The translations under genes and the position numbers were made by a program. A stretch of 64,000 nucleotides of DNA from Woeseiaceae bacterium. GTDB taxonomy: Bacteria > Pseudomonadota > Gammaproteobacteria > Steroidobacterales > Woeseiaceae. Numbering within the stretch: position 1 is the stretch's first letter; the number at the start of each line of letters is the position of its first letter. The notes beneath the pieces were generated by a model. That model was not told where the DNA came from, made no database searches, and was given only the letters and a program-made list of their open reading frames with translations. Positions 1 to 64,000 of the stretch are shown in pieces. Where the stretch lies: NCBI GenBank assembly GCA_021773055.1, contig JAJFKV010000071.1, positions 62,001 to 126,000 of the forward strand. Reading direction: 5' to 3'.

Positions 1-525
1 AAAGGCATCTCAAATTTCTTTCGCAATCTCATTGCGCCGCGATCGGCGATCAATAATTTCTTGCAGGGCAAGCCCGGAAGAGGCGTCTCCGAGCTCGGCC
101 GCTTTGTGCTTAACAGCACGGTCGGCGTGGGTGGGCTGATAGATGTCGCAACAGCCAGTGGCGTGGAAGAATACCGGGAAGATTTTGGGCAAACGGCTGC
201 CGTCTGGGGTGTTCCGGACGGGCCCTATGTCATGTTGCCCATATTGGGGCCGCAAACATTGCGTGATGCCATCATGAGCGCTGTTGATATTGTCGCAGAC
301 CCGCTATTCCAGTACGACAACACGTCGGTGCGTGACAAGTTATACGTATTGCGGCTTATCGATCTTCGTTATCGCCTTCTGACGGCCGACAAATTCCTGG
401 ATGACTCCAAAGATCCGTATCTGACTCTGCGTGAGTCCTATCTGCAAAACCGTGAATTCGAAGTCTATGACGGTGATCCGCCTGTGGACGATGACTTTTT
501 CGATGAGTTTCTCGAAGAAGAATAA
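1..525 (+). CDS. mlaA: MlaA/VacJ outer-membrane lipoprotein, 3' part
   Basis: This is the C-terminal part of MlaA, the outer-membrane component that removes misplaced phospholipids from the outer leaflet and passes them to MlaC. The reading frame is open from the first base of the window, so the start, signal peptide and lipobox lie outside. The visible part has the family hallmarks: a QGKPGRG segment, GRFVLNSTVGVGGLIDVA, a TAAVWGVPDGPYVMLP segment and the LGP-TLRDA motif. The C-terminal tail is very acidic (EFLEEE at the end). It converges on mlaFEDCB, so all the Mla parts except any extra permease factors lie together, although on opposite strands. The assignment is secure; only the 5' end is missing. 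Confidence 0.95.
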   Translation, partial: KGISNFFRNLIAPRSAINNFLQGKPGRGVSELGRFVLNSTVGVGGLIDVATASGVEEYREDFGQTAAVWGVPDGPYVMLPILGPQTLRDAIMSAVDIVADPLFQYDNTSVRDKLYVLRLIDLRYRLLTADKFLDDSKDPYLTLRESYLQNREFEVYDGDPPVDDDFFDEFLEEE

Positions 526-536
526 TCCGCCAGAGT

Positions 537-896
537 CTACGGTTGGTCGGGAGCCTCGATAAAGCCAGCCCAACGCTCACCACGCGTCAACAACGCATCA
601 ACTTCCGTCGTCCTTGCGATCGCAAGAACGCGATCGGGCATACCCGAAAAACGAATTTCCCGGACCGTATGATTAGCCCACGTTATCCACTCCAGCAGCA
701 GTGCCAGGCCCGCTGAGTCGCTCATGGTCACACCGGAAAGATCGATCTCCAGGCGTGTGTGCTCTTCAAACGGCTGCTCACTCACCTGCAAAATGCGTTC
801 GGCAGTATCAAATGACATTTCTCCGGCCAGCGCGAAGTGGCCGTCGCCAAGTTCTTCGAGAGTAAACTCACCCATCGTTTGTAATACCAGCCTCAT
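537..896 (-). CDS. mlaB: STAS-domain protein MlaB
   Basis: A roughly 119-residue single STAS-domain protein at the end of the mlaFEDCB operon. In the Mla system MlaB binds the ATPase MlaF and stabilises the inner-membrane MlaFEDB complex. The sequence shows the STAS core: LEIDLSGVTMSDSAGLALLLEW, where the conserved D-S-A-G loop sits at the start of the second helix. I chose the ATG at 896, which overlaps mlaC by 29 bases and has a weak GGA upstream. An ATG at 875 is an alternative that gives an 8-base overlap, and the frame is open further upstream without support. Function is inferred from operon position and domain; sequence conservation in MlaB is low. Confidence 0.8.
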   Translation of the reverse strand: MRLVLQTMGEFTLEELGDGHFALAGEMSFDTAERILQVSEQPFEEHTRLEIDLSGVTMSDSAGLALLLEWITWANHTVREIRFSGMPDRVLAIARTTEVDALLTRGERWAGFIEAPDQP

Positions 897-1479
897 TTTC
901 CAGTCTTTCGATGACTGCAGCGAGGCTTGAGCCACGGATTTCGGCATCCATTTCCGTACGATAATTGCGTATGTAGGAGATGCCTTCGATAACAATATTG
1001 AACATCAGCCAGCCCGAATCGCGTTTTACCAATTCGTAGTCCACCGCAACTTTGCTGCCATCATTTAGCTGTACGGTACTTCTGACCTTGGTGCGCTTTT
1101 TCGATACATCTCCTCGAAACGGCAGGAGCTTCACCTTGTCCTGCTCAAATTCGAGCAAGCCGTCGGCATAGCGGCGCAACAGCGCCCGGTAAAAGGCCTC
1201 TACAAAACGCACCCTCTGCGTTTCACTGGCACTTCGCCAATGTTTGCCAAGCACCATCTGGGCCGCAAACTTACGATCAAAACGGGGCAGCAATATTTCA
1301 TCGATGAGGGCATACAGCGCCTGGCGATCGGCGGCCAGCGCCTCCTGCTGTCCGTCCATCTTCTCGGCCAGGAATGTAACCGCACTCTCGATGACGTCCT
1401 GAGGCGATTGATCCTCGGCGTTCGCCGGCAAAACTGCCAGTATCGCGGCCAAGCCGATTGCGGGTAGCAAAGTCCTCAT
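868..1479 (-). CDS. mlaC: Periplasmic phospholipid-binding protein MlaC
   Basis: A 203-residue protein of the Tol-Tol-Ttg2/MlaC family, which shuttles phospholipids across the periplasm between MlaA and MlaFEDB. It starts with a clear signal peptide (MRTLLPAIGLAAILAVLPANA). Typical MlaC features follow: DEILLPRFDRKFAAQMVLGKHW, FVEAFYRALLRRYADGL, VDYELVK and WLMFNIVIEGISYIRNYR. Length is normal for the family. Its start overlaps the end of mlaD by four bases and its end overlaps mlaB, so it is translated within one operon. No anomaly is seen. Confidence 0.95.
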   Translation of the reverse strand: MRTLLPAIGLAAILAVLPANAEDQSPQDVIESAVTFLAEKMDGQQEALAADRQALYALIDEILLPRFDRKFAAQMVLGKHWRSASETQRVRFVEAFYRALLRRYADGLLEFEQDKVKLLPFRGDVSKKRTKVRSTVQLNDGSKVAVDYELVKRDSGWLMFNIVIEGISYIRNYRTEMDAEIRGSSLAAVIERLENEAGITNDG

Positions 1480-1946
1480 TCGTCGTCACCGGAGTCGGAA
1501 CTGACAAGGAACTTTCCGATCAGGTTCTCGAGCACAATAGCGTCCTGTACGAAGAAGATTTCGCTACCTTCTTCAAGGCTGTCTTCCGAACCGCCCGCTT
1601 GCAATCCGATGTACTGGCTGCCCAACAATCCGGCGGTCAGGATACTCGCATCGGAGTCATCAGGAATCGCTCCGTACCTGCTGTCAATTTCAAAAACAAC
1701 CCTGGCTTGCAGTCGCTCCGGATCAAAGGTAACGCTCGTGACACGGCCGATAGTGACCCCGGACATCGCCACGGGTGCTCGAGTCTTGAGGCTGCCAACG
1801 TTTTCAAACCAGGCTTCCACTGCGTAAGTATCATCGGCGGAAAACTTGTCGCCACCGGTCGTCTGCGTTGTCAGAAAAAACAATGCCGACATCCCCAGCA
1901 GGGCGAACAGGCCAGTGCCGATTTCAACTGAACGTGTTTGCTGCAT
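1476..1946 (-). CDS. mlaD: MCE-domain protein MlaD
   Basis: A 156-residue single-MCE-domain protein anchored by one N-terminal transmembrane helix (about residues 10-27). MlaD hexamers form a ring on the periplasmic side of MlaFEDB and bind lipid. Visible MCE features are the VEAWFENVGSLKTRAPVAMSG region, GVTIGRVTSVTFD and the LGSQYIGLQAGG segment, followed by an acidic tail. It overlaps mlaC by four bases and lies nine bases downstream of mlaE. Length and content are ordinary for a gammaproteobacterial MlaD. Confidence 0.95.
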   Translation of the reverse strand: MQQTRSVEIGTGLFALLGMSALFFLTTQTTGGDKFSADDTYAVEAWFENVGSLKTRAPVAMSGVTIGRVTSVTFDPERLQARVVFEIDSRYGAIPDDSDASILTAGLLGSQYIGLQAGGSEDSLEEGSEIFFVQDAIVLENLIGKFLVSSDSGDDE

Positions 1947-1955
1947 AACTGCTCC

Positions 1956-2729
1956 TTAAAGCATGACTGCCGTAATCATGAAATCGAAGATCAATACCGC
2001 GATCGCCGTGATCACAACAGTTCTTGTTGTCGCCCTGCCGACACCTTCCGCCGTGGGAATCGTATTATAGCCTTCCCAGACAGCCAGCAGACTCGCGATA
2101 ATCCCAAATACAATACTCTTGAATACGCCTTCCCTGACGTCGTCGATATCGACCGACAGCTGCATCTGCTGCCAAAACGAGCCGACGTCAACGCTTAACA
2201 GATCGACGGACACCAGGTGCGCACCCAGCAGGCCTACGCAGGTAAATATCGCTGCCAGCATCGGCATCGCTATTACGCCACCCAGGAATCTCGGCACCAA
2301 CACTCTGCGAACCGGATTGACGGCCATCATTTCCATGGCGGAAAGCTGGTCGGTAGCCTTCATCAGGCCAATCTCCGATGACAACGCGGTACCAGCCCGG
2401 CCGGCGAACAGCAAAGCGGTGATAACCGGACCCAGCTCCTTGAGTAACGCTAATGCGACTACTGCGCCGACCGAGTCTTCCGCATTGAAACGCGCCAGAT
2501 TCGCATAGCCTTGCAACCCAAGCACACCACCAACAAAAAAACCGCAGACCATGATTATGACCAGCGACAACGCGCCAGCGTTATAGATCTGCTTGATGAC
2601 GAGGCCCGGACGTCGAAGCAAGATGCGCGGTGCGTGCCGGACGAGTCGCAGAAAAAACAGTTGAAAAGCACCAAAGGTGCGGACAAATTCAAAAGCGTTA
2701 TTGTAGATATCCCGAAGCAACGACCTCAT
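1956..2729 (-). CDS. mlaE: Phospholipid ABC transporter permease MlaE
   Basis: A 257-residue integral membrane permease of the MlaE/YrbE family, with about five or six hydrophobic helices. The signature region GRAGTALSSEIGLMKATDQLSAMEMM is in the middle, with ALLKELGPVITALLFAGR just before it. With MlaF (ATPase), MlaD and MlaB it forms the inner-membrane complex that moves phospholipids between the membranes. It overlaps mlaF by four bases (ATGA type), indicating coupled translation. Nothing unusual is seen. Confidence 0.96.
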   Translation of the reverse strand: MRSLLRDIYNNAFEFVRTFGAFQLFFLRLVRHAPRILLRRPGLVIKQIYNAGALSLVIIMVCGFFVGGVLGLQGYANLARFNAEDSVGAVVALALLKELGPVITALLFAGRAGTALSSEIGLMKATDQLSAMEMMAVNPVRRVLVPRFLGGVIAMPMLAAIFTCVGLLGAHLVSVDLLSVDVGSFWQQMQLSVDIDDVREGVFKSIVFGIIASLLAVWEGYNTIPTAEGVGRATTRTVVITAIAVLIFDFMITAVML

Positions 2730-3541
2730 TCGGAATCTCGCCCTAGTAACTGGTCTGCGTAGTTCGGCGCGTCAAAATGAAACGCGACCGGACCATCAGC
2801 CATACCGTGCATGAACTGCTGCACCAACTCGGATTTCGCAGAACTTAGTTCCTCCGGGCTGCCGCTCGCTGCAACCTTTCCATCCGAGATCAGATAACTT
2901 CTGTCGGCAACGGTTGAGACTTCGGCGACATCGTGACTGACGACGATGCTGGTAATTCCAAGGGCGTCGTTCATACGCCGCACCAGCCGCACAATGACGC
3001 CCATGGATATCGGATCAAGCCCGACAAACGGCTCATCGTAAATCAGTATCTCGGGATCCATCACCATTGCCCGCGCCAACGCCACACGTCGCGCCATTCC
3101 ACCGGACAATTGTGTCGGCGACATGTCGGCAGCACCGCGCAGACCAACTGCATGCAGTTTCGTCAACACGACGTGGCGAATGAGGCGATTGGTAAGCTTG
3201 GTATGCTCACGCAACGGAAAGGCCACATTCTCAAACACGTTGAGGTCTGTCAGCAATGCGCCGTTTTGAAACAACATGCCAAAACGCCGCCGCAGCTCGT
3301 AAAGCCGGTCTTGATTCAGTGTCGCAATGTCAACGCCATTCACACATATACTGCCCTGCTGAGGAATCAACTGGCGCGTAATAAGGCGAAGCAAGGTTGT
3401 CTTACCGGTGCCGCTAGGACCCATCAAAGCGGTCACTTCACCGCGCTTGATGGTTAAATTGAGGTCCTTGAAGATCACGCGTGTACCGCGCGAATACATG
3501 AGGTCGTGGATCTCTACCAGGTTTTCAGAATCGCTGTTCAC
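2726..3541 (-). CDS. mlaF: Phospholipid ABC transporter ATP-binding protein MlaF
   Basis: The ATPase of the Mla complex. It has Walker A GPSGTGKTT, a Q-loop region FQNGALLTDLNVFENV, signature LSGGMARRVALARA, Walker B LIYDEPFVGLDP and the switch histidine in VVSHD. I chose a GTG start, giving 271 residues, close to the family norm. It is preceded by AGGTG eight bases upstream. An in-frame ATG 48 bases further upstream (3589) has no ribosome-binding site. It is the first gene of mlaFEDCB and is divergent from the SUF operon. The product acts at the inner membrane with MlaE. Confidence 0.93.
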   Translation of the reverse strand: MNSDSENLVEIHDLMYSRGTRVIFKDLNLTIKRGEVTALMGPSGTGKTTLLRLITRQLIPQQGSICVNGVDIATLNQDRLYELRRRFGMLFQNGALLTDLNVFENVAFPLREHTKLTNRLIRHVVLTKLHAVGLRGAADMSPTQLSGGMARRVALARAMVMDPEILIYDEPFVGLDPISMGVIVRLVRRMNDALGITSIVVSHDVAEVSTVADRSYLISDGKVAASGSPEELSSAKSELVQQFMHGMADGPVAFHFDAPNYADQLLGRDSE

Positions 3542-3647
3542 AACGCGGACACCTAACGACGCCCCTCTTATTTTGGCTCGCGATAGCATAGCAAAAAGCC
3601 GCTCAGGCGACGCACGAATATCGCCACAGGTATAGCCTGCAACGCGA

Positions 3648-3670
3648 AATAGGACTAAAATAGTCCCTTA
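3648..3670 (+). promoter_or_regulatory. IscR-type palindromic operator upstream of the SUF operon
   Basis: A perfect inverted repeat, GGACTA-aaa-TAGTCC (3652-3666), lies 28 bases before the Rrf2 regulator start. Its core GACTAAAATAGTC matches the known IscR type 1 core (GACT-RWWW-YAGTC). A possible -10 (TAAAAT, 3656-3661) overlaps the repeat, so binding would block transcription. Autoregulation by the adjacent Rrf2 protein is inferred. Confidence 0.7.
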
Positions 3671-3693
3671 TTGAATTACGCGCGGACCTGATC

Positions 3694-4158
3694 GTGCTCA
3701 GAATCAGCAAACTCACAGACTACGGAACCGTGCTGCTCGCCCATTTGGCGGCAGACCGGGAGACCGTTTGCAGCGCGGCAGATGTCGCGACGGCAACCGG
3801 TATTGCCTTGCCGACCGTCAGCAAATTGCTGAAATCGCTGGGTCGTGCGGACCTGGTGACATCAACGCGTGGCGCTAATGGTGGCTACCAGCTGGCTCGG
3901 GATCCGAGCAATATCAGCGCGGCCGACATTATTGACGCGCTCGATGGGCCTGTCTCCATCACCGAGTGCAGCGCCAGTGACAGCCAGTGTGAGCACGAAG
4001 GCGTCTGCAGCGTCGGTGGCGCATGGCAGCGAGTGAATGTTGCGATCCGCCGTGCGCTCGAAGACGTCTCGCTGAGTGACCTGCTGCGTGGCAACACTAC
4101 TACCCCAAAATTTCGTTTTGCCGGGCTACCGGTCACCGTGGAACACAAGAGAAAATGA
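3694..4158 (+). CDS. Rrf2-family SUF operon regulator (IscR/SufR-like)
   Basis: A 154-residue Rrf2-family transcription factor that heads the SUF operon and probably senses Fe-S cluster status to tune expression. The N-terminal winged helix (residues about 1-70) includes the [14 protein letters not shown] start and the [14 protein letters not shown] wing. Three cysteines at residues 92, 99 and 105, followed by WQRVN, match the cluster-binding region of the family. The start is GTG. The gene overlaps sufB by four bases. The palindrome just upstream fits an IscR-type operator. The nearest named family is the SUF-system assembly regulator of proteobacteria rather than cyanobacterial SufR. Confidence 0.92.
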
Positions 4159-5597
4159 CTTCTGATAATATAGAAAGCATCGTCAATCGGCGCTACGAAC
4201 ACGGCTTCGTTACCGATATCGAGACAGAAAGTCTACCGCCCGGACTCAATGAAGACGTGGTGCGGGCCATATCGGCACGCAAGAAAGAGCCGGCATTCAT
4301 GCTTGAGTGGCGCCTGCAAGCCTATCGGCAATGGCTGGACATGCGTGAACCCAACTGGCCCCACCTGCAATATGCGCCGGTCAAATTCAATGAGATCTCC
4401 TACTACGCGGCGCCGAAGTCCGACGAGGATCGGCCCAAGAGCCTGGATGAGGTCGATCCGAAACTCCTGGAAACGTATGACAAGCTGGGAATTCCGCTGC
4501 ACGAACGCGCACGCTTGGCGGGTGTTGCCGTGGACGCCGTGTTCGACAGCGTTTCCGTTGCGACGACCTTTAAGGAAAAGCTATCTGAAGCAGGAGTAAT
4601 CTTTTGCTCTTTCTCGGAGGCGGTGCGTGAGCACCCCGAACTCGTGAAGAAGTATCTCGGCAGCGTCGTACCGAGGCGCGACAACTTCTATGCCGCTCTC
4701 AATTCTGCGGTGTTTAGTGACGGCTCCTTTGTTTATATACCGAAGGGCGTGCGCTGCCCAATGGAGTTATCGACCTATTTCCGGATTAACGCGGCCAATA
4801 CCGGGCAATTCGAACGCACATTGATTATCGCGGATGAAGGCAGTCACGTGAGCTACCTGGAGGGCTGCACAGCCCCCATGCGCGACGAAAACCAATTACA
4901 TGCGGCCGTTGTGGAGCTGGTTGCGCTCGAAGGCGCCGAAATAAAGTATTCGACGGTCCAGAACTGGTATCCGGGCGACGAGAATGGTGTTGGCGGCATT
5001 TATAACTTCGTCACCAAGCGCGGCGATTGCCGCGGCGCGAACTCGAAAATATCCTGGACGCAGGTTGAAACCGGATCAGCGATTACCTGGAAGTATCCGA
5101 GCTGCCTGCTACGGGGTGAAAATTCGGTGGGCGAGTTTTACTCAGTCGCAGTTGCCAACAATATGCAGCAGGCCGACACCGGCACCAAGATGATTCATAT
5201 CGGCGCAAATACGCGTAGTACGATCGTCTCCAAGGGAATTTCCGCGGGCAAGGCACAAAATGCCTATCGGGGACTCGTCAAAGTGATGCCACAGGCACAC
5301 GGTGCCCGCAATCATACCCAGTGTGACTCGTTGCTCATCGGCAAAGAATGTGGCGCCCATACGTTTCCATATATGGAAATAAAGAATCCGTCGGCAAAAA
5401 TTGAGCACGAGGCGACGACGTCGAAGATTTCAGCCAATCAACTGTTCTATTGCCGTCAACGGGGAATCTCCGAAGAAGACGCAGTCAACATGATCGTCAA
5501 CGGCTTCTGTAAGGAAGTATTCAAAGAATTACCGATGGAGTTCGCCGTCGAGGCGCAGGCATTACTGAATGTCAGTCTCGAAGGCGCCGTCGGATAG
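4155..5597 (+). CDS. sufB: Fe-S cluster assembly scaffold SufB
   Basis: A 480-residue SufB, the scaffold subunit of the SufBC2D complex on which Fe-S clusters are built in the cytoplasm. Characteristic segments are the N-terminal region with [19 protein letters not shown]-type beta-helix repeats ([20 protein letters not shown]), EGCTAP, and the C-terminal [19 protein letters not shown] with the conserved Cys before the [14 protein letters not shown] end. Length is standard. Its ATG overlaps the regulator stop codon, and sufC follows after 17 bases. It is likely co-regulated by the upstream Rrf2 protein. Confidence 0.98.
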
Positions 5598-5614
5598 AAA
5601 TTAGCCAGGAAACC

Positions 5615-6370
5615 ATGATGCTAGAAATCAACAATCTCCAAAGCCGCATCGGCGACAGCGAAATTCTCCGCGGCCTGTCATTGTCCGTAAACGCAGGCGA
5701 AGTGCACGCCATAATGGGCCCAAACGGGTCTGGCAAAAGCACACTCGCGCAAGTCATAGCCGGCCATAGCGATTACATCGTTACAGGCGGGGATGTGCAA
5801 TTCAACAGCAACAACCTGCTTGACCTTGAGCCCGAGGAGCGAGCCCACGAAGGCATTTTTCTCGGCTTCCAGTACCCGGTAGAAATCCCGGGAGTAAACA
5901 ACGCTTATCTCCTCAAGGCGGCCGTCAATGCCAAGCGCAAACACCAGGGCCTGGGCGAAATCGATGCCTTCGAGTTCTTGAAGCTCGCTCGCGAAAAGAT
6001 GGCGGTGCTGGGCATGGACCCAAAATTCCTGAATCGCGGTGTTAATGAAGGATTTTCCGGTGGTGAGAAAAAACGCAACGAGATTCTGCAAATGGCGATG
6101 CTGGAGCCAAGCCTCGCGATTCTTGACGAAACCGATTCGGGCCTCGATATCGACGCCCTCAAGGCCGTCGCAGAGGGCGTTAACACATTGCGTGGACCGG
6201 ATCGAGCAATCGTCCTGATCACACATTACCAACGTCTTCTCGACTACATCGAGCCGGACTTTGTCCACGTACTTTCCGCCGGAAAAATCGTTCGCTCGGG
6301 CGATAAGACATTGGCGCTGGAGCTGGAAGACAAAGGTTACGACTGGGTACGTGAGGCTGCGAACGCATGA
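5615..6370 (+). CDS. sufC: Fe-S cluster assembly ATPase SufC
   Basis: A 251-residue ABC-type ATPase that drives conformational change in the SufBC2D scaffold. It has Walker [13 protein letters not shown], signature [11 protein letters not shown] and Walker [17 protein letters not shown], all in the form specific to SufC. Two tandem ATGs occur at the start; the first is annotated. It overlaps sufD by four bases. The protein is cytosolic despite the ABC fold. Confidence 0.98.
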
Positions 6371-7641
6371 AGCAGGTGTCCTTATCTATCGAGGAACTTC
6401 GGGCGGCGATGCTGCGCCTGCCAAACGAGTCACTGGCTACAGCCCGTGAGGCCGCATTTGCAAACCTCGACGAACATGGATTGCCAACGGTCCGCGACGA
6501 AGACTGGAAATACACAGATCTGGGCACGGCAATAGACATCAGCAATCGTTGGCTTGCAAATGGGGCAATAACAGCATCGAACGAGCCACTCGCCGGCTCG
6601 ATCGAATCGATTACAGCATCGATTGACGCCAACTGGTTGCTGGTCGCTAATGGCATTATCGACATGTCACTCTTTGACACATCCGCTGGCATCGAGGTGC
6701 AGGCATTCAGTGATTCTGTGGCTCCATTTGTGATGGATCGGCCATTGGCAGACTTGAATGCAGCGCTGCTCAATGATGGGTTTCGTGTGCAAATTCACGC
6801 AGCAACCGAGAAGCCGCTGGGCATACTCGTCATCGACGAAGCCGCTGCTGGCGCAGCCGTCTCCCAGGCGAGTATTGAGATCGAGGTGGCACCTGGATGT
6901 GACGCCGAACTTATCGAATACCACTCCTCCGCCGGCAAAGACGACCATTACAGCAACTCAGTGCTTGCATTGCAGATCTCTGAGGCAGCCCAGGTCAATT
7001 ACGTGCGAATCCAGAACCGGCGGCTTGGGCACGTCCAAACCGGGAGACTGTCGGTTGCGCTGGGCAAAGATAGCCGACTGACAATGGCGAGCTACGATCT
7101 CGGCGGTGGCCTGATACGAAACGATATCGACATCGATCTTGAACAACCCGGGTCCGACGTGACTTTCGATGGCCTGTATCTGGCGGGGGATGGTCAACAC
7201 ATTGATAACCACACGCGCGTTAATCACCGCGTCGGCCCCGCCTCATCTTCGCAGGAATACCGTGGCATTCTGAACGGCCGCTGCCGCTGTGTCTGGAACG
7301 GAAAAGCAATCGTGTACAAAGGGGCAGATGGCACTGACGCCAACCAGGCGAACCATAATCTGCTGCTATCAGAGCACGCTGAAATCGACGCCAAGCCTGA
7401 GCTCGAGATTTATGCCGACGACGTAAAATGCAGCCACGGCACGACGGTCGGGCAGCTTGATGAGACCGCCCTGTTCTACTTACGCACTCGCGGCCTGAAT
7501 AAACGCCAGGCCACACAATTGCTCACGCATGCGTTCGCAGCAGACCTCGTCGCCCGCGCCCCCGTCGCTGCAGCGTTGGATGCAGTCAGGTCGCTCGTCA
7601 ATGTGCGACTGGCGGATTTGATCCAGGACGACGCCTCATGA
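6367..7641 (+). CDS. sufD: Fe-S cluster assembly protein SufD
   Basis: A 424-residue SufD, paralogue of SufB and partner in the SufBC2D scaffold. The N-terminus contains the family motif [15 protein letters not shown]. The beta-helix body ends in the conserved stretch [40 protein letters not shown] and [12 protein letters not shown]. It overlaps both neighbours by four bases, which suggests tight translational coupling. Nothing unusual is visible. Confidence 0.97.
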
Positions 7642-8879
7642 ACCAACCGCAAGCGACCGAAATAGTCGACATATCCGCTTGCCGGAATGACTTTCCAGCG
7701 TTGCAGCAAGAGGTCAATGGTCAACCGCTCGCCTATCTCGATAGCGCGGCATCGGCACAGCAACCCGCCGTTGTCATCGACGCAGTTGCAAGTTACCACC
7801 GTGAAGACCACGCTAATGTTCACCGCGGCGTTCATACTCTAAGTCACCGTGCGACCGAACTCTACGAAGGCGCACGCGACAAGCTGGTGCGGTTCATCAA
7901 TGCCGCAAGCCGCGCCGAAATCGTTCTCACGAGCGGCGCTACGGAGTCGATCAACCTCGTAGCACAAAGCTACTGCCGGCCCATGCTGCAAGCCGGTGAC
8001 CAGGTTCTCATCACCTGGCTGGAGCACCACTCAAATATCGTTCCATGGCAACTGGTCTGCGAGCAAACCGGGGCAGAGTTAATCGTTGCGCCGATCAACG
8101 ACCGGGGTGAGGTTGAACTGGACAAGCTCCGTGAACTGATGACAGAGCGCGTGAAGCTGCTTGGCATCGGCCACGTCTCCAATGCACTGGGCACCATTAA
8201 TCCGTTGCCCGAGATCATTACTGACGCCAAAAAACTGGATATCACTGTATTGGTCGATGGCGCTCAGGGCATGCCCCACATGGGCGTCGACGTGCAGGCG
8301 TTGGGTTGCGACTTCTACGCGTTCTCCGGGCACAAGATGTTTGGCCCGACGGGCGCCGGTGTGCTGTGGGGTCGTGAGCAACTGCTTGACGCGATGCCGC
8401 CGTACAAAGGTGGTGGCGACATGATCCTGGAAGTGAGCTTCGAAAACACGGTTTTCAATGAGTTGCCATACAAGTTCGAGGCTGGAACACCGAATATTTC
8501 CGGCACCATCGGACTTGGGGCCGCGGTTGATTACCTCTGCTCAGTCGGCATGCAGAACATCTACGAACATGAGAAGACGCTGCACCGCTACATGGTTGAC
8601 CAGCTTGAGGCTGTCGAGGGCCTGCGCCTGATCGGCACTGCCGGTAATCAGGCGAGTGTGCAGTCGTTCATGCTAAATGACATACACCCGCACGATCTCG
8701 GCACAATCCTCGACCATCAGGGTGTCGCAGTGCGCACCGGACATCACTGCGCCATGCCCGTCATGCAACGATTCGGGTTACCGGGCACCGCGCGTGCATC
8801 GCTGGGCCTGTATAACAATTTTGCCGACGTCGACCGCTTGATTGTGGCGCTCGAAAAAGCACGTCAGGTCTTCGCATGA
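7638..8879 (+). CDS. sufS: Cysteine desulfurase SufS
   Basis: A 413-residue PLP-dependent class V aminotransferase-fold enzyme that takes sulfur from cysteine as a persulfide for SufBCD. The PLP lysine is in AFSGHKMFGPTGAG. The catalytic cysteine is in RTGHHCAMPVMQRFG near the C-terminus, in the short loop typical of group II (SufS) enzymes. The substrate region HRGVHTLSHRATELYEGAR is intact. It overlaps sufD and sufU by four bases. Pairing with SufU implies that SufU, rather than SufE, accepts its persulfide. Confidence 0.97.
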   Translation: MNQPQATEIVDISACRNDFPALQQEVNGQPLAYLDSAASAQQPAVVIDAVASYHREDHANVHRGVHTLSHRATELYEGARDKLVRFINAASRAEIVLTSGATESINLVAQSYCRPMLQAGDQVLITWLEHHSNIVPWQLVCEQTGAELIVAPINDRGEVELDKLRELMTERVKLLGIGHVSNALGTINPLPEIITDAKKLDITVLVDGAQGMPHMGVDVQALGCDFYAFSGHKMFGPTGAGVLWGREQLLDAMPPYKGGGDMILEVSFENTVFNELPYKFEAGTPNISGTIGLGAAVDYLCSVGMQNIYEHEKTLHRYMVDQLEAVEGLRLIGTAGNQASVQSFMLNDIHPHDLGTILDHQGVAVRTGHHCAMPVMQRFGLPGTARASLGLYNNFADVDRLIVALEKARQVFA

Positions 8880-9355
8880 ATGTAGCTACGGACAACAGCG
8901 AACTACAGGAGCTATATCGCGAAGTGATCCTCGATCATGCGCGCAAACCGCGAAACTTTCGACGCCTCGATGAGGCCACCCACACTGCCGAGGGCATCAA
9001 CCCACTCTGCGGTGACAAATTGCACTTGTACCTGACAGTTGATGCGAATGAGCGAGTGGTCGAGGTTGGATTCGAAGGTTCCGGGTGCGCTATTTCCATG
9101 GCGTCCGCTTCCTTGTTGACTGAAACCATCGCCAATTTGTCTGTAGCGGAAGCCGATGCCTGTTTCCAATCCGTCACAGCGCGGCTGAATCAAGCCTCTG
9201 CTGGCGACGAAACAGCAGTAACGACTGACCTGTCAAAACTAAGGGCATTAGACGGGGTGCGCGCGCATCCCAGTCGCATCCGGTGTGCAACTCTCGCATG
9301 GCACGCCTTGCACGCAGCACTTAGTCATTCACCAACATCTGCGACAACAGAGTAA
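8876..9355 (+). CDS. sufU: SufU-type sulfur acceptor / NifU-like protein
   Basis: A 159-residue protein of the SufU/IscU fold. SufU receives sulfur from SufS through a zinc-bound cysteine. It shows the three conserved cysteine regions: NPLCGDKLHLYL, GSGCAISMASASLL and SRIRCATLAWHAL, with the family start LYREVILDHARKPRNFR. Its place after sufS in an overlapping operon supports the SUF role. SufU is best known from Gram-positives, but the same order occurs in proteobacterial SUF operons that lack sufE, and no sufE is seen here. Confidence 0.93.
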   Translation: MNVATDNSELQELYREVILDHARKPRNFRRLDEATHTAEGINPLCGDKLHLYLTVDANERVVEVGFEGSGCAISMASASLLTETIANLSVAEADACFQSVTARLNQASAGDETAVTTDLSKLRALDGVRAHPSRIRCATLAWHALHAALSHSPTSATTE

Positions 9356-9362
9356 GGACACT

Positions 9363-9914
9363 ATGTTCGGTCATACAAACGAGCCATTTTCTCTCTCACG
9401 CGACGTCACGGCGGTCATTATTCCTGCGGGCGAGGAAATAGTACTGCGCGAAGGCACCAATGGGTTTATCACTCAGTCCCTGGGCGGCAGCTTCACAATT
9501 TATGTCGAAGGCAATTTATTTCGAGTATCGGGTACTAATGCCGATGCACTGGGCAAAGACCCTGTTCCACCACCCAGGATTCCGGTCAACGCAACGGACA
9601 CCGATATCGAAGCGGTGATTTGGGAGCAACTAAAGACCTGTTACGACCCCGAGATACCGGTGGATATCGTAAACCTCGGTCTCATTTATCGCTGCGAGAT
9701 TATGTCTCTGGGTAATGGCGATCGTACGGTCAGCGTGGACATGACGCTGACCGCGCCAGGCTGCGGCATGGGGGATGTTCTGGTTGCCGACGCCCGGGAG
9801 AAAATAGCAATCATTCCAACCATTTCCGATGTCAGGGTCGAGTTGGTGTTTGATCCGCCCTGGAATGTCGGCATGATGTCAGATGAAGCACGCTTACAGA
9901 CAGGTTTAATGTAA
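9363..9914 (+). CDS. sufT: Fe-S maturation factor SufT (DUF59 protein)
   Basis: A 183-residue protein with an N-terminal extension and a C-terminal MIP18/DUF59 domain. SufT helps late Fe-S cluster assembly or transfer; its exact reaction is not settled. The DUF59 signature is clear: CYDPEIPVDIVNLGLIY, TLTAPGCGMGDVL with the conserved Cys, and VFDPPWNVGMMSDEAR. The start at 9363 follows AAGGA at good spacing; the frame is open upstream inside sufU but without support. It is the last gene of the SUF operon. Confidence 0.93.
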   Translation: MFGHTNEPFSLSRDVTAVIIPAGEEIVLREGTNGFITQSLGGSFTIYVEGNLFRVSGTNADALGKDPVPPPRIPVNATDTDIEAVIWEQLKTCYDPEIPVDIVNLGLIYRCEIMSLGNGDRTVSVDMTLTAPGCGMGDVLVADAREKIAIIPTISDVRVELVFDPPWNVGMMSDEARLQTGLM

Positions 9915-9938
9915 TTTCTAATATATTCGTTTAATAAT

Positions 9939-10430
9939 ATGAAAATACTGACATTAGTTAGGCACGCGAAATCCAGCTGGAACGACACGAATCTGAGTGA
10001 CCGCGAGCGGCCGCTGAACAAACGCGGTGAGCGTGACGCGCCCGTCATGGGCCAGCGGATCGTCAATCACGGCATCCGGCCATCCCTGATCATCGCCAGT
10101 CCGGCAGTACGCGCGTGGACGACGGCAAAGATTATTGCGCACGAAATCGCTTATCCGCTTGAATTCCTGCAGCGTGAGGACTCGCTCTACCTTGCGTCCC
10201 TCGATGACCTTCTCGATGCGGTCATCGCGCAAGATATTGGCTTTAGCAGTCTGATGGTGGTCGGCCATAACCCGGGGATGACCGATTTCGCGAACTTTCT
10301 GCTCCCGGGAATCACTAACAACCTGCCAACGGCTGGCGTGGTGTCAGTGCAAGTAGACCGCGAAGACTGGCAATTGCATACACAAGCAAAGGTGGAGCTA
10401 CTTGCTTACGACTACCCCAAACTGACTTAA
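9939..10430 (+). CDS. sixA: SixA-like phosphohistidine phosphatase
   Basis: A 163-residue histidine-phosphatase-superfamily protein. The catalytic RHG-type motif appears as TLVRHAKSSWND, followed by LSDRERPLNKRGERDAPVMG and the second catalytic histidine in VVGHNPGM. SixA removes phosphate from phosphohistidine, for example in phosphotransfer domains and nitrogen-PTS proteins. The gene sits 24 bases after sufT on the same strand, so it may be read through from the SUF operon, but nothing ties it functionally to Fe-S assembly. The target protein cannot be told from sequence. Confidence 0.9.
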   Translation: MKILTLVRHAKSSWNDTNLSDRERPLNKRGERDAPVMGQRIVNHGIRPSLIIASPAVRAWTTAKIIAHEIAYPLEFLQREDSLYLASLDDLLDAVIAQDIGFSSLMVVGHNPGMTDFANFLLPGITNNLPTAGVVSVQVDREDWQLHTQAKVELLAYDYPKLT

Positions 10431-10456
10431 CGCTGCAGCGAGTCAACACACGTAGA

Positions 10457-11815
10457 TCAGCATTCCGGAACGTTAACGGCCAGCCCACCCTGCGATGTTT
10501 CTTTGTAGTGCGTCGACATGTCGTTTCCCGTCTGCCGCATCGTCTCGATGACCTGGTCCAGCGTCACCTTGTGCGTACCATCGCCGTGCATAGCTAGCTG
10601 TGCTGCATTGATCGCCTTCACTGCGCCCATTGCGTTGCGTTCGATGCAGGGGATTTGCACCAGGCCGCCTATCGGGTCGCAGGTGAGACCCAGGTTGTGT
10701 TCCATACCAATCTCGGCCGCTTCCTCAACATGATCGTTCGAGCCACCCAAAGCCGCCGCCAGGCCGCCGGCTGCCATTGAACATGCGACACCCACTTCAC
10801 CCTGACAGCCCATCTCGGCACCTGAAATCGACGCGTTGGTTTTGTAAAGCACACCGATCGCGCCGGCTGTGAGCATATATCGGCGCACGCCCTCCTCGTC
10901 GGCATTCGGAATGAATTTTTCATAGAACATCAGCACGGCGGGAATGATGCCGGCCGCACCATTGGTTGGCGACGTTACGACGCGACCACCGGCCGCATTT
11001 TCTTCATTAACGGCGATTGCGTAAGCGTTCACCCATTCCAGCGCGTGCAGCGGCGACGGTTCGACGGTTTGTGACAAGGTCTTGCTCAACTTCGGAGCTC
11101 GCCGCAATACAGACATGTTGCCCGGCAATACGCCCTCTGTCCGCAATCCGCGAGCCACACAATCACGCATTGCCTGACAAATAGATGCGAGACGTTCCTC
11201 AACCTCATCGGCCGTTCGCCAGGTCGTCTCGTTGCGGTAGATTAGCTCTGCGATCGTCAGACCATTCTCTTCAGCGCACCTCAACAAGGACTCACTGCTG
11301 TTGTACGGAAGCGGTGGCGCGCCCTCCTGTGTCACAGGTTCCGGGTCATCGTTCTTTGCGATGAAGCCACCACCGAGAGAATAATAAAGGTCTTCGGCCA
11401 GGATCTCGCCCGTTCCCGATTTGGCCGCGAAGCGCAACCCGTTGGTATGGCGTGGCAATTCACTTTCGAAATTGAAAACCAGGTCCGATGCCGGATCGAA
11501 GTTGAGTTCGCCGAGGCCAGGAATGTCGATACGTTTGTCGGCATGTATCTTCTGCAGGCGATCGTTAACGGCGTCCGGATCGATCGTCTCTGGCGTAGAA
11601 CCTTCAAGCCCAAGTAACACGGCAGAATCGGTGCCATGACCCTTGCCGGTCCAGGCCAGCGAGCCATGCAATGACACCTCGATACTCGCGACGTCACCCG
11701 CCAAATCGCCGAGGCTGTCGATGAATGCGCCCGCTGCCTTCATGGGCCCAACCGTATGAGAGCTTGATGGCCCTATACCTATCTTGAAAATATCAAAAAT
11801 GCTGACCGCTGCCAC
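10457..11815 (-). CDS. sdaA: L-serine ammonia-lyase (single-chain, [4Fe-4S])
   Basis: Deaminates L-serine to pyruvate using a catalytic [4Fe-4S] cluster. The N-terminal domain starts [21 protein letters not shown], and the C-terminal catalytic domain has the cluster cysteines in [16 protein letters not shown] and [14 protein letters not shown] chose the GTG at 11815 (452 residues), because the conserved domain begins right there, although its ribosome-binding site is weak. An ATG at 11854 inside putA is possible. It lies eight bases after the putA stop codon, so serine and proline catabolism are probably co-transcribed. Its cluster depends on Fe-S assembly such as the SUF operon nearby. Confidence 0.95.
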
Positions 11816-11822
11816 TGTTTCG

Positions 11823-14800
11823 TCAGTCCGTGCCCAGCGACAGCAGGCTTGCATTGCCGCCAACCGCTGAAACGTTGTTGCTGATTGTGTATTCCGTGCC
11901 AAATCGCTGCAGGTAGTGCGGACCGCCCGCTTTGGGTCCGGTACCCGAAAGGCCTCGGCCACCAAATGGCTGCACGCCGACAACCGCACCGATCATGTTG
12001 CGGTTGATGTAGATGTTGCCAGCACCCGACGCCTTCGCCAAACCCTCTACCCGTGAATCAATGCGAGTATGCAGGCCCATTGTCAGTCCATAGCCTGTGG
12101 CGTTAACTGCCTGAACGGTTTCATCGAGCTTCTTGCCTTTGAATTTCATGACGTGCAATACCGGGCCGAATACTTCGCGCTGCAGCGCATCGATGCTGTC
12201 TATTTCGATCAGCGTAGGCGCGAAGAATGTGCCTGCGTTCGTTGCGTCCGGCAACGCACACCGATGCACAATCCGCGCCTCTTTGCCCATGCGTTCGACA
12301 TGCGCTGTCAGCAAGTCTCGCGCCTCATCATCGATTGCGGGGCCGACATCGGTAGAGAGATGTTTGGGATCGCCTATATCCAGTTCGTCCATATAGCCTA
12401 TAAGCAGTTCCAGTGTGCGCGGCTCGATTTCCTCCTGAACACACAACAATCGCAAAGCTGAACAGCGTTGTCCGGCACTGTTAAACGCCGAATAGACGCT
12501 GTCATGCACGACCTGCTCTGGCAGTGCTGAACTGTCCACGAACATGGCGTTCTGACCGCCGGTCTCGGCGATCAATATCCCGATCGGTCCGTCGCGATGC
12601 GCCAGAGTCTGATTGATCAGCCGAGCAGTCTCTGTGGATCCTGTAAAGGCCACTCCGGCCACTCTCGGATCGGCCACGGCGCGCCCGCCGATAGTCGCGC
12701 CATCTCCCGGTAGAAAATGCAGGACGTCGGCAGGAATACCCGCCGCCAACATTAACTGCACGGCACGAAAAGCGACCAGCGGTGTTTGCTCCGCCGGCTT
12801 TGCAATGACAGCGTTACCGGCGGCAAGTGCTGCCGCGACCTGGCCCGTGAAGATCGCCAGCGGGAAGTTCCAGGGACTGATACAAACAAATACACCGCGA
12901 CCCCGCATTCCGTAACTGTTGCGCTCCCCGGTGGGGCCCGGCATCACGATTGGAGCACCGAAGTGCGCCAGCGATTGCGCAGCGTAGTAACGAATGAAGT
13001 CGACTGCCTCGCGTAACTCCGAGATTGCATCAGGAATTGTCTTGCCCGCTTCGCGGACACATAGTTCCAGGAGTTCGGCAGAATTTTCTTCAAAAAGGTC
13101 CGCGGCCTTATTCAATATCGTAGCGCGGTCTGCCGCGGCTATACGATTCCAGGCCACCTGTCCTGCCACCGCTACTTTCAGCGCTATGTCGACATGTTCT
13201 TCGCGCGCCAATACGCAAGTGCCAACTATCTCATCCGTGTTGGCCGGATTGACCGACGCGATTTCGTCACCCGATTGCTCCTTCCCGGCGACAATCGGAC
13301 GAGCTTTCAGTTGCTTGCTTCCAAGGGCTTCCATATCGCCGAGCAGTTTGCGGCTTACGTTTCGATCCGCGAGATTGAATCCTCTTGAGTTCGTACGCTC
13401 TGGCTGAAATATATCCGCGGGCCGAACGATGCGCGGGTGCGGCAGGCAATCATGTTCGCGCGCGAGTTCGATCGGATCGGCAACGATGTCCTGCACATCG
13501 ATCGACTCATCGACAATGCGATTGACAAATGATGTATTGGAACCGTTTTCAAGAAGACGCCTGACCAGATACGGCAACAAGTCCTCGTGACTGCCAACCG
13601 GTGCGTACACACGGCAAGGTCGGTCGTGTTTCTCCGGATCTACAACTTCGGCGTACAGTTCTTCGCCCATTCCATGCAGACGCTGGAACTCATAATCGCG
13701 ACGAGAACCGGCGTAATGCAGGACACTCGCGAGCGTGTGCGCGTTGTGTGTCGCGAATTGCGCGTAAATCTTGTCGCCCGCATCCAGAGCCTGGCGTGCT
13801 GCCGCCAGGTAGGAAATGTCGGAGTGTGACTTGCGTGTAAAGACAGGATAGCTCTCGATACCGCGTTCCTGCGCCAGTTTTATTTCCGAATCCCAGTACG
13901 CACCCTTGACCAGTCGTACCGGGATGCGCCGCCCAACATCCCCCGCCAGATCTGCCAGGAAGCGAACACTGTCACGACCACGACGCAGATAGGTCTGAAC
14001 CGCCAATCCGAAGCCGTCCCAGCCATCCAACGCCGGATCACGATAAACAGCCTCGAAAATATTTAGCCACATTTCCAGGCGGTCGGCCTCTTCCGAGTCG
14101 ATGGTCAGGCCGATGCCGATTTTCTTGGCATGTATCGCGAGTTCGAGTACCTCTGGAACCAGCTCCTTCATCACCCGTTCTTCATGAGTGAATTCATAAC
14201 GTGGATGCAATGCCGAGAGCTTGACGGAGATACCGGGGGCTGCGAATACATCCGTCGCGGGCCCGTCCATCGATTTGCCGATGCTCTCAATACCGCTGTG
14301 ATAATTATCAAGGTAGCGTTGGGCGTCTGCCGAGGTCAGCGCAGACTCGCCCAGCATGTCGTAGGAGTGCCGATACGGAAAAACTTCGTTTTTCGATGAG
14401 CGCTTGATGGCTTCCGAAATTGTACGGCCCATAACAAACTGGTGGCCCATAATCTTCATGGCCTGGCGCATCGCCGTCCGCACCAGCGGCTCGCCTGCTC
14501 GACTGACCATCTTACCGAGCACCTGCCCCGGATTGCTCTTGGCCAGTTCATCCAGTGTCAGCATTTGCCCTGTCAGCATCAGTCCCCAGGTGGAAGCGTT
14601 GACGAACAGTGAATCACTCGCACCCAGATGATTTTTCCACTCCGCCGATGTTATTTTGTCAGCGATAAGCCTGTCCGCCGTATCCGCGTCCGGGATGCGT
14701 AGCAAAGCTTCCGCGATACACATCAGCAATATGCCCTCTGCGGAAGAGAGATCGTATTGCTGCAGGAACGCCTCAATGCCGCCATCTGCCTTCGAATTCT

Positions 14801-14975
14801 CGCGGACAGCAGCGACAAGTTGCGCTGCGGTGGTCTGAATCTTCTGGCGGCCTGCCGCACCGGGATCGGCCATATCGGCCAGTTCGCGGACCAGAGTTGC
14901 CTCATCCGCGAGGAACGAATCATTGATGTATGAAATTCTGCCGTCACGGGCAGCTGGCTGATCAACAAAGCTCAT
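11823..14975 (-). CDS. putA: Bifunctional proline dehydrogenase / P5C dehydrogenase PutA
   Basis: About 1050 residues. The N-terminal half is FAD-dependent proline dehydrogenase (SVKLSALHPRYE, RLVKGAYWDSEIK, YAQFATHNAHT). The C-terminal half is an aldehyde dehydrogenase, delta-1-pyrroline-5-carboxylate dehydrogenase, with VFVCISPWNFPLAIF, ETGGQNAMF and catalytic cysteine in FNSAGQRCSALRLL. Together they oxidise proline to glutamate with substrate channelling. It lacks the N-terminal ribbon-helix-helix DNA-binding domain of E. coli PutA and the long C-terminal domain of trifunctional forms. The start at 14975 has GGAG eight bases upstream. It is divergent from kbl. Confidence 0.97.
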   Translation of the reverse strand: MSFVDQPAARDGRISYINDSFLADEATLVRELADMADPGAAGRQKIQTTAAQLVAAVRENSKADGGIEAFLQQYDLSSAEGILLMCIAEALLRIPDADTADRLIADKITSAEWKNHLGASDSLFVNASTWGLMLTGQMLTLDELAKSNPGQVLGKMVSRAGEPLVRTAMRQAMKIMGHQFVMGRTISEAIKRSSKNEVFPYRHSYDMLGESALTSADAQRYLDNYHSGIESIGKSMDGPATDVFAAPGISVKLSALHPRYEFTHEERVMKELVPEVLELAIHAKKIGIGLTIDSEEADRLEMWLNIFEAVYRDPALDGWDGFGLAVQTYLRRGRDSVRFLADLAGDVGRRIPVRLVKGAYWDSEIKLAQERGIESYPVFTRKSHSDISYLAAARQALDAGDKIYAQFATHNAHTLASVLHYAGSRRDYEFQRLHGMGEELYAEVVDPEKHDRPCRVYAPVGSHEDLLPYLVRRLLENGSNTSFVNRIVDESIDVQDIVADPIELAREHDCLPHPRIVRPADIFQPERTNSRGFNLADRNVSRKLLGDMEALGSKQLKARPIVAGKEQSGDEIASVNPANTDEIVGTCVLAREEHVDIALKVAVAGQVAWNRIAAADRATILNKAADLFEENSAELLELCVREAGKTIPDAISELREAVDFIRYYAAQSLAHFGAPIVMPGPTGERNSYGMRGRGVFVCISPWNFPLAIFTGQVAAALAAGNAVIAKPAEQTPLVAFRAVQLMLAAGIPADVLHFLPGDGATIGGRAVADPRVAGVAFTGSTETARLINQTLAHRDGPIGILIAETGGQNAMFVDSSALPEQVVHDSVYSAFNSAGQRCSALRLLCVQEEIEPRTLELLIGYMDELDIGDPKHLSTDVGPAIDDEARDLLTAHVERMGKEARIVHRCALPDATNAGTFFAPTLIEIDSIDALQREVFGPVLHVMKFKGKKLDETVQAVNATGYGLTMGLHTRIDSRVEGLAKASGAGNIYINRNMIGAVVGVQPFGGRGLSGTGPKAGGPHYLQRFGTEYTISNNVSAVGGNASLLSLGTD

Positions 14976-15033
14976 GAAATGACTCCGAAGACCCACCTTC
15001 CGGGTGGCTTCAAAAAGGGTATCAAGGTCGGCG

Positions 15034-15091
15034 ATTATAGGATATTAACCTGGCCACGGGCATCGGTATTCGACCCATTTCGATATATAAT
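15034..15091. promoter_or_regulatory. Divergent promoter region for putA-sdaA and kbl-tdh
   Basis: The 146-base gap between putA and kbl contains a perfect TATAAT on each strand: minus-strand at 15034-15039 facing putA and plus-strand at 15086-15091 facing kbl. Neither has a good -35 at 17 bases, so an activator may be needed. A small hairpin (CCACC-GGTGG) lies in the putA leader at about 14992-15007. These are predictions from sequence only. Confidence 0.45.
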
Positions 15092-15121
15092 TTGTGCCCC
15101 GTTTACATCCTGGACAAGACC

Positions 15122-16318
15122 GTGTCGGAAGCCTTCTTCAAATCACTCGCAACCCAAACCGAAGCCCTCAAAAGTGAAGGCTTGTTTAAGTCCGAAAGAC
15201 TGATCGCCGGACCACAGCAGGCGGCTATTAGCGTCAGCGCCAATGGAGATACCAAAGAAGTCCTGAATCTCTGCGCGAATAACTATCTTGGGCTGGCTAA
15301 TCATCCGGAAGTCATCGCGGCTGCGCACAAAGCGCTCGACGGCTTCGGCTACGGTATGGCATCGGTACGCTTTATTTGCGGCACCCAGACCATCCACAAG
15401 CAGCTGGAGGATCGTATCAGCGCCTTTCTCGGCACTGAAGATACGATCCTGTATCCATCCTGTTTTGATGCCAACGGTGGTCTGTTCGAGACATTGCTCG
15501 GCCCCGACGACGCGGTTATCAGTGACGCGCTGAATCACGCCAGCATCATCGACGGTATTCGGCTCTGTAAAGCGCAACGACTTCGATACGCGAATGATGA
15601 TATGTCGGATCTTGACGAAAAACTGAAAGAAGCGGCGACTGCCAAAAACCGCTTGATCGTCAGCGACGGTGTGTTTTCGATGGACGGCACCATAGCGAGC
15701 CTCGACAAGATCTGTAACCTGGCCGACAAGCACGATGCGATGACGATGATCGACGACTGCCATGCCGCAGGATTTCTTGGCGAAAACGGCCGCGGCACCC
15801 ACGAGTATCGTGGCGTGATGGGCCGTATTGACATCATTACCGGCACGCTGGGCAAAGCGTTAGGCGGAGCTTCAGGTGGTTACACGTCCGGCCGCAAAGA
15901 ACTGGTTGCCTGGCTGCGGCAGCGCTCCCGCCCCTATCTGTTCTCAAATTCCGTAGCACCGATGATCGCTGCTACGTCGATCGCCGTTCTGGACTTGCTT
16001 GAACGCGATAATTCGCTGCAACAGCAACTGCACAGCAATGCCGCTTATTTCCGCGAGAAAATGACCGAACGCGGTTTCGACCTGAAACCGGGTGAACACC
16101 CGATCATCCCCGTGATGCTCGGCGACGCGGTGTTGGCAACCCGCATGGCCGACATGCTTCTTGAGCGCGGCGTGTACGTAGTCGGTTTCTCTTTTCCCGT
16201 AGTGCCGAAGGGCCAGGCCAGAATCCGAACCCAGATGTCGGCTGGACTCACTCACGAGCAACTGGACAAAGCGATCGATGCGTTTACCGAAGTCGGTCGC
16301 GAACTCAACGTTATCTAG
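15122..16318 (+). CDS. kbl: Glycine C-acetyltransferase (2-amino-3-ketobutyrate CoA ligase)
   Basis: A 398-residue PLP enzyme of the alpha-oxoamine synthase family. It cleaves 2-amino-3-oxobutyrate with CoA to glycine and acetyl-CoA, the second step of threonine breakdown. Motifs include [12 protein letters not shown], the PLP lysine in [34 protein letters not shown] and [17 protein letters not shown] chose GTG at 15122, because it gives exactly the length and start of E. coli Kbl; the frame is open 30 bases further upstream. tdh follows after eight bases, forming the usual kbl-tdh operon. Confidence 0.97.
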
Positions 16319-16326
16319 GACGAGCA

Positions 16327-17352
16327 ATGAAAGCACTGGTAAAAGCCAAGGCCGAACGTGGTATTTGGATGCAGGACATCGACAAACCGGATGTTGGCCA
16401 CAACGATGTACTGATCAAGATAAGACGAACGGCGATCTGCGGCACCGATATTCACATCTTTAAATGGGACGAATGGGCTCAGGCAACGATTCCGGTGCCA
16501 CTTGCGGTTGGCCATGAGTTCTTCGGTGAAATCGTGGAAATGGGCATTGAAGTTCGTGGCTTCGAAGTTGGCGATCGTGTCTCGGCGGAAGGACACATTA
16601 CCTGCGGAATTTGTCGCAATTGCCGCGCCGGTCGTCGCCATCTGTGCATGAACACGGTGGGTGTTGGCGTGAATCGTCCAGGCGCATTCGCGGAATACTT
16701 GTCTGTTCCGGCATTCAATGTATTTAAACTCCCCGATGCCATAGGCGATGACATGGCATCGATATTGGATCCGCTGGGCAACGCAACGCATACCGCATTA
16801 TCTTTCGACCTCGTCGGCGAGGATGTACTGATCACAGGGGCAGGACCCATCGGTATCATGGCTGTCGCTATAGCCAAGTACGCTGGCGCGCGACATGTGG
16901 TTATCACCGACGTCAACGACTACCGACTGGAACTCGCGAAAAAAATGGGTGCGACGGCGGCTATAAACGTAACTACAGACTTGCTGGACAAAGCCATGCT
17001 CGATCTCGGCATGGAAGAAGGCTTCGACGTTGGAATGGAAATGTCTGGTAATCCCCAAGCCTTCGGCGACATGCTGCGGACCATGCATCATGGCGGCAAA
17101 GTCGCGATCCTCGGTATTCTACCGCCCGACACCGCGATCGACTGGAACCAGGTTATCTTCAAGGGCCTCGAACTGAAAGGGGTTTACGGTCGCGAGATGT
17201 TCGAGACCTGGTACAAGATGTCGAGCATGCTGCAAAGCGGTTTGAACATCGAGCCGATCATCACGCATCATTTTCCGATCGACGAATACCTGCCTGCTTT
17301 CGAACTCATGGAATCGGGGCAGACCGGCAAGGTCATACTGAACTGGGATTAG
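16327..17352 (+). CDS. tdh: L-threonine 3-dehydrogenase
   Basis: A 341-residue zinc-dependent medium-chain dehydrogenase. It oxidises threonine with NAD to 2-amino-3-oxobutyrate, the substrate of the neighbouring Kbl. It has the catalytic zinc site ([25 protein letters not shown]), the structural zinc cysteines in [15 protein letters not shown] and the Rossmann segment [18 protein letters not shown]. Length matches E. coli Tdh exactly. Its stop overlaps the stop of the convergent sppA by four bases. Confidence 0.97.
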
Positions 17353-19202
17353 TCGATTTCGCAGAAACAGTGTGAGTAGACCCCCTTCGGATCATTGAAT
17401 TGCGACAGGCCCGCTAGTAGAGCTTCGAGTCTGTTGGCGAATGACTCGAGCGCGGATCGACCTCTCACCAATGCCTCAATATTCAGCCCGGCACTACTTG
17501 AAACCGCGAGTAAATCAAGCACCATCTGCTCTGTGGGTGACAGGCTTATTTCGATCAGCTTGCGGCCGTAATCGCCTTCTTCAAGACCTGCGAGTTCGGC
17601 CGCCGCGCGCACCGAGTCCTCGAAAGTACCGAGTGTGTCGACCAAGCCGTGCTCGAGTGCGTCCTGACCTGTCCAGATCTGGCCTTGGGCGACGCTATCG
17701 ACGAAGTCCTTTTCCATCCCGCGCTGGTCCGCTACACCGGAAATAAAATCATCATAGGCATCACCGATAATGAGTTGAAACAGCTCTTTCATCGGCTCCG
17801 ACATCTCACGATCGGGCCGTAACTGCCCAGCCCACGGCGTTGTTCCGACGCCGTCGGTCGTTACGCCAATGGCCTCCAATGTCCGTTGATAAGTCGGAAA
17901 CATGCCGAACACGCCTATCGAACCTGTCACCGTCGCCGGGCTGGCAATGATCTGATCGGCGACCACTGATATCCAGTAACCGCCCGACGCTGCGACGCTG
18001 CCCATTGATGCCACAACCGGTTTTCCCGCCGCTTGCAGCGCCACGATTTCGTGCGCAATGACCTCTGAAGCGAAAACGCTGCCACCTGGGCTGTCGACAC
18101 GCAAGACAACCGCCTTTACGGAATCATCAGAAAGCGCACGACGCAATAATCCGGCAGTCGAGGCACCACCGATCGTCCCTGACGGCTGTGATCCATTGAG
18201 AATATTTCCAACAGCGACGATTACAGCGACGTTTTCATCCTGCACGTCATTGCTATGCAGCAAGCGTATATTGCCCAGGTAGTCGGTTGAGTGTACGGAC
18301 GAATAATCGGTACTGTCGTCGGAGTCCTCGCCGGCGTACTCGGTAAGGATAGCTCTTAGCTCGGCATGGCCAACGAGTTCATCGACCAGTCCCAACTCAC
18401 GCGAGGCAACAGCAATATCACCCTTCGCCGCCGCGACATGCGCCACGAGATTCTGCGCGAAATCATCGATCGTGCCCTCTGGCAATTCTCGTGCTGCCTC
18501 AACATCCTGCTGGTACATGGTCCAGAATTGCCCGATAAGTCGAGTACGGGACTCCCGGTCTTCAGGCGACATATCCATACGAGTGTACGGCTCTACAAAA
18601 GACTTGTGCGTACCGACACGAAACACGTTCCAATCCAGCCGCAAGGTATCGATCGCTTCTTTGTAATAGCTTCTGAAGCCACCGTAGCCCTGCATGAACA
18701 CCATACCCTCCGGATGCATGTAGAGCTCATCGGCGTGTGCCGCCAAGTGGTAAGCCGACTGGCTGAAATAATCGGCGCTGGCAACGACAGGCTTTCCTGA
18801 CTCCTTAAAATCCTCGATCGCAACACCGATTCGACGCAACTTGCTCAGTCCACCACCGCCCATGGCGCTCAGCTCCAGGTGCAACGCTGAAATGCGATCA
18901 TCGGTCTTCGCGAATTCAAGCGCGTCGATAATATCCTGGACCAGGGTCTGCGGCGGCGCATCGCCGAGTAACTCAGCCACAGCTCTGTCATAGGAGTCGC
19001 CGTCGAGCTGCTCGACCAAAGGACCAACGGGCTGAATAAATAACGCAGCTTGCTGCGGCAAGATCGGTGCCGTTCCCGAAACCGCACCGAAGAAGATGAG
19101 AAACAGCATAACGAGCAGCAGCAAATGTAAGATTTTCCTGACGCCGTCCACACCGTGCCAGAGGCTGGATATCAGCCTGACTAAGAAATTCCTGCTACTC
19201 AT
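17349..19202 (-). CDS. sppA: Signal peptide peptidase SppA (67K type)
   Basis: A 617-residue membrane-anchored serine protease that degrades cleaved signal peptides in the cytoplasmic membrane. One N-terminal transmembrane segment (about residues 24-45) precedes two tandem peptidase S49 domains, as in E. coli SppA. The catalytic lysine is in [10 protein letters not shown] of the first domain and the nucleophile serine in [11 protein letters not shown] of the second, with [12 protein letters not shown] just before it. It lies 12 bases after the sugar dehydrogenase gene and may be the last gene of the TRAP transcription unit. Confidence 0.94.
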
Positions 19203-19214
19203 AAGATGTCGTCC

Positions 19215-20291
19215 TCAGTTCCTGCCTTGAGTGTAACTAATTCGATAGATCTTACCCCTATGATCATCACTGACCAGCATTGACCCGTCTTTAAGCACCA
19301 ACAAATCCACAGGGCGCCCGGATACCGACTCATTCTGTAGCCAGCCCGTGGCAAATGCTGCGTATTCGACCGGCACCCCGCCTTCAAGCCGGACTCGCGT
19401 AATGCGATAGCCTATTTTCTTTGACCGATTCCAGGACCCATGTTCCGCGATAAATATCTGCCCGCGATATTCGGCAGGAAACATTTCTCCGGTATAAAAA
19501 GTGACGCCCAGTGGCGCAACATGTGGACCTAGTTTCTGTGCGGGCGAGCGGTAGTCATCGCAGTCTTTGCCGCCACCAAACTTGGGGTCCAATAGCTCGC
19601 CAGCGTGACAATACGGAAATCCAAAATTCTGTCCTTGCCGAGTCACGTAGTTCAATTCATCGGGCGGCAGATCGTCACCCAACATATCGCGGCCGTTATC
19701 CGTAAACCACAAGTCCCCGGTCTGCGGATGCCAGGTAAAGCCTACAGAGTTACGGATGCCCTCGACATACAACTCTCTGTCGCCGCCATCCGCGTTCATA
19801 CGGACTATGCGTCCAAAGCCATCCGCCTCGCAAATATTGCAGGGGGAGCCAATACTGACATAAAGCTTGTTGTCCGGGCCGAACCCTATATAACGCCATC
19901 CGTGGTGCCGTTCCGACGGCAGTTTGATATCGAGTATTTCGGCATCCGGCACATCCCGCAAATACGATTCAATATTCTTGTAACGAGTAACCCGGTCTAT
20001 CTCTGCGACGTACAGATCACCCTGATGAAACGCTATCCCGTTGGGTGTATTAAGCCCATCAAGCAACTTGATGGTTTGAGTCTCGCCATCGTTGGCGATG
20101 ACCGCATACACGGATCGATCTCTGCGAGTTGAGACGAAGACAGTACCGTTATCGCCCAACGCCAGCGAGCGCGCGTTGGAAACATCGGCATACTCTTCGA
20201 TGACGAAGCCGGGTGGCAGCTCGATATCCTCGAGCGCCCAACTCATCACCGGCAACAAACACACGGTGGCAAAGCCCGCTAGTCGATTCAA
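19215..20291 (-). CDS. PQQ-type sugar/sorbosone dehydrogenase-like periplasmic protein
   Basis: A 358-residue beta-propeller protein of the glucose/sorbosone dehydrogenase family, with a signal peptide (cleaved near WALEDIELPPGF) and thus periplasmic. Family features include PNGIAFHQGDLYVAE, HHGWRYIGFGPDNKLYVSIG, a pair of cysteines in SPCNICEADGFGRI, TDNGRDMLGDD and the late IFIAEHGSWNRS segment. Members oxidise sugars or related alcohols with PQQ, but many have unknown substrates. Its start overlaps the TRAP large permease gene by four bases, which implies a link between oxidation and uptake of the same type of compound. No PQQ synthesis genes are in the window. Confidence 0.85.
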   Translation of the reverse strand: MNRLAGFATVCLLPVMSWALEDIELPPGFVIEEYADVSNARSLALGDNGTVFVSTRRDRSVYAVIANDGETQTIKLLDGLNTPNGIAFHQGDLYVAEIDRVTRYKNIESYLRDVPDAEILDIKLPSERHHGWRYIGFGPDNKLYVSIGSPCNICEADGFGRIVRMNADGGDRELYVEGIRNSVGFTWHPQTGDLWFTDNGRDMLGDDLPPDELNYVTRQGQNFGFPYCHAGELLDPKFGGGKDCDDYRSPAQKLGPHVAPLGVTFYTGEMFPAEYRGQIFIAEHGSWNRSKKIGYRITRVRLEGGVPVEYAAFATGWLQNESVSGRPVDLLVLKDGSMLVSDDHRGKIYRISYTQGRN

Positions 20292-21547
20292 TTTGACAGG
20301 AAGAAAAGTGACAACTGTGGCAGGAAGGTTATCAATACTACCGAAAGCATCAGAATAATCAGGAATGGGAAAGTCGCCGAATACACATGCATTATCGGTT
20401 TTTCAAACCGGTAGCTTGCTATGAACAAATTCAGTCCTACGGGCGGCGTCAGATAACCAAGCTGCATCGCGGACAGGAACACTATTCCCAGGTGAACCTC
20501 ATTTATGCCGTAACCTGCGGCTATTGGCAGGATCAGCGGCACGACCAGGACGATCGCAGAGAATATGTCGAGTATCGCGCCCAATATGAGCAGGAAAAAC
20601 AGCAGCAATATCAGGAACGTCGTCTGGCTGCTAACCATGCTGGCGACGATTTCGAATAACTTCTGCGGAATTTCAGCGTCGATCATGTAACTCGTCGAGG
20701 CGATTGAAACACTCAGAATAATGAGGATACCGCCGACCAGCACCATCGATGAGCGCATGATTCGCGGCAATTCGCGAAGAGGAATTTCACGCAACACCAG
20801 AACTTCGACGATCAGCACATACAAAGCGGTAATAGCCGCCGCTTCGGATACTGCGAAGAAACCGGAATAAATTCCACCCAATACTACAATCGGTAACGGC
20901 AACTCCCAGAGAGACTCACGCAGCGCTGCACCCACCTCTTTGATCGAAAATGAGCTCAGTGGTTTGCGAATGCCGCGATTCACCCAAAGGCTATAGCCCG
21001 ACAACATGATCAACATCAACAGACCCGGCAAAATTCCTGCCAGAAACAGGTTGTCGATAGAAACCTCGGCGATGACGCCGTACAAAATAAGCGGCAGTGA
21101 CGGCGCAAACAGCAATCCCAGGCTACCCGCCGACGTAACCAGGCCGAGGTTGAATTTATCGCCGTAGCCGTCTTGTTTCAGTGCGGGATATAAGATTGCA
21201 CCGAGGGCAATTATGGTTACGCCTGAAGCGCCAGTGAACGCCGTGAAAAATGCACAAGCAGCGAGACAAACTATCGCTAACCCGCCCGGCATCCAGCCAA
21301 GCATTGCGCCCGTCAAACGCACCAGTCTTTTCGGTGCATTGCTCTCACTCAAAAGGTAACCCGCGAACGTAAACAAAGGGATCGCAGCAAGAAATGGCAT
21401 GCTGCCAATACTCTGAATCTCGATCGCCATGATCATCAGGTCAGAGTCCTGACCGTGGAATCCGATCATCGCACTGGCAGCTATTACAGCGAATAGTGGC
21501 GCACCAAGAATAGCCAGAAGCACAAGAATGATGCTGAAAACGATCAT
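20288..21547 (-). CDS. dctM: TRAP transporter large permease (DctM type)
   Basis: A 419-residue integral membrane protein with about 12 hydrophobic segments, the catalytic permease of a sodium-driven tripartite (TRAP) transporter. DctM hallmarks are ASAMIGFHGQDSDLM, PLFTFAGYLLSESNAPKRL, FTAFTGASGVTIIALGAILYP and the C-terminal HLGIVFLSAMQLGYLTPPVGLNLF. It overlaps the small permease gene (four bases) and the following dehydrogenase gene (four bases). Substrate is not evident from the permease; TRAP systems mostly carry carboxylates and related acids. Confidence 0.95.
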   Translation of the reverse strand: MIVFSIILVLLAILGAPLFAVIAASAMIGFHGQDSDLMIMAIEIQSIGSMPFLAAIPLFTFAGYLLSESNAPKRLVRLTGAMLGWMPGGLAIVCLAACAFFTAFTGASGVTIIALGAILYPALKQDGYGDKFNLGLVTSAGSLGLLFAPSLPLILYGVIAEVSIDNLFLAGILPGLLMLIMLSGYSLWVNRGIRKPLSSFSIKEVGAALRESLWELPLPIVVLGGIYSGFFAVSEAAAITALYVLIVEVLVLREIPLRELPRIMRSSMVLVGGILIILSVSIASTSYMIDAEIPQKLFEIVASMVSSQTTFLILLLFFLLILGAILDIFSAIVLVVPLILPIAAGYGINEVHLGIVFLSAMQLGYLTPPVGLNLFIASYRFEKPIMHVYSATFPFLIILMLSVVLITFLPQLSLFFLSN

Positions 21548-22059
21548 TCTTCTGCCTCTGACTTGGCAGCAAACAGAAAATTGCCGGCCTGACTCAGTGA
21601 AGCAACTGTAAATCGATAGGACATCAGCGCAAATGCGGCCGGCAAGATCGCGTGCGCTATCCAGGCCGGTGTATCGACCAGCACCGTATCTTCATATTCG
21701 ATTTCGATCTGCAAGTAGCGCCACGCCTGTACGGCAATAATGGCGCAAACCAAAGCTGCAAATACATCGACGAGAATCCGAATGATCTTGACCGCGATGT
21801 CCGGCAATACATGGGACAAGGCGTCGATACGGATATGTCGGTTTTCCCGGCACGCTGCGATCGACCCGATCAATGCGAGCCACAACACCATCAGTCGAAC
21901 CAGTTCATCCGCCCAGCCAAATCCAGTGCCAAACGCTTCACGCATTACAATCTGGCCCACTGCAACGAGCATCATTGCCGTTAGCATGGAAACCAGCATT
22001 GCCGATTCGAGGGCGGTACCCGCTTTATCGAGTCGTTGCAGTAATTGCTTAAATCGCAC
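21544..22059 (-). CDS. dctQ: TRAP transporter small permease (DctQ type)
   Basis: A 171-residue protein with four predicted membrane helices, the small subunit that pairs with DctM. The motif FGWADELVRLMVLWLALIGSIAACRENRHIRIDAL is the typical DctQ core (here residues about 48-82), with the conserved E-R/H-I-R-I-D. It overlaps dctM by four bases and follows the binding-protein gene by eight bases. Confidence 0.93.
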   Translation of the reverse strand: MRFKQLLQRLDKAGTALESAMLVSMLTAMMLVAVGQIVMREAFGTGFGWADELVRLMVLWLALIGSIAACRENRHIRIDALSHVLPDIAVKIIRILVDVFAALVCAIIAVQAWRYLQIEIEYEDTVLVDTPAWIAHAILPAAFALMSYRFTVASLSQAGNFLFAAKSEAEE

Positions 22060-22067
22060 TGACTGGC

Positions 22068-23072
22068 TTACTCGGTGACCGCGACGTGTTCGTTTCGATA
22101 ATCGCCAATGTAGCGTAACATTTCCTCATAAAGCTCCAGGGTGAAGGCACCCTCAGCACCAAGCTTCAAGTTTGATTCCAATAACAGGTTGCGTACCTTT
22201 ACGAACTCTTCATCGTCCAACTTCGTGGGCTGGATTCCAGACCTAACCAGCGCATCGAAGGCTACCTGATTATCAACCAGATTAACCTTGTCGAAGTTCC
22301 GGTACATTTTGGTCATCACTTCCCGGACGATTGCCTGATCATAATCGCTGATCTTTTCGAATGTCTTCTTGTCGACGGCCATAAAACCAAAAGTGTAGAC
22401 CAGTGGCAATGGTGTCACGTATTTAACTTTTGTATGCCATTGCATCAACAACGCGACGATCGGTGGTATCGCAATAATGTCGATCAAGCCTGTTTGCAGG
22501 CCGGTCAATACATCGGTCAACGGCAACGTTACCGGATTCAGCGACAGCGCCTCCATCGAAGCGTAGCTGATACTGTCACCCTCTGGAACCCAAATGCGCT
22601 TGCCTTTGAGGTCTGCTAACGAGCGTACCGGCGTGCTGGACATGATGTTGGCAAACCCGGAGGTTGCAAAGCCGAAATTGACGAACCCGGCATCCTCAAG
22701 GCCCTGTTGAAGTCGTGCATCCATGCGGCTGCGAACGAAGGCGGCCTCTTCCTCAGAATCGAAAACAACGGGCATGCCGTAGAGATTCAAATCCGAATAC
22801 TGCTCAGCCAGTGCAGACGGTGTGAATGCGCCGCCCTGCAATTGGCGAATGCGAATCTGACCTAGTACTTTGGCATCGTCACCTTTGACGCCGCCACCGT
22901 AATATTTGATCAGCACGCGGCCTTCGGTTTGCTCCTTGATCGCAGCTGCGCCCGCGCGCATGTCCGTCATCCACTGCGATCCGTTCGGTGTCACCGTAGC
23001 AATTTTGAGCGTCACCGCCATTGCCGGCACACTGAATATCAAAACGCCAATCGATAAAATAAACTTCTTCAT
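22068..23072 (-). CDS. dctP: TRAP transporter solute-binding protein (DctP type)
   Basis: A 334-residue periplasmic binding protein. The start MKKFILSIGVLIFSVPAMA is a clean signal peptide with cleavage after AMA. Mature features are LKIATVTPNGSQWMTDMR, YYGGGVKGDDAKVLGQIR, the conserved Arg region LKGKRIWVPEGD and LPLTDVLTGLQTGLIDI, typical of the DctP family subset that associates with a T component. I rejected the longer upstream frame, which would run through an inverted repeat and has no start signals. The ligand cannot be named. The lipoprotein gene upstream is the likely partner. Confidence 0.93.
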   Translation of the reverse strand: MKKFILSIGVLIFSVPAMAVTLKIATVTPNGSQWMTDMRAGAAAIKEQTEGRVLIKYYGGGVKGDDAKVLGQIRIRQLQGGAFTPSALAEQYSDLNLYGMPVVFDSEEEAAFVRSRMDARLQQGLEDAGFVNFGFATSGFANIMSSTPVRSLADLKGKRIWVPEGDSISYASMEALSLNPVTLPLTDVLTGLQTGLIDIIAIPPIVALLMQWHTKVKYVTPLPLVYTFGFMAVDKKTFEKISDYDQAIVREVMTKMYRNFDKVNLVDNQVAFDALVRSGIQPTKLDDEEFVKVRNLLLESNLKLGAEGAFTLELYEEMLRYIGDYRNEHVAVTE

Positions 23073-23096
23073 AGTCAATATCATTCCCGTATTCAA

Positions 23097-23115
23097 AAAG
23101 GGGTCTGACCCCTTT
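23097..23115. repeat. Perfect inverted repeat, REP-like
   Basis: AAAGGGGTC-T-GACCCCTTT, a nine-base stem with a one-base centre, lies between the TatT lipoprotein gene and the binding-protein gene. It could act as a transcript-stabilising or attenuating hairpin that sets the ratio of the two products. It resembles palindromes that are dispersed in many gammaproteobacterial genomes. I found no second intact intergenic copy here. Confidence 0.6.
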
Positions 23116-23148
23116 CTGTGGTCGATCTGCCTGTTTGTTGCGTAACAG

Positions 23149-23997
23149 TCAGAAATAGTCATCTGCTTCAGCAAGTAGTTTCACAGCCTCTTCCTGGGCC
23201 ATCACATTGCTCAGTACGAAACCGCTCTGATCAGGGTTTGCTGCCAAAACTTCGTTCAACAGTCGATCATGCAACTCTCGCTCGTAAAGAACTTTGGCGT
23301 AGCCACGTGCATATTCGACTTTAGCGCTCAAATCAGCGCCACCGGATTCTGCGATAGCCCTCTCAAAATACTCACGTGCGAGTTCCGGCTGGCCACCTAG
23401 TGCCGGTGGTCGCAAGGTCAGCATTATGCCCATATAGGTGTAGACACTGCTGTTAACTTCGTCGCCACTTATGTTCAGATAGTGGTTAAACAGCGCTTCC
23501 ATGTGCGGCAATTCTGCCAGCGAGTCCACCTGCGATGTTTGGGCACGCAGAAAAGCGAGTGATGCGAATCCGTAGGTATATAGAACGTCCGCGTTTTCCC
23601 TTCCGATGCCGCCCAGCGTTTCTACGAACTCGTCGTAAGTAGCATCGGGCCAGCCACAAGATTGCTCATAGGTTTCGCACATCGCGCGCAACGCATAGCG
23701 GCGCGCGCGTGCTGTTAGTCGGTGCTGCCGGATCGCATCGTCGACAAATGCCGCACCATAGGTCGCATACAGCGTCGCGCCGGCCGCCAAAAGTTGCGGG
23801 CTGTCCGGACTGCTCTCTATGAGACTGTCCATCGTCAGCAACAAGGTGGGAATTCCGTCGCGAACCAGCTCAGGGTCATCCTGATTGAGCACGGCTTTTG
23901 ACAAATTGTCAGAAAAGCCCGAGGCCGCATTTGACACAATTATCGCGCAACCGCTGCATTGCAGAGAAATAGCAATAATTAAAAGAATTTTCTTCAT
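23149..23997 (-). CDS. TatT-type lipoprotein, TRAP transporter T component
   Basis: A 282-residue predicted lipoprotein: the signal peptide ends in a lipobox (LQCSGC) with the acylated cysteine at about residue 17. The rest is helical, TPR-like sequence (ARRYALRAMCETYE, AREYFERAIAESGG, AKVLYERELHDRLLNEVL). It resembles the TatT family, first described in Treponema as a trimeric partner of a TRAP binding protein, and the adjacent DctP gene supports this. I chose the ATG at 23997 for the signal peptide; the frame upstream runs into the rplS terminator region and is not used. Its role is probably ligand hand-over in the periplasm, which remains inference. Confidence 0.85.
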   Translation of the reverse strand: MKKILLIIAISLQCSGCAIIVSNAASGFSDNLSKAVLNQDDPELVRDGIPTLLLTMDSLIESSPDSPQLLAAGATLYATYGAAFVDDAIRQHRLTARARRYALRAMCETYEQSCGWPDATYDEFVETLGGIGRENADVLYTYGFASLAFLRAQTSQVDSLAELPHMEALFNHYLNISGDEVNSSVYTYMGIMLTLRPPALGGQPELAREYFERAIAESGGADLSAKVEYARGYAKVLYERELHDRLLNEVLAANPDQSGFVLSNVMAQEEAVKLLAEADDYF

Positions 23998-24055
23998 AAC
24001 ACGAAAGACCCCGCACTCATCGAATGGTTCAGCTTTAAGCGCCTGAATGAGCCGC

Positions 24056-24061
24056 ATTATA
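24056..24061 (-). promoter_or_regulatory. Predicted -10 box for the TatT-TRAP operon
   Basis: A perfect TATAAT on the minus strand, 59 bases before the lipoprotein start and directly after the rplS-operon terminator. The -35 at 17 bases (TTAGTG) is weak. Position after a terminator supports a new transcription start here. Confidence 0.45.
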
Positions 24062-24064
24062 AAC

Positions 24065-24097
24065 AAAAACGCCCCGGTCACTAACGTGACCGAGGCG
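24065..24097 (-). terminator. Rho-independent terminator of the rpsP-rimM-trmD-rplS operon
   Basis: A 12-base stem with one mismatch (CGCCCCGGTCAC / GTGACCGAGGCG) and a TAAC loop, followed on the minus strand by TTTTTG. It lies 19 bases after the rplS stop codon. The reverse side also has a T-rich run, so it might work in both directions. Confidence 0.9.
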
Positions 24098-24115
24098 ATG
24101 TTTTTCTGATGTTTT

Positions 24116-24460
24116 TCAGATTTTTTCTTTAATTCTCGCTGCCTTGCCTGTAAGTCCACGCAAGTAGTACAACTTGGCGCGGCGCACATCACCGCGACGC
24201 TTCACTTCGATCGAGTCTACAACCGGGCTATACGTCTGGAATACGCGTTCAACGCCTTCACCGTGCGAAATCTTGCGAACGGTAAAAGAAGAGTTGAGAC
24301 CTCGATTGCGCTTTGCTATGACGACACCCTCAAACGCCTGCAGACGCTCGCGAGTACCTTCCTTGACCTTAACCTGCACAACTACAGTGTCGCCTGGAGC
24401 AAACGCAGGAATTTCCTTTCCCATTTGCTCGTTGTCGATCGCTTCGATAATTTTGCTCAT
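24116..24460 (-). CDS. rplS: 50S ribosomal protein L19
   Basis: A 114-residue ribosomal protein L19, located at the 30S-50S interface. The sequence runs from [13 protein letters not shown] through [43 protein letters not shown] and [23 protein letters not shown], all diagnostic. It overlaps the trmD stop by four bases and is the last gene of the rpsP-rimM-trmD-rplS operon before a strong terminator. Confidence 0.98.
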
Positions 24461-25197
24461 TGACTTTGCTCTTTCAAAAATTCGTCGAGCAACATTCGCT
24501 GCTCGTCATTCAAATCCAGTTTGTCCAGCAGATCAGGTCGTCTCAAATAACTACGTCCCAACGCCTGCTTTTCTCGCCACCTGGCGATTGCAGCATGGTC
24601 ACCGGACATCAAAACTTCCGGAACACGCCTACCCTCAACTTCCTCAGGGCGCGTGTAATGCGGATGATCCAGCAGGCCGTCCATAAAGGAGTCCTGCACA
24701 GCTGACTCATCATCACCCAATACGCCCGGCAGCAATCGAACAACTGCATCAATTACAGCCATCGCCGCGATCTCGCCGCCCGAAAGCACGAAATCACCCA
24801 GCGAAACTTCTTCTTCGATATGCGACTCAATCAGCCGCTCATCAATTCCTTCGTAGCGCCCCGCCAGCAATACAAGGCCAGGCAACTTCGCAAATCTCTT
24901 TGCCATCGCCTGGTCAAACATCTGACCCTGCGGTGACAGGTACACAATCGGGCTGCCCTCCGGCATCTTGCCCTGCACCGACGCAAGCGCTGCAGCGACC
25001 GGTTCAAACTTCATAACCATGCCGGGACCGCCGCCGTACGGTCTGTCGTCTACAGTCCGATGGACGTCGCTCGTATGATTACGTGGATTTTCAATATCCA
25101 ACTTAATCAGGTCGCGTTTCTGCGCTCGACCGACGACACCAAATTCGCCGATTGTGCCAACCATCTCAGGAAACAAGCTGACGACACCAAAACGCAT
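24457..25197 (-). CDS. trmD: tRNA (guanine37-N1)-methyltransferase TrmD
   Basis: A 246-residue SPOUT-class methyltransferase that makes m1G37 next to the anticodon to prevent frameshifts. It begins [13 protein letters not shown] and has the knot motifs [25 protein letters not shown] and [17 protein letters not shown], with the C-terminal HPHYTRPEE. The ATG at 25197 lies eight bases after GGGA and five bases after rimM; the frame is open into rimM but that is not used. Order and spacing are as in other gammaproteobacteria. Confidence 0.97.
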
Positions 25198-25201
25198 CTG
25201 C

Positions 25202-25714
25202 TCAGTCCCATTCCCAATCAACACTGACGAGCCCTTTGGCCATGTCAACGCTGAGAACAATTCTGCCATTTACGAACGGGATCAAACGTTCCTGTTCCCC
25301 TTCTTGCTCACTCTGTACGACCATCACATCGTGTGCACCAGTCTCGAGCATATCTTTGATCTTGCCGAGCTCAGTGCCGTCGCAATGGACGACTTTTAAT
25401 CCAATAAGGTCGCGCCAATAATAATGGCCTTCCTCAGGCTCAGGCAGTTCACTTCTTTCGGTGACGATATCAGTCCCGATCAGTGCCGCTGCCTGATCAC
25501 GGTCATCGAAGCCTTCAAAGCGCAAGATGACCGACTTTCCGTGCCGCTGCCCTTCGGCAACTTTTACTGGCTGCCAATTGCCGTTCCGGCCAAGCAGCAA
25601 ACCTTTGTATTGCAATACCGCTTCACGCGGTTCGGTGTACGAAAACACCTTCACCCAACCCTTGACTCCGAACAGGCCGGAAATACGGCCCAGAACGACA
25701 GGCGTGGATGCCAA
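25202..25714 (-). CDS. rimM: Ribosome maturation factor RimM
   Basis: A 170-residue 16S rRNA processing factor that binds S19 and helps 30S head assembly. It shows the N-terminal VVLGRISGLFGVKGWVKVFSYTEP and the PRC-barrel part EEGHYYWRDLIGLKV and ERLIPFVNGRIVLSVDMAKG. It lies four bases after rpsP and before trmD in the conserved operon. Nothing unusual is seen. Confidence 0.97.
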   Translation of the reverse strand: MASTPVVLGRISGLFGVKGWVKVFSYTEPREAVLQYKGLLLGRNGNWQPVKVAEGQRHGKSVILRFEGFDDRDQAAALIGTDIVTERSELPEPEEGHYYWRDLIGLKVVHCDGTELGKIKDMLETGAHDVMVVQSEQEGEQERLIPFVNGRIVLSVDMAKGLVSVDWEWD

Positions 25715-25718
25715 CAGA

Positions 25719-25976
25719 CTAGCTGCTGACTGCAGCCTTGCGGTGTTTCTTCAGCAGTGACGCAACTCGATCCGATGGTTGCGCACCCTGGCCAACCCAG
25801 TAATCAACGCGTTCAATATCAATGCGAAGATTCTCTTCGTGATCCTGACCAACAGGGTTGAAGAAACCAAGACGTTCGATATACCGGCCGTCACGACGAT
25901 TACGAGAGTCGGTGACCACCAGGTGATAAAAAGGGCGTTTTTTCGCACCAGCGCGCGAAAGTCGAATACTTACCAT
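25719..25976 (-). CDS. rpsP: 30S ribosomal protein S16
   Basis: An 85-residue ribosomal protein S16, needed for 30S assembly. It starts [26 protein letters not shown] and contains [14 protein letters not shown], both diagnostic. It is the first gene of the rpsP-rimM-trmD-rplS operon, with a good promoter about 70 bases upstream. Confidence 0.98.
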
Positions 25977-26045
25977 TACATTTCCGTATAAGAATCAAAG
26001 AGAGGCAGACATGCCTTGACCCGAGCGGACCCGAGTAGACGGCGC

Positions 26046-26073
26046 ATTGTACGGGTTTTGAGGTAAATGTGAA
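26046..26073 (-). promoter_or_regulatory. Sigma70 promoter of the rpsP operon
   Basis: Minus strand TTCACA (26068-26073) and TACAAT (26046-26051) separated by 16 bases, each with one mismatch from consensus. They lie about 70 bases before the rpsP start in the gap between ffh and rpsP. Confidence 0.65.
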
Positions 26074-26174
26074 GCGTTTCGGTGGCGAAAATTCCTTTAT
26101 TTTCCGGGGCCTTATAAGTAAGGCGAAGACCCGGCGCCCGAAAAACCAAAAATCGAAAGAAAATTCCGCTGTTT

Positions 26175-27536
26175 TTAGCCGAATCCTGGCGGCATACCGC
26201 CGCCGGGGAGACCGCGCATCATCTTCTTCAATCCACCTTTTGACACCTTTTTCATCATCTTTTCCATCTGCAAATGCTGCTTCATCAGACGGTTAACATC
26301 TTGAATTTGCTGCCCTGCCCCCAGTGCGATGCGTTTCTTGCGTGAGCCGTTGATGGTTTTTGGAAAGCGCCGTTCGGCTGGTGTCATCGAATTTATTATC
26401 GCGACCTGCCGACGGATCTTTAGCTCATTACCGGCATCCTGCAATGCAGCCGAGTTCACGTTGCCCGGTAATGGTAATTTCTCCAGCATTGACGCCAGAC
26501 CACCCATATTCATCATTTGCTCCAGCTGATCACGAAGATCAGACAAATCAAATCCTCTGCCCTTCTTGAGTTTCCTTGCCAGCTTTTCGGTTTTGTCCTT
26601 GCTGACCTTTTGCTCTAACTCTTCGACCAGCGTCAGCACATCGCCCATACCGAGAATTCGCGATGCCATTCGGTCCGGATGAAATGCCTCGAGTGCGTCG
26701 ACTTTTTCGCCGACACCCATAAAACGAATGGGTTTGCCCGTTACCTCACGTACCGATAATGCGACACCACCCTTGGCATCGCCGTCAGTTTTGGTCAGCA
26801 CCACTCCCGTCAAAGACAGCGCCTGGTCGAACGCAGTTGCCGCGTTGACAGCATCCTGGCCCGCCATGCTATCCACGACGAAAAAGGTCTCGTGCGGTTC
26901 TGCCTGCCCATGAACAGCGACAATTTCCTGCATCATTTCCTGATCGACGTGCAGTCTGCCCGCTGTATCGACGATCAACACATCAACGTGTGAGCGTCGC
27001 GCCTCGTCCAGCGCTCGAGTAGTGATATTCACAGGCGCTTCGCTCGCGTCGCTGACGCAATGCAGCGCACCGACCTCTCCGGCCAGAGTCTGCAACTGCA
27101 GAATTGCCGCAGGGCGATGCACATCGACACTAACCAGCATGACCTTCTTCTTGTCGACTTCGATAAGCCGCTTGGCCAGTTTCGCTGCCGTTGTGGTCTT
27201 ACCGGCGCCTTGCAATCCCGCCAGCATAATGACAAAAGGTGGTTGTGCCCGGAAATCCAGCGGCGTTGATTCACCGCCGAGTATCTGCACCAGCTCGGCG
27301 TGAATGATCTTGAGAAGTGACTGGCCGGGGGTAAGGCTCTTGCCGACATCTTCACCCAATGCGCGCTCACGAATACGTTCGATAAAGGTCTTTACTACAG
27401 GCAAGGCGACGTCGGCCTCGAGCAGCGCGAGCCGCACCTGGCGTAGCGTGTCTTTAATATTGGCTTCTGTGAGTCGGCCCTTACCCGTCAGACTGCGGGC
27501 AGCATCCGAAAGTCGGCCACTAAGATTCTCAAACAT
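26175..27536 (-). CDS. ffh: Signal recognition particle protein Ffh
   Basis: A 453-residue SRP GTPase that binds 4.5S RNA and signal sequences and targets nascent membrane proteins to FtsY. N, G and M domains are in order: GTPase motifs GLQGAGKTTTAAKLA, VDTAGRLHVD and TKTDGDAKGG, then the methionine-rich M domain with MTPAERRFP, GSRKKRIALGAG and the C-terminal MRGLPGGGMPPGFG. It is followed by the rpsP operon on the same strand after a 198-base gap, where a new promoter is seen. Confidence 0.98.
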   Translation of the reverse strand: MFENLSGRLSDAARSLTGKGRLTEANIKDTLRQVRLALLEADVALPVVKTFIERIRERALGEDVGKSLTPGQSLLKIIHAELVQILGGESTPLDFRAQPPFVIMLAGLQGAGKTTTAAKLAKRLIEVDKKKVMLVSVDVHRPAAILQLQTLAGEVGALHCVSDASEAPVNITTRALDEARRSHVDVLIVDTAGRLHVDQEMMQEIVAVHGQAEPHETFFVVDSMAGQDAVNAATAFDQALSLTGVVLTKTDGDAKGGVALSVREVTGKPIRFMGVGEKVDALEAFHPDRMASRILGMGDVLTLVEELEQKVSKDKTEKLARKLKKGRGFDLSDLRDQLEQMMNMGGLASMLEKLPLPGNVNSAALQDAGNELKIRRQVAIINSMTPAERRFPKTINGSRKKRIALGAGQQIQDVNRLMKQHLQMEKMMKKVSKGGLKKMMRGLPGGGMPPGFG

Positions 27537-27545
27537 GGCGACATA

Positions 27546-28313
27546 TTACACTTGTAGGATTGTCCCGCGCGAGAGCATCTGAATATTTTTGTCGGGTGCA
27601 GCTGCCAGGACCTGATCGAAGATTCGGCTCTCCTCGCCTGGCTTCATACCGGTTAGCCAGATTTCAGGATCATGCTGCAGTTGCTTGAGATCGTCGGTCA
27701 GTGTTTGCGGTGTGTAATGGCCTGCAATTGCGGCGAGTTCCTGCATTTCGTCTGGAAAAGACACTTCGATCACCAAAACCTTAAGATCGTCGCAGGCATT
27801 TAGCACCGGCCACAGCGTTTCGTTGCTCTTGGTGTCGCCACTTACTGCGAAAGTGCCGCCCGATTTTTGTACGGTATAACCCAGCGATGGCACGCTGTGC
27901 ATGACATCGATCGCATAGAAATCGCGATGCCCTACCGTGATGGTATCACCGGGACTGCAAACGCGATAACGCAGCATTGGTTTCTCGGGTGATGGCAGCT
28001 TCGCGAAGTCGGGCCAGATAACGCCATTGAAAAGGTGATCCTGTACCGCCCGCAGCGTTTCTTCACGCGCATAAACCGTCAGCGGCGTTGCCAGATTGTC
28101 TTCAAATATGTGATCAGCGAGCATCGGCAGGCCCGCGATGTGGTCCAAATGCGAGTGCGTCAGAAATACGTGGCGAATCGAATGGATATCAGACAGTTCC
28201 AGGTCACCAATGCCGGTACCAGCATCGATCAGGACATCGTCATCAACAAGCAATGCGGTGGTCAGTGAACCGGCACCGATTCCTCCGCTGCAACCAAGTA
28301 CGCGAATTCTCAT
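27546..28313 (-). CDS. Metallo-beta-lactamase-fold hydrolase, class II cAMP phosphodiesterase-like
   Basis: A 255-residue MBL-fold protein. It has the metal-binding motif THSHLDHIAGLP and further ligands in VMHSVPSLGY and VSGDTKSNE, plus a late TGMKPGEES segment. The start VLGCSGGIGAG and the EVSFPDE motif match 3',5'-cyclic-nucleotide phosphodiesterases of the class II (CpdP-like) family. It may lower cAMP or another cyclic nucleotide in the cytoplasm; no signal peptide is visible. It lies nine bases before ffh on the same strand, a neighbourhood without obvious functional link. Other MBL hydrolases such as RNase Z-like enzymes are less likely by motif. Confidence 0.75.
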   Translation of the reverse strand: MRIRVLGCSGGIGAGSLTTALLVDDDVLIDAGTGIGDLELSDIHSIRHVFLTHSHLDHIAGLPMLADHIFEDNLATPLTVYAREETLRAVQDHLFNGVIWPDFAKLPSPEKPMLRYRVCSPGDTITVGHRDFYAIDVMHSVPSLGYTVQKSGGTFAVSGDTKSNETLWPVLNACDDLKVLVIEVSFPDEMQELAAIAGHYTPQTLTDDLKQLQHDPEIWLTGMKPGEESRIFDQVLAAAPDKNIQMLSRGTILQV

Positions 28314-28390
28314 AAGGAGGGTTCTCTTAAACTACGCCATATGGGATGATTGAGGGACTCCAAAGTTAGGTTAGTGCCTTTCGGGTTTCT

Positions 28391-29197
28391 GTGTCTGAAA
28401 TCACAATTTTCTCGCTTTACCTCATGGCTGCAGCGGCCTTCGTCGCTTCGCGTCTGCCGCGAATGGCAGCTAATGCCCGTCCGTTGTTCCTCACTGCCTG
28501 CATCCTGGTCGCGATCGGGATCTCCCTGCACAGCAGTACCTTGTATGGATCCATACTGATCGCCAATGGTTTCAATCTCTCCGTGGGGAACACGATTTCG
28601 ATGATCGGCCTTGAATTGGCACTGATCAGTCTGATTGCGGCCCTCGATCCCGCGCTGCGCGGAATCTCTGCAGGACTGCTCGTACTTGGCGCACTGGCTG
28701 CTTGCATGACTGGCTTTGATGATCAGCCCACTACAACGACGGCACTTGTCTGGCAAGTTCGAGCCCATGTTCTCGTGGCATTGATGTCTTACGGGCTACT
28801 GACTGTCGGCGCCATAGTTGCTGTGTATGCCATGGTCCAGGAACGGCGCTTGCAGGCCGGAAAGTTCTCCACTATGAGCAACTTATTCGCTCCGCTGGAA
28901 ACTACCGAGAAGCTTTTGTTCGGTATCGCTGCGGCGGGATTCACGGGTCTCGCATTGACCATTCTTCTGGGCCTGACATTTGTTGAGAACTTGTTTGCCC
29001 AACACCTGGCTCACAAAACAGTCTTTTCACTGCTCGCTTTATTTGTGTTTGGCATTCTGCTCGCTGGTCGATTCTTCGCGGGCTGGCGAGGTAAACGCGC
29101 CGTCAAACTCTACCTGGGTGGCTTTCTTTTATTATGTGTTGCCTACTTCGGCGTGAGAGTCATTCTGGAACAACTTTTTCATCGAAGCTGGAGCTGA
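28391..29197 (+). CDS. CcsA/ResC-like cytochrome c assembly protein (YpjD type)
   Basis: A 268-residue membrane protein with about eight hydrophobic segments, belonging to the CcsA/CcmC haem-handling superfamily. The region LVWQVRAHVLVALMSYGLLTVGAIVAVYAM is the conserved core, and AHKTVFSLLALFVFGILLAGRFFAGWRGKRAV ends the family domain (about residues 205-240). This short type, called YpjD in E. coli, is regularly next to ffh and a CorC-like gene in gammaproteobacteria, as here. Its exact role is not established. The start is GTG. Confidence 0.85.
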   Translation: MSEITIFSLYLMAAAAFVASRLPRMAANARPLFLTACILVAIGISLHSSTLYGSILIANGFNLSVGNTISMIGLELALISLIAALDPALRGISAGLLVLGALAACMTGFDDQPTTTTALVWQVRAHVLVALMSYGLLTVGAIVAVYAMVQERRLQAGKFSTMSNLFAPLETTEKLLFGIAAAGFTGLALTILLGLTFVENLFAQHLAHKTVFSLLALFVFGILLAGRFFAGWRGKRAVKLYLGGFLLLCVAYFGVRVILEQLFHRSWS

Positions 29198-29272
29198 GAC
29201 ACGCGTTCTTGACAGTTTCCGGCCGGGCTGATGAACTCACATAGTGTTTCTTGATCGAGAGGTGCCCTACTT

Positions 29273-30550
29273 TTGGGCGATGACATTTCACTAGCAAGTA
29301 TCCTGACACTGCTTGTTGTACTACTGCTGCTTTCCGCGTTCTTCTCAGGCTCGGAAACAGCGCTCATGAGCCTCAACCGCTACCAGTTGCGGCATAAAGC
29401 ACGCCAGGGTCATCGCGGCGCAAAACTTGCTGAAAAATTACTGCAGCGGCCGGACCGAATTATCGGCCTGATCCTGCTGGGCAACAACCTCGTCAACTTC
29501 TCTGCCGCATCTCTGGTCGCTGTCTTCGCATTCAAGATTGGTGGTCAACCTGCCGCTGCGCTCGGTGCGATATTTCTGACCCTGGCGGTCTTGATATTCT
29601 CGGAGGCCGCACCGAAAACGCTCGCCGCCTTGTATCCGGAGCGCCTCGCTTTTCCAGCGGCTTTGATTTACTACCCTCTGCTCAAAATCACATATCCGAT
29701 TGTATGGCTGATCAATGTCGCGTCAAACGGTGTGCTTTTTCTGTTCGGAGTACGCAGCGGATCCAACGACCTGTATTCACTGTCACGCGAGGAATTACGC
29801 ACAGTCGTGCATGAAGCGGGCACACGAATATCACCACGCTATCGACAAATGCTACTTAGCATCCTCGACCTCGAAAAAGTTACGGTCGACGACGTTATGG
29901 TGCCGCACAATGAGATTGTCGGGATCGACCTCGACAATGACGACGCAGAAATCGAAGTCACAATCGCGACAAGTCAGCATACGCGCCTGCCCGTTTATCG
30001 AGACAATATCGATAAGATCATTGGTGTTCTGCATTTGCGCCGCCTTGCCAATGCAAGGAACAGGGTGTTCAACCGGGATTCGCTGCAAAGCTTATTAACA
30101 GAAGCGTACTTCGTGCCAGAAGGCACACCACTCAGTACGCAGCTGGTTCAGTTTCAGCGACGACGCGAGCGTATTGCGATGATTGTGGATGAGTACGGCG
30201 ACATTCAGGGCATCGTTACGCTTGAAGATATTCTTGAAGAAATCGTCGGCGAATTCACGACTGATCCTGCCGATGATGAGAGCGATGTTGTAATGGATGG
30301 TTCCGATAAATACCTGGTGGACGCGGCAGCGAATATTCGCGACCTCAACCGGACACAGGAATGGGAGTTGCCAACCGATGGCCCAAAAACCCTGAACGGA
30401 CTGATCGTGGAGTTGCTGGAGACCATTCCGGAGCCCATGACCTGCCTGAAAATCAACGGTTACCCGATCGAAATCGTTGAGGCCGATGACAATCGAATTC
30501 GCACGGTACGCGTCGGGCAGCGACTTCAGTCCAAGCTGGACGCCGACTAG
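29273..30550 (+). CDS. CNNM/CorC-like membrane protein with CBS domains
   Basis: A 425-residue protein with an N-terminal CNNM (DUF21) membrane domain of three to four helices (LLSAFFSGSETALMSLNRYQL, GLILLGNNLVNFSAASL, EAAPKTLAALYPERLAF). A CBS-domain pair follows (VDDVMVPHNEIVGIDLD, AMIVDEYGDIQGIVTLEDILEEIVGEF) and then a CorC_HlyC domain at the C-terminus. Family members are implicated in magnesium and cobalt export or magnesium homeostasis; many are wrongly labelled haemolysins. The TTG start is supported by AGAGGTG eight bases upstream. It converges on radA. Confidence 0.92.
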   Translation: MGDDISLASILTLLVVLLLLSAFFSGSETALMSLNRYQLRHKARQGHRGAKLAEKLLQRPDRIIGLILLGNNLVNFSAASLVAVFAFKIGGQPAAALGAIFLTLAVLIFSEAAPKTLAALYPERLAFPAALIYYPLLKITYPIVWLINVASNGVLFLFGVRSGSNDLYSLSREELRTVVHEAGTRISPRYRQMLLSILDLEKVTVDDVMVPHNEIVGIDLDNDDAEIEVTIATSQHTRLPVYRDNIDKIIGVLHLRRLANARNRVFNRDSLQSLLTEAYFVPEGTPLSTQLVQFQRRRERIAMIVDEYGDIQGIVTLEDILEEIVGEFTTDPADDESDVVMDGSDKYLVDAAANIRDLNRTQEWELPTDGPKTLNGLIVELLETIPEPMTCLKINGYPIEIVEADDNRIRTVRVGQRLQSKLDAD

Positions 30551-30555
30551 GGCCC

Positions 30556-31890
30556 TCAGAAAGCTTCGTCAAGCGCTTCACTGAGTCTGCGAATACCGAC
30601 AATTTCGATGCCAGCCGGTGATTTCTTCGGCACGTTTGCTTGCGGAACAATGGCGCGGGTGAAGCCTTGCTTCGCGGCAGCGGCGATTCGTTCGGCACCA
30701 AATCGTACCGGCCGTATTTCGCCAGCAAGTCCGATTTCCCCAAAGCAAACCAATCGTTTCGGCGCCGCGCGATCGCGAAAACTGGACGCGATCGCCAACA
30801 AGATGGGCAGGTCGACTGCTGTCTCGTGAATGCGCAGCCCACCAACAACATTGACGAATACGTCTTCATCGGTCACGGACAAGGAACCGTGGCGCTGCAA
30901 GACCGCGAGCAATAACGCAAGGCGATTTTGATCGACTCCCTGTGCAAGTCGTTTCGCATAGTTGCTGTTGCCGTCCGCGACGAGTGCCTGGATTTCCACC
31001 AGCAACGGTCGACTACCCTCCCACGTCACCGACACCACGCTGCCTGGCTCATCAACTGACTCACGCGACAGAAAAATGGCTGACGGATTGTTAACCTCGA
31101 GAAAACCGGTTTCGGTCATCGCGAATACACCCATTTCGCCGCTGGCACCGAATCGATTCTTCACAGAACGGATCATTGAGTATCGACTTGTAGGATCACT
31201 CTCGAAATACAAGACCGTATCTACCATGTGTTCGACGACACGTGGGCCGGCAATCGCTCCCTCTTTGGTGACATGGCCGATAATAAATACGGCCACATCA
31301 TTCTGTTTCGCAAATTGCACAATCTTCCCAACACCATCGCGCAGCTGAGCGACGGACCCTGGTGCCGAAGGCACGGCGGTGCTGACCATGGTTTGCATTG
31401 AGTCGATAATCAGAATCCGCGCCTGGCATTTTCTGGCTTCTGACAATACGTTTTCGATCGACGTATCAGACAACAGGTTCATCGCCGCGGCATCGAGCCC
31501 AAGACGCAACGACCGCTGGCCGATTTGCCGTAATGACTCCTCACCGGTCGCGTAACAAACCGGCGCTTCCTGCATCAGATTCGCAGAAACCTGTTGCAGC
31601 AGTGTCGACTTGCCGACGCCGGGATCACCGCCGAGAAGAACCACTGCTCCCGGCACCAGTCCGCCGCCCAATACCCGATCGAATTCTCCAAATCCGGTCG
31701 GGTGGCGGAACTCAATATCGCCCGGCAAATCCTCAAGGGTCGTTGCCGATAATCCCGGCCCGGCTTTTGCTACCGAAACCCTGGTTTCGGATAGCGTGTT
31801 CCACGCCGCGCAATCGGGGCACTGCCCCACCCATTTGACGCTGTGCGCACCACATTCGGTACAGAGATAGGCGATTTTGGCCTTTGGCAC
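30556..31890 (-). CDS. radA: DNA repair protein RadA (Sms)
   Basis: A 444-residue RecA-like ATPase that promotes branch migration of recombination intermediates. It has an N-terminal zinc finger (CTECGAHSVKWVGQCPDC), Walker A GGDPGVGKSTLLQQ, the RadA-specific KNRFGASGEMGVF motif and a C-terminal Lon-protease-like domain (NVVGGLRIHETAVDLPILLAIASS). Length and domains are normal. It is divergent from the kinase operon, with 288 bases between. Confidence 0.97.
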   Translation of the reverse strand: MPKAKIAYLCTECGAHSVKWVGQCPDCAAWNTLSETRVSVAKAGPGLSATTLEDLPGDIEFRHPTGFGEFDRVLGGGLVPGAVVLLGGDPGVGKSTLLQQVSANLMQEAPVCYATGEESLRQIGQRSLRLGLDAAAMNLLSDTSIENVLSEARKCQARILIIDSMQTMVSTAVPSAPGSVAQLRDGVGKIVQFAKQNDVAVFIIGHVTKEGAIAGPRVVEHMVDTVLYFESDPTSRYSMIRSVKNRFGASGEMGVFAMTETGFLEVNNPSAIFLSRESVDEPGSVVSVTWEGSRPLLVEIQALVADGNSNYAKRLAQGVDQNRLALLLAVLQRHGSLSVTDEDVFVNVVGGLRIHETAVDLPILLAIASSFRDRAAPKRLVCFGEIGLAGEIRPVRFGAERIAAAAKQGFTRAIVPQANVPKKSPAGIEIVGIRRLSEALDEAF

Positions 31891-32178
31891 GACTTTCGAC
31901 CTTCCTTGAAGCTGTATATGGGACGCATGGAGCTCAGGCCCGACAAGAACCGGCTCGCATGACTCTCATAAGTTATTGAAATAACGGGTATTTACCAGAC
32001 TCAATCAAAATATCCCGTAACCGGCGCACTGATTATTGTTAAATACGCGCAAACCTGCGAAAGTCAATGATAGCACCGCTTCCAAAGTCGGTATTACATA
32101 AAAAGTGCCAACCCTATCTCATTAAGAATGCTCATATTTACCTATAATTTTGCCCTTAAATCAGAGACCTGACCCATT
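31891..32178. promoter_or_regulatory. Intergenic promoter region between radA and the kinase operon
   Basis: A 288-base AT-rich gap without a gene. A perfect TATAAT on the plus strand (32143-32148) lies 31 bases before the kinase start; its -35 is poor. A long imperfect inverted repeat, ACGGGTATTT (31984-31993) and AAATATCCCGT (32008-32018), lies further upstream and might be an operator or hairpin. No radA promoter could be placed with confidence. Confidence 0.45.
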
Positions 32179-34266
32179 TTGGAAACGAACAAGCAACAAA
32201 AACGCAACCGAATCATCGCACTCTCCTTTGCGTGCCTGTTGCTATTGGTGGTGTATGGGCCACTAGCCCAGTGGTTCGTCGCGGCAGATCGTGTCCTCTA
32301 TGATCAGCTTGCAGGCGGCATGCCGAACAAAGCGCTGGACAACGCCTACATCGCCAGCATCGATACGAAACGATCAACACATGACGAAGTAATGAGTCGC
32401 TATGGTCAGGTTATAGAAGCGCTTCAAAACTCCGGCGCAGGCCGCATTATATTGTCGAACCCGCCCGATATTCCTGCCTCGGATGAGTTACCGGCATGGT
32501 CCGCTTTGCTGAATTCGCAGAGTCCGGTATTCGTTCCTACGCGACATCGATTAGCCGATCTGGCAACACGTGACGGATTCATTACCATTCGACCCGACAG
32601 TGACAACGTTCTGCGCCAATCAGAATTGTGGCAACTCAATAGCGGTGTCATGTCGCCGTCGCTGCCACTCGCCATTGACTTTGAGTCCTCGGAAACGGGT
32701 ACCGGCAGCATGCTCTCGAGCGCTGAAGATTTGATCTACTTTTCGAGCTACGTCGACTTACCGCGAATCAACGTCAACCATTTGTTGAGTGCTGATTCAA
32801 CAGCAGCTCTCAAGGACGCGACGGTATTTGTCGATTCCGACCAGCCACTGGTCAACGCAATTGCCATGTTGCCGTCGGGACAGTTGGTCACTGTTTCGGA
32901 AATTACCGCAACGCTGCTGGCCGACGTTGAAAACAACCGCACTATTAGTTCCCCGTCAGCCGTCAAGGCGATGGAGTATCTAATACCGGCAATGCTGGCC
33001 ATAGTTGCTGTACTGTTCTTGCCGGACAGAAACCGTCGTGATATTTCCGTCCTGACAATCACGGTAATTGCGATTTTGTTGCTGGTCGAAGCGGCGCTAT
33101 TATTTGGCCTGCAAATCCGCATGGATCTCGGGCGTCCGATGTTGATCTTCGTTGGCATCGCGATATTGAGTGCCTGGCTCGTAGTCGATGTTAAGAAAGT
33201 ATCGGGTGATGCGTTCAGGAAAGGTGCAGATTTCCTCGCGGCTGGTCGCCTGGAGCCTGCGTTCGCAGAATTTCGCCGCTGTAATCCGTCCGAGACGGTT
33301 GGCGCGATAATGTACAAGCTATCTCTGGCGTTCGATCAACAGGCCAAGCCCGAGCGCGCTGAAGCCGTTCTTGAGTGGATGAAACGTACCCAGGGAACCC
33401 GTGCGGTCAGCGAGTCTCACTCGAAAAAGGCGAGCGGTGCCCCGGAACAACTGGGGCGCTACGTCATCGAGCGACGCATTGGTCGCGGGGCCATGGGCGC
33501 CGTCTATCTAGCGAAAGACCCGAGAATCAACCGGGCGTTAGCGGTAAAGGCCATCCCGATCGAAAAAGAGTTCGAGGATGAGGAGCTAAAAGAGGCGCGA
33601 CTGCGATTCTACCGCGAAGCCGAATCAGCCGGACGGCTGACACATCCCAATATCATTACGGTATTCGACGCAGGCGAGGACAAAGGTCTCGCCTATATCG
33701 CGATGGAATATGTACCCGGCATACCACTCAGAACGTTCACTGATCCCAACAAACTGCTTGCGCCCAAACGGGCGATTGAACTAGCGGCGGCAACAGCTGA
33801 TGCCCTGGATTATGCGCACAACCAGGGCGTTATCCACCGCGACATCAAGCCAGCTAACTTGCTCTATAACCCGAAAGAGGGATCGATCAAGATCAGCGAC
33901 TTCGGCGTCGCGCGCATGACGGACAACAATGAGACCAAGACAGGAATTGTCTTGGGAACACCAATGTACATGTCGCCCGAGCAACTGGGTGCGGAGGACC
34001 TCACAGGGCTCTCGGACTTGTTTTCACTTGGTGTTACCCTGTACGAACTCCTGGTTGGCGAGGTGCCGTTTAAGGCGTCGAATATCGCGGTATTAATGAC
34101 AAAAATAGCAACCGAAGATCCGGCACCAATTTCAAGCCGACGCGCTGGTATACCCCCCAGTATCGACGCCGTGCTAATGAAAGCGCTGGCAAAACGTCCA
34201 CAAGATCGCTTTTCCTGCGGTGCCGAAATGGCTATCGCACTCAGGAACTGCACACGAGTTATTTGA
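32179..34266 (+). CDS. CHASE2-like membrane Ser/Thr protein kinase
   Basis: A 695-residue membrane kinase. One N-terminal helix (about 10-32) leads into an extracytoplasmic CHASE2-type sensor (ADRVLYDQL, AYIASIDTKRSTHDEV). Three helices follow at about 270-345, then a roughly 70-residue linker (DFLAAGRLEPAFAEFRRC, AERAEAVLEW-like) and a C-terminal Hanks-type kinase from about residue 428. Kinase motifs are complete: GRGAMGAVYLAKD, AVKAIP, the loop VIHRDIKPANLLY, DFGVAR and GTPMYMSPEQ. The start is TTG with a weak ribosome-binding site, so the start is less certain. PP2C and FHA genes follow on the same strand, so a kinase-phosphatase-reader module is likely. The signal sensed is unknown. Confidence 0.92.
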   Translation: METNKQQKRNRIIALSFACLLLLVVYGPLAQWFVAADRVLYDQLAGGMPNKALDNAYIASIDTKRSTHDEVMSRYGQVIEALQNSGAGRIILSNPPDIPASDELPAWSALLNSQSPVFVPTRHRLADLATRDGFITIRPDSDNVLRQSELWQLNSGVMSPSLPLAIDFESSETGTGSMLSSAEDLIYFSSYVDLPRINVNHLLSADSTAALKDATVFVDSDQPLVNAIAMLPSGQLVTVSEITATLLADVENNRTISSPSAVKAMEYLIPAMLAIVAVLFLPDRNRRDISVLTITVIAILLLVEAALLFGLQIRMDLGRPMLIFVGIAILSAWLVVDVKKVSGDAFRKGADFLAAGRLEPAFAEFRRCNPSETVGAIMYKLSLAFDQQAKPERAEAVLEWMKRTQGTRAVSESHSKKASGAPEQLGRYVIERRIGRGAMGAVYLAKDPRINRALAVKAIPIEKEFEDEELKEARLRFYREAESAGRLTHPNIITVFDAGEDKGLAYIAMEYVPGIPLRTFTDPNKLLAPKRAIELAAATADALDYAHNQGVIHRDIKPANLLYNPKEGSIKISDFGVARMTDNNETKTGIVLGTPMYMSPEQLGAEDLTGLSDLFSLGVTLYELLVGEVPFKASNIAVLMTKIATEDPAPISSRRAGIPPSIDAVLMKALAKRPQDRFSCGAEMAIALRNCTRVI

Positions 34267-34295
34267 AGAGTTTTTGAGCGAGAACGAAAATTACC

Positions 34296-35123
34296 ATGAC
34301 ACTTCGCGGAAAAATTGATTTTGTTGAGCTGACCGACACGGGCCGTGTCCGTGAGCACAACGAAGATGCGATCGGCACTACCGGAGACATCGGCCTGATG
34401 GTTCTGGCTGATGGAATGGGTGGGTACAATGCGGGCGAGGTCGCAAGCGGTATCGCCGTGCAGATCGTTACCGAACTGGCGTCTGAAGGTGCCAATCGAG
34501 AAGAGCGTCACGACGTTGATCCGCACAGCGGAATGATGCGGCAATCAATCGTTTTGCGCGACGCGATTTATCGTGCCAACAAAATCATCTATCAAACCGC
34601 ACAAAGTCAGACGCATTGCGAAGGAATGGGCACTACCATCGTCGCCTGTATGTTTTACGATGACAAAATTTCCATCGCGCATGTTGGTGATTCCCGCGCC
34701 TACCGCTTGCGCGGTGGGGAGCTAGATCAGGTCACCCTGGATCACTCACTGCTTCAAGAACTGGTTGACCGTGGCTTCTACTCCGCTGAAGAGGCGCAAC
34801 GTTCCACAAACCGGAATTACGTGACGCGCGCGTTGGGTGTTGAGCCTACCGTTGAAGTCGAAGTTCACGAATACGATGTGCTCCCGGATGACATCTATTT
34901 ACTGTGTTCCGACGGCCTGTGCGACATGGTCGAGGATGACGATATTCACTTAACTATCAGTACTTTTAATGATAGTCTTGACGTCGTTGGTCAACAGCTA
35001 GTGGACCTAGCCAACGACCACGGCGGGCGTGACAATGTGTCGGTAATGCTTGCGCAGGTTAAGGAAGCCTTCCCGGCAAAAAAGGGCCTGCTTGCAAAGA
35101 TTGCCGGCTTATTTCGTTCCTAG
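34296..35123 (+). CDS. PP2C-type Ser/Thr protein phosphatase
   Basis: A 275-residue PPM/PP2C phosphatase, metal-dependent. Motifs: TDTGRVREHNEDAIG, the metal site LADGMGGYNAGEVAS, GMGTTIVACMF, AHVGDSRAYRLRGGEL, LCSDGLCDMVEDDDI and the last metal Asp in HGGRDNVSVMLA. It lies 29 bases after the membrane kinase gene and most likely reverses its phosphorylations. A short lysine-rich C-terminal tail follows the domain. Cytoplasmic, with no membrane helix visible. Confidence 0.95.
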   Translation: MTLRGKIDFVELTDTGRVREHNEDAIGTTGDIGLMVLADGMGGYNAGEVASGIAVQIVTELASEGANREERHDVDPHSGMMRQSIVLRDAIYRANKIIYQTAQSQTHCEGMGTTIVACMFYDDKISIAHVGDSRAYRLRGGELDQVTLDHSLLQELVDRGFYSAEEAQRSTNRNYVTRALGVEPTVEVEVHEYDVLPDDIYLLCSDGLCDMVEDDDIHLTISTFNDSLDVVGQQLVDLANDHGGRDNVSVMLAQVKEAFPAKKGLLAKIAGLFRS

Positions 35124-35163
35124 GCAGTGAGCTAGGAAAGCAAGGATTCAAGAGCGAGAAATC

Positions 35164-36009
35164 ATGGCAAGGTTAATTCTAAGTCTGGACAATCAAGTCC
35201 TGGCTGAATACAACATGACCAAGGAACGCTACACCGTTGGTCGCCTTCCGGATAACGATGTACGCATCGATAATCCGGCTGTCAGCGGACATCATTCGCT
35301 GATCATCAATATTCTTAACGATTCCTTTCTTGAGGACTTGAACAGCACCAATGGCACTTACGTCAATGGCAAGCTGATTAAAAAGCACGCATTGCAGCAT
35401 GGCGATGTTATTACCATTGGCCATCACCAATTACGGTTCTCTGACCAGCAAACGAATGAGACCGAACAGGACGAGTTCGAAAAGACCATGGTTATTCCAG
35501 CCGGTCAGCAGAATGCCGGACAGCTAGCCAAAGCCGAAGCCGCAGCTGAAAAAGCGGCTGCAGAGGCCGCCGTAGAAGAACAAACCGAAGTTCAGTCTGA
35601 AGCGGCCGAGGCCGTCAAACTGGATCCTGAGGAGGCGGCGGCGCTTGAAGAAAAGCCAACAGCTCCATCGATTGGCGATCAGGTCTCGCACACGGAAACC
35701 TCACACGGTATCGATCCGGCCAACGCGCCCAACGCACTACCGCTTGCGAAGCTGCAGGTCCTAAGCGGCGCCTTCGCTGGCCGAGAACTGGAGCTGACCA
35801 AGGCTCTGACGACACTTGGCCGGCCGGGCGTGCAAGTTGCAGCGATCACACGACGAGCAGAAGGCTATTACATCGTGCATGTCGAGTCCGGTACCGAAGG
35901 CGACTTCCCACTCGTTAATGGGCAGCCTATTGGTGCGCAGGCGCGCAAGCTGCAGGACAACGATGTTGTTCAGCTCGCTGGCGTAAAGATGGGATTCTTC
36001 GCTTCGTAG
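35164..36009 (+). CDS. Protein with two FHA-type domains and an acidic Ala/Glu linker
   Basis: A 281-residue protein. The N-terminal FHA domain (about 5-95) has all phosphothreonine-binding landmarks: YTVGRLPDNDVRID, AVSGHHSLI and NSTNGTYVNG. A central linker of about 70 residues is rich in Ala and Glu ([17 protein letters not shown]). A second FHA-like fold is at the C-terminus (about 195-281: LQVLSGAFAGRELEL, TTLGRPGVQVAAITRR, PLVNGQPI, DNDVVQLAGVKMGFF), with a weaker recognition loop. The linker holds threonines near FEKTMVIP that could be kinase targets. It ends the kinase-phosphatase-FHA set and is probably a substrate or reader of the kinase. Confidence 0.9.
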   Translation: MARLILSLDNQVLAEYNMTKERYTVGRLPDNDVRIDNPAVSGHHSLIINILNDSFLEDLNSTNGTYVNGKLIKKHALQHGDVITIGHHQLRFSDQQTNETEQDEFEKTMVIPAGQQNAGQLAKAEAAAEKAAAEAAVEEQTEVQSEAAEAVKLDPEEAAALEEKPTAPSIGDQVSHTETSHGIDPANAPNALPLAKLQVLSGAFAGRELELTKALTTLGRPGVQVAAITRRAEGYYIVHVESGTEGDFPLVNGQPIGAQARKLQDNDVVQLAGVKMGFFAS

Positions 36010-36029
36010 TTTTTGCAGCCATACGGCCG

Positions 36030-36064
36030 CCGTTGCGCTTCGCGACTAAGACGCGCTCCTACGG
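36030..36064. repeat. REP-like palindromic element between convergent genes
   Basis: An imperfect palindrome with CCGT/ACGG ends, lying between the FHA gene and dnaB and overlapping the last bases of dnaB. On the minus strand it begins with GTAGGAGCG and contains TCGCGA, the form seen in REP elements of many gammaproteobacteria. It may act as a bidirectional terminator. Only one copy is seen in this window. Confidence 0.5.
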
Positions 36065-37459
36065 CAATGGATAATCGTCGCCGTAGGTGTTCGGCACCCA
36101 GTTCTCAAACTTGGTGTAACGACCCACGAAGGTCAGCGGGAAATCGCCGATAGGTCCATTACGCTGCTTGGCAATCGCGATATCCGCAATACCCTTTCTT
36201 GGCGTATCCTGGTTATAGACTTCTTCGCGGTAGATGAAGAGGATCAGGTCCGCATCCTGTTCGATCGCACCTGATTCACGCAAGTCCGACATTACCGGGC
36301 GTTTGTCTGTACGTTGCTCAACACTTCGATTCAGCTGCGATAAAGCAATTACCGGACACGATAGTTCTTTGGCCAGCGCCTTAAGACCACGGGATATTTC
36401 CGAAATCTCAGTCGCACGATTCTCCTTATTGCCAGGTACCTGCATGAGCTGCAGATAATCGACTACGATGAGGCCCAGCCCGTGCTCGCGTTGCAAGCGT
36501 CTTGCCCGGGCTCGTATTTCACCTGGCGAAAGACCCGGCGTGTCATCAATAAAAATCGGTGCTTCTGACATCAGCTGCACAGCAGTATTGATTCGCGACC
36601 AGTCTTCATCCGGAAAATTGCCAGTACGCAAGTGGGTCTGATCCACGCGACCGAGCGACGAGATCATTCGGAAAGCCAGCTGTTGGGCTGGCATCTCCAT
36701 GGAAAATATTGCCGTCGGTACTTTGGATCCGATCGCCGCGTTCTCGGCCATGTTGACGGCCAATGTGGTCTTACCCATAGAGGGTCGGCCCGCAACGATG
36801 ACAAGATCGCCCGGCTGCAAGCCGGCTGTCAATTTGTCGAATTCGTGATATCCGGTCGAAATGCCAGTGATATCGCCATCGGACTGATGCAGTGTGTCGA
36901 TTCGATCGACCGCTTCCGGGAGAATGTCCTTCAACGACTTGAAGCCTTTCTTGCCGCGGGTGCCTTTGTCGGCTATCTCGAAGACCATCTTTTCAGCGTC
37001 TTCAAGTACTTCCGCAGCAGTCCGCCCGTCGTTGGTAAACGCGCTTCCGGCTATCTCATTGCCCGCGCTGATCAAGGCACGTAATGTGGAGCGTTCCCGA
37101 AGGATTTTGGCGTAGGCCCTGGCGTTTGCAGCGCCGGCCGTCTCATTGGCCAGTGTCGCCAGGTATTCCAGACCGCCGGAATTTTCAAGCTCGCTGTGGG
37201 AATCCAGGTGCTCTGAAACTGTAACGACGTCGCAAGGACTGCCCTTCTCGATAAGATCGGCTATGGCCAAAAAAATCAGGCGGTGATCTTTTCGATAAAA
37301 GTCATCGGCGACGATGACATCGGCGATCTTATCCCAGGCTAATGCGTCGAGCATCAGGCCGCCAATCAGGGACTGTTCCGCTTCTATGGAGTTCGGTGGT
37401 ACCTTGAGGCGCTGTTCAGCACCCCCATCGACCATGCCATCGTCCAATGCTCGGACCAT
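36059..37459 (-). CDS. dnaB: Replicative DNA helicase DnaB
   Basis: A 466-residue hexameric helicase of the replication fork. The N-terminal domain has PPNSIEAEQSLIGGLMLD. The C-terminal RecA-like domain has Walker A AGRPSMGKTTLAVNMAE, GLIVVDYLQLMQ, VIALSQLNRSVEQR and the DLRESGAIEQDADLILFIYREE motif. The start is an ATG with AGGGGA nine bases upstream. It follows rplI by 73 bases, the conserved rpsF-rpsR-rplI-dnaB neighbourhood. No intein is present. Confidence 0.97.
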   Translation of the reverse strand: MVRALDDGMVDGGAEQRLKVPPNSIEAEQSLIGGLMLDALAWDKIADVIVADDFYRKDHRLIFLAIADLIEKGSPCDVVTVSEHLDSHSELENSGGLEYLATLANETAGAANARAYAKILRERSTLRALISAGNEIAGSAFTNDGRTAAEVLEDAEKMVFEIADKGTRGKKGFKSLKDILPEAVDRIDTLHQSDGDITGISTGYHEFDKLTAGLQPGDLVIVAGRPSMGKTTLAVNMAENAAIGSKVPTAIFSMEMPAQQLAFRMISSLGRVDQTHLRTGNFPDEDWSRINTAVQLMSEAPIFIDDTPGLSPGEIRARARRLQREHGLGLIVVDYLQLMQVPGNKENRATEISEISRGLKALAKELSCPVIALSQLNRSVEQRTDKRPVMSDLRESGAIEQDADLILFIYREEVYNQDTPRKGIADIAIAKQRNGPIGDFPLTFVGRYTKFENWVPNTYGDDYPLP

Positions 37460-37532
37460 TCCCAGATATCCCCTGCCAGTATTTATTCTGGCTTAAAGGT
37501 AACACAGCCGGCTGACCACAGCAGCCGGAATA

Positions 37533-37982
37533 CTACTCGGCTGCGACAACGCGTACCGTTACTTCTGCGTTGACGTCACCGTGCAGGTGAACGCCGACCT
37601 GAAACTCACCAAGACTGTGAATCGGGCCATCTGGCATGCGAACTTCGCTGCGCTCAACCTCAACCTGTATCGCCGCAAATGCCTCTGCGATATCGATCGG
37701 TCCGACAGATCCGAACAACTTGTCTTCACTACCTGCATTCGCTGCGATAACGAGTTCGACACCATTGATCGATGCTGCCCGCGTAGTGGCCTTCGCCCGC
37801 TCTTCAGCTGCTGCTTTTTCAAGATCAGCACGACGCGATTCAATCTGCTTCATGTTGCTATCAGTGGCAAGAGCCGCTTTGCCCTGCGGCAGCAGGAAGT
37901 TACGACCATAGCCCGGCTTAACCTTGACAAGGTCACCGATGCCACCGAGATTTTCAACGCTTTCCAACAAAATAACGTTCAT
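37533..37982 (-). CDS. rplI: 50S ribosomal protein L9
   Basis: A 149-residue ribosomal protein L9 with two RNA-binding domains joined by a long helix. It starts MNVILLESVENLGGIGDLVKVKPGYGRNFLLPQGKA, which is diagnostic, and ends with the C-domain MPDGPIHSLGEFQVGVHLH. It lies 12 bases after the DUF2232 gene in the ribosomal operon. Confidence 0.98.
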   Translation of the reverse strand: MNVILLESVENLGGIGDLVKVKPGYGRNFLLPQGKAALATDSNMKQIESRRADLEKAAAEERAKATTRAASINGVELVIAANAGSEDKLFGSVGPIDIAEAFAAIQVEVERSEVRMPDGPIHSLGEFQVGVHLHGDVNAEVTVRVVAAE

Positions 37983-37994
37983 GTTTTCAAACCT

Positions 37995-38873
37995 TTACGT
38001 TTTTTTCACAAGATGCCGCACATTAAACCAGGCATCCAAATATCCAATTACCATCATCGCCATCGCGACGTATCCGCTCACAAAGGAAATTACGTAGACT
38101 GCGATTACAGCAGCCCCTGGCAACTTCCATTCTGCGCTTATCCAGTAAACCAAAGCTGACGCCTGCACAAAGAAAACAGCAAACAAGACAGCGGCTACAC
38201 TCTCCAGCAATACTGAACTGCTAACGTATGACAGTAGCAGCACCAGCGCCAGAGTGAACGCCAATATACGTCCAAAATTCAATTCCCGAATCCAGCCAAA
38301 CCGACCGGGCTTCTCACTAAGCCTCGTATACGCCAAATACCCAAGCATCAATACTGCCGAGTAAATAAACCAAGCAGATACAACTAACACTGCCCCGAGA
38401 CTATCTGCTAATTCTGTAAGGTTGGCTTCAGTTGCAGCGCCCGAAACCCCACCCGCTTGCTGCATCACATCCGACCACTTCCTGATGTAAGGCTGCCAAA
38501 ACGTCGCAGCATCATCGATCATCAATCCCATCGCCGCTGCGGCAATAATCGCAATGATCACTGACACCTGCATGGTCAATGTAAATGACCGCGTCAACGC
38601 CAGCATCCAGGCCAGCAGAAAGACAGGTAGCCACATCATCATGATTGAAATAATCACGATCACAACCGGATTACCGGCCAGTACCAGCATCGCCAACAGC
38701 GCAATCCCGGCCAGCGCCGCCTGAAAAAGTGCCCTTTTTGGTCCTTGAGCCAAAACGAGCATTACCAGGATTGCACTGCTAACTGGTTGCAATACTGGCA
38801 CCAACATCGTAACGCAGAGGACCAATATCGCGTTTTGCGGACGCGCCACCAACCAGGCAGCTACACCGCGCAT
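37995..38873 (-). CDS. DUF2232-type multi-pass membrane protein
   Basis: A 292-residue membrane protein with about seven to eight hydrophobic helices, found between rpsR and rplI in many gammaproteobacteria. I chose the ATG at 38873, which has GGGAG eight bases upstream; a TTG one codon earlier is also possible. There are few charged residues other than a WQPYIRKWSDVMQQAG loop and KPGRFGWIRELNFGRI, the best conserved part of the DUF2232 family. Function is not established; related proteins in Gram-positives resemble ECF-transporter S components or sporulation membrane proteins. Confidence 0.85.
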   Translation of the reverse strand: MRGVAAWLVARPQNAILVLCVTMLVPVLQPVSSAILVMLVLAQGPKRALFQAALAGIALLAMLVLAGNPVVIVIISIMMMWLPVFLLAWMLALTRSFTLTMQVSVIIAIIAAAAMGLMIDDAATFWQPYIRKWSDVMQQAGGVSGAATEANLTELADSLGAVLVVSAWFIYSAVLMLGYLAYTRLSEKPGRFGWIRELNFGRILAFTLALVLLLSYVSSSVLLESVAAVLFAVFFVQASALVYWISAEWKLPGAAVIAVYVISFVSGYVAMAMMVIGYLDAWFNVRHLVKKT

Positions 38874-38891
38874 CAAAACTTCTCCCGGCGT

Positions 38892-39116
38892 CTAGTGACG
38901 GTCGGTGTACGGCAACAACGCGAGAAAACGTGCTCGCTTCACAGCCGATGCCAACTGACGCTGATAGCGAGCCTTCGTTCCTGTGATGCGGCTCGGGACG
39001 ATCTTGCCCGTCTCCGTAACGTAGGCTTTCAGCAGGTTGAGATCCTTGTAGTCGATCTCTGTGATGCCTTCGGCGGTGAAACGACAATATTTCCGTCTAC
39101 GTGAATAACGACTCAT
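38892..39116 (-). CDS. rpsR: 30S ribosomal protein S18
   Basis: A 74-residue ribosomal protein S18, which binds S6 and 16S rRNA. The sequence contains [34 protein letters not shown]-like and the end [25 protein letters not shown], all diagnostic. A strong ribosome-binding site (GAGGAG) precedes the ATG. It follows rpsF by 11 bases. Confidence 0.98.
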
Positions 39117-39127
39117 AGTAATTCTCC

Positions 39128-39841
39128 TCAGGCGCTTCGTGCTTCAGCACTGTCATCGTTGCTGTCAGCGCTGCTTTCTGATGATGCGGCTTCAGCATCG
39201 GCATCAGCTTCTGGAGCCACTGCTGCGTCGGCGGCTACTGGCTCAGCCGGCGTTTCTTCAGTCTGCTCGGCAACAACCTCTTCGGTAGCTTCCGTAACTT
39301 CGGCGGCAGGCTCTTCTGCCGTAACTTCAGCAGTAGTAGGCTCTTCTGCCGTAACTTCAGCGGCAGGCTCTTCTGCCGCATCCGCGGCGACTTCTTCCGC
39401 AGCTGCTTCAGCATCAGCTTCCGCGGCCGCCTTTTCGGCAACCTCGGTTCGCATGGCAGCTTCCGCTACAGCTTTGGCTTCGCGACGTTGCTGAGCCTCT
39501 TTCTCCTTGGCCTTTTCTTCAGCCACGGCAACCGCCATATGCGATGCTTCGGTGACGGCTTCGTCACGAGAAATAACGAGGTGACGCAGAACCGCGTCGT
39601 TGAACTTGAAAGCGCTCTTGATCTCTTCCACCACAGAGAATACACACTCAACATTAAGAAGAGCGTAATGCGCTTTATGGATCTTATTGATCGGGTGTGC
39701 CAGCTGGCGGCGACCCCAATCTTCTGAGCGGTGAACAGTGCCACCTGACTCGGTCACCATGCCGTGGTATTTTTCTACCATGGCAGGAACCTGCTCGCTC
39801 TGGTCCGGATGGACCAGAAACACGATTTCGTAGTGTCTCAT
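39128..39841 (-). CDS. rpsF: 30S ribosomal protein S6 with long acidic C-terminal extension
   Basis: Residues 1 to about 95 are a normal S6 domain ([51 protein letters not shown]), and an [16 protein letters not shown] helix follows. The protein then continues to 237 residues with a low-complexity tail rich in Ala, Glu, Val and Thr, made of repeated AEEPAAEVT-type units. E. coli S6 is about 130 residues. The DNA under the tail has a tandem repeat with periods of 30 and 27 bases (39308-39380). The tail lacks basic residues, so it is unlikely to bind rRNA. Repeat expansion is the simplest origin. The reading frame is intact through to the stop codon. Confidence 0.95.
39308..39380. repeat. Tandem repeat in the rpsF tail
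   Basis: The core AGGCTCTTCTGCCGTAACTT starts at 39308 and 39338 and recurs partly from 39365, giving periods of 30 and 27 bases, both multiples of three. The repeat encodes the Glu-Pro/Ala-Val part of the S6 extension on the minus strand. Length changes would keep the frame. Confidence 0.8.
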
Positions 39842-39915
39842 TTTCTACCCTTTTGGATGAAACCCCGACGGATACCTTGTCACAACGACAAGCTACCCCT
39901 TTCGGGTAACAGCTA
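39842..39915 (-). promoter_or_regulatory. Possible structured leader of the rpsF operon
   Basis: The minus-strand leader before rpsF can fold into two hairpins: CTTGTC/GACAAG (39876-39892) and a GAAA-capped TACCC/GGGTA stem (about 39892-39912). rpsF operons of many bacteria carry an S6:S18-binding leader. I cannot confirm the specific consensus here. Confidence 0.35.
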
Positions 39916-39943
39916 TCCGGCACATCCGGTATAGCAAGAGGTT

Positions 39944-39964
39944 AAAAACCGCCCTTATGAGCGG
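39944..39964 (-). terminator. Rho-independent terminator after rlmB
   Basis: On the minus strand CCGCTC-ATAA-GGGCGG (six pairs including one G-U) is followed directly by TTTTT. It lies 22 bases after the rlmB stop codon and separates rnr-rlmB from the rpsF operon. Confidence 0.85.
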
Positions 39965-39985
39965 GAGGCGCATCCTACCTAAGGC

Positions 39986-40753
39986 TTACGCCGGGCGCAA
40001 GGCCCTTTGTCGGGCTATTTCGTACAGGCAAACGCCAGTGGCGACTGAAACATTGAGACTCGATACGACCCCCTCCATCGGCAAGCTCACTAACACATCG
40101 CAGCGAGCTGAAATACTCTTGCTAAGCCCGGTGTGCTCACGCCCCATAACCAGTGCGACAGAACCGCTCAAATCGGCCTCAAACAGGCTGGAATCGGCCT
40201 TGTCACTGGTGCCGATCGCCCGCACGCCGTAGTCCGCGAGCCACCCCAACACCCGGTTAAGGTTTCCGACGGTCGCGAACGGCAGCTGTTCGGCGGCACC
40301 GGCGGCGACCTTGCTAACGGTCGGACTTAGGCCCGCCGCTCCGTGTCGTGGCACGACGACCGCATCAACCCCTGCAGCATCGGCAGTTCGCATGCAGGCA
40401 CCAAGATTATGTGGGTCCTGCAGGCCATCCAGCACCAGCAGCAGTACCGGTTTGCCGTCCGACGCCTGCAGGCGGGTCTCCACCAGCGTTCGCAATCCGG
40501 CCTCATCGAGCACGGTACTGCGCAGGACTTCGGCAATGACGCCCTGATGGCGTGCCTCGCCACTCATTTGCTCCAGGCGGGCACGGTTTGCGGCCTGCAC
40601 CTCAATACCAGCCGCGCGTGCTGACTTGATGATTGCCTCTACCCTTGGATTGACCGTCTGGTATTCCGCGTACACGCGACGGACCTCCGAGATATCCGTC
40701 GCCAGCTGTTGTTCCACCGATCTGAGCCCCGTGATGTAATGGGATTTGCTCAT
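39986..40753 (-). CDS. rlmB: 23S rRNA (guanosine2251-2'-O)-methyltransferase RlmB
   Basis: A 255-residue SpoU/TrmH-family SPOUT methyltransferase that makes Gm2251 in the P-loop of 23S rRNA. The N-terminal L30e-like substrate domain starts YITGLRSVEQQL. The catalytic domain has LVLDGLQDPHNLGACMRTADAAG, ALVMGREHTGLS and LPMEGVVSSLNVSVATGVCLYE. It overlaps rnr by four bases, the usual rnr-rlmB pair, and ends at a clear terminator. Confidence 0.97.
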   Translation of the reverse strand: MSKSHYITGLRSVEQQLATDISEVRRVYAEYQTVNPRVEAIIKSARAAGIEVQAANRARLEQMSGEARHQGVIAEVLRSTVLDEAGLRTLVETRLQASDGKPVLLLVLDGLQDPHNLGACMRTADAAGVDAVVVPRHGAAGLSPTVSKVAAGAAEQLPFATVGNLNRVLGWLADYGVRAIGTSDKADSSLFEADLSGSVALVMGREHTGLSKSISARCDVLVSLPMEGVVSSLNVSVATGVCLYEIARQRALRPA

Positions 40754-42972
40754 GTACGTCTCTTCTCAACGGGTCTGAAGTCGATTTTTCGGCTTTCCAT
40801 GTCCACTTTGTGTACCCGGACCCGCATTTCGGCGCCCAGGCTGAAGGTCTTGCCGCTGCGTTCTCCGACCAGCCTCTGTGAGCCCGCGTCGAATTTATAA
40901 TAATCGTTGGCCAGGCTCGTCACGTGCACGAGCCCATCCGTCATCAATTCCGTGATTTGCACGAACAGGCCGAAATTGGTGACACCTGTAATGACACCGT
41001 CAAACTCTTCACCGAGGTGTCCTTCCATGTACTGGCACTTGAGCCAGGCCTCGACATCGCGTGTTGCGTCTTCGGCGCGCTTTTCATGTGCGGAAGTAAT
41101 TGCTCCCAGACGCTCCATTTCCTTTGGAGCATAGTCGTACTTCCCGGGCTTGCCACCACGAACGATATGGCGAATGGCCCGATGTACGAGCAGATCCGGG
41201 TAACGGCGAATTGGTGACGTGAAGTGGGCGTATGACTCCAGGGCAAGACCGAAATGGCCCACATTTGTCGGTGAATACTCAGCATGCGTCAGGGACCGCA
41301 GCATGGCCATGGTAATGGCCGCGCTGTCCGGTCGGTCTTTCACCTGCTGTATCAACTGAGTGAAATGACGCGGTTCCACGTGATCCGGGTGCGGCACCTT
41401 CAGGCCAAGTGAGACGAGATACAAACGCAGGTCGTTAAATCGATCCGGGTCCGGCTTCGGATGTACACGGTAGAGCCCGGGAATCCTGTTTTTCTTGAGA
41501 ATCCTCGCGGCCTCAACGTTCGCTGCAATCATGCACTCTTCGATCAGGCGATGGGCGTCATTTCGTGGCACTACTTCAATACGGTCAATCTCGCCCTCTT
41601 TGTTGAGCTTGAATTTGGTCTGCGGCAGGTCGATCTCAATCGCACCGCGGCGACCACGCGCTTTGGCAAATGCCTGATACAGGTCGTGCAGGTCCCGTAC
41701 CGATGACTGCAGTTCCTTCGGCACCGAGGTTTTTGATGCCCCGCTCAGGAAATCGCCCACCTGGCTGTAAGTCAGGCGTGCTTTGGATTTCATTAGCCCT
41801 TCGAAAAAAGTCGCTTTGGTCACTTTGCCCGAAGGGCTGACTCGCATATCGCAAACCATGCAGAGCCGATCAACCTTTGGGTTGAGTGAACAGAGTCCGT
41901 TTGACAGCACTTCTGGCAGCATCGGTACAACACGATCCGGGAAATACACCGAGGTACCGCGCACGATCGCCTCTTTATCCAGAGCCGAGCCAACGCTGAC
42001 GTAATGAGCAACATCTGCGATCGCGACCAGCAATCGCCAACCGTTGTCGGATTTCTTGCAATAAACCGCGTCGTCGAAATCACGCGCATCGGCACCATCG
42101 ATGGTGATCAGATCAACATCCCGCAGCTCGGTGCGACCACTGTGCGCTGACTCCGGAACGCTCGCCCCAAAAACTTCCACCTCTTCTCTTACGGCGTCCG
42201 GCCATTTGAAAGGAATCGCGTGCGCGTGGATGGCGATATCCGTCGCAATGCCCTTCTCGCCGGGATTACCGATTACCGTTGTGATACGCCCGGTTGCCTG
42301 TTCTACGTGCGTCGGATAGTCGAGTATCTCCGCAACCACCATATTGCCGTGCTTGGCATTCGCCGCTTCGCCTTTCGGAATCAGTATGCGGTGTGCAAGC
42401 TTCGCGTTGTCGGGAATCACGATACCGATGCCGCGCTCACGAATGAACTGCCCGGCAACCTCACGAGTACCGCGCTCCAGAACATCCACCAGTTCACCCT
42501 CTGCTCTGCCACGTCTGTCCAGACCCTTAATACGCACTGCAACTCGATCACGATCGAACAGCGCTCGCATTTCCCGGGCCGAGAGATAAATATCCTCTGG
42601 CTCACCATCGTCCCTGATTACAAATCCAAAACCATCGCGATGACCACTAACCTTGCCAGTGACCAGGTCCAATTTTGCCGTCAGGCAAAACTCGCCACGC
42701 CGGTTCTCAAGAATCTGCCCTGCTCGGACCATGCCCTGCAGCCGATCCACCAGCAGCGAGCGCACCCGCTGCCCCTTCAGACTAAAGGCCTGCAAAATCG
42801 GCTCGACCTTAAGCGGCTTGCCGACGTCCGTCAGGAAATCGATCAGCTCGTTTTGGCTGGGAATCGGGTGCTTGTAAGGCTCTCGCTTTGCCTTACTCTT
42901 CACCTTGCTACTGGATTTGATTTTCGCCGTGCTTTTGGACTTCTTCTTCGTGTTTCTGGGCTTCTCTGCCAA
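40750..42972 (-). CDS. rnr: Ribonuclease R
   Basis: A 740-residue 3'-5' exoribonuclease that degrades structured RNA. In order: a basic N-terminal tail rich in Lys and Ser, a winged helix, cold-shock domains, the RNB catalytic domain with the acidic residues in TIDGADARDFDDAVYC, and the C-terminal S1 domain (FDGVITGVTNFGLFVQI). I chose a TTG start at 42972 because GGAG lies nine bases upstream. The frame stays open for another 135 bases but runs into a tRNA-like sequence and is not likely translated. It overlaps rlmB by four bases. Confidence 0.95.
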   Translation of the reverse strand: MAEKPRNTKKKSKSTAKIKSSSKVKSKAKREPYKHPIPSQNELIDFLTDVGKPLKVEPILQAFSLKGQRVRSLLVDRLQGMVRAGQILENRRGEFCLTAKLDLVTGKVSGHRDGFGFVIRDDGEPEDIYLSAREMRALFDRDRVAVRIKGLDRRGRAEGELVDVLERGTREVAGQFIRERGIGIVIPDNAKLAHRILIPKGEAANAKHGNMVVAEILDYPTHVEQATGRITTVIGNPGEKGIATDIAIHAHAIPFKWPDAVREEVEVFGASVPESAHSGRTELRDVDLITIDGADARDFDDAVYCKKSDNGWRLLVAIADVAHYVSVGSALDKEAIVRGTSVYFPDRVVPMLPEVLSNGLCSLNPKVDRLCMVCDMRVSPSGKVTKATFFEGLMKSKARLTYSQVGDFLSGASKTSVPKELQSSVRDLHDLYQAFAKARGRRGAIEIDLPQTKFKLNKEGEIDRIEVVPRNDAHRLIEECMIAANVEAARILKKNRIPGLYRVHPKPDPDRFNDLRLYLVSLGLKVPHPDHVEPRHFTQLIQQVKDRPDSAAITMAMLRSLTHAEYSPTNVGHFGLALESYAHFTSPIRRYPDLLVHRAIRHIVRGGKPGKYDYAPKEMERLGAITSAHEKRAEDATRDVEAWLKCQYMEGHLGEEFDGVITGVTNFGLFVQITELMTDGLVHVTSLANDYYKFDAGSQRLVGERSGKTFSLGAEMRVRVHKVDMESRKIDFRPVEKRRT

Positions 42973-43074
42973 GTGATACAGCTCCGTATGTCTGAGGTTG
43001 TGGGTTGTGATTGACAGAACGCGCCTGCTTTGAGTACAGTGCGCCACCCCGCCGTACTCCAATTGTACGCGGTG

Positions 43075-43115
43075 AGGTGGCGGACTTGGTAGACGCGCTA
43101 GCTTCAAGTGCTAGT
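43075..43115 (+). pseudogene. 5' tRNA-Leu remnant (CAA anticodon)
   Basis: These 41 bases match 39 of 41 bases of the intact tRNA-Leu 188 bases downstream, covering part of the acceptor, the D arm and the anticodon arm. The anticodon position reads CAA (43105-43107) rather than CAG. After 43115 no variable arm, no GGTTCAA T-loop and no pairing 3' acceptor strand can be found, so a working tRNA is unlikely. The 286-base gap between rnr and the intact tRNA holds nothing else I can identify. Confidence 0.75.
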
Positions 43116-43258
43116 GATGCTATGTAACTCGTGATGATTATCTACCGAAGAATCGCGCGGTTACAAGGAGCGGTCGACCACGGGCGATACGACTGGTATG
43201 GTTTTTGTCGTATGTTCGGTTTGATAGGTTGGTTTGATATCTGATTGGTTTGTGAAAT

Positions 43259-43345
43259 GCCCAGGTGGCGGAATTGGTAGACGCGCTAGCTTCAGGTGCT
43301 AGTCTACGTATGTAGGTGGAGGTTCAAGTCCTCTTCTGGGCACCA
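43259..43345 (+). tRNA. tRNA-Leu (CAG)
   Basis: An 87-base tRNA of the long-variable-arm leucine type. Acceptor GCCCAGG pairs with TCTGGGC with one G-T pair; the D arm has GGTAGAC; the anticodon CAG is at 43293-43295 in GCTAGCTTCAGGTGCTAGT; the T loop has GGTTCAAGTCC; and CCA is encoded. It decodes CTG. The body is very close to E. coli tRNA-Leu(CAG). Confidence 0.97.
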
Positions 43346-43413
43346 ATCAGATTCAACAATTGCGGTAGTGTGGAACGAATCGCATGGTGACCTGTATAGC
43401 GCGAGAGCAGATA

Positions 43414-44868
43414 CTAGCCTACGGCGGCCTCCATGGTTTCTTCGTCGATCTCGACCCGTTTCTTGTCGACGCGTGCGTAGTCGAACAAGCCGGCCTCATC
43501 AAAGATAACGCGATCTTCGTAGTCATCGAACCAGATGGCATCCGGGTTGCGCCCGACGATGCAGACCTTGCCGCGATCCGGAGCGTCCAACGCGTTACGC
43601 AGGATTTTGAAGATCAATACACCATTCTCCGTTCCCGGAATACCAGGGATCGGTTCGCTGGTAACCGCAGCCACCTCGGTCTTGCCCTTGTAGTGGGTAA
43701 TCGACAGGCGCGCATGCGATTCAACGCCCGACAGACCTTTCTGTGATTCGTTGAGGAGGTTCCAAACCGTCTCGATGGGCACATTGAAGTGCCGGTACGC
43801 GACAATGTCGCGACCGCAGAAGAAGTAGTGATTGTTTACACCAACCCGGTACAAAGCACGCTGCATCACCCGGAGTGCCTCGGCGTCGTCATTGATCCCC
43901 TTGATGATCGGCGCCTGGTTCTCGACATTGATCCAACCGCGCGAAGTTACACCCTCGATAGCCTTCCTGGTGTCGGGATGCCACATGAGCGAACCGTTGG
44001 GGTTCTGCAGGTACTCGCCGTCCTCGCCCTTTAAAAGGAACTCGTCCGGGTGGTTGAAGTGGATCATCAGACGGAAACCGATATCCGGGTAAGCCGCGTG
44101 GAAGTTGTCCATCATCGCGAGGAAGGTTTCGTCGAAGCGCTTCGGATGGAACGACATTTCTTTCGTGCCGAGTCGAATCGACTCGACGCCCGCCTCAGCA
44201 AGCGCTGCCATCCACGCACCAACCTTGCGGTTGGGCAGCGCCATCGGGTCACCACCGGACAACAGTATTTCGCGCAGTTTTTCGCGGCCCGTCTCCGGGT
44301 GGCGTCCACCGTTCGCATCAACAATTTTGTTGTGTGCTTTTATGTAGTCGGTAACTTCCGGAATCTTGGCCAGGCCTTTCTTGGCGACCGTGCCGTCCTG
44401 TCGTTCGACTTCTTTCTGGCTAATAAGCTCTTCGCGGTAACAAAAGCGGCAATGTGCCGAGCAAGTAGATACTGCATACAGGAGACCCATCTCGTATTTG
44501 TGCAACAGGCCTTCAACCGGCGCAAAATCCATCTGGTGACCCGGGTCTTCCGAACCCGCAAGGTTCAGTGTCTCGTCCGGGTTGGCTTTGACGAGCCTTT
44601 GCAGCGGGATGCTGTTAAGGGCCATATCGTAAAGGTGGCGCGTCATCTTCACGGGCATGCGATTTTCTACGTCGCGTTCTGTTCCCTTCAGCGCCAGCAG
44701 TGCGGCAAGTTCATCTTTGGAATAGAAGCCCTTGATGGCATCCGGCGCCTTCTCGTCGAAAAAGGGCTTGAGACCGTTGATGATCTCGCGGTCGTACTTC
44801 GGATTCTCGATCGTATCCCTGAATGCCTGTTCCCTGTCTGTCGGGACGTATTTACCTGCTGCTGCCAC
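43414..44868 (-). CDS. kamA: KamA-family radical SAM amino-acid 2,3-aminomutase
   Basis: A 484-residue radical SAM, PLP-dependent enzyme of the lysine 2,3-aminomutase family. The cluster motif CxxxCxxC is at residues 136-143 (CSAHCRFC), the GGDP SAM motif at about 205-208 (LLSGGDP), and the probable PLP lysine lies in HYKGKTEV near 396. Known members move the alpha-amino group of lysine, glutamate or arginine to the beta carbon. Of the two Asp that hold the side-chain amine in clostridial KamA, one seems kept (D354 in CGRDIV) and the second is not visible, so substrate is open. The GTG start has GAGGT six bases upstream. It is divergent from a regulator and a CoA-transferase/thiolase/aminotransferase/LysDH-like set, which suggests lysine catabolism. 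Confidence 0.88.
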   Translation of the reverse strand: MAAAGKYVPTDREQAFRDTIENPKYDREIINGLKPFFDEKAPDAIKGFYSKDELAALLALKGTERDVENRMPVKMTRHLYDMALNSIPLQRLVKANPDETLNLAGSEDPGHQMDFAPVEGLLHKYEMGLLYAVSTCSAHCRFCYREELISQKEVERQDGTVAKKGLAKIPEVTDYIKAHNKIVDANGGRHPETGREKLREILLSGGDPMALPNRKVGAWMAALAEAGVESIRLGTKEMSFHPKRFDETFLAMMDNFHAAYPDIGFRLMIHFNHPDEFLLKGEDGEYLQNPNGSLMWHPDTRKAIEGVTSRGWINVENQAPIIKGINDDAEALRVMQRALYRVGVNNHYFFCGRDIVAYRHFNVPIETVWNLLNESQKGLSGVESHARLSITHYKGKTEVAAVTSEPIPGIPGTENGVLIFKILRNALDAPDRGKVCIVGRNPDAIWFDDYEDRVIFDEAGLFDYARVDKKRVEIDEETMEAAVG

Positions 44869-44905
44869 GTTGCACCTCGAGTTTCGAATTTGGTGTTGCT
44901 AATCC

Positions 44906-44950
44906 GTGTTAATGTAACACATTGAACGATACGTATGTGTTAATGTAACA
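44906..44950. promoter_or_regulatory. Twin palindromic operators between kamA and the RpiR gene
   Basis: GTGTTAATGTAACAC (44906-44920), a perfect palindrome around a three-base centre, and GTGTTAATGTAACA (44937-44950) share 14 identical bases, 31 bases apart, about three helical turns. The second copy ends two bases before the RpiR start codon, where binding would block initiation. The pair probably binds the adjacent RpiR regulator and controls both directions. Confidence 0.8.
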
Positions 44951-44952
44951 AT

Positions 44953-45795
44953 ATGAACAGGCCAGTTCCAGCAACGTCCACCCTGGACCTTATTGCGGCC
45001 GTGAGCAGTAATTTGACGCCCACGCAGCGCCGTATTGCCGAGGCAGCGCTGGCCGAACCCACACTCCTCGCTTTCGGCACGGTTTCGGACCTGGCCGGCC
45101 GCGTTGGCACCAGTCGCCCGTCAATCGTGCGTTTCGCGACCAAGCTCGGATTCGAGGGCTACACCGACCTCCAGCATCACGTTCGCAGCGACCTGTCGCA
45201 GCGGCTGTCACGGCCCAGCGAGCGCATCCGCAGCGATAGGGATCCGGGCCTGTCGGCAAGAGCGGCGATAAACGAGGCTATTACCTCGGTATTTGACGCC
45301 GTCGAAGGCGATCGCATCGCGGCGCTTGTGACGCCAATCGTTCAGGCGCGGAAAGTCTGGGTGCTATCGGGCGAGACATCCCAGGCAGGCGCTCACGCAT
45401 TGCAAAGTGGCCTGTCCATGGTTCGCCCCGGCGTGCGCTCACTCGAAGAGCACTCATTCGGTACCGAACTGAGCGACGCCGCGCCGGGCGATACAGCCGT
45501 GGTCATCGACTTTCCCCGTTACAGGAGGCAGGTAATGCTGGCGGCAAGTGTTCTCTGCGAGGCCGGCGTCACGGTCGTGGCCATAACAGACAGTCCGCTG
45601 TCTCCATTGGTCGAGTTGGCCGATACCTGGAGTCAGATCAAGGTGCCAGCCGTCGGCCCGTTCGACAGTTCCGTGCCTATAGTCGCGATGTGCGAGCTGG
45701 TCGTGGCGCAGGTGGCCAGGGAACTCCAGGACGTGGCGACAGACCGGATCGATCGGATCGAGGCGCTTTGGGACCAGACGGAAACATTCGTGTAG
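44953..45795 (+). CDS. RpiR-family transcriptional regulator with SIS domain
   Basis: A 280-residue regulator. The N-terminal RpiR helix-turn-helix (about 10-85) shows LTPTQRRIAEAALAEPTL, TVSDLAGRVGTSRPSIVRFATKLGFEGYTDLQ. A C-terminal sugar-isomerase-like SIS domain (about 110-260) has KVWVLSGETSQAGAHALQSGLS, and AVVIDFPRYRRQVMLAASVL. RpiR proteins usually sense phosphosugars, but some control amino-acid catabolism. Twin palindromes immediately upstream point to autoregulation and control of kamA. The CoA-transferase operon follows after 28 bases and may be part of the same transcript. The effector is unknown. Confidence 0.92.
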   Translation: MNRPVPATSTLDLIAAVSSNLTPTQRRIAEAALAEPTLLAFGTVSDLAGRVGTSRPSIVRFATKLGFEGYTDLQHHVRSDLSQRLSRPSERIRSDRDPGLSARAAINEAITSVFDAVEGDRIAALVTPIVQARKVWVLSGETSQAGAHALQSGLSMVRPGVRSLEEHSFGTELSDAAPGDTAVVIDFPRYRRQVMLAASVLCEAGVTVVAITDSPLSPLVELADTWSQIKVPAVGPFDSSVPIVAMCELVVAQVARELQDVATDRIDRIEALWDQTETFV

Positions 45796-45823
45796 ACAAC
45801 TATTACACGGGAGAAACTTAGAA

Positions 45824-46534
45824 GTGATTAACAAGCAATACACATCGGTCGCAGAAGCCGTTGCGGATATACCGGACGGGGCGACCGTTATGGTCGGTGG
45901 CTTCGGTGCATCGGGCAGTCCAATAGAACTGCTGCACGCGTTAATTGATCACGGCGCGAAGGACCTTATCGTGATCAATAACAATACCGGTAACGGCGAA
46001 GTCGGTCTGGCCGCGCTGATCGGCAACGGACAGGTCAGCAAGATGATCTGTTCGTTCCCGCGGTCGAGCCAGTCCAGGGTGTTCCCGAAGTTGTACCGGG
46101 AAGGCAAGGTCGCGCTCGACATCGTCCCGCAGGGAACGCTCGCCGAGCGCATTCGTGCTGCGGGCGCAGGCGTGCCCGCGTTCTACACACCCACGACCGT
46201 GAATACGATTCTGGCCGAGGGCAAGGAACACCGCGAATTCGACGGACGCACCTACGTCATGGAACCGTGGCTCAAAGCAGACTACGCATTAATAAAGTGC
46301 GAGATCGCCGACCCGCTGGGCAACCTGATGTTCAACAAAACGGCACGCAATTTCAGCCCGCTGATGTGCATGGCAGCGAAAACGACCATCGTGCAAACGA
46401 AATCGCTCGTTGGCCGTGGCGACATCAACCCCGAGCATGTGGTTACGCCGGGCATATTCGTGAACCGAATTATTGAGGTCACTGACCCTATTCATGAAGA
46501 CGTCCTCATCGCCGAAGGGAGGACGTACCCATGA
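45824..46534 (+). CDS. 3-oxoacid/3-oxoadipate CoA-transferase subunit A
   Basis: A 236-residue family I CoA-transferase alpha subunit, which binds CoA. It starts with a GTG preceded by GGGAG and has TVMVGGFGASGSPIELLHALIDHG, VINNNTGNGEVGLAALI, the PQGTLAERIRAAGAGVPAFYTPT stretch and the C-terminal VVTPGIFVNRIIEV. Length and motifs fit the PcaI/ScoA group that moves CoA from succinyl-CoA onto 3-oxoadipate, acetoacetate or similar acids. It overlaps subunit B by four bases. Together with the 3-oxoadipyl-CoA-type thiolase two genes on, 3-oxoadipate is a sensible substrate, though acetoacetate cannot be excluded. Confidence 0.93.
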   Translation: MINKQYTSVAEAVADIPDGATVMVGGFGASGSPIELLHALIDHGAKDLIVINNNTGNGEVGLAALIGNGQVSKMICSFPRSSQSRVFPKLYREGKVALDIVPQGTLAERIRAAGAGVPAFYTPTTVNTILAEGKEHREFDGRTYVMEPWLKADYALIKCEIADPLGNLMFNKTARNFSPLMCMAAKTTIVQTKSLVGRGDINPEHVVTPGIFVNRIIEVTDPIHEDVLIAEGRTYP

Positions 46535-47169
46535 GCTGGACCAGAGAAGAAATGGCCGCACGTGCTGCACAAGATATCCCGGATGGCTCGTACGTCAATC
46601 TCGGCATCGGCATTCCTGAACTGATTGCCCAGTTCGTACCCGAAGGCCGGGAGTTTATTTATCACACTGAGAACGGCCTGCTCGGCATGGGCCCTCCCCC
46701 GGCCGAAGAAAAACGTGACCTCGACCTGATGAACGCCGGTAAGAAATATGTGACAGCACTACCCGGCGCTGCGTATTTCCATCACGCCGACAGCTTCAGC
46801 ATGATTCGCGGCGGTCACATCGATGTGTGCGTACTGGGCACGATGCAGGTCGCAGCCAACGGCGATATCGCCAACTGGTCCACCGGAGCACCGGACGCTA
46901 TACCGGCCGTCGGTGGCGCTATGGACCTGGTACAGGGCGTGAAAAACATCTTTGTAGTAACACAGCACACGACCAAAACCGGTGACCCGAAACTCGTTGA
47001 AATATGCAGCTATCCATTGACCGGTGCAGGTGTCGTGTCGCGCATCTTTACAGACATTGCTGTAGTTGACGTTACGGACAAAGGATTTCAGGTCGTCGAA
47101 CTGGCGCCCGGGGTGACTTTCGAAGAAGTACAGGAAAAGACCGGCGCGCCCATCTTGCCGGCAGCCTAG
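46531..47169 (+). CDS. 3-oxoacid/3-oxoadipate CoA-transferase subunit B
   Basis: A 212-residue beta subunit of the family I CoA-transferase. The catalytic glutamate is in HTENGLLGMGPPP, where it forms the glutamyl-CoA thioester. Other family features are DGSYVNLGIGIPELIAQFVPEG, IRGGHIDVCVLGTMQV and the CSYPLTGAGVVSRIFTDIAV end. It overlaps subunit A by four bases and the thiolase follows after 12 bases. As with subunit A, the acid substrate is inferred only from context. Confidence 0.93.
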   Translation: MSWTREEMAARAAQDIPDGSYVNLGIGIPELIAQFVPEGREFIYHTENGLLGMGPPPAEEKRDLDLMNAGKKYVTALPGAAYFHHADSFSMIRGGHIDVCVLGTMQVAANGDIANWSTGAPDAIPAVGGAMDLVQGVKNIFVVTQHTTKTGDPKLVEICSYPLTGAGVVSRIFTDIAVVDVTDKGFQVVELAPGVTFEEVQEKTGAPILPAA

Positions 47170-47181
47170 AGGAATAGGAAC

Positions 47182-48384
47182 ATGACTGACGTATTCATAT
47201 GTGATGGCATCCGGACCCCGGTCGGACGCTACGGCGGTGGGCTCGCTGCCGTCCGCACCGACGACCTGGCGGCGATTCCAATCGCGGCATTGATGGAACG
47301 CAACCGGGGCGTTGACTGGGCCGCCGTTGAGGACGTGATGCTTGGCTGCGCGAACCAGGCCGGCGAAGACAACCGCAATGTTGCACGCATGGCCAGCTTG
47401 CTGGCGGGGCTCCCGCAGGAAGTCGCGGCCAGCACCATCAATCGGCTGTGTGGCTCCGGACTAAACGCTGTAGGCAACTGTGCCAATGCCATTCGTGCCG
47501 GCGAAGGTGACTTGATGATTGCGGGCGGCGTAGAAAGCATGTCGCGATCGCCGTTTGTCATCGGCAAATCCGACAGTGCATTTGGCCGTGCGCAAACCCT
47601 GTACGACACAACGATGGGCTGGCGCTTCATCAACAAGAAGCTGGACGCGAAATACGGCAGCGAAGCGATGCCGCAAACCGCCGAGAATCTCGCGGCCGAG
47701 AAATCGATCAGTCGTGAAGACCAGGACAAGTTCGCGTTGTGGAGCCAGGAAAAAGCCGCTGCGGCACAGCAGGATGGCCGGCTTGCCGGCGAGATCACTC
47801 CGGTATCAGTGCCGCGACGCAAACAGGACCCGCTCATCGTTGATACCGATGAACACCCGCGAAACACGTCGCTCGAGAAGCTCGCGGCTTTGCGGGCGAT
47901 TTTTCCGGACGGAACCGTCACGGCGGGCAATGCATCGGGCCTCAACGATGGCGCTGCAGCCCTGCTGCTAGCGTCAGAAGCGGGTGCGGCGAAACACAAG
48001 CTCACACCAAAGGCGCGGGTACTGGGCATGGCTGTCGCCGGCGTACCCCCGCGGATCATGGGCATCGGCCCCGTCCCGGCAACGCAGAAACTGCTGCGGC
48101 GCCTGAACCTGACGCTGGACGACTTCGATGTTCTCGAATTTAACGAAGCGTTTTCGGCACAGGCCCTCGCGTGCACGAGGGAACTCGGTCTTGCAGATGA
48201 CGACTCGAGAATTAACACGCGTGGTGGCGCGATAGCACTGGGCCATCCTCTTGGCATGAGTGGTGCGCGTCTCGCTATTACAGCAATGGACCAGCTTTAC
48301 TTAGGTGGCGGCAAACTCGCACTGTGCACAATGTGTATCGGCGTCGGCCAGGGTATTGCCATCGTTATCGAGTCACAGACGTAG
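47182..48384 (+). CDS. Acetyl-CoA acyltransferase, 3-oxoadipyl-CoA thiolase-like
   Basis: A 400-residue thiolase. The nucleophile cysteine is C90 in INRLCGSGLNAV, the histidine H355 in GGAIALGHPLGMSGAR and the second cysteine C385 in CTMCIGVGQG. The C-terminal CTMCIGVGQGIA and the start VFICDGIRTPVGRYGG-L resemble PcaF/PaaJ 3-oxoadipyl-CoA thiolases more than PhaA acetoacetyl-CoA thiolases, although I cannot run a tree. It would cleave 3-oxoadipyl-CoA to succinyl-CoA and acetyl-CoA. It lies between the CoA-transferase and the aminotransferase genes. Confidence 0.9.
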   Translation: MTDVFICDGIRTPVGRYGGGLAAVRTDDLAAIPIAALMERNRGVDWAAVEDVMLGCANQAGEDNRNVARMASLLAGLPQEVAASTINRLCGSGLNAVGNCANAIRAGEGDLMIAGGVESMSRSPFVIGKSDSAFGRAQTLYDTTMGWRFINKKLDAKYGSEAMPQTAENLAAEKSISREDQDKFALWSQEKAAAAQQDGRLAGEITPVSVPRRKQDPLIVDTDEHPRNTSLEKLAALRAIFPDGTVTAGNASGLNDGAAALLLASEAGAAKHKLTPKARVLGMAVAGVPPRIMGIGPVPATQKLLRRLNLTLDDFDVLEFNEAFSAQALACTRELGLADDDSRINTRGGAIALGHPLGMSGARLAITAMDQLYLGGGKLALCTMCIGVGQGIAIVIESQT

Positions 48385-48393
48385 GCGAAGAAG

Positions 48394-49722
48394 ATGGATT
48401 CAATTGACACAATAGCGGCTCTGAATAAAGCAATTGAGGATGCACGCGAACGGTATAGAGCTGCGAACCCTTTGAGCGGCGCGGCCGAAGAAAACGCGTT
48501 GCAGTATCTGCCGGGCGGCAACACCCGATCGGTTCTGCACTTTGAGCCTTTCCCCCTGACGATGGTGTCCGGAGAAGGCGCCGAAGTAACCGACCTCGAC
48601 GGTCACCATTACGCGGACTTCGTCGGCGAGTACTCGGCGGGCCTGTTCGGTCATTCCGATCCACGCGTCAGGGCCGCGATCGAAGAGGCGCTCGACACTG
48701 GCATCGCAATGGGAGCCCCAACAAATTACGAGAGGACACTCGCCGGCTTGCTGTGCGAGCGATTCCCCGCACTTGAGCAGGTACGTTTCTGTAACTCAGG
48801 CACCGAAGCCAACCTCATGGCGTTGACGACGGCCTGCGCCGTAACAGGGCGCAACAAATTAATGGCGTTCCGTGATTCGTACCACGGCGGTGTCATCAAA
48901 TTTCCGGGCGGCAACTGTGAGCTGAATGTTCCGTTCGATTTCGTGCTTTCTGACTTCAACGACATCGAGGGTACAAAGGCTCTGATTCGTGAGCATGGCG
49001 ACGATCTCGCCGCCGTTATCATCGAACCAATCCTGGGGGCCGGCGGCAACATCCCCGGCGACCGGGAGTTCCTGAACATGCTTCGGGAGCTCACGACCGA
49101 CGTCGGCGCGCTCCTGATCTTCGACGAAATCAAGACAGCCCGTCTGGGTGCGGCGGGTGTGCAAGGCATGCTCGATTTCACGCCTGACCTCACGACCGTA
49201 GGCAAGTTTATTGCCGGCGGTTTGCCAACAGGCGTCTTCGGCGGTCGTGCCGACCTGATGGCGCGATACGACCCGCGGCATGGCCGTGGCTGGAATCACG
49301 CCGGAACGTTCAATAACAACGTGTGCTCCATGGCTGCCGGCTGCGCGGCGATGGGTGAAGTGTTTACGTCAGAAAGAGCAGATGAGTTCCTGAAATGGTC
49401 GGAAGCGTTTCGCCTGTCGCTTAACGAGATGTTCGCGGAGCGCGACGTACCGATGTACGCCAACGGCATGGGCTCAATGATCGCCATTCACTTCTCGAAA
49501 GTGGCGACGAAGTCACCGGCCCATATCACGGCTGGATGCCAGTCGCTGCGGCCGTTGCTGCACATGGAAATGCTGCTCGAAGACGTACTCATCTGTAAAC
49601 GCGGCGACTTCTTCCTGTCGCTGCCAATGGGCGAGTCTCATCTGACGAAGGCACGTGACGCGCTCGGGACATTTATCGATAAACACAAACATCTGATCGA
49701 GGATGTATTGGCATCGCAGTGA
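48394..49722 (+). CDS. Class III aminotransferase, glutamate-1-semialdehyde aminomutase-like
   Basis: A 442-residue PLP enzyme. The PLP lysine is K271 in TTVGKFIAGG, with the Asp that binds the ring nitrogen in LLIFDEIKTAR and the SGTEAN motif at about 135-140. It has the GSAM-like start YLPGGNTRSVLHF, typical of the branch that contains glutamate-1-semialdehyde aminomutase and beta-phenylalanine-type beta-transaminases. A haem-pathway HemL role is unlikely here because of the catabolic operon. A beta-amino acid transaminase, for example on 3-aminoadipate or beta-lysine, would join the aminomutase to the CoA-transferase. Substrate is inference. Confidence 0.88.
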   Translation: MDSIDTIAALNKAIEDARERYRAANPLSGAAEENALQYLPGGNTRSVLHFEPFPLTMVSGEGAEVTDLDGHHYADFVGEYSAGLFGHSDPRVRAAIEEALDTGIAMGAPTNYERTLAGLLCERFPALEQVRFCNSGTEANLMALTTACAVTGRNKLMAFRDSYHGGVIKFPGGNCELNVPFDFVLSDFNDIEGTKALIREHGDDLAAVIIEPILGAGGNIPGDREFLNMLRELTTDVGALLIFDEIKTARLGAAGVQGMLDFTPDLTTVGKFIAGGLPTGVFGGRADLMARYDPRHGRGWNHAGTFNNNVCSMAAGCAAMGEVFTSERADEFLKWSEAFRLSLNEMFAERDVPMYANGMGSMIAIHFSKVATKSPAHITAGCQSLRPLLHMEMLLEDVLICKRGDFFLSLPMGESHLTKARDALGTFIDKHKHLIEDVLASQ

Positions 49723-49749
49723 AGCCCGCTCTTAACCAGAGGTATGGAT

Positions 49750-50886
49750 ATGCGTGTAGTAATCTTGGGTGGTGGACTAGTTGGCGGACCCATGGCGTTC
49801 GACCTGGCGAAGAACGGGGAATTCGAAGTAACCGTAGTCGACAGGGACCAGGCGTGCCTGGCCATGATTGTGAAGGAGCACCCCGAAATTGACGTGCTCC
49901 AGGAAGATCTCTCCAACCCTGAAACGGTTTCGAAGCTGGTAGCACCGTTCGACCTCGTCGTAAACTCGGTTCCGGGTTTCATGGGGTATGAAACGGCCAA
50001 GGCCATCATCAAGGCCGGCAAAGACAGTGTCTGTATCGCATTCTACGAAGAAGATCCGTTCAGCCTGGATCAGCTGGCAAGAGACCACGACGTCAGCATG
50101 ATTATGGACTGTGGTGTCTATCCGGGCATGGGCAGCGCGCTGATCATGCATGCAGCGCAACAGTTGGATAGTGTGGACACTGTATTGACGTACGTTGGCG
50201 GCCTGCCCGAAGTTAGAGAGTGGCCCAGCCAGTACAAGGCGTTGTTCTCACCGATCGATGTCATCGAGGAGTACGTCCGACCGGCACGTTACAAGGAAAA
50301 TGGATTTGACGTGGTACGACCCGCCCTTTCCGACCCCGAGTTCATTTCCTTTCCCGGCATAGGCACGCTCGAGGCTTTCAATACGGACGGCCTGAGAACC
50401 CTGGCCAAGACCATCGACGCGCCCAACATGAAAGAAAAGACGCTGCGGTATCCCGGACACATCGAAGCGATGGCCATTCTTCGGGAACTGGGATTCTTCA
50501 ATAAGGAGAAGATCCTGGAGTTCGATGGCGTCAAAGTCAGCCCTATGGATCTGACCGGCAAGGTACTGTTCCCGAACTGGCAGCTACAGAAGGGCGAGCC
50601 GGACATCATGATTTTTGAATCGATAGTCAAAGGATTGAAGGACGGTGAACCGAAGACGTACAGGATCGAGATGTATGATCGGTATTGCCCGGAAACGGAC
50701 GTGAACTCGATGGCCCGCACTACCGGCTACACGGCAACCGTCGCCCTGCGGATGCTGGCGAATGGAACCTACACGCACAAAGGCATTTCACCTCCCGAAT
50801 ATATGGGCCAGGATCCCGAGTGCGTCACGTTCATGCTGAACCACCTGAACGACAAAGGCGTGCATTGGGAGCTTAAGGCCGCCTGA
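49750..50886 (+). CDS. Lysine 6-dehydrogenase-like (saccharopine dehydrogenase family) enzyme
   Basis: A 378-residue NAD(P)-dependent oxidoreductase. The Rossmann motif GGGLVGGP is at the N-terminus. The remainder shows the pattern of Geobacillus L-lysine 6-dehydrogenase: CGVYPGMGSALIM, TYVGGLPEVREWP, FSPIDVIEEYVRPA, GTLEAFNTDGLRTL, LRYPGHIEAMAILREL and MARTTGYTATVAL with KGISPPEYMG. That enzyme removes the 6-amino group of lysine to give the semialdehyde. I chose the ATG at 49750, which has GAGG seven bases upstream; an ATG six bases earlier is too close to it. It closes the five-gene operon; lysine or beta-lysine are plausible substrates. Confidence 0.85.
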   Translation: MRVVILGGGLVGGPMAFDLAKNGEFEVTVVDRDQACLAMIVKEHPEIDVLQEDLSNPETVSKLVAPFDLVVNSVPGFMGYETAKAIIKAGKDSVCIAFYEEDPFSLDQLARDHDVSMIMDCGVYPGMGSALIMHAAQQLDSVDTVLTYVGGLPEVREWPSQYKALFSPIDVIEEYVRPARYKENGFDVVRPALSDPEFISFPGIGTLEAFNTDGLRTLAKTIDAPNMKEKTLRYPGHIEAMAILRELGFFNKEKILEFDGVKVSPMDLTGKVLFPNWQLQKGEPDIMIFESIVKGLKDGEPKTYRIEMYDRYCPETDVNSMARTTGYTATVALRMLANGTYTHKGISPPEYMGQDPECVTFMLNHLNDKGVHWELKAA

Positions 50887-50947
50887 TAGTCTTTCGCGTT
50901 GCGGCGTCGTACTCTGACGGCAAGCCATACGCTTGGCGCAAGCACTC

Positions 50948-51403
50948 TTATAAGTTGATGCTCGACAGTACATTGGCCGACAAGAACCGCTTGCCTTCCA
51001 TTACCGCGCGGACGCCACGCACCAACTCACTCGGAGGCGCGTCTTTTCGTATGTAAGCGTTCGCCCCTGCGTCCAGGACTTTGCGGACCAGTTCGCTCGT
51101 ACATCGGGAAGTCAGGACAATAATCTTGATGGTGTCGTCAAATGCCTTCAGGTCCGGTATCAAGGTCAGCCCGGTGCGATCCGGCAAGTCCATATCGGTA
51201 ATTACAACATCGGGACTGGTATCGCGAACAACCCGCAAACCATCGCCACAATTTCCAGCTTCACCGACCACGCTGAACTCATCTTGCACACTCAAAATCA
51301 GCCGCAATCCGTTGCGAAGTATCGTGTGATCCTCAACCAGGACAATGGTGGTCTGTCCAGCCAGTTCGGCCGAACCGGATTCTTTTTTTGAGTCGTCAGG
51401 CAT
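50948..51403 (-). CDS. Receiver-only response regulator
   Basis: A 151-residue protein made of one receiver domain (about 18-140), with the acidic pocket VLVEDHTILRNGLRLIL, the phosphoacceptor Asp in VVITDMDLPDRTG, and the Thr and Lys switch residues in VLTSR and YIRKDAPP. The sequence resembles the NarL/FixJ receiver but ends after it with KRFLSANVLSSINL, where a LuxR-type DNA-binding domain would begin, so it has no output domain. No histidine kinase is near. The kinase-HDOD gene lies upstream on the same strand with 154 bases between, so a partnership is possible. Confidence 0.9.
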   Translation of the reverse strand: MPDDSKKESGSAELAGQTTIVLVEDHTILRNGLRLILSVQDEFSVVGEAGNCGDGLRVVRDTSPDVVITDMDLPDRTGLTLIPDLKAFDDTIKIIVLTSRCTSELVRKVLDAGANAYIRKDAPPSELVRGVRAVMEGKRFLSANVLSSINL

Positions 51404-51480
51404 TGCTACCGATGTTCCTTGTACTTCATCTTCTATGCCGCGACCTCAACATCGAATGCAGGGATCTCGAGCAAGCACGA

Positions 51481-51486
51481 ATTATA
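51481..51486 (-). promoter_or_regulatory. Predicted -10 box for the receiver protein gene
   Basis: A perfect TATAAT on the minus strand, 78 bases before the receiver gene start, in the 154-base gap after the kinase-HDOD gene. No convincing -35 is seen. Confidence 0.4.
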
Positions 51487-51557
51487 CACTGAAGGTTCGG
51501 CCGGGGTCTTGGCAAATGGGGCATCCTGGACCATCCGGTCCAAATATAAACGCCGGT

Positions 51558-53411
51558 CTACCCTGCTGCCGGCAGCTCGGCCGATGTCGAACCCATCTCT
51601 GTCGAATTAGCTGCAGTATCATTGGCCGCAGCCATTTCTTGTTGAACATCCAACCAGGATTGCATTCTCTGACAGTATTCACTCGATGATGCATCCATCT
51701 CGAAAATTGGGGCGAACTGCTGCAGTTTCTCAAAACACGCCGTGACGAGCTGTTGGCAATATTCCAGATCGAGGGAAAAGCTGGGCTCGAAACGCAACAG
51801 GAGTTCGAGCATCGCAGACTGAACATCATCGCACTCAAAATGTTGAAACAGATCGCACAGTTCGTTCGCAAATACCGCGCAATCCCGAAGTTTTTCCGCT
51901 TCGCTCTCTGGCGCTGCAAGTTTGCCTCTAGGAAGACCGCGAATTGACTCGATAATTGAGCCGGGAAGATTCCAGGTTTTTGCGACAGCCGCCCCCAGAT
52001 CGGAATAACAAACCCCAAGCACACCGCGTGCTGCTGCCCACTTGTTGAGGTTTTCGCTTTTCTGAAGTTTATTTATGTCCTCAAATTCCTCGGTGAAGTA
52101 ATACATCACAAGATTTTCGCCAAGGTTCTGACACATGCCGCAGATAAACGCTTCTTCCGCACCAGGCAATCTCTCTCGTTGCGCCAGATGTCTGGAGATC
52201 AGACCGCTCATAAATGACTTGATCATTGAGTCCTTCAATACGGCCGAATCGCCTTTCATGTGACCGAACAGGAAGAGGCTGTTTGCGGTCATTCGTACCT
52301 GTTCGATACCCAGAAAAACGACAGCTTGCGAGACATTCGTTATCTCCGCGACACGCGTGCCGTAATAAGCGGAGTTTACGAGTTTGAGAAGCTTCGCGGT
52401 GAGCGCGAAATCACGCAGGATTACATTGGCCAGTTTGTCCGCATTGGAATTACTAGTGTCTTCCGTTAGCCGATTGATGTCCGACAATGTACGAGAAATC
52501 GTCGGGAAATCGCCGGTGCGCTGCATGCGCCGCAATAAAAAATCGATCGTACTGTGGTTTGATCCGGCAGAGTCCGACTTGCCGGCGAGCCCGGCCTCAT
52601 TTAAGAACAGCTCGAAAGCTTCGCCCATTACCGAGCAATCGGCATAACGACCTTCGCGGCGTTTCTCAAAGGCACCAGAAAGAAAACGGGCAAATGCGGC
52701 CCCTTTTAGGCTCTTCATAATCGGAGAATAGTCGACGTCTCCACGGATTATCTTGATTTGGATTTGTTCGAGGGTCTGACCCTGCATCGCACGTTGGCCA
52801 GCTACAATTTCATAAAAAGTACTGCCCAACGCAAATACGTCGGTCCACGGACCCAACGGCTTTCCTTCAAAATGCTCGGGAGCCATGTAGCGCAATGTAC
52901 CGCTTGTGAACTCTCGCGGTTCACGGGCGATATCCACATACTGCGACAGGCCAAAGTCCATTACGCGCGGCATTCCGTCGGCAGCAACCAGCACGTTTCT
53001 CGGACTCAGATCCAGATGCAGGATTTCCTTGGCGTGTGCCGCGGCGAGTGCCTTCACAATTGACGAAATCAGCGGCACGGCCTCCTCTATCGAAAATGCA
53101 CCCTTGGCCTTCAGAATCTGCGCCAGTGTTTTTCCCTCAACGTACTCGAACACCAGATATGGTCCCGCGATGCACTGCCCAGCGTCGAATATGGGGATGA
53201 TATGGGGGTGCTTTAATCGACTCGATATCCGTGCTTCCAGTGGCGTACCGTCTTCCGCCATGCTGCACAATTCGGCATTTGTTTCGGTCAAGACCTTAAT
53301 TGCTACATGGCGATCCAGAGTTGGATCACGCGCCAGGTATACCGCTCCTTGCGAACCCTTGCCGACAGACCGGATCAGCTCATATCGACCGATCTTTTGA
53401 ACTGTGCTCAC
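51558..53411 (-). CDS. Ser/Thr kinase-like protein fused to an HDOD domain
   Basis: A 617-residue fusion. Residues about 8-270 are a Hanks-type kinase domain with VGKGSQGAVYLARD, VAIKVL and MDFGLSQ, but the catalytic loop reads HLDLSPRN rather than HRDLKPxN: the Arg before Asp and the loop Lys are replaced. Activity is possible but uncertain. Residues about 300-500 are an HDOD domain (FPTISRTLSDINRLTED, AKLLKLVNSAYYG, AVVFLGIEQVR, FICGMCQNLGENL), a domain linked to signalling and motility. I chose the GTG at 53411, with GGGG seven bases upstream, just before the kinase domain. No membrane helix is seen. Confidence 0.9.
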   Translation of the reverse strand: MSTVQKIGRYELIRSVGKGSQGAVYLARDPTLDRHVAIKVLTETNAELCSMAEDGTPLEARISSRLKHPHIIPIFDAGQCIAGPYLVFEYVEGKTLAQILKAKGAFSIEEAVPLISSIVKALAAAHAKEILHLDLSPRNVLVAADGMPRVMDFGLSQYVDIAREPREFTSGTLRYMAPEHFEGKPLGPWTDVFALGSTFYEIVAGQRAMQGQTLEQIQIKIIRGDVDYSPIMKSLKGAAFARFLSGAFEKRREGRYADCSVMGEAFELFLNEAGLAGKSDSAGSNHSTIDFLLRRMQRTGDFPTISRTLSDINRLTEDTSNSNADKLANVILRDFALTAKLLKLVNSAYYGTRVAEITNVSQAVVFLGIEQVRMTANSLFLFGHMKGDSAVLKDSMIKSFMSGLISRHLAQRERLPGAEEAFICGMCQNLGENLVMYYFTEEFEDINKLQKSENLNKWAAARGVLGVCYSDLGAAVAKTWNLPGSIIESIRGLPRGKLAAPESEAEKLRDCAVFANELCDLFQHFECDDVQSAMLELLLRFEPSFSLDLEYCQQLVTACFEKLQQFAPIFEMDASSSEYCQRMQSWLDVQQEMAAANDTAANSTEMGSTSAELPAAG

Positions 53412-53550
53412 TGTCGTACCCCGTTCACCTTGATGCGCAAAGCCGCCGTACGGACGAACATATCGAATGACGCTGCGGCGGCACCCAATATGTTTGATCC
53501 TCAACTTATCTTAGCGGCAGCTCGCGCATAAACCTTAGGTCGACAACGAG

Positions 53551-53937
53551 TTACTTGCGGGTGTAATAGGCCTTATCGGGAAGAACGTGCCGCACGCCAC
53601 CCTGGGGATTCGAGGAATCACCTTTGTAACGGGGAATTAGATGGATATGGACATGGAATATGCTTTGTCCTGCGGCCGCATTTACGTTCACGCCTACGTT
53701 GTAGCCAGCGGGACTGAATTCTTCGTCCAGTTTCACCTTTTCGGCAGCGATCAACTCCATGCAGGCAGTCGCCTCTTCAGGAGTTAGGTCGAAGAAGTTG
53801 GCACAGTGCCGAAACGGGATAATCAGGGAATGACCCGGGCTGACGGGGTAGCTGTCGCGCGAGCTGTAAGCAAGCGCATTACTCCCCGTCACCCCGCGTG
53901 GTGTGCAAAAAAGGCAAGGGTCGTTCGGATCACTCAC
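53551..53937 (-). CDS. HIT-family (histidine triad) nucleotide hydrolase/transferase in the apr operon
   Basis: A 128-residue histidine triad protein. The triad HVHIHLIP has the catalytic histidines at 95, 97 and 99, and the N-terminal CLFC (8-11) with later histidines matches a zinc-binding HIT subgroup. HIT proteins cleave nucleoside monophosphates linked to phosphate, amine or sulfate, and the superfamily includes enzymes acting on adenylylsulfate (APS). I chose a GTG start two bases after the aprA stop codon, so it is translated with aprA. Position next to the APS-forming enzyme suggests a role in APS turnover, but this is inference; a housekeeping purine-phosphoramidase role is the alternative. 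Confidence 0.85.
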   Translation of the reverse strand: MSDPNDPCLFCTPRGVTGSNALAYSSRDSYPVSPGHSLIIPFRHCANFFDLTPEEATACMELIAAEKVKLDEEFSPAGYNVGVNVNAAAGQSIFHVHIHLIPRYKGDSSNPQGGVRHVLPDKAYYTRK

Positions 53938-53939
53938 CG

Positions 53940-55784
53940 CTAATCGACGATGTGATAAACGGGCGCCTTCTCCATCGACCACTCATTGGCTTCACGGTTG
54001 TATTGGGACAAGGTGAAGCAGTGCCAATCGGTGTCGTCCAGTTTCATATGGTCGCCGCGATAGTAGTAGCCCGGCCAGCGGGTTTCTTTGCGGAACATCG
54101 TGTGGTGCGTCACGCACTCCGAGGCCAGGATTCGATGGTTCAGCTCCCATGACCGCTGCAACTGATGCAGGTCCTCGGCGCCGAGGTGGTGCATGTCCTC
54201 CTTGAGCATCTCCAGCAATTCCAAGCCGCGGTTAAGCAGGTGTTCGTTGGTCGTGTAATGCGAGCTGATACCGCCAACGTATTCGTCCATGATCTTCTCC
54301 AGACGCTGCAATCCATGGATTGGCAACAGGTAGCTCGGCGAAACAGTTCCAGCAACAATCTCGTTGCGACCGACGGAGTAGTTCTCCATGGGCTGGTAGA
54401 CGACCTTCTTGAGGTTCTGGTACTCATCCTCGCTGACCTCAGGTGCGTCTTTGCCAAGGTCGTCGACGTATTTGATCGCGGCCTTGCCAGCAATTCTGCC
54501 TTCGGCGAACGATCCGGACGAGAACTTGTGAGCCGTGCCACCGATGGTGTCTCCGGCACCGAAGAGCCCATCGACGGTCATCATGCGGTTATAGCCCCAC
54601 TGGTACTCATCAGGTGCATAGTCCTCCGGACCACTCGCCCAAGCACCGGAGCAGGTAGCGTGCGAACCCATAACGTATGGCTCCGATGTCGTCAGTTCAG
54701 GATTAGTTTCTTTGGGATCGATGTTCTGTGCTGCCCAGACGACCGCCTGCCCGACCGTCATGCCGAGGAAATTCTCCCAGCCGACTGTCTCTTTGTGCGG
54801 GTCCTGGAAGGCCTCTTTAGTTACCATGCGAATGGGCCCACGGCCTGCCTTTAACTCTTCCAGGAACGCGTGATTTCGGAGGCAAGTCGGTACCGGTTGA
54901 TGATCAACGTAATCACCCACCATTGCTTTGGTGTTTTCATACCAGGTGGACTCGTATTCATTGCCATACGCGTTTTCGGTGTACGTCTTCAGGTGCAGGA
55001 AGTAGGCGCCGACTGGTCCGTAGCCGTCTTTGAATCGCGTAAGAACAATACGATTCTCCATCTGCGTCATTTTGGCGCCCGCGAGGATAGGTAATGCATA
55101 AGCAGAAGCGCTGCTCCATGGGGCATACCAGGTACGGCCCATACCTTCGCCAACCGAACGCGGTTTGAAGATGTGCGATGCGCCACCGGCGGCGACGATA
55201 ACCGCCTTGGCGCGGAACACGTAAAACTCACCGGTACGAACATTAAAACCAACGGCGCCAGCAACGCGGTTTTCCTTCTTCTTGTCCATCAACAGATGGG
55301 TCACCATGATCCGGTTGTAGACTTTGGTGGCGGCCTTGCGAGCGGCCTCGGCGACGATCGGCTTGTAGCTTTCGCCATGAATCATGATCTGCCACTTGCC
55401 TTCCCGCATGTACCGGCCGGTCTCCGGGTCCTTCATGATCGGCAGACCCCATTCCTCGAACATGTGCACAGTAGCGTCTACATGCCGGGCGATATCGTAG
55501 CCAAGGTCTTCGCGCACAAGACCCATGAGGTCGTTGCGGGCATACCGAACGTGATCTTCGGGCTTGTTCTCATCCCATTGCATGCCCATGTAGCAGTTGA
55601 TTGCATACAGGCCTTGTGCAACAGCGCCACTGCGCTCGATGTTCGCCTTCTCGACGACGACTACCTTCTTGTCGCGCCCCCAAAATCTGGATTCGTAGGT
55701 AGCTCCGCAGCCCGCCATGCCGCCGCCGATGACCAGGACATCGGAATCGACGAATACGGTTTTTTTCCCTCTGAACAGTCCCAT
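53940..55784 (-). CDS. aprA: Adenylylsulfate reductase alpha subunit AprA
   Basis: A 614-residue FAD subunit of APS reductase. In sulfur oxidisers it works in reverse, joining sulfite and AMP to give APS in the cytoplasm. The FAD motif is VLVIGGGMAGCGATYE, with VVEKANIERSGAVAQGLYAINCYMG, MRNHAFLEELKAGRGP-like (here CLRNHAFLEELKAGRGPIR) and the C-terminal TRWPGYYYRGDHMKLDD. The ribosome-binding site AAGGAG is strong. Its ATG overlaps the aprB stop (TAATG). It lies with aprM, tusA and dsrE2, and dsrAB are close by, as in oxidising lineages. Confidence 0.98.
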   Translation of the reverse strand: MGLFRGKKTVFVDSDVLVIGGGMAGCGATYESRFWGRDKKVVVVEKANIERSGAVAQGLYAINCYMGMQWDENKPEDHVRYARNDLMGLVREDLGYDIARHVDATVHMFEEWGLPIMKDPETGRYMREGKWQIMIHGESYKPIVAEAARKAATKVYNRIMVTHLLMDKKKENRVAGAVGFNVRTGEFYVFRAKAVIVAAGGASHIFKPRSVGEGMGRTWYAPWSSASAYALPILAGAKMTQMENRIVLTRFKDGYGPVGAYFLHLKTYTENAYGNEYESTWYENTKAMVGDYVDHQPVPTCLRNHAFLEELKAGRGPIRMVTKEAFQDPHKETVGWENFLGMTVGQAVVWAAQNIDPKETNPELTTSEPYVMGSHATCSGAWASGPEDYAPDEYQWGYNRMMTVDGLFGAGDTIGGTAHKFSSGSFAEGRIAGKAAIKYVDDLGKDAPEVSEDEYQNLKKVVYQPMENYSVGRNEIVAGTVSPSYLLPIHGLQRLEKIMDEYVGGISSHYTTNEHLLNRGLELLEMLKEDMHHLGAEDLHQLQRSWELNHRILASECVTHHTMFRKETRWPGYYYRGDHMKLDDTDWHCFTLSQYNREANEWSMEKAPVYHIVD

Positions 55785-56245
55785 TACACTACTCCTTGCT
55801 TGAGCTGGTCCGGAGTTAGCGCAGGCAGCTCATCGATGTTGAGTCCAGCCGGTTCGTGCGCGAGCTCCTGGGAGTTAATAGCCTCCTGGCTGGGCGCATC
55901 AAAATCGGATGCTGACTTGATCGATCCCCATTCCGTGGTGCGAATTGGGGACTCAAAATTCTTCTCGCGTCCATCCCGGAATTTTATCTTCCAGGCGATA
56001 GTGGCCTTTTCCTCGTCCCGGATCGGGCGGACGCTGTGACCCAGGGGAGCGAAGTCGGCATAACCTCGAACGTCGATCGCATTTTGCGGACACGCCTTCA
56101 CACAGGAGTAGCATTCCCAACAGAAATTAGGCTCGATGTTGAAAGCCCGTCTATGCGTTGGGTCAATGTGCATGATGTCGGAAGGACAAATATCCACGCA
56201 CTCACCGCAACCATCACAACTTGTCATATAAACAAAAGTAGGCAT
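55784..56245 (-). CDS. aprB: Adenylylsulfate reductase beta subunit AprB
   Basis: A 153-residue electron-transfer subunit with two [4Fe-4S] clusters: CDGCGECVDICP (about 10-21) and CWECYSCVKACP (about 42-53). The C-terminal arm after VRPIRDEEKATIAWKIKFRDG wraps around AprA in known structures. It takes the electrons released by sulfite oxidation and passes them to a membrane partner, here probably AprM. It lies five bases after aprM and overlaps aprA by one base. Confidence 0.98.
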   Translation of the reverse strand: MPTFVYMTSCDGCGECVDICPSDIMHIDPTHRRAFNIEPNFCWECYSCVKACPQNAIDVRGYADFAPLGHSVRPIRDEEKATIAWKIKFRDGREKNFESPIRTTEWGSIKSASDFDAPSQEAINSQELAHEPAGLNIDELPALTPDQLKQGVV

Positions 56246-56250
56246 ATCGA

Positions 56251-57000
56251 TTAGCTCCCTTCGTTATGAGTTGCAGGAAGAGTGGAAGCGCCGCTCGCCT
56301 CCTCTACCCTTCGTTGAAAGGCGACTACCGGCTTGAAGAACATGTGAGCTAATTTCGACCAGCGAACAGATCCAAACAACATCGTGGTAAATAGAATGTA
56401 GAAGCCGAAGACGACTTTGGTCACAGCGAGGTTGCCGGTCGACTGCACAATTTCCCAGATGAAGGCGAAGGTGACGCTGCCGAGCAGAGTCACGATGAAC
56501 AAATCTGCCATCACGAGACGGAAAACAGGTTGGCCATCTTTCGCCACGTTTACCCTGAGGAGGAAGAAAAACCAGTAGCCACCAATCAGAAGCATGATGA
56601 CGCCAATGTTCCACAGGAGCGGAATGATCGCCGGCGTTGGGGTGGCATGTGTTGGGTACCCGAAAATCATCACGACCGTCGTGACCAGGTAGAGAATAAA
56701 GCCGTAGAACATCAACAAGTGGGAGATTCTTCTTTGCACGTTGCAGAATTCGCCGGCGGTCGCAACCTCGACCGCGAGGGTCTTGATAGCCAGCGAAGCC
56801 TTCTCTCCACCGCTAAGCTTCCTGGTCGCCGCTGCCTGTGATTTTTTTTGTCGCAGCACGAAATACTTGGCGCTGTTCTTGTGAAGCATGTCGGCAACTG
56901 TTCCAACAAAAACCGCAAATATCATCAATGCAATGTAGATCTGCATGGCTGAAGTCGGCAGAAAAACCGTTAATTCTGCGAACGGATTGCTAGTGAACAT
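56251..57000 (-). CDS. aprM: AprM-like membrane anchor of APS reductase
   Basis: A 249-residue membrane protein with about five helices (near 18-38, 95-115, 125-150, 165-188 and 195-215). It has histidines in RRISHLLMFYGFILY and RWSKLAHMFFKPV that could bind haem, as in NarI/DsrM-like cytochrome b domains. Gene order aprM-aprB-aprA matches sulfur-oxidising gammaproteobacteria, in which AprM is thought to link AprBA to the quinone pool. The name is given on position and topology. A qmoABC set, the other known partner, is not in the window. Confidence 0.82.
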   Translation of the reverse strand: MFTSNPFAELTVFLPTSAMQIYIALMIFAVFVGTVADMLHKNSAKYFVLRQKKSQAAATRKLSGGEKASLAIKTLAVEVATAGEFCNVQRRISHLLMFYGFILYLVTTVVMIFGYPTHATPTPAIIPLLWNIGVIMLLIGGYWFFFLLRVNVAKDGQPVFRLVMADLFIVTLLGSVTFAFIWEIVQSTGNLAVTKVVFGFYILFTTMLFGSVRWSKLAHMFFKPVVAFQRRVEEASGASTLPATHNEGS

Positions 57001-57170
57001 CAGATTATCCCCTTCAATTTTGTTTCTTATTCGTTACTACAACAGCAAGACGAACTGCCGCCGCCTTCTATTCCATGAAGCGCCGATTAATTCGGAAATG
57101 AAGCCTGTTAGGTTTCTTTAAGTTCAGAAGAAGCGCGAGCAGAGGCACTCGCGTCCCGCTATTAATTTTT

Positions 57171-57401
57171 CTATGCAGCCGGGCGTTTAATAACGAATCG
57201 AAACACGGATTCGTCTGTCGACGACTCGAGCAACTCATTACCTGTTTGCCGGCAGAACGCCTGGAAATCGGCGACGGACCCTGGATCTGTCGACAGAATT
57301 TCAAGCGTCTCTCCAGCAGCGACATCTTTCAGTGCTTTTCTGGCTTTGAGGATCGGTAGCGGACAATTCAGTCCTTTAGCATCAAGTGTGTGGTCGGCCA
57401 T
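57171..57401 (-). CDS. tusA: Sulfur carrier protein TusA
   Basis: A 76-residue sulfur carrier with the CPxP motif in LDAKGLNCPLPILKARKAL, whose first cysteine carries the persulfide. In sulfur oxidisers TusA passes sulfane sulfur from a rhodanese and DsrE2 to DsrEFH/DsrC. It lies 39 bases after the dsrE2-like gene and 170 bases before aprM. That gap has small inverted repeats but no clear terminator, so read-through to apr is likely. No rhodanese gene is alongside. Confidence 0.95.
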   Translation of the reverse strand: MADHTLDAKGLNCPLPILKARKALKDVAAGETLEILSTDPGSVADFQAFCRQTGNELLESSTDESVFRFVIKRPAA

Positions 57402-57440
57402 TTACGTACAACTCCGTCAAATTTATCGCTGCAATGCGGG

Positions 57441-57980
57441 TTAAATGAAAAGATTGATATCAGATTGCGTCGCACACTCAATGTATGTCGCCGCGCCGCC
57501 GAGTTCCGGGCCCTCGATCATGTCATCGAGAGAGTACTCGAACAGGTCCAGTGTCATCTGGCATGCGATCATTCGCACGTCCGCGTCGAGGCAGGCCTCA
57601 CGCAGGTCTTCTATCGATGCGACACCCTTTTTGTTCATCAGGTTCTTCATCATCTTGGTGCAGGCGGCGTCAACCCCGGGAATTGCTGTCAGGAGATTGG
57701 GCAGCCCCATATGTGCACCCATCATCGGCATTTTCATTGCCGGATTTCCAGAGGCCGTCAGTTGCAGGTCGAGTTTCTTCAGCAAAAGTGGCAGTCCGTA
57801 GAAGGTAAAAAACATGGTCACTGGCAAACCCATCGCTGCTGCCGTTGAGGCGAGAATGAACGGTGGGTATGCCCAGTCGAGGCTACCCTTAGTTACGATA
57901 ATCGACATGCTTTTGGTTGCTGGAACGGCGACCGGAGCGCTTTGCGCAGCGTCAGATACGATTTGGGCTTCACTGGACAT
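57441..57980 (-). CDS. dsrE2: DsrE2-like sulfur-transfer protein
   Basis: A 179-residue protein of the DsrE/DsrF/DrsH-like family. It has the N-terminal SMSIIVTKGSLDWAYPPFILASTAAAMG, FFTFYGLPLLLKK, the PMMGAHMGLPNLLTAIPG segment and cysteines in REACLDAD and MIACQMTLDLF, where the family carries sulfur. DsrE2 proteins are encoded next to tusA in sulfur oxidisers and take part in cytoplasmic sulfur relay. The start has AGAGGTG. It is the first gene of the tusA-apr transcription unit and is divergent from an ArsR regulator. Confidence 0.9.
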   Translation of the reverse strand: MSSEAQIVSDAAQSAPVAVPATKSMSIIVTKGSLDWAYPPFILASTAAAMGLPVTMFFTFYGLPLLLKKLDLQLTASGNPAMKMPMMGAHMGLPNLLTAIPGVDAACTKMMKNLMNKKGVASIEDLREACLDADVRMIACQMTLDLFEYSLDDMIEGPELGGAATYIECATQSDINLFI

Positions 57981-58024
57981 TGGGTTGCACCTCTTGAATA
58001 GGGAATCGACCGATCAAAGAACAT

Positions 58025-58063
58025 TAGCGTATCATAATATTACAATAGAGCGGTTAAACGCTA
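58025..58063. promoter_or_regulatory. Candidate operator between dsrE2 and the ArsR regulator
   Basis: The 144-base gap holds an inverted repeat TAGCGT (58025-58030) / ACGCTA (58058-58063), with a perfect palindrome TAATATTA (58035-58042) between its arms. AT-rich palindromes of this kind bind BigR/SqrR-type regulators. Binding by the adjacent regulator and control of dsrE2-tusA-apr is inferred. Confidence 0.55.
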
Positions 58064-58124
58064 GAATCGGCTTTATGCGAGTGTTCAGAATACAGAATCC
58101 ACATCACTAAGAATCGATATCTAT

Positions 58125-58496
58125 ATGAATGAATTAGAAAAAATAGTCGACACAGAAGACTTTCGACGCTTGGCGGAGTTGCATGACATGGCAAGCCACG
58201 CTTGTGAGCTACTGAAAGCAATGTCCAACAAGTGGCGACTGATGATTTTGTGCCAACTCTCGGAAGGCGAGAAAACCGTTGGTGAGTTACAGGCGCTGCT
58301 CGGCGCCGGACAATCAGCCGTGTCACAGCACCTCGCGATATTGCGGCGTGAAAACATCGTTGAATCGCGCAAGCACGCTCAGTCGATTTATTATTCGTTA
58401 TCGGGTGATCAGGCGATCAAGATCATGGCCACTTTGCACGAAGTGTTCTGTAGCAAAGTGAATTCTCAACACGATCACGCCGAAGATTCTGAGTAG
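58125..58496 (+). CDS. ArsR-family regulator, SqrR/BigR-like sulfane-sulfur sensor
   Basis: A 123-residue winged-helix repressor. The DNA-binding region has SNKWRLMILCQLSEGEKTVGELQ and GQSAVSQHLAILRRENIVESRK. Cysteines at 43 (MILC) and 109 (HEVFC) are 66 residues apart, the same spacing as the two cysteines of SqrR that form a polysulfide bridge when sulfide is present; a third lies at 27. No metal-binding ArsR motif (ELCVCDL) is present. It is divergent from dsrE2-tusA-aprMBA, so it is well placed to derepress sulfur oxidation when reactive sulfur accumulates. Confidence 0.88.
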   Translation: MNELEKIVDTEDFRRLAELHDMASHACELLKAMSNKWRLMILCQLSEGEKTVGELQALLGAGQSAVSQHLAILRRENIVESRKHAQSIYYSLSGDQAIKIMATLHEVFCSKVNSQHDHAEDSE

Positions 58497-58498
58497 CT

Positions 58499-59128
58499 TT
58501 ACCAGTAAGCCTGCAACCGGCCGCCTTCAACACGACTTTCAAATTTATTCAGACCACGGCTGCCCTTCTCCACGCACTCACCAGTAGACACGTCAAATAC
58601 CCACTGGTGTTTGGGACAAGTCAAGCGCGTCCCGGACAACGCCAAATTAGGGATGTTTGTGACCTGATGAGGGCAGCGACTGTCATACACCGTATGATCA
58701 TCCCCAGAACAATGCACAAAGACGCTCCTGCCATCGGCATCCTCGATATAGGTGACGTCTTTTCCTCGAACATCATCCCACTCGATCAAGTCGTGCCATT
58801 TGGGTTCGACGCCCAGTAGCTCTGCCCGAAACTCCGGAATATCCATGTCGAGCATAATGTCTATGGCCCAGGTGATCTTCGCCAGGCCCAAAGTCGGAAA
58901 AGCCATCAGGATCGCGTCCAGCACTTCATTGGGCGTAGCGCCGTCACGCAAGGCGCGCGGCAGGTATTGCCGTAAACCACGCTCGGTCTGGCTATCGACC
59001 TTTGTAATCACGGATATGAGTGAACGGGTCTTCGGATCCAGATGCTTGCCGGATTCCTTCAGAAAGGAAAAATAAGCGCCCATGGCTTCCGGGCGAGTCT
59101 TGATCAGGTATTTCAGGGCATCACTCAT
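58499..59128 (-). CDS. Fusion of a carboxymuconolactone-decarboxylase-like and a Rieske domain
   Basis: A 209-residue fusion. Residues about 1-105 look like the AhpD/carboxymuconolactone decarboxylase fold (DPKTRSLISVITKVDSQTERGL, GATPNEVLDAILMAFPTLGL) but lack the CxxC of AhpD. Residues about 110-209 are a Rieske [2Fe-2S] domain with ligands C152, H154, C171 and H174 (CPH and CPKH). Rieske ferredoxins pass electrons to oxygenases or reductases. It overlaps cysG by four bases and shares an operon with a TauD-like oxygenase and two small proteins opposite dsrAB. A redox role in the sulfite-handling system is plausible; the reaction is unknown. Confidence 0.85.
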   Translation of the reverse strand: MSDALKYLIKTRPEAMGAYFSFLKESGKHLDPKTRSLISVITKVDSQTERGLRQYLPRALRDGATPNEVLDAILMAFPTLGLAKITWAIDIMLDMDIPEFRAELLGVEPKWHDLIEWDDVRGKDVTYIEDADGRSVFVHCSGDDHTVYDSRCPHQVTNIPNLALSGTRLTCPKHQWVFDVSTGECVEKGSRGLNKFESRVEGGRLQAYW

Positions 59129-60528
59129 GCTTCGTCTCCACGCTCAAACCACGCGAGCTTATCTCGCAATGTCACGACGCTGCCGATAATAATCAATGCA
59201 GGACTTTCAATCGCCGCCGCAGTGGACTTTTCAAGCAATGACTCCAGGGTGCCGGTGATGACTCGTTGCCCAACCCGAGTTCCATTTTCGACAACCGCCG
59301 CCGGTGTTTCCCGGTCTGCTCCGTGGCTCAGGAAGCCCTCCGTAATCGTGCCGAGCGATGTGAGCCCCATATAGATTACAACTGTCTGACGCGGTTGGAT
59401 CAGGCTGTCCCAGTTCAAATTAAGGTCGCCGTCCTTTTCATGTCCCGTAACGACGATATAGCCCTGCGCGTGATCACGGTGGGTCAACGGGATACCCGCA
59501 TAGGCGGCGCAACCGTTGGCCGCCGTCACGCCGGGTATGACCTGAAAATTGACGCCATTTTCTGCCAGGGTCGCGATCTCTTCGCCGCCACGCCCGAATA
59601 CAAACGGATCGCCACCCTTTAGGCGCAATACTCGCTTCCCTTCACGCGCCAGACGGATCAGCATTTCACTGATCTCTTCCTGCGGTACGCTGTGGTCGTT
59701 CTTCATCTTGCCAACGTAGATACGACTGGCATCGCGACGCACCAGATTTAGAATTCCGTCACCGATCAGCCGGTCGTATAAAACCACATCGGCCTGTTGC
59801 ATCAGTCTCAAGGCCCTGAAGGTCAACAAATCCGGGTCGCCCGGGCCGGTGCCAACCAGATAAACCTCACCCGCCGCCACCTCGCCGCCATCTACCGCGG
59901 CATCTTCGAGGAGTTTATCCATCAAAGCAGTGGCTTCATCCTCCTGACCCGAAAACAAATGCTCGGCGACCGGCCCGGCAATCATGGTCTCCCAGAAACG
60001 GCGTCGCCGAGCCATATTGGAGATAGCGCCTTTTACGCGATCCCGATAGCTGCCGGCGAATTCGGCGAGTCTGCCGTACGCGGCCGGGATGGTTGTTTCA
60101 AAGCGCGCCTTTAGCATGCGCGTCAGCAACGGCGTCGTGCCGCCGCTTGAAATCGAAATGAGCAAGGGAGATCGATCGACGATCGCTGGCATGATGAAGT
60201 CGCAGAGGTCCGTAGTGTCGCTGATATTGACCAATATTCCGGCAGCGGTGGCCAGAGAGTGCAGTTTCAGGTTCATGTCCGGGTCCGCGGACGCACCGAA
60301 AACGATCACGCAGCCATGCACGTCATCTGCACTCAGGTCACCGGATTTGTGATTTATCCCGAACTCCGCAACCACTCGGGCAAGATCATCGTTCATCTCG
60401 GGCGTCAGCACAGTCAGATCGCAACCAGCCCGCGCCAGCAGATCTGCCTTGCGCGCCGCCAGGGTGCCGCCACCAACGACCAGCGCACGCTGGCCTTTTA
60501 CGTTCAGAAATATGGGTAGATGGTCCAA
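59125..60528 (-). CDS. cysG: Siroheme synthase CysG
   Basis: A 467-residue trifunctional enzyme. The N-terminal precorrin-2 dehydrogenase/ferrochelatase part starts with VKGQRALVVGGGTLAARKADLL. The C-terminal uroporphyrinogen-III methyltransferase has VYLVGTGPGDPDLLTFRALRLM, VLRLKGGDPFVFGRGGEE and VIPGVTAANGCAAYAGIPLTHRD. It makes siroheme, the cofactor of DsrAB, whose genes lie opposite. The TTG start has GAGGA upstream. It lies in one operon with a TauD-like oxygenase gene and two small genes, so siroheme supply is probably tuned to Dsr production. Confidence 0.97.
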   Translation of the reverse strand: MDHLPIFLNVKGQRALVVGGGTLAARKADLLARAGCDLTVLTPEMNDDLARVVAEFGINHKSGDLSADDVHGCVIVFGASADPDMNLKLHSLATAAGILVNISDTTDLCDFIMPAIVDRSPLLISISSGGTTPLLTRMLKARFETTIPAAYGRLAEFAGSYRDRVKGAISNMARRRRFWETMIAGPVAEHLFSGQEDEATALMDKLLEDAAVDGGEVAAGEVYLVGTGPGDPDLLTFRALRLMQQADVVLYDRLIGDGILNLVRRDASRIYVGKMKNDHSVPQEEISEMLIRLAREGKRVLRLKGGDPFVFGRGGEEIATLAENGVNFQVIPGVTAANGCAAYAGIPLTHRDHAQGYIVVTGHEKDGDLNLNWDSLIQPRQTVVIYMGLTSLGTITEGFLSHGADRETPAAVVENGTRVGQRVITGTLESLLEKSTAAAIESPALIIIGSVVTLRDKLAWFERGDEA

Positions 60529-60548
60529 TTCAAGTCCTCGTTGCGCTA

Positions 60549-60761
60549 CTAATGCAGCTTCTCGCCTGCCCAGGCAGTCATGGCCGCACTAATGAGCATC
60601 GCAGTATCTTTATCTATGTCCAGAACAGTGAATCGACTGCCTTCACGTATACGAATTCTTAACATGCGCATGTCGCTGAAATGCTCGACGCTCTCCAAAG
60701 CAATCTTGCGGCCGTACGGCGCATCGATTTCGGTCAGCTTCGTTATGATTTCTTCGCTCAT
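60549..60761 (-). CDS. Small unknown protein (70 residues), dsr-linked
   Basis: A 70-residue protein without membrane helix or cysteines. The sequence starts MSEEIITKLTEIDAPYGRK and contains RMLRIRIREGSRFTVLDIDKDTA, a pattern of short beta strands and a final helix. I cannot name a family with certainty. I chose the ATG that overlaps the upstream gene's stop (ATGA); a longer frame exists. Its place between a 67-residue gene and cysG, in the operon opposite dsrAB, suggests a part in sulfite or siroheme handling. Confidence 0.75.
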   Translation of the reverse strand: MSEEIITKLTEIDAPYGRKIALESVEHFSDMRMLRIRIREGSRFTVLDIDKDTAMLISAAMTAWAGEKLH

Positions 60762-60961
60762 CGCTGTCCGCCCGCGAAAGCGCCTTCCAATTGCCATTGC
60801 CAGTCACGCGGCGTATCCCGAAAGTCCGGCTTGATGTCGAAATCCAGGAACAACATATCGTCAGATGTGACATTTCGCAGCGCTTCCATCAAATCGGCAA
60901 AAGAATTGATCTCGGGATGCTGGATGATGATGTCGCTGATATGAACCTCAATTGTTTTCAT
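60758..60961 (-). CDS. Small unknown protein (67 residues), dsr-linked
   Basis: A 67-residue acidic protein of unknown family. It starts MKTIEVHISDIIIQHPEIN and contains DDMLFLDFDIKPDFRDTPRDWQ. There are no cysteines and no signal peptide. The ATG is supported by GAGAGG six bases upstream. It begins 13 bases after the TauD-like gene and overlaps the next small gene by four bases, which argues that both are real and co-translated. Confidence 0.75.
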   Translation of the reverse strand: MKTIEVHISDIIIQHPEINSFADLMEALRNVTSDDMLFLDFDIKPDFRDTPRDWQWQLEGAFAGGQR

Positions 60962-60974
60962 CGGATACCTCTCT

Positions 60975-61850
60975 TCATACTTGGTTCTCCCCCTCGACAA
61001 TGCTGTCAAAAAAGCGTGCGCGATACAGCAAGCGAGTTTTCCCGGGTGAGTCCTCGAAGGCAGTCCTGTTGTGCAAGACGTTATTGGAAATCAGGCCCTG
61101 TCCCGGCTCCAGACTAAAACGCAAGACAAGGCCATCTTCAGCACCAAGCAACTCAGAAAGGAATTCCCGGGCTGCCGTCGTGACAGCATCATTTCGCCAA
61201 CGGATGTTTTTCTTGCGTGCACTGTAACGCATTCGCAAAGCACCGCTTGCCGTGTCATACCAAAACACCGGCCCGGAAACAGCGGGCCTGATTTCACCGT
61301 CTGCTCCGTTATTGGCGGGAATATCCATGCAATTAGGGTGTTCGAGGGCCTCGATATAGTCCGGACTGGCATCACGCAGACGCAAATAGGCTATTTCCGG
61401 GTCAAGAACGGCATTTTGCCCTCCTTCCGCCGCATCCTGAACGCAATGCAACACGACAGCCTGCAGGCGTTTCGATTCCGCATTGTAATAGCCATCGGTA
61501 TGCCAGCTAAGACCACGGCTTGAATAAGGTACATAGCCACCCCGCACACCGCTGGCCGCCACCGCTAGCTCCGACACCCCATCGGCGTTCGCACAAAGAT
61601 GATGATCCAACCGTGTCAGCCCGAAATTGGCAGCAAATTTTCGAATCGCTTCACGACTTGCATGCGCGTCCCGACATGTATAAATCGCCATATTGGCCCG
61701 CCGGCAATTCTGCAATATCGCGTTTTTTTGGCCCCCACTCAAATCCGTCAGGCTGCCTACATCGGTGACGAGTTCAGCTACACTTTTAGGGTAACGATCC
61801 AGCTTTGCGGCACGCCATTCGCGATAACTGCTTGCGTCTATCGGCAACAT
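60975..61850 (-). CDS. TauD/TfdA-family Fe(II)/2-oxoglutarate dioxygenase-like protein
   Basis: A 291-residue oxygenase fold. The metal triad is visible as H117-x-D119 in LSWHTDGYY and H260 in NNVLHNRTAF, with Arg 277/279 in RLLYRARFF for 2-oxoglutarate. Family members hydroxylate taurine, sulfonates, betaines and other small acids; TauD releases sulfite from taurine. Being first in an operon with cysG, opposite dsrAB, it might supply sulfite from an organosulfonate, but the substrate is not readable from sequence. GGAG precedes the ATG. Confidence 0.85.
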   Translation of the reverse strand: MLPIDASSYREWRAAKLDRYPKSVAELVTDVGSLTDLSGGQKNAILQNCRRANMAIYTCRDAHASREAIRKFAANFGLTRLDHHLCANADGVSELAVAASGVRGGYVPYSSRGLSWHTDGYYNAESKRLQAVVLHCVQDAAEGGQNAVLDPEIAYLRLRDASPDYIEALEHPNCMDIPANNGADGEIRPAVSGPVFWYDTASGALRMRYSARKKNIRWRNDAVTTAAREFLSELLGAEDGLVLRFSLEPGQGLISNNVLHNRTAFEDSPGKTRLLYRARFFDSIVEGENQV

Positions 61851-61965
61851 TATTGGGCTCCAGACCCCGTGTCTCTTTCATTCATGGGCGAACCAGGCGT
61901 CCGCTGGAAGTACGAACAGAAACCATATATCATAAAAATCGAATATACGAGGGGTGGGAACTATC

Positions 61966-63225
61966 ATGGCGAAGAAACCACACGAGTCTCCATTGTTGGA
62001 TCAGTTGGAAGATGGACCGTGGCCAAGTTTCGTAACCGGCCTGAAGCGACTGGCGAACGACGGTGACAAACCACACGCCAAAATGATGGGCGATCTTGTA
62101 GGCCAGCTTGAGCATTCGTACGAGACTCGAACGGGGTTTTGGAAAGGCGGCACCGTTAGTGTTTTTGGCTACGGCGGCGGCGTTATTCCCCGATTCTCGG
62201 AAGTCCCCGAGAAGTTTCCCGAATCCAAAGAATTTCATACCTTACGCGTACAGCCACCACCGGCATTTCATTATTCGACCGAATTATTGCGCAATATGTG
62301 CGATATCTGGGAAGAACACGGTTCGGGCCTGATTGCCCTTCACGGTCAGTCGGGAGACATCATGTTCCAGGGCTGCAAGACCGAAAAGGTACAGCCAGCT
62401 TTTGACGAGCTGAATAAGATTGGTCTGGACATGGGTGGTGCCGGCCCCGCGTTGAGGACATCAATGAGCTGTGTCGGCCACGCCCGCTGCGAGCAATCCT
62501 GTTATGACGAAGTGCGCGCTCACCGTACGACCATCAATGGCCTGCTCGACGAGATGCACCGGCCTGCGCTGCCCTACAAGTTCAAGTTCAAATTTTCCGG
62601 TTGTCCAAACGACTGCGTGAACGCCATCCACCGCGCGGATTTCGCGACGATAGGCACTTGGCGCGATGACATGCTGGTCGATCAGGAAAAGGTTAAAGAA
62701 CACGTGGCAAAGGTTGGTCGCAAGCAAATGATCGATACCGTGATCACCAATTGCCCTACCCGTGCACTCAGCCTGAATGACGACGACACGCTGGATATCG
62801 ACAACAAAAGCTGCGTTCGCTGCATGCACTGCATCAACGTCATGCCAAAAGCACTTTCTCCGGGTAACGATAAGGGCGTCTCCATCCTGATGGGCGGTAA
62901 ACGTTCATTGAAGATCGGTGACACCATGGGCACCGTCATCGTGCCGTTCATGAAACTTGAAAGTGACGAAGACTTCGAGAAATTCAATGACCTGGCTGAA
63001 ACTGTCGTTGATTTCTTCGCGGAAAATGCGCTCGAGCATGAGCGTGTTGGTGAAACCATTGATCGGATTGGCCTTGCCAATTTCCTTGATGCGATCGGCG
63101 TCGATGTCGATCCCAACATGGTGAACCATCCACGCACCAGCTCTTACGTGCGAACGGATGACTGGGATGAAGAAGCCAAGAAATGGCACGATCGCAAGAA
63201 CGCCACGGCCGATAAGTCGGCATAA
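61966..63225 (+). CDS. dsrA: Reverse-type dissimilatory sulfite reductase alpha subunit DsrA
   Basis: A 419-residue DsrA. In sulfur oxidisers DsrAB oxidises sulfur, delivered on DsrC, to sulfite in the cytoplasm. Siroheme-[4Fe-4S] ligands are in SCVGHARCEQSC and FSGCPNDCVNA, and the ferredoxin domain has CVRCMHC. The ATG at 61966 is preceded by AGGGGTGGG. The reverse direction is inferred from apr, tusA and dsrE2 nearby rather than from any one residue. It is first in a dsrAB operon and divergent from the TauD-like/cysG operon, with a 115-base shared promoter region. Confidence 0.97.
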   Translation: MAKKPHESPLLDQLEDGPWPSFVTGLKRLANDGDKPHAKMMGDLVGQLEHSYETRTGFWKGGTVSVFGYGGGVIPRFSEVPEKFPESKEFHTLRVQPPPAFHYSTELLRNMCDIWEEHGSGLIALHGQSGDIMFQGCKTEKVQPAFDELNKIGLDMGGAGPALRTSMSCVGHARCEQSCYDEVRAHRTTINGLLDEMHRPALPYKFKFKFSGCPNDCVNAIHRADFATIGTWRDDMLVDQEKVKEHVAKVGRKQMIDTVITNCPTRALSLNDDDTLDIDNKSCVRCMHCINVMPKALSPGNDKGVSILMGGKRSLKIGDTMGTVIVPFMKLESDEDFEKFNDLAETVVDFFAENALEHERVGETIDRIGLANFLDAIGVDVDPNMVNHPRTSSYVRTDDWDEEAKKWHDRKNATADKSA

Positions 63226-63240
63226 GCTGAGGAGCAGGAA

Positions 63241-64000
63241 ATGAGTAAGGCTGAATTGCCCCGCAGACCGGATGAGCACGGCGTTCCGGACCCGTTTCCG
63301 CACATGCACCCGGTATTGCGGGAAAACTACGGTAATTGGGACTGGCATGATCGCCCACGCCCCGGCGTGCTGCATCACATGGCCAAAAGCGGTGACGAAA
63401 TCTGGACTGTCCGCGCCGGCACGCAACGGCAGATGGATGTGCATACGATCCGCGAACTGTGTGACATCGCCGACGAATTCGCCGACGGGCACATGCGCTT
63501 CACGACCCGCAGCAACGCAGAATTCATGGTTACCGCCGAAGCAAAGACGGCACCGCTGATCGAACGCCTCAACGCGGGAGGATTTCCGGTCGGCGGCACT
63601 GGCAACTCAATGTCAATGATTTCTCACACCCAGGGATGGCTGCACTGTGACATTCCCGGCACTGACGCCTCCGGTGTTGTGAAATCGCTGATGGATGAGC
63701 TGCATTACGAATTTACGCATGAAGAAATGCCCAACCGGGTACGCATGACGACGTCCTGCTGTCAGATCAACTGTGGCGGTCAGGGTGATATTGCAATCAA
63801 TGTGCAATACACAAAACCACCCAAAATCAATCACGATCTGGTCGCTAATGTCTGCGAACGGCCGGCAGTGGTTGCACGTTGTCCGGTTGCGGCGATTCGC
63901 CCGGCGATGGTCAATGGCAAACCTTCACTTGAGGTTGATGAGAAGAAATGCATTTGCTGCGGTGCCTGTTACCCTCCCTGCCCACCAATGCAGATCAACG
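63241..64000 (+). CDS. dsrB: Dissimilatory sulfite reductase beta subunit DsrB, 5' part
   Basis: The first 253 codons of DsrB, cut by the window edge. The frame is open from the ATG 15 bases after dsrA to the last base. Diagnostic parts are PRPGVLHHMAKSGDEIWTVRAG, the TGNSMSMISHTQGWLHC region, the siroheme-side cysteines TTSCCQINCGGQGDIAIN, ARCPVAAIRPAM and the ferredoxin motif CICCGACYPPCPP near the cut. It pairs with DsrA as alpha2beta2. A ribosome-binding site (GAGGAG, just after the dsrA stop) precedes the start. Further dsr genes presumably follow outside. Confidence 0.97.
   Translation, partial: MSKAELPRRPDEHGVPDPFPHMHPVLRENYGNWDWHDRPRPGVLHHMAKSGDEIWTVRAGTQRQMDVHTIRELCDIADEFADGHMRFTTRSNAEFMVTAEAKTAPLIERLNAGGFPVGGTGNSMSMISHTQGWLHCDIPGTDASGVVKSLMDELHYEFTHEEMPNRVRMTTSCCQINCGGQGDIAINVQYTKPPKINHDLVANVCERPAVVARCPVAAIRPAMVNGKPSLEVDEKKCICCGACYPPCPPMQIN

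Follow-up and report, generated by a model that had tools for sequence, protein, structure and literature searches.

In the oxidation of sulfite by way of adenylylsulfate (APS), APS reductase (AprBA) forms APS from sulfite and AMP, and ATP sulfurylase (Sat) then converts APS and pyrophosphate to ATP and sulfate; this Apr-Sat route is depicted as two enzymes in series that earn the cell ATP. The ADP sulfurylase (APS:phosphate adenylyltransferase) of Thiobacillus denitrificans, the subject of Bruser et al. 2000, reportedly also acts on APS, and we take it to be a GalT-like protein of about 40 kDa that is related to the histidine triad (HIT) proteins at the superfamily level. To our knowledge, Fhit, a HIT protein of the Ap3A hydrolase branch, does not occur in apr operons. 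In Allochromatium vinosum, sat is located upstream of aprMBA, and the portion of that report available to us mentions no HIT gene (PMC3779200). According to a passage in a review, AMP is freed from APS and from adenosine phosphoramidate by Fhit proteins of the HIT family, in agreement with a sequence-only reading of the present locus, which had held that Fhit-type HIT enzymes hydrolyse APS; the same passage adds that Fhit can form adenosine phosphoramidate from APS, and the reference list includes a paper whose title attributes hydrolase as well as phosphorylase activity towards APS to the HIT proteins Hint4 and DcpS (PMC7072326). A search of paper listings revealed no report of a linkage between HIT and apr genes. 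The fold and the chemistry are known, and a conserved operon role of a HIT protein with apr is apparently undescribed.

The window, i.e., the whole 64,000-nucleotide stretch that was analysed, is located on contig C69 and carries the minus-strand gene order aprM-aprB-aprA-HIT, the aprMBA part of which is shared with A. vinosum. The first gene encodes an aprM-like membrane protein (56251-57000), named from its position and from a QmoC similarity below the cut-off (NF038018, 41.4 bits versus a cut-off of 300). It is followed by aprB, encoding the APS reductase beta subunit (55784-56245; TIGR02060, 194.1 bits), by aprA, encoding the alpha subunit (53940-55784; TIGR02061, 975.8 bits, cut-off 641.75), and by the gene of a 128-residue HIT-family protein (53551-53937). 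The reading frame of the latter begins with a GTG at 53937, and bases 53939-53938 make up the whole gap to the aprA stop codon, just as the sequence-only reading had stated in placing the start two bases behind that stop. The exact start is unsure, because the codon aligned with it in the relative G027 is not a start codon and because a second in-frame GTG is present 45 bases upstream, at 53982 within aprA. Judged from the sequence, the G027 copy probably starts further upstream and overlaps aprA. The upstream neighbour of the cluster is the sulfur carrier gene dsrE2 (57441-57980, minus strand; NF047629, 217 bits, cut-off 210), and the pathway context includes dsrA, the dissimilatory-type sulfite reductase alpha gene (61954-63225, plus strand; TIGR02064, 570.6 bits). 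The presence of dsrE2, cysG and dsrA near apr suggests that the host is a reverse-Dsr sulfur oxidiser, a direction of the pathway that we infer. Directly downstream of the HIT gene, we observed a gene for a Ser/Thr kinase-HDOD fusion protein (51558-53504, minus strand), which is also found downstream of HIT in G027 (L092).

The HIT protein showed a score of 74.3 bits against the Pfam HIT family PF01230 (cut-off 21.5), which establishes its membership in the superfamily. Inspection of the sequence revealed the catalytic motif H95-V-H-I-H99 (53641-53655, minus strand) and a CxxC pair, C8-L-F-C11 (53905-53916, minus strand), which we take to be of the zinc-site type. In the alignment, H95, H97 and H99 were invariant in all 81 core rows, all seven rows of a second clade and all 30 rows of HIT proteins unlinked to apr, and C8 and C11 were invariant in the 81 core and seven second-clade rows. 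The AlphaFold model (mean pLDDT of 73.6) is of moderate quality and has the HIT fold: the best 50 of 397 Foldseek matches were all HIT family members, with TM-scores of only about 0.4-0.6 (for 3imi, an E-value of 1.2e-6, a TM-score of 0.60 and an rmsd of 9.4).

We compared the protein with the described members of the superfamily and found the overall likeness to be accompanied by clear differences. It shares the HIT fold and the HxHxH motif with Fhit, although it scored only 44.4 bits against 1fhi. The mycobacterial Ap4A phosphorylase Rv2613c (3ano, 3wo5) was among its best sequence and fold matches (58.4 bits for 3ano); however, the Rv2613c chain has 218 residues as opposed to 128, with the match confined to its residues 88-180, and the two proteins differ at a conserved position. 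Gln91, invariant in the 81 core rows, aligned with residue 147 of Rv2613c, which is Ser in 3ano and Gln in 3wo5, a structure titled as the S147Q form of Rv2613c. Gln at this position is presumably a mark of the hydrolase members, and the functional weight given to residue 147 in Ap4A phosphorylases is likewise our assumption. The score against NF052622 (Ap4A phosphorylase / ATP adenylyltransferase) was 64.1 bits, far below the cut-off of 290. HinT, the purine nucleoside phosphoramidase, has the HIT fold in common with the window protein, whereas the score against the HinT equivalog NF007965 was only 40 bits (cut-off 206), and four HinT-like paralogue rows formed a clade apart from it in the HIT tree (100/100). 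Finally, in contrast to the GalT-like two-domain architecture of the T. denitrificans ADP sulfurylase type, the window protein consists of a single HIT domain. Two further, weaker HIT matches were present in the same genome (C69:38441-38749 and C49:24980-25231). Across the core, second-clade and unlinked rows, no residue cleanly separated the linked from the unlinked HIT proteins; nearly all motif residues were common to both, so that nothing in the sequence names APS, and we claim no APS-specific signature.

The coupling of HIT to aprA extended well beyond the window. A contig scan with three apr-linked HIT queries revealed 412 loci, the best 80 of which were examined (65-84% identity). Among these 80, aprA was found within 5 kb in 72; it was upstream of HIT and co-directional with it in 71 of them, and in one (L152) it was encoded on the other strand. 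The remaining eight (L097, L103, L114, L128, L130, L166, L167 and L171) lie at a contig end with only 235-2406 bases upstream. Because this set was selected for closeness, a separate class sample of 369 genomes, including the window's own, was drawn without regard to apr and searched with a HIT cut-off of E <= 1e-20; some genomes of the sample had also contributed rows to the HIT profile, which favours their detection. The sample contained aprA in 110 genomes and HIT in 45. HIT was present in 31 of the 110 aprA genomes as compared with 14 of the 259 others (Fisher P 7e-9), and in 17 of the 31 it lay within 5 kb downstream of aprA, in 15 cases on the same strand, versus about 0.05 expected by chance. 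The other 14 had no HIT within 5 kb downstream of aprA, six of them carrying it on another contig. A HIT of the core type, scoring at least 236 bits, occurred in ten genomes of the class sample and was linked in eight; in G190 and G331, it was near a contig end, with no aprA match. The linkage is real and far beyond chance. Culturable hosts of the gene include Thiohalophilus thiocyanatoxydans DSM 16326 (L127) and Sideroxydans lithotrophicus.

In the HIT tree (79 proteins, 131 columns; 25 of the 76 inner branches open), 37 rows formed a core clade (99/95) and seven rows a second one (99/99), both wholly apr-linked. Since the core rows were picked from loci with a visible aprA and included repeats of two genomes, the purity of the core clade rests on the best 80 loci and the class sample and not on the tree. 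A single apr-linked HIT, that of L228, was placed among unlinked relatives. Three changes are needed to account for the apr-linkage label on this tree, no fewer than two of which are forced by the starred branches. The AprA proteins of Myxococcota and Rokubacteria branched off far from that of the window in the AprA tree (100/97 on one side and 100/99 on the other), while their HIT proteins grouped with the window's HIT (100/99). The two trees thus disagree, which indicates that HIT and AprA were brought together more than once. The sequence-only view that HIT is coupled to aprA was upheld; this linkage is conserved in other bacteria with apr genes, and the association arose repeatedly.

The architectures of the clusters were similar but not identical. 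In the window group, HIT directly follows aprA (L092, L093 and L094, within 18 bases). Outside this group, the usual order was aprM-aprB-aprA, an NTF2-like protein of about 115 residues, a SlyD-like FKBP, a TPR protein and HIT, often with an oppositely oriented DUF4279 gene before HIT. The name NTF2-like is descriptive, as the protein had no match in Pfam, and the SlyD-like FKBP scored 62 bits against PRK10737 (cut-off 174); both are possibly Apr maturation factors. At L144:2601-3542 and in relatives of that locus, we observed the same arrangement: among the 37 loci L202-L238, 35 have the NTF2-like protein behind aprA, and 32 have the FKBP, encoded on the same strand; G314, a member of the window's genus, has neither. 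In a Myxococcota metagenome-assembled genome (L104), the order was aprA, an HdrA-like gene, one further gene, qmoC (396.2 bits, cut-off 300) and HIT, the start of HIT overlapping the stop of qmoC; the AprA of L104 was 48% identical to that of the window.

Within the window's genus, the slot behind aprA was variable. HIT follows aprA in G000, G027 and G031, some 30 residues of HIT are all that is left behind aprA in G051, and G016 retains a C-terminal piece of HIT at a contig end. An SpdA/CpdA-type metallophosphoesterase follows aprA in G038, G022, G026, G012, G036, G009, G025 and G314, and G060 has neither of the two; the comparison leaves out G002, G013 and the extra apr copies in G012 and G026. 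HIT is therefore dispensable, since in close relatives its place holds a metallophosphoesterase or a truncated HIT, or is empty. The occurrence of two unrelated phosphoesterase families in one slot may point to a shared need. As a general partner of apr, the metallophosphoesterase was rejected: when 80 of the 110 aprA genomes were searched, 10 had a match (E <= 1e-20), and only in G314 was it next to aprA. We also observed that G023 (L046) and G047 (L047) carry sat, a C-terminal aprA remnant and the metallophosphoesterase, with aprMB and most of aprA gone.

To turn to Sat, the sequence-only reading was right that the window contains no sat gene, and it had proposed that HIT could finish sulfite oxidation without Sat. 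The genome assembly comprises 89 contigs (89.27% complete, 5.55% contamination) and contains a single PF01747 match, located on contig C60 (242.5 bits); it is a full-length sat gene encoding 395 residues beside cysC. The sequence-only reading had named a sat gene elsewhere in the genome as counting against its proposal. The protein scored 367.5 bits against TIGR00339, above the cut-off of 322.95, and 362.2 bits against NF003166, below the cut-off of 387. Contig C60 shared synteny with G027 (DNA about 77% identical) and was equal to the window in G+C, and an origin of this sat as contamination or stray DNA was rejected for these reasons. Sat proteins 68-71% identical to it are encoded in the apr/HIT clusters L099, L144, L145, L152 and L271, so that the host's Sat could serve the dissimilatory path; a similarly close Sat is located beside HIT at a contig end in L166. 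In addition, satA adjoins aprM in the HIT-bearing locus L100, and sat lies upstream of aprM in L271 and L272, which also bear HIT. When 50 of the 80 loci were searched at the genome level, 49 of the 50 HIT genomes showed a PF01747 match, the miss being G130; a few of them, G100 for example, have as their sole PF01747 frame one of the long size of Sat-kinase-like proteins (582 residues), and the count does not demonstrate a dissimilatory Sat in each genome. The claim of a Sat-free ending thus did not hold, and because Sat coexists with HIT, we regard HIT as an addition to the pathway and no substitute for Sat.

We propose that the HIT protein is a putative accessory nucleotide hydrolase of the AprMBA-Sat route that cleaves APS or APS-derived adenylyl compounds to AMP, a proposal to which we give an even chance of being correct. 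The protein would attack the alpha-phosphorus of APS, or of APS-derived adenylyl compounds such as adenosine phosphoramidate, and a covalent adenylyl-histidine would form, from which water would then free AMP. A pile-up of APS might in this manner be prevented when Sat or pyrophosphate is limiting, and AMP would be returned to AprBA. The intact motif, the position in the operon, the conserved and repeated linkage and the coexistence with Sat genes are observations; the substrate, hydrolysis over phosphorolysis and the role as a relief valve are inferred. Against an accessory hydrolase of this kind, the hydrolysis of APS wastes a high-energy bond, and no HIT of this type was found at E <= 1e-20 in 79 of the 110 aprA genomes. 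In its widest form, the proposal would be that of a putative dedicated, operon-encoded APS hydrolase in dissimilatory sulfur oxidisers of several phyla. The HIT superfamily would have supplied this enzyme on two or more occasions, and as a relief valve it would let APS reductase oxidise sulfite without coupling to the formation of ATP by Sat; in part of the window's genus, an unrelated metallophosphoesterase would fill the slot instead. We hold this wide form tentatively, as somewhat more likely to be wrong than right. If true, a third conserved APS enzyme would alter the energy balance and the regulation of the Apr-Sat route, and the APS hydrolysis known from HIT proteins would gain a biological home.

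The homology of the protein to Fhit, HinT and the Ap4A enzymes is also consistent with metabolite repair or alarmone clearance, in which HIT would hydrolyse adenosine phosphoramidate, Ap3A, Ap4A or adenylylated by-products of a high APS flux and would act little on APS itself. HIT hydrolases are broad in their substrates, and adenosine phosphoramidate is a compound that Fhit can make from APS (passage in PMC7072326). General clearance, however, needs no linkage to apr, and the two weaker HIT matches in the genome could do the job; we consider this explanation unlikely, although a real contender.

Slightly less likely still is that HIT, working beside Sat, phosphorolyses APS (APS + phosphate -> ADP + sulfate) as an ADP sulfurylase. 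The dual activity named in the title on Hint4 and DcpS (reference list of PMC7072326), the rank of the mycobacterial Ap4A phosphorylase among the best PDB sequence matches and the lack of a GalT-like match in the window's own genome would fit such an enzyme, whereas Gln in place of Ser147 and the low NF052622 score point away from it. Furthermore, a GalT-like gene, seen for example at L144:6651-7742 and possibly encoding a phosphorolytic ADP sulfurylase, was found in 28 of the 67 HIT genomes searched, a count in which four or more genomes appear twice (G128/G271, G113/G455, G027/G099 and G144/G301) and two (G123 and G133) match the query at 40% identity or less; after correction, it is 24 of about 63 genomes, with matches at 64% or more. 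In L223 (G366) and L230 (G249), a single neighbourhood comprises satA, aprMBA, HIT in convergent orientation and, next to HIT, the GalT-like gene. HIT need not be the phosphorylase, since this candidate coexists with it and adjoins it in these two loci, and the idea of HIT as the sole APS phosphorylase was rejected because of the coexistence. As a separate observation, L223 and L230 bring together three candidate APS-consuming enzymes.

An ordinary HIT gene that merely travels with the apr cluster and has no role in the pathway would explain why HIT is absent or decayed in close relatives. This is improbable in view of two or more independent apr-linked HIT clades, the coupling of HIT to two different last genes (aprA and qmoC) and the disagreement of the HIT tree with that of the associated AprA lineages. 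The notion that HIT alone finishes APS in this organism is very improbable and mostly refuted by its own sat-cysC pair, the sat matches in nearly all HIT genomes searched and the sat genes of L100, L271 and L272, even though the window-genus HIT loci with a visible upstream side (G000 and G027) have no sat next to aprM and six of the seven such metallophosphoesterase loci do (G038, G022, G026, G012, G009 and G314; not G036).

The relatives of HIT that are unlinked to apr had varied gene surroundings. We observed that several of these unlinked HIT proteins, members of one broad subfamily with that of the window, are encoded near a protein of 308-384 residues, directly in L250, L265, L268 and L274 and within 2 kb in L251. 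In the two cases tested (L250 and L274), this neighbour weakly matched a PADLOC HNH model, and the two genes may form a HIT-restriction pair.
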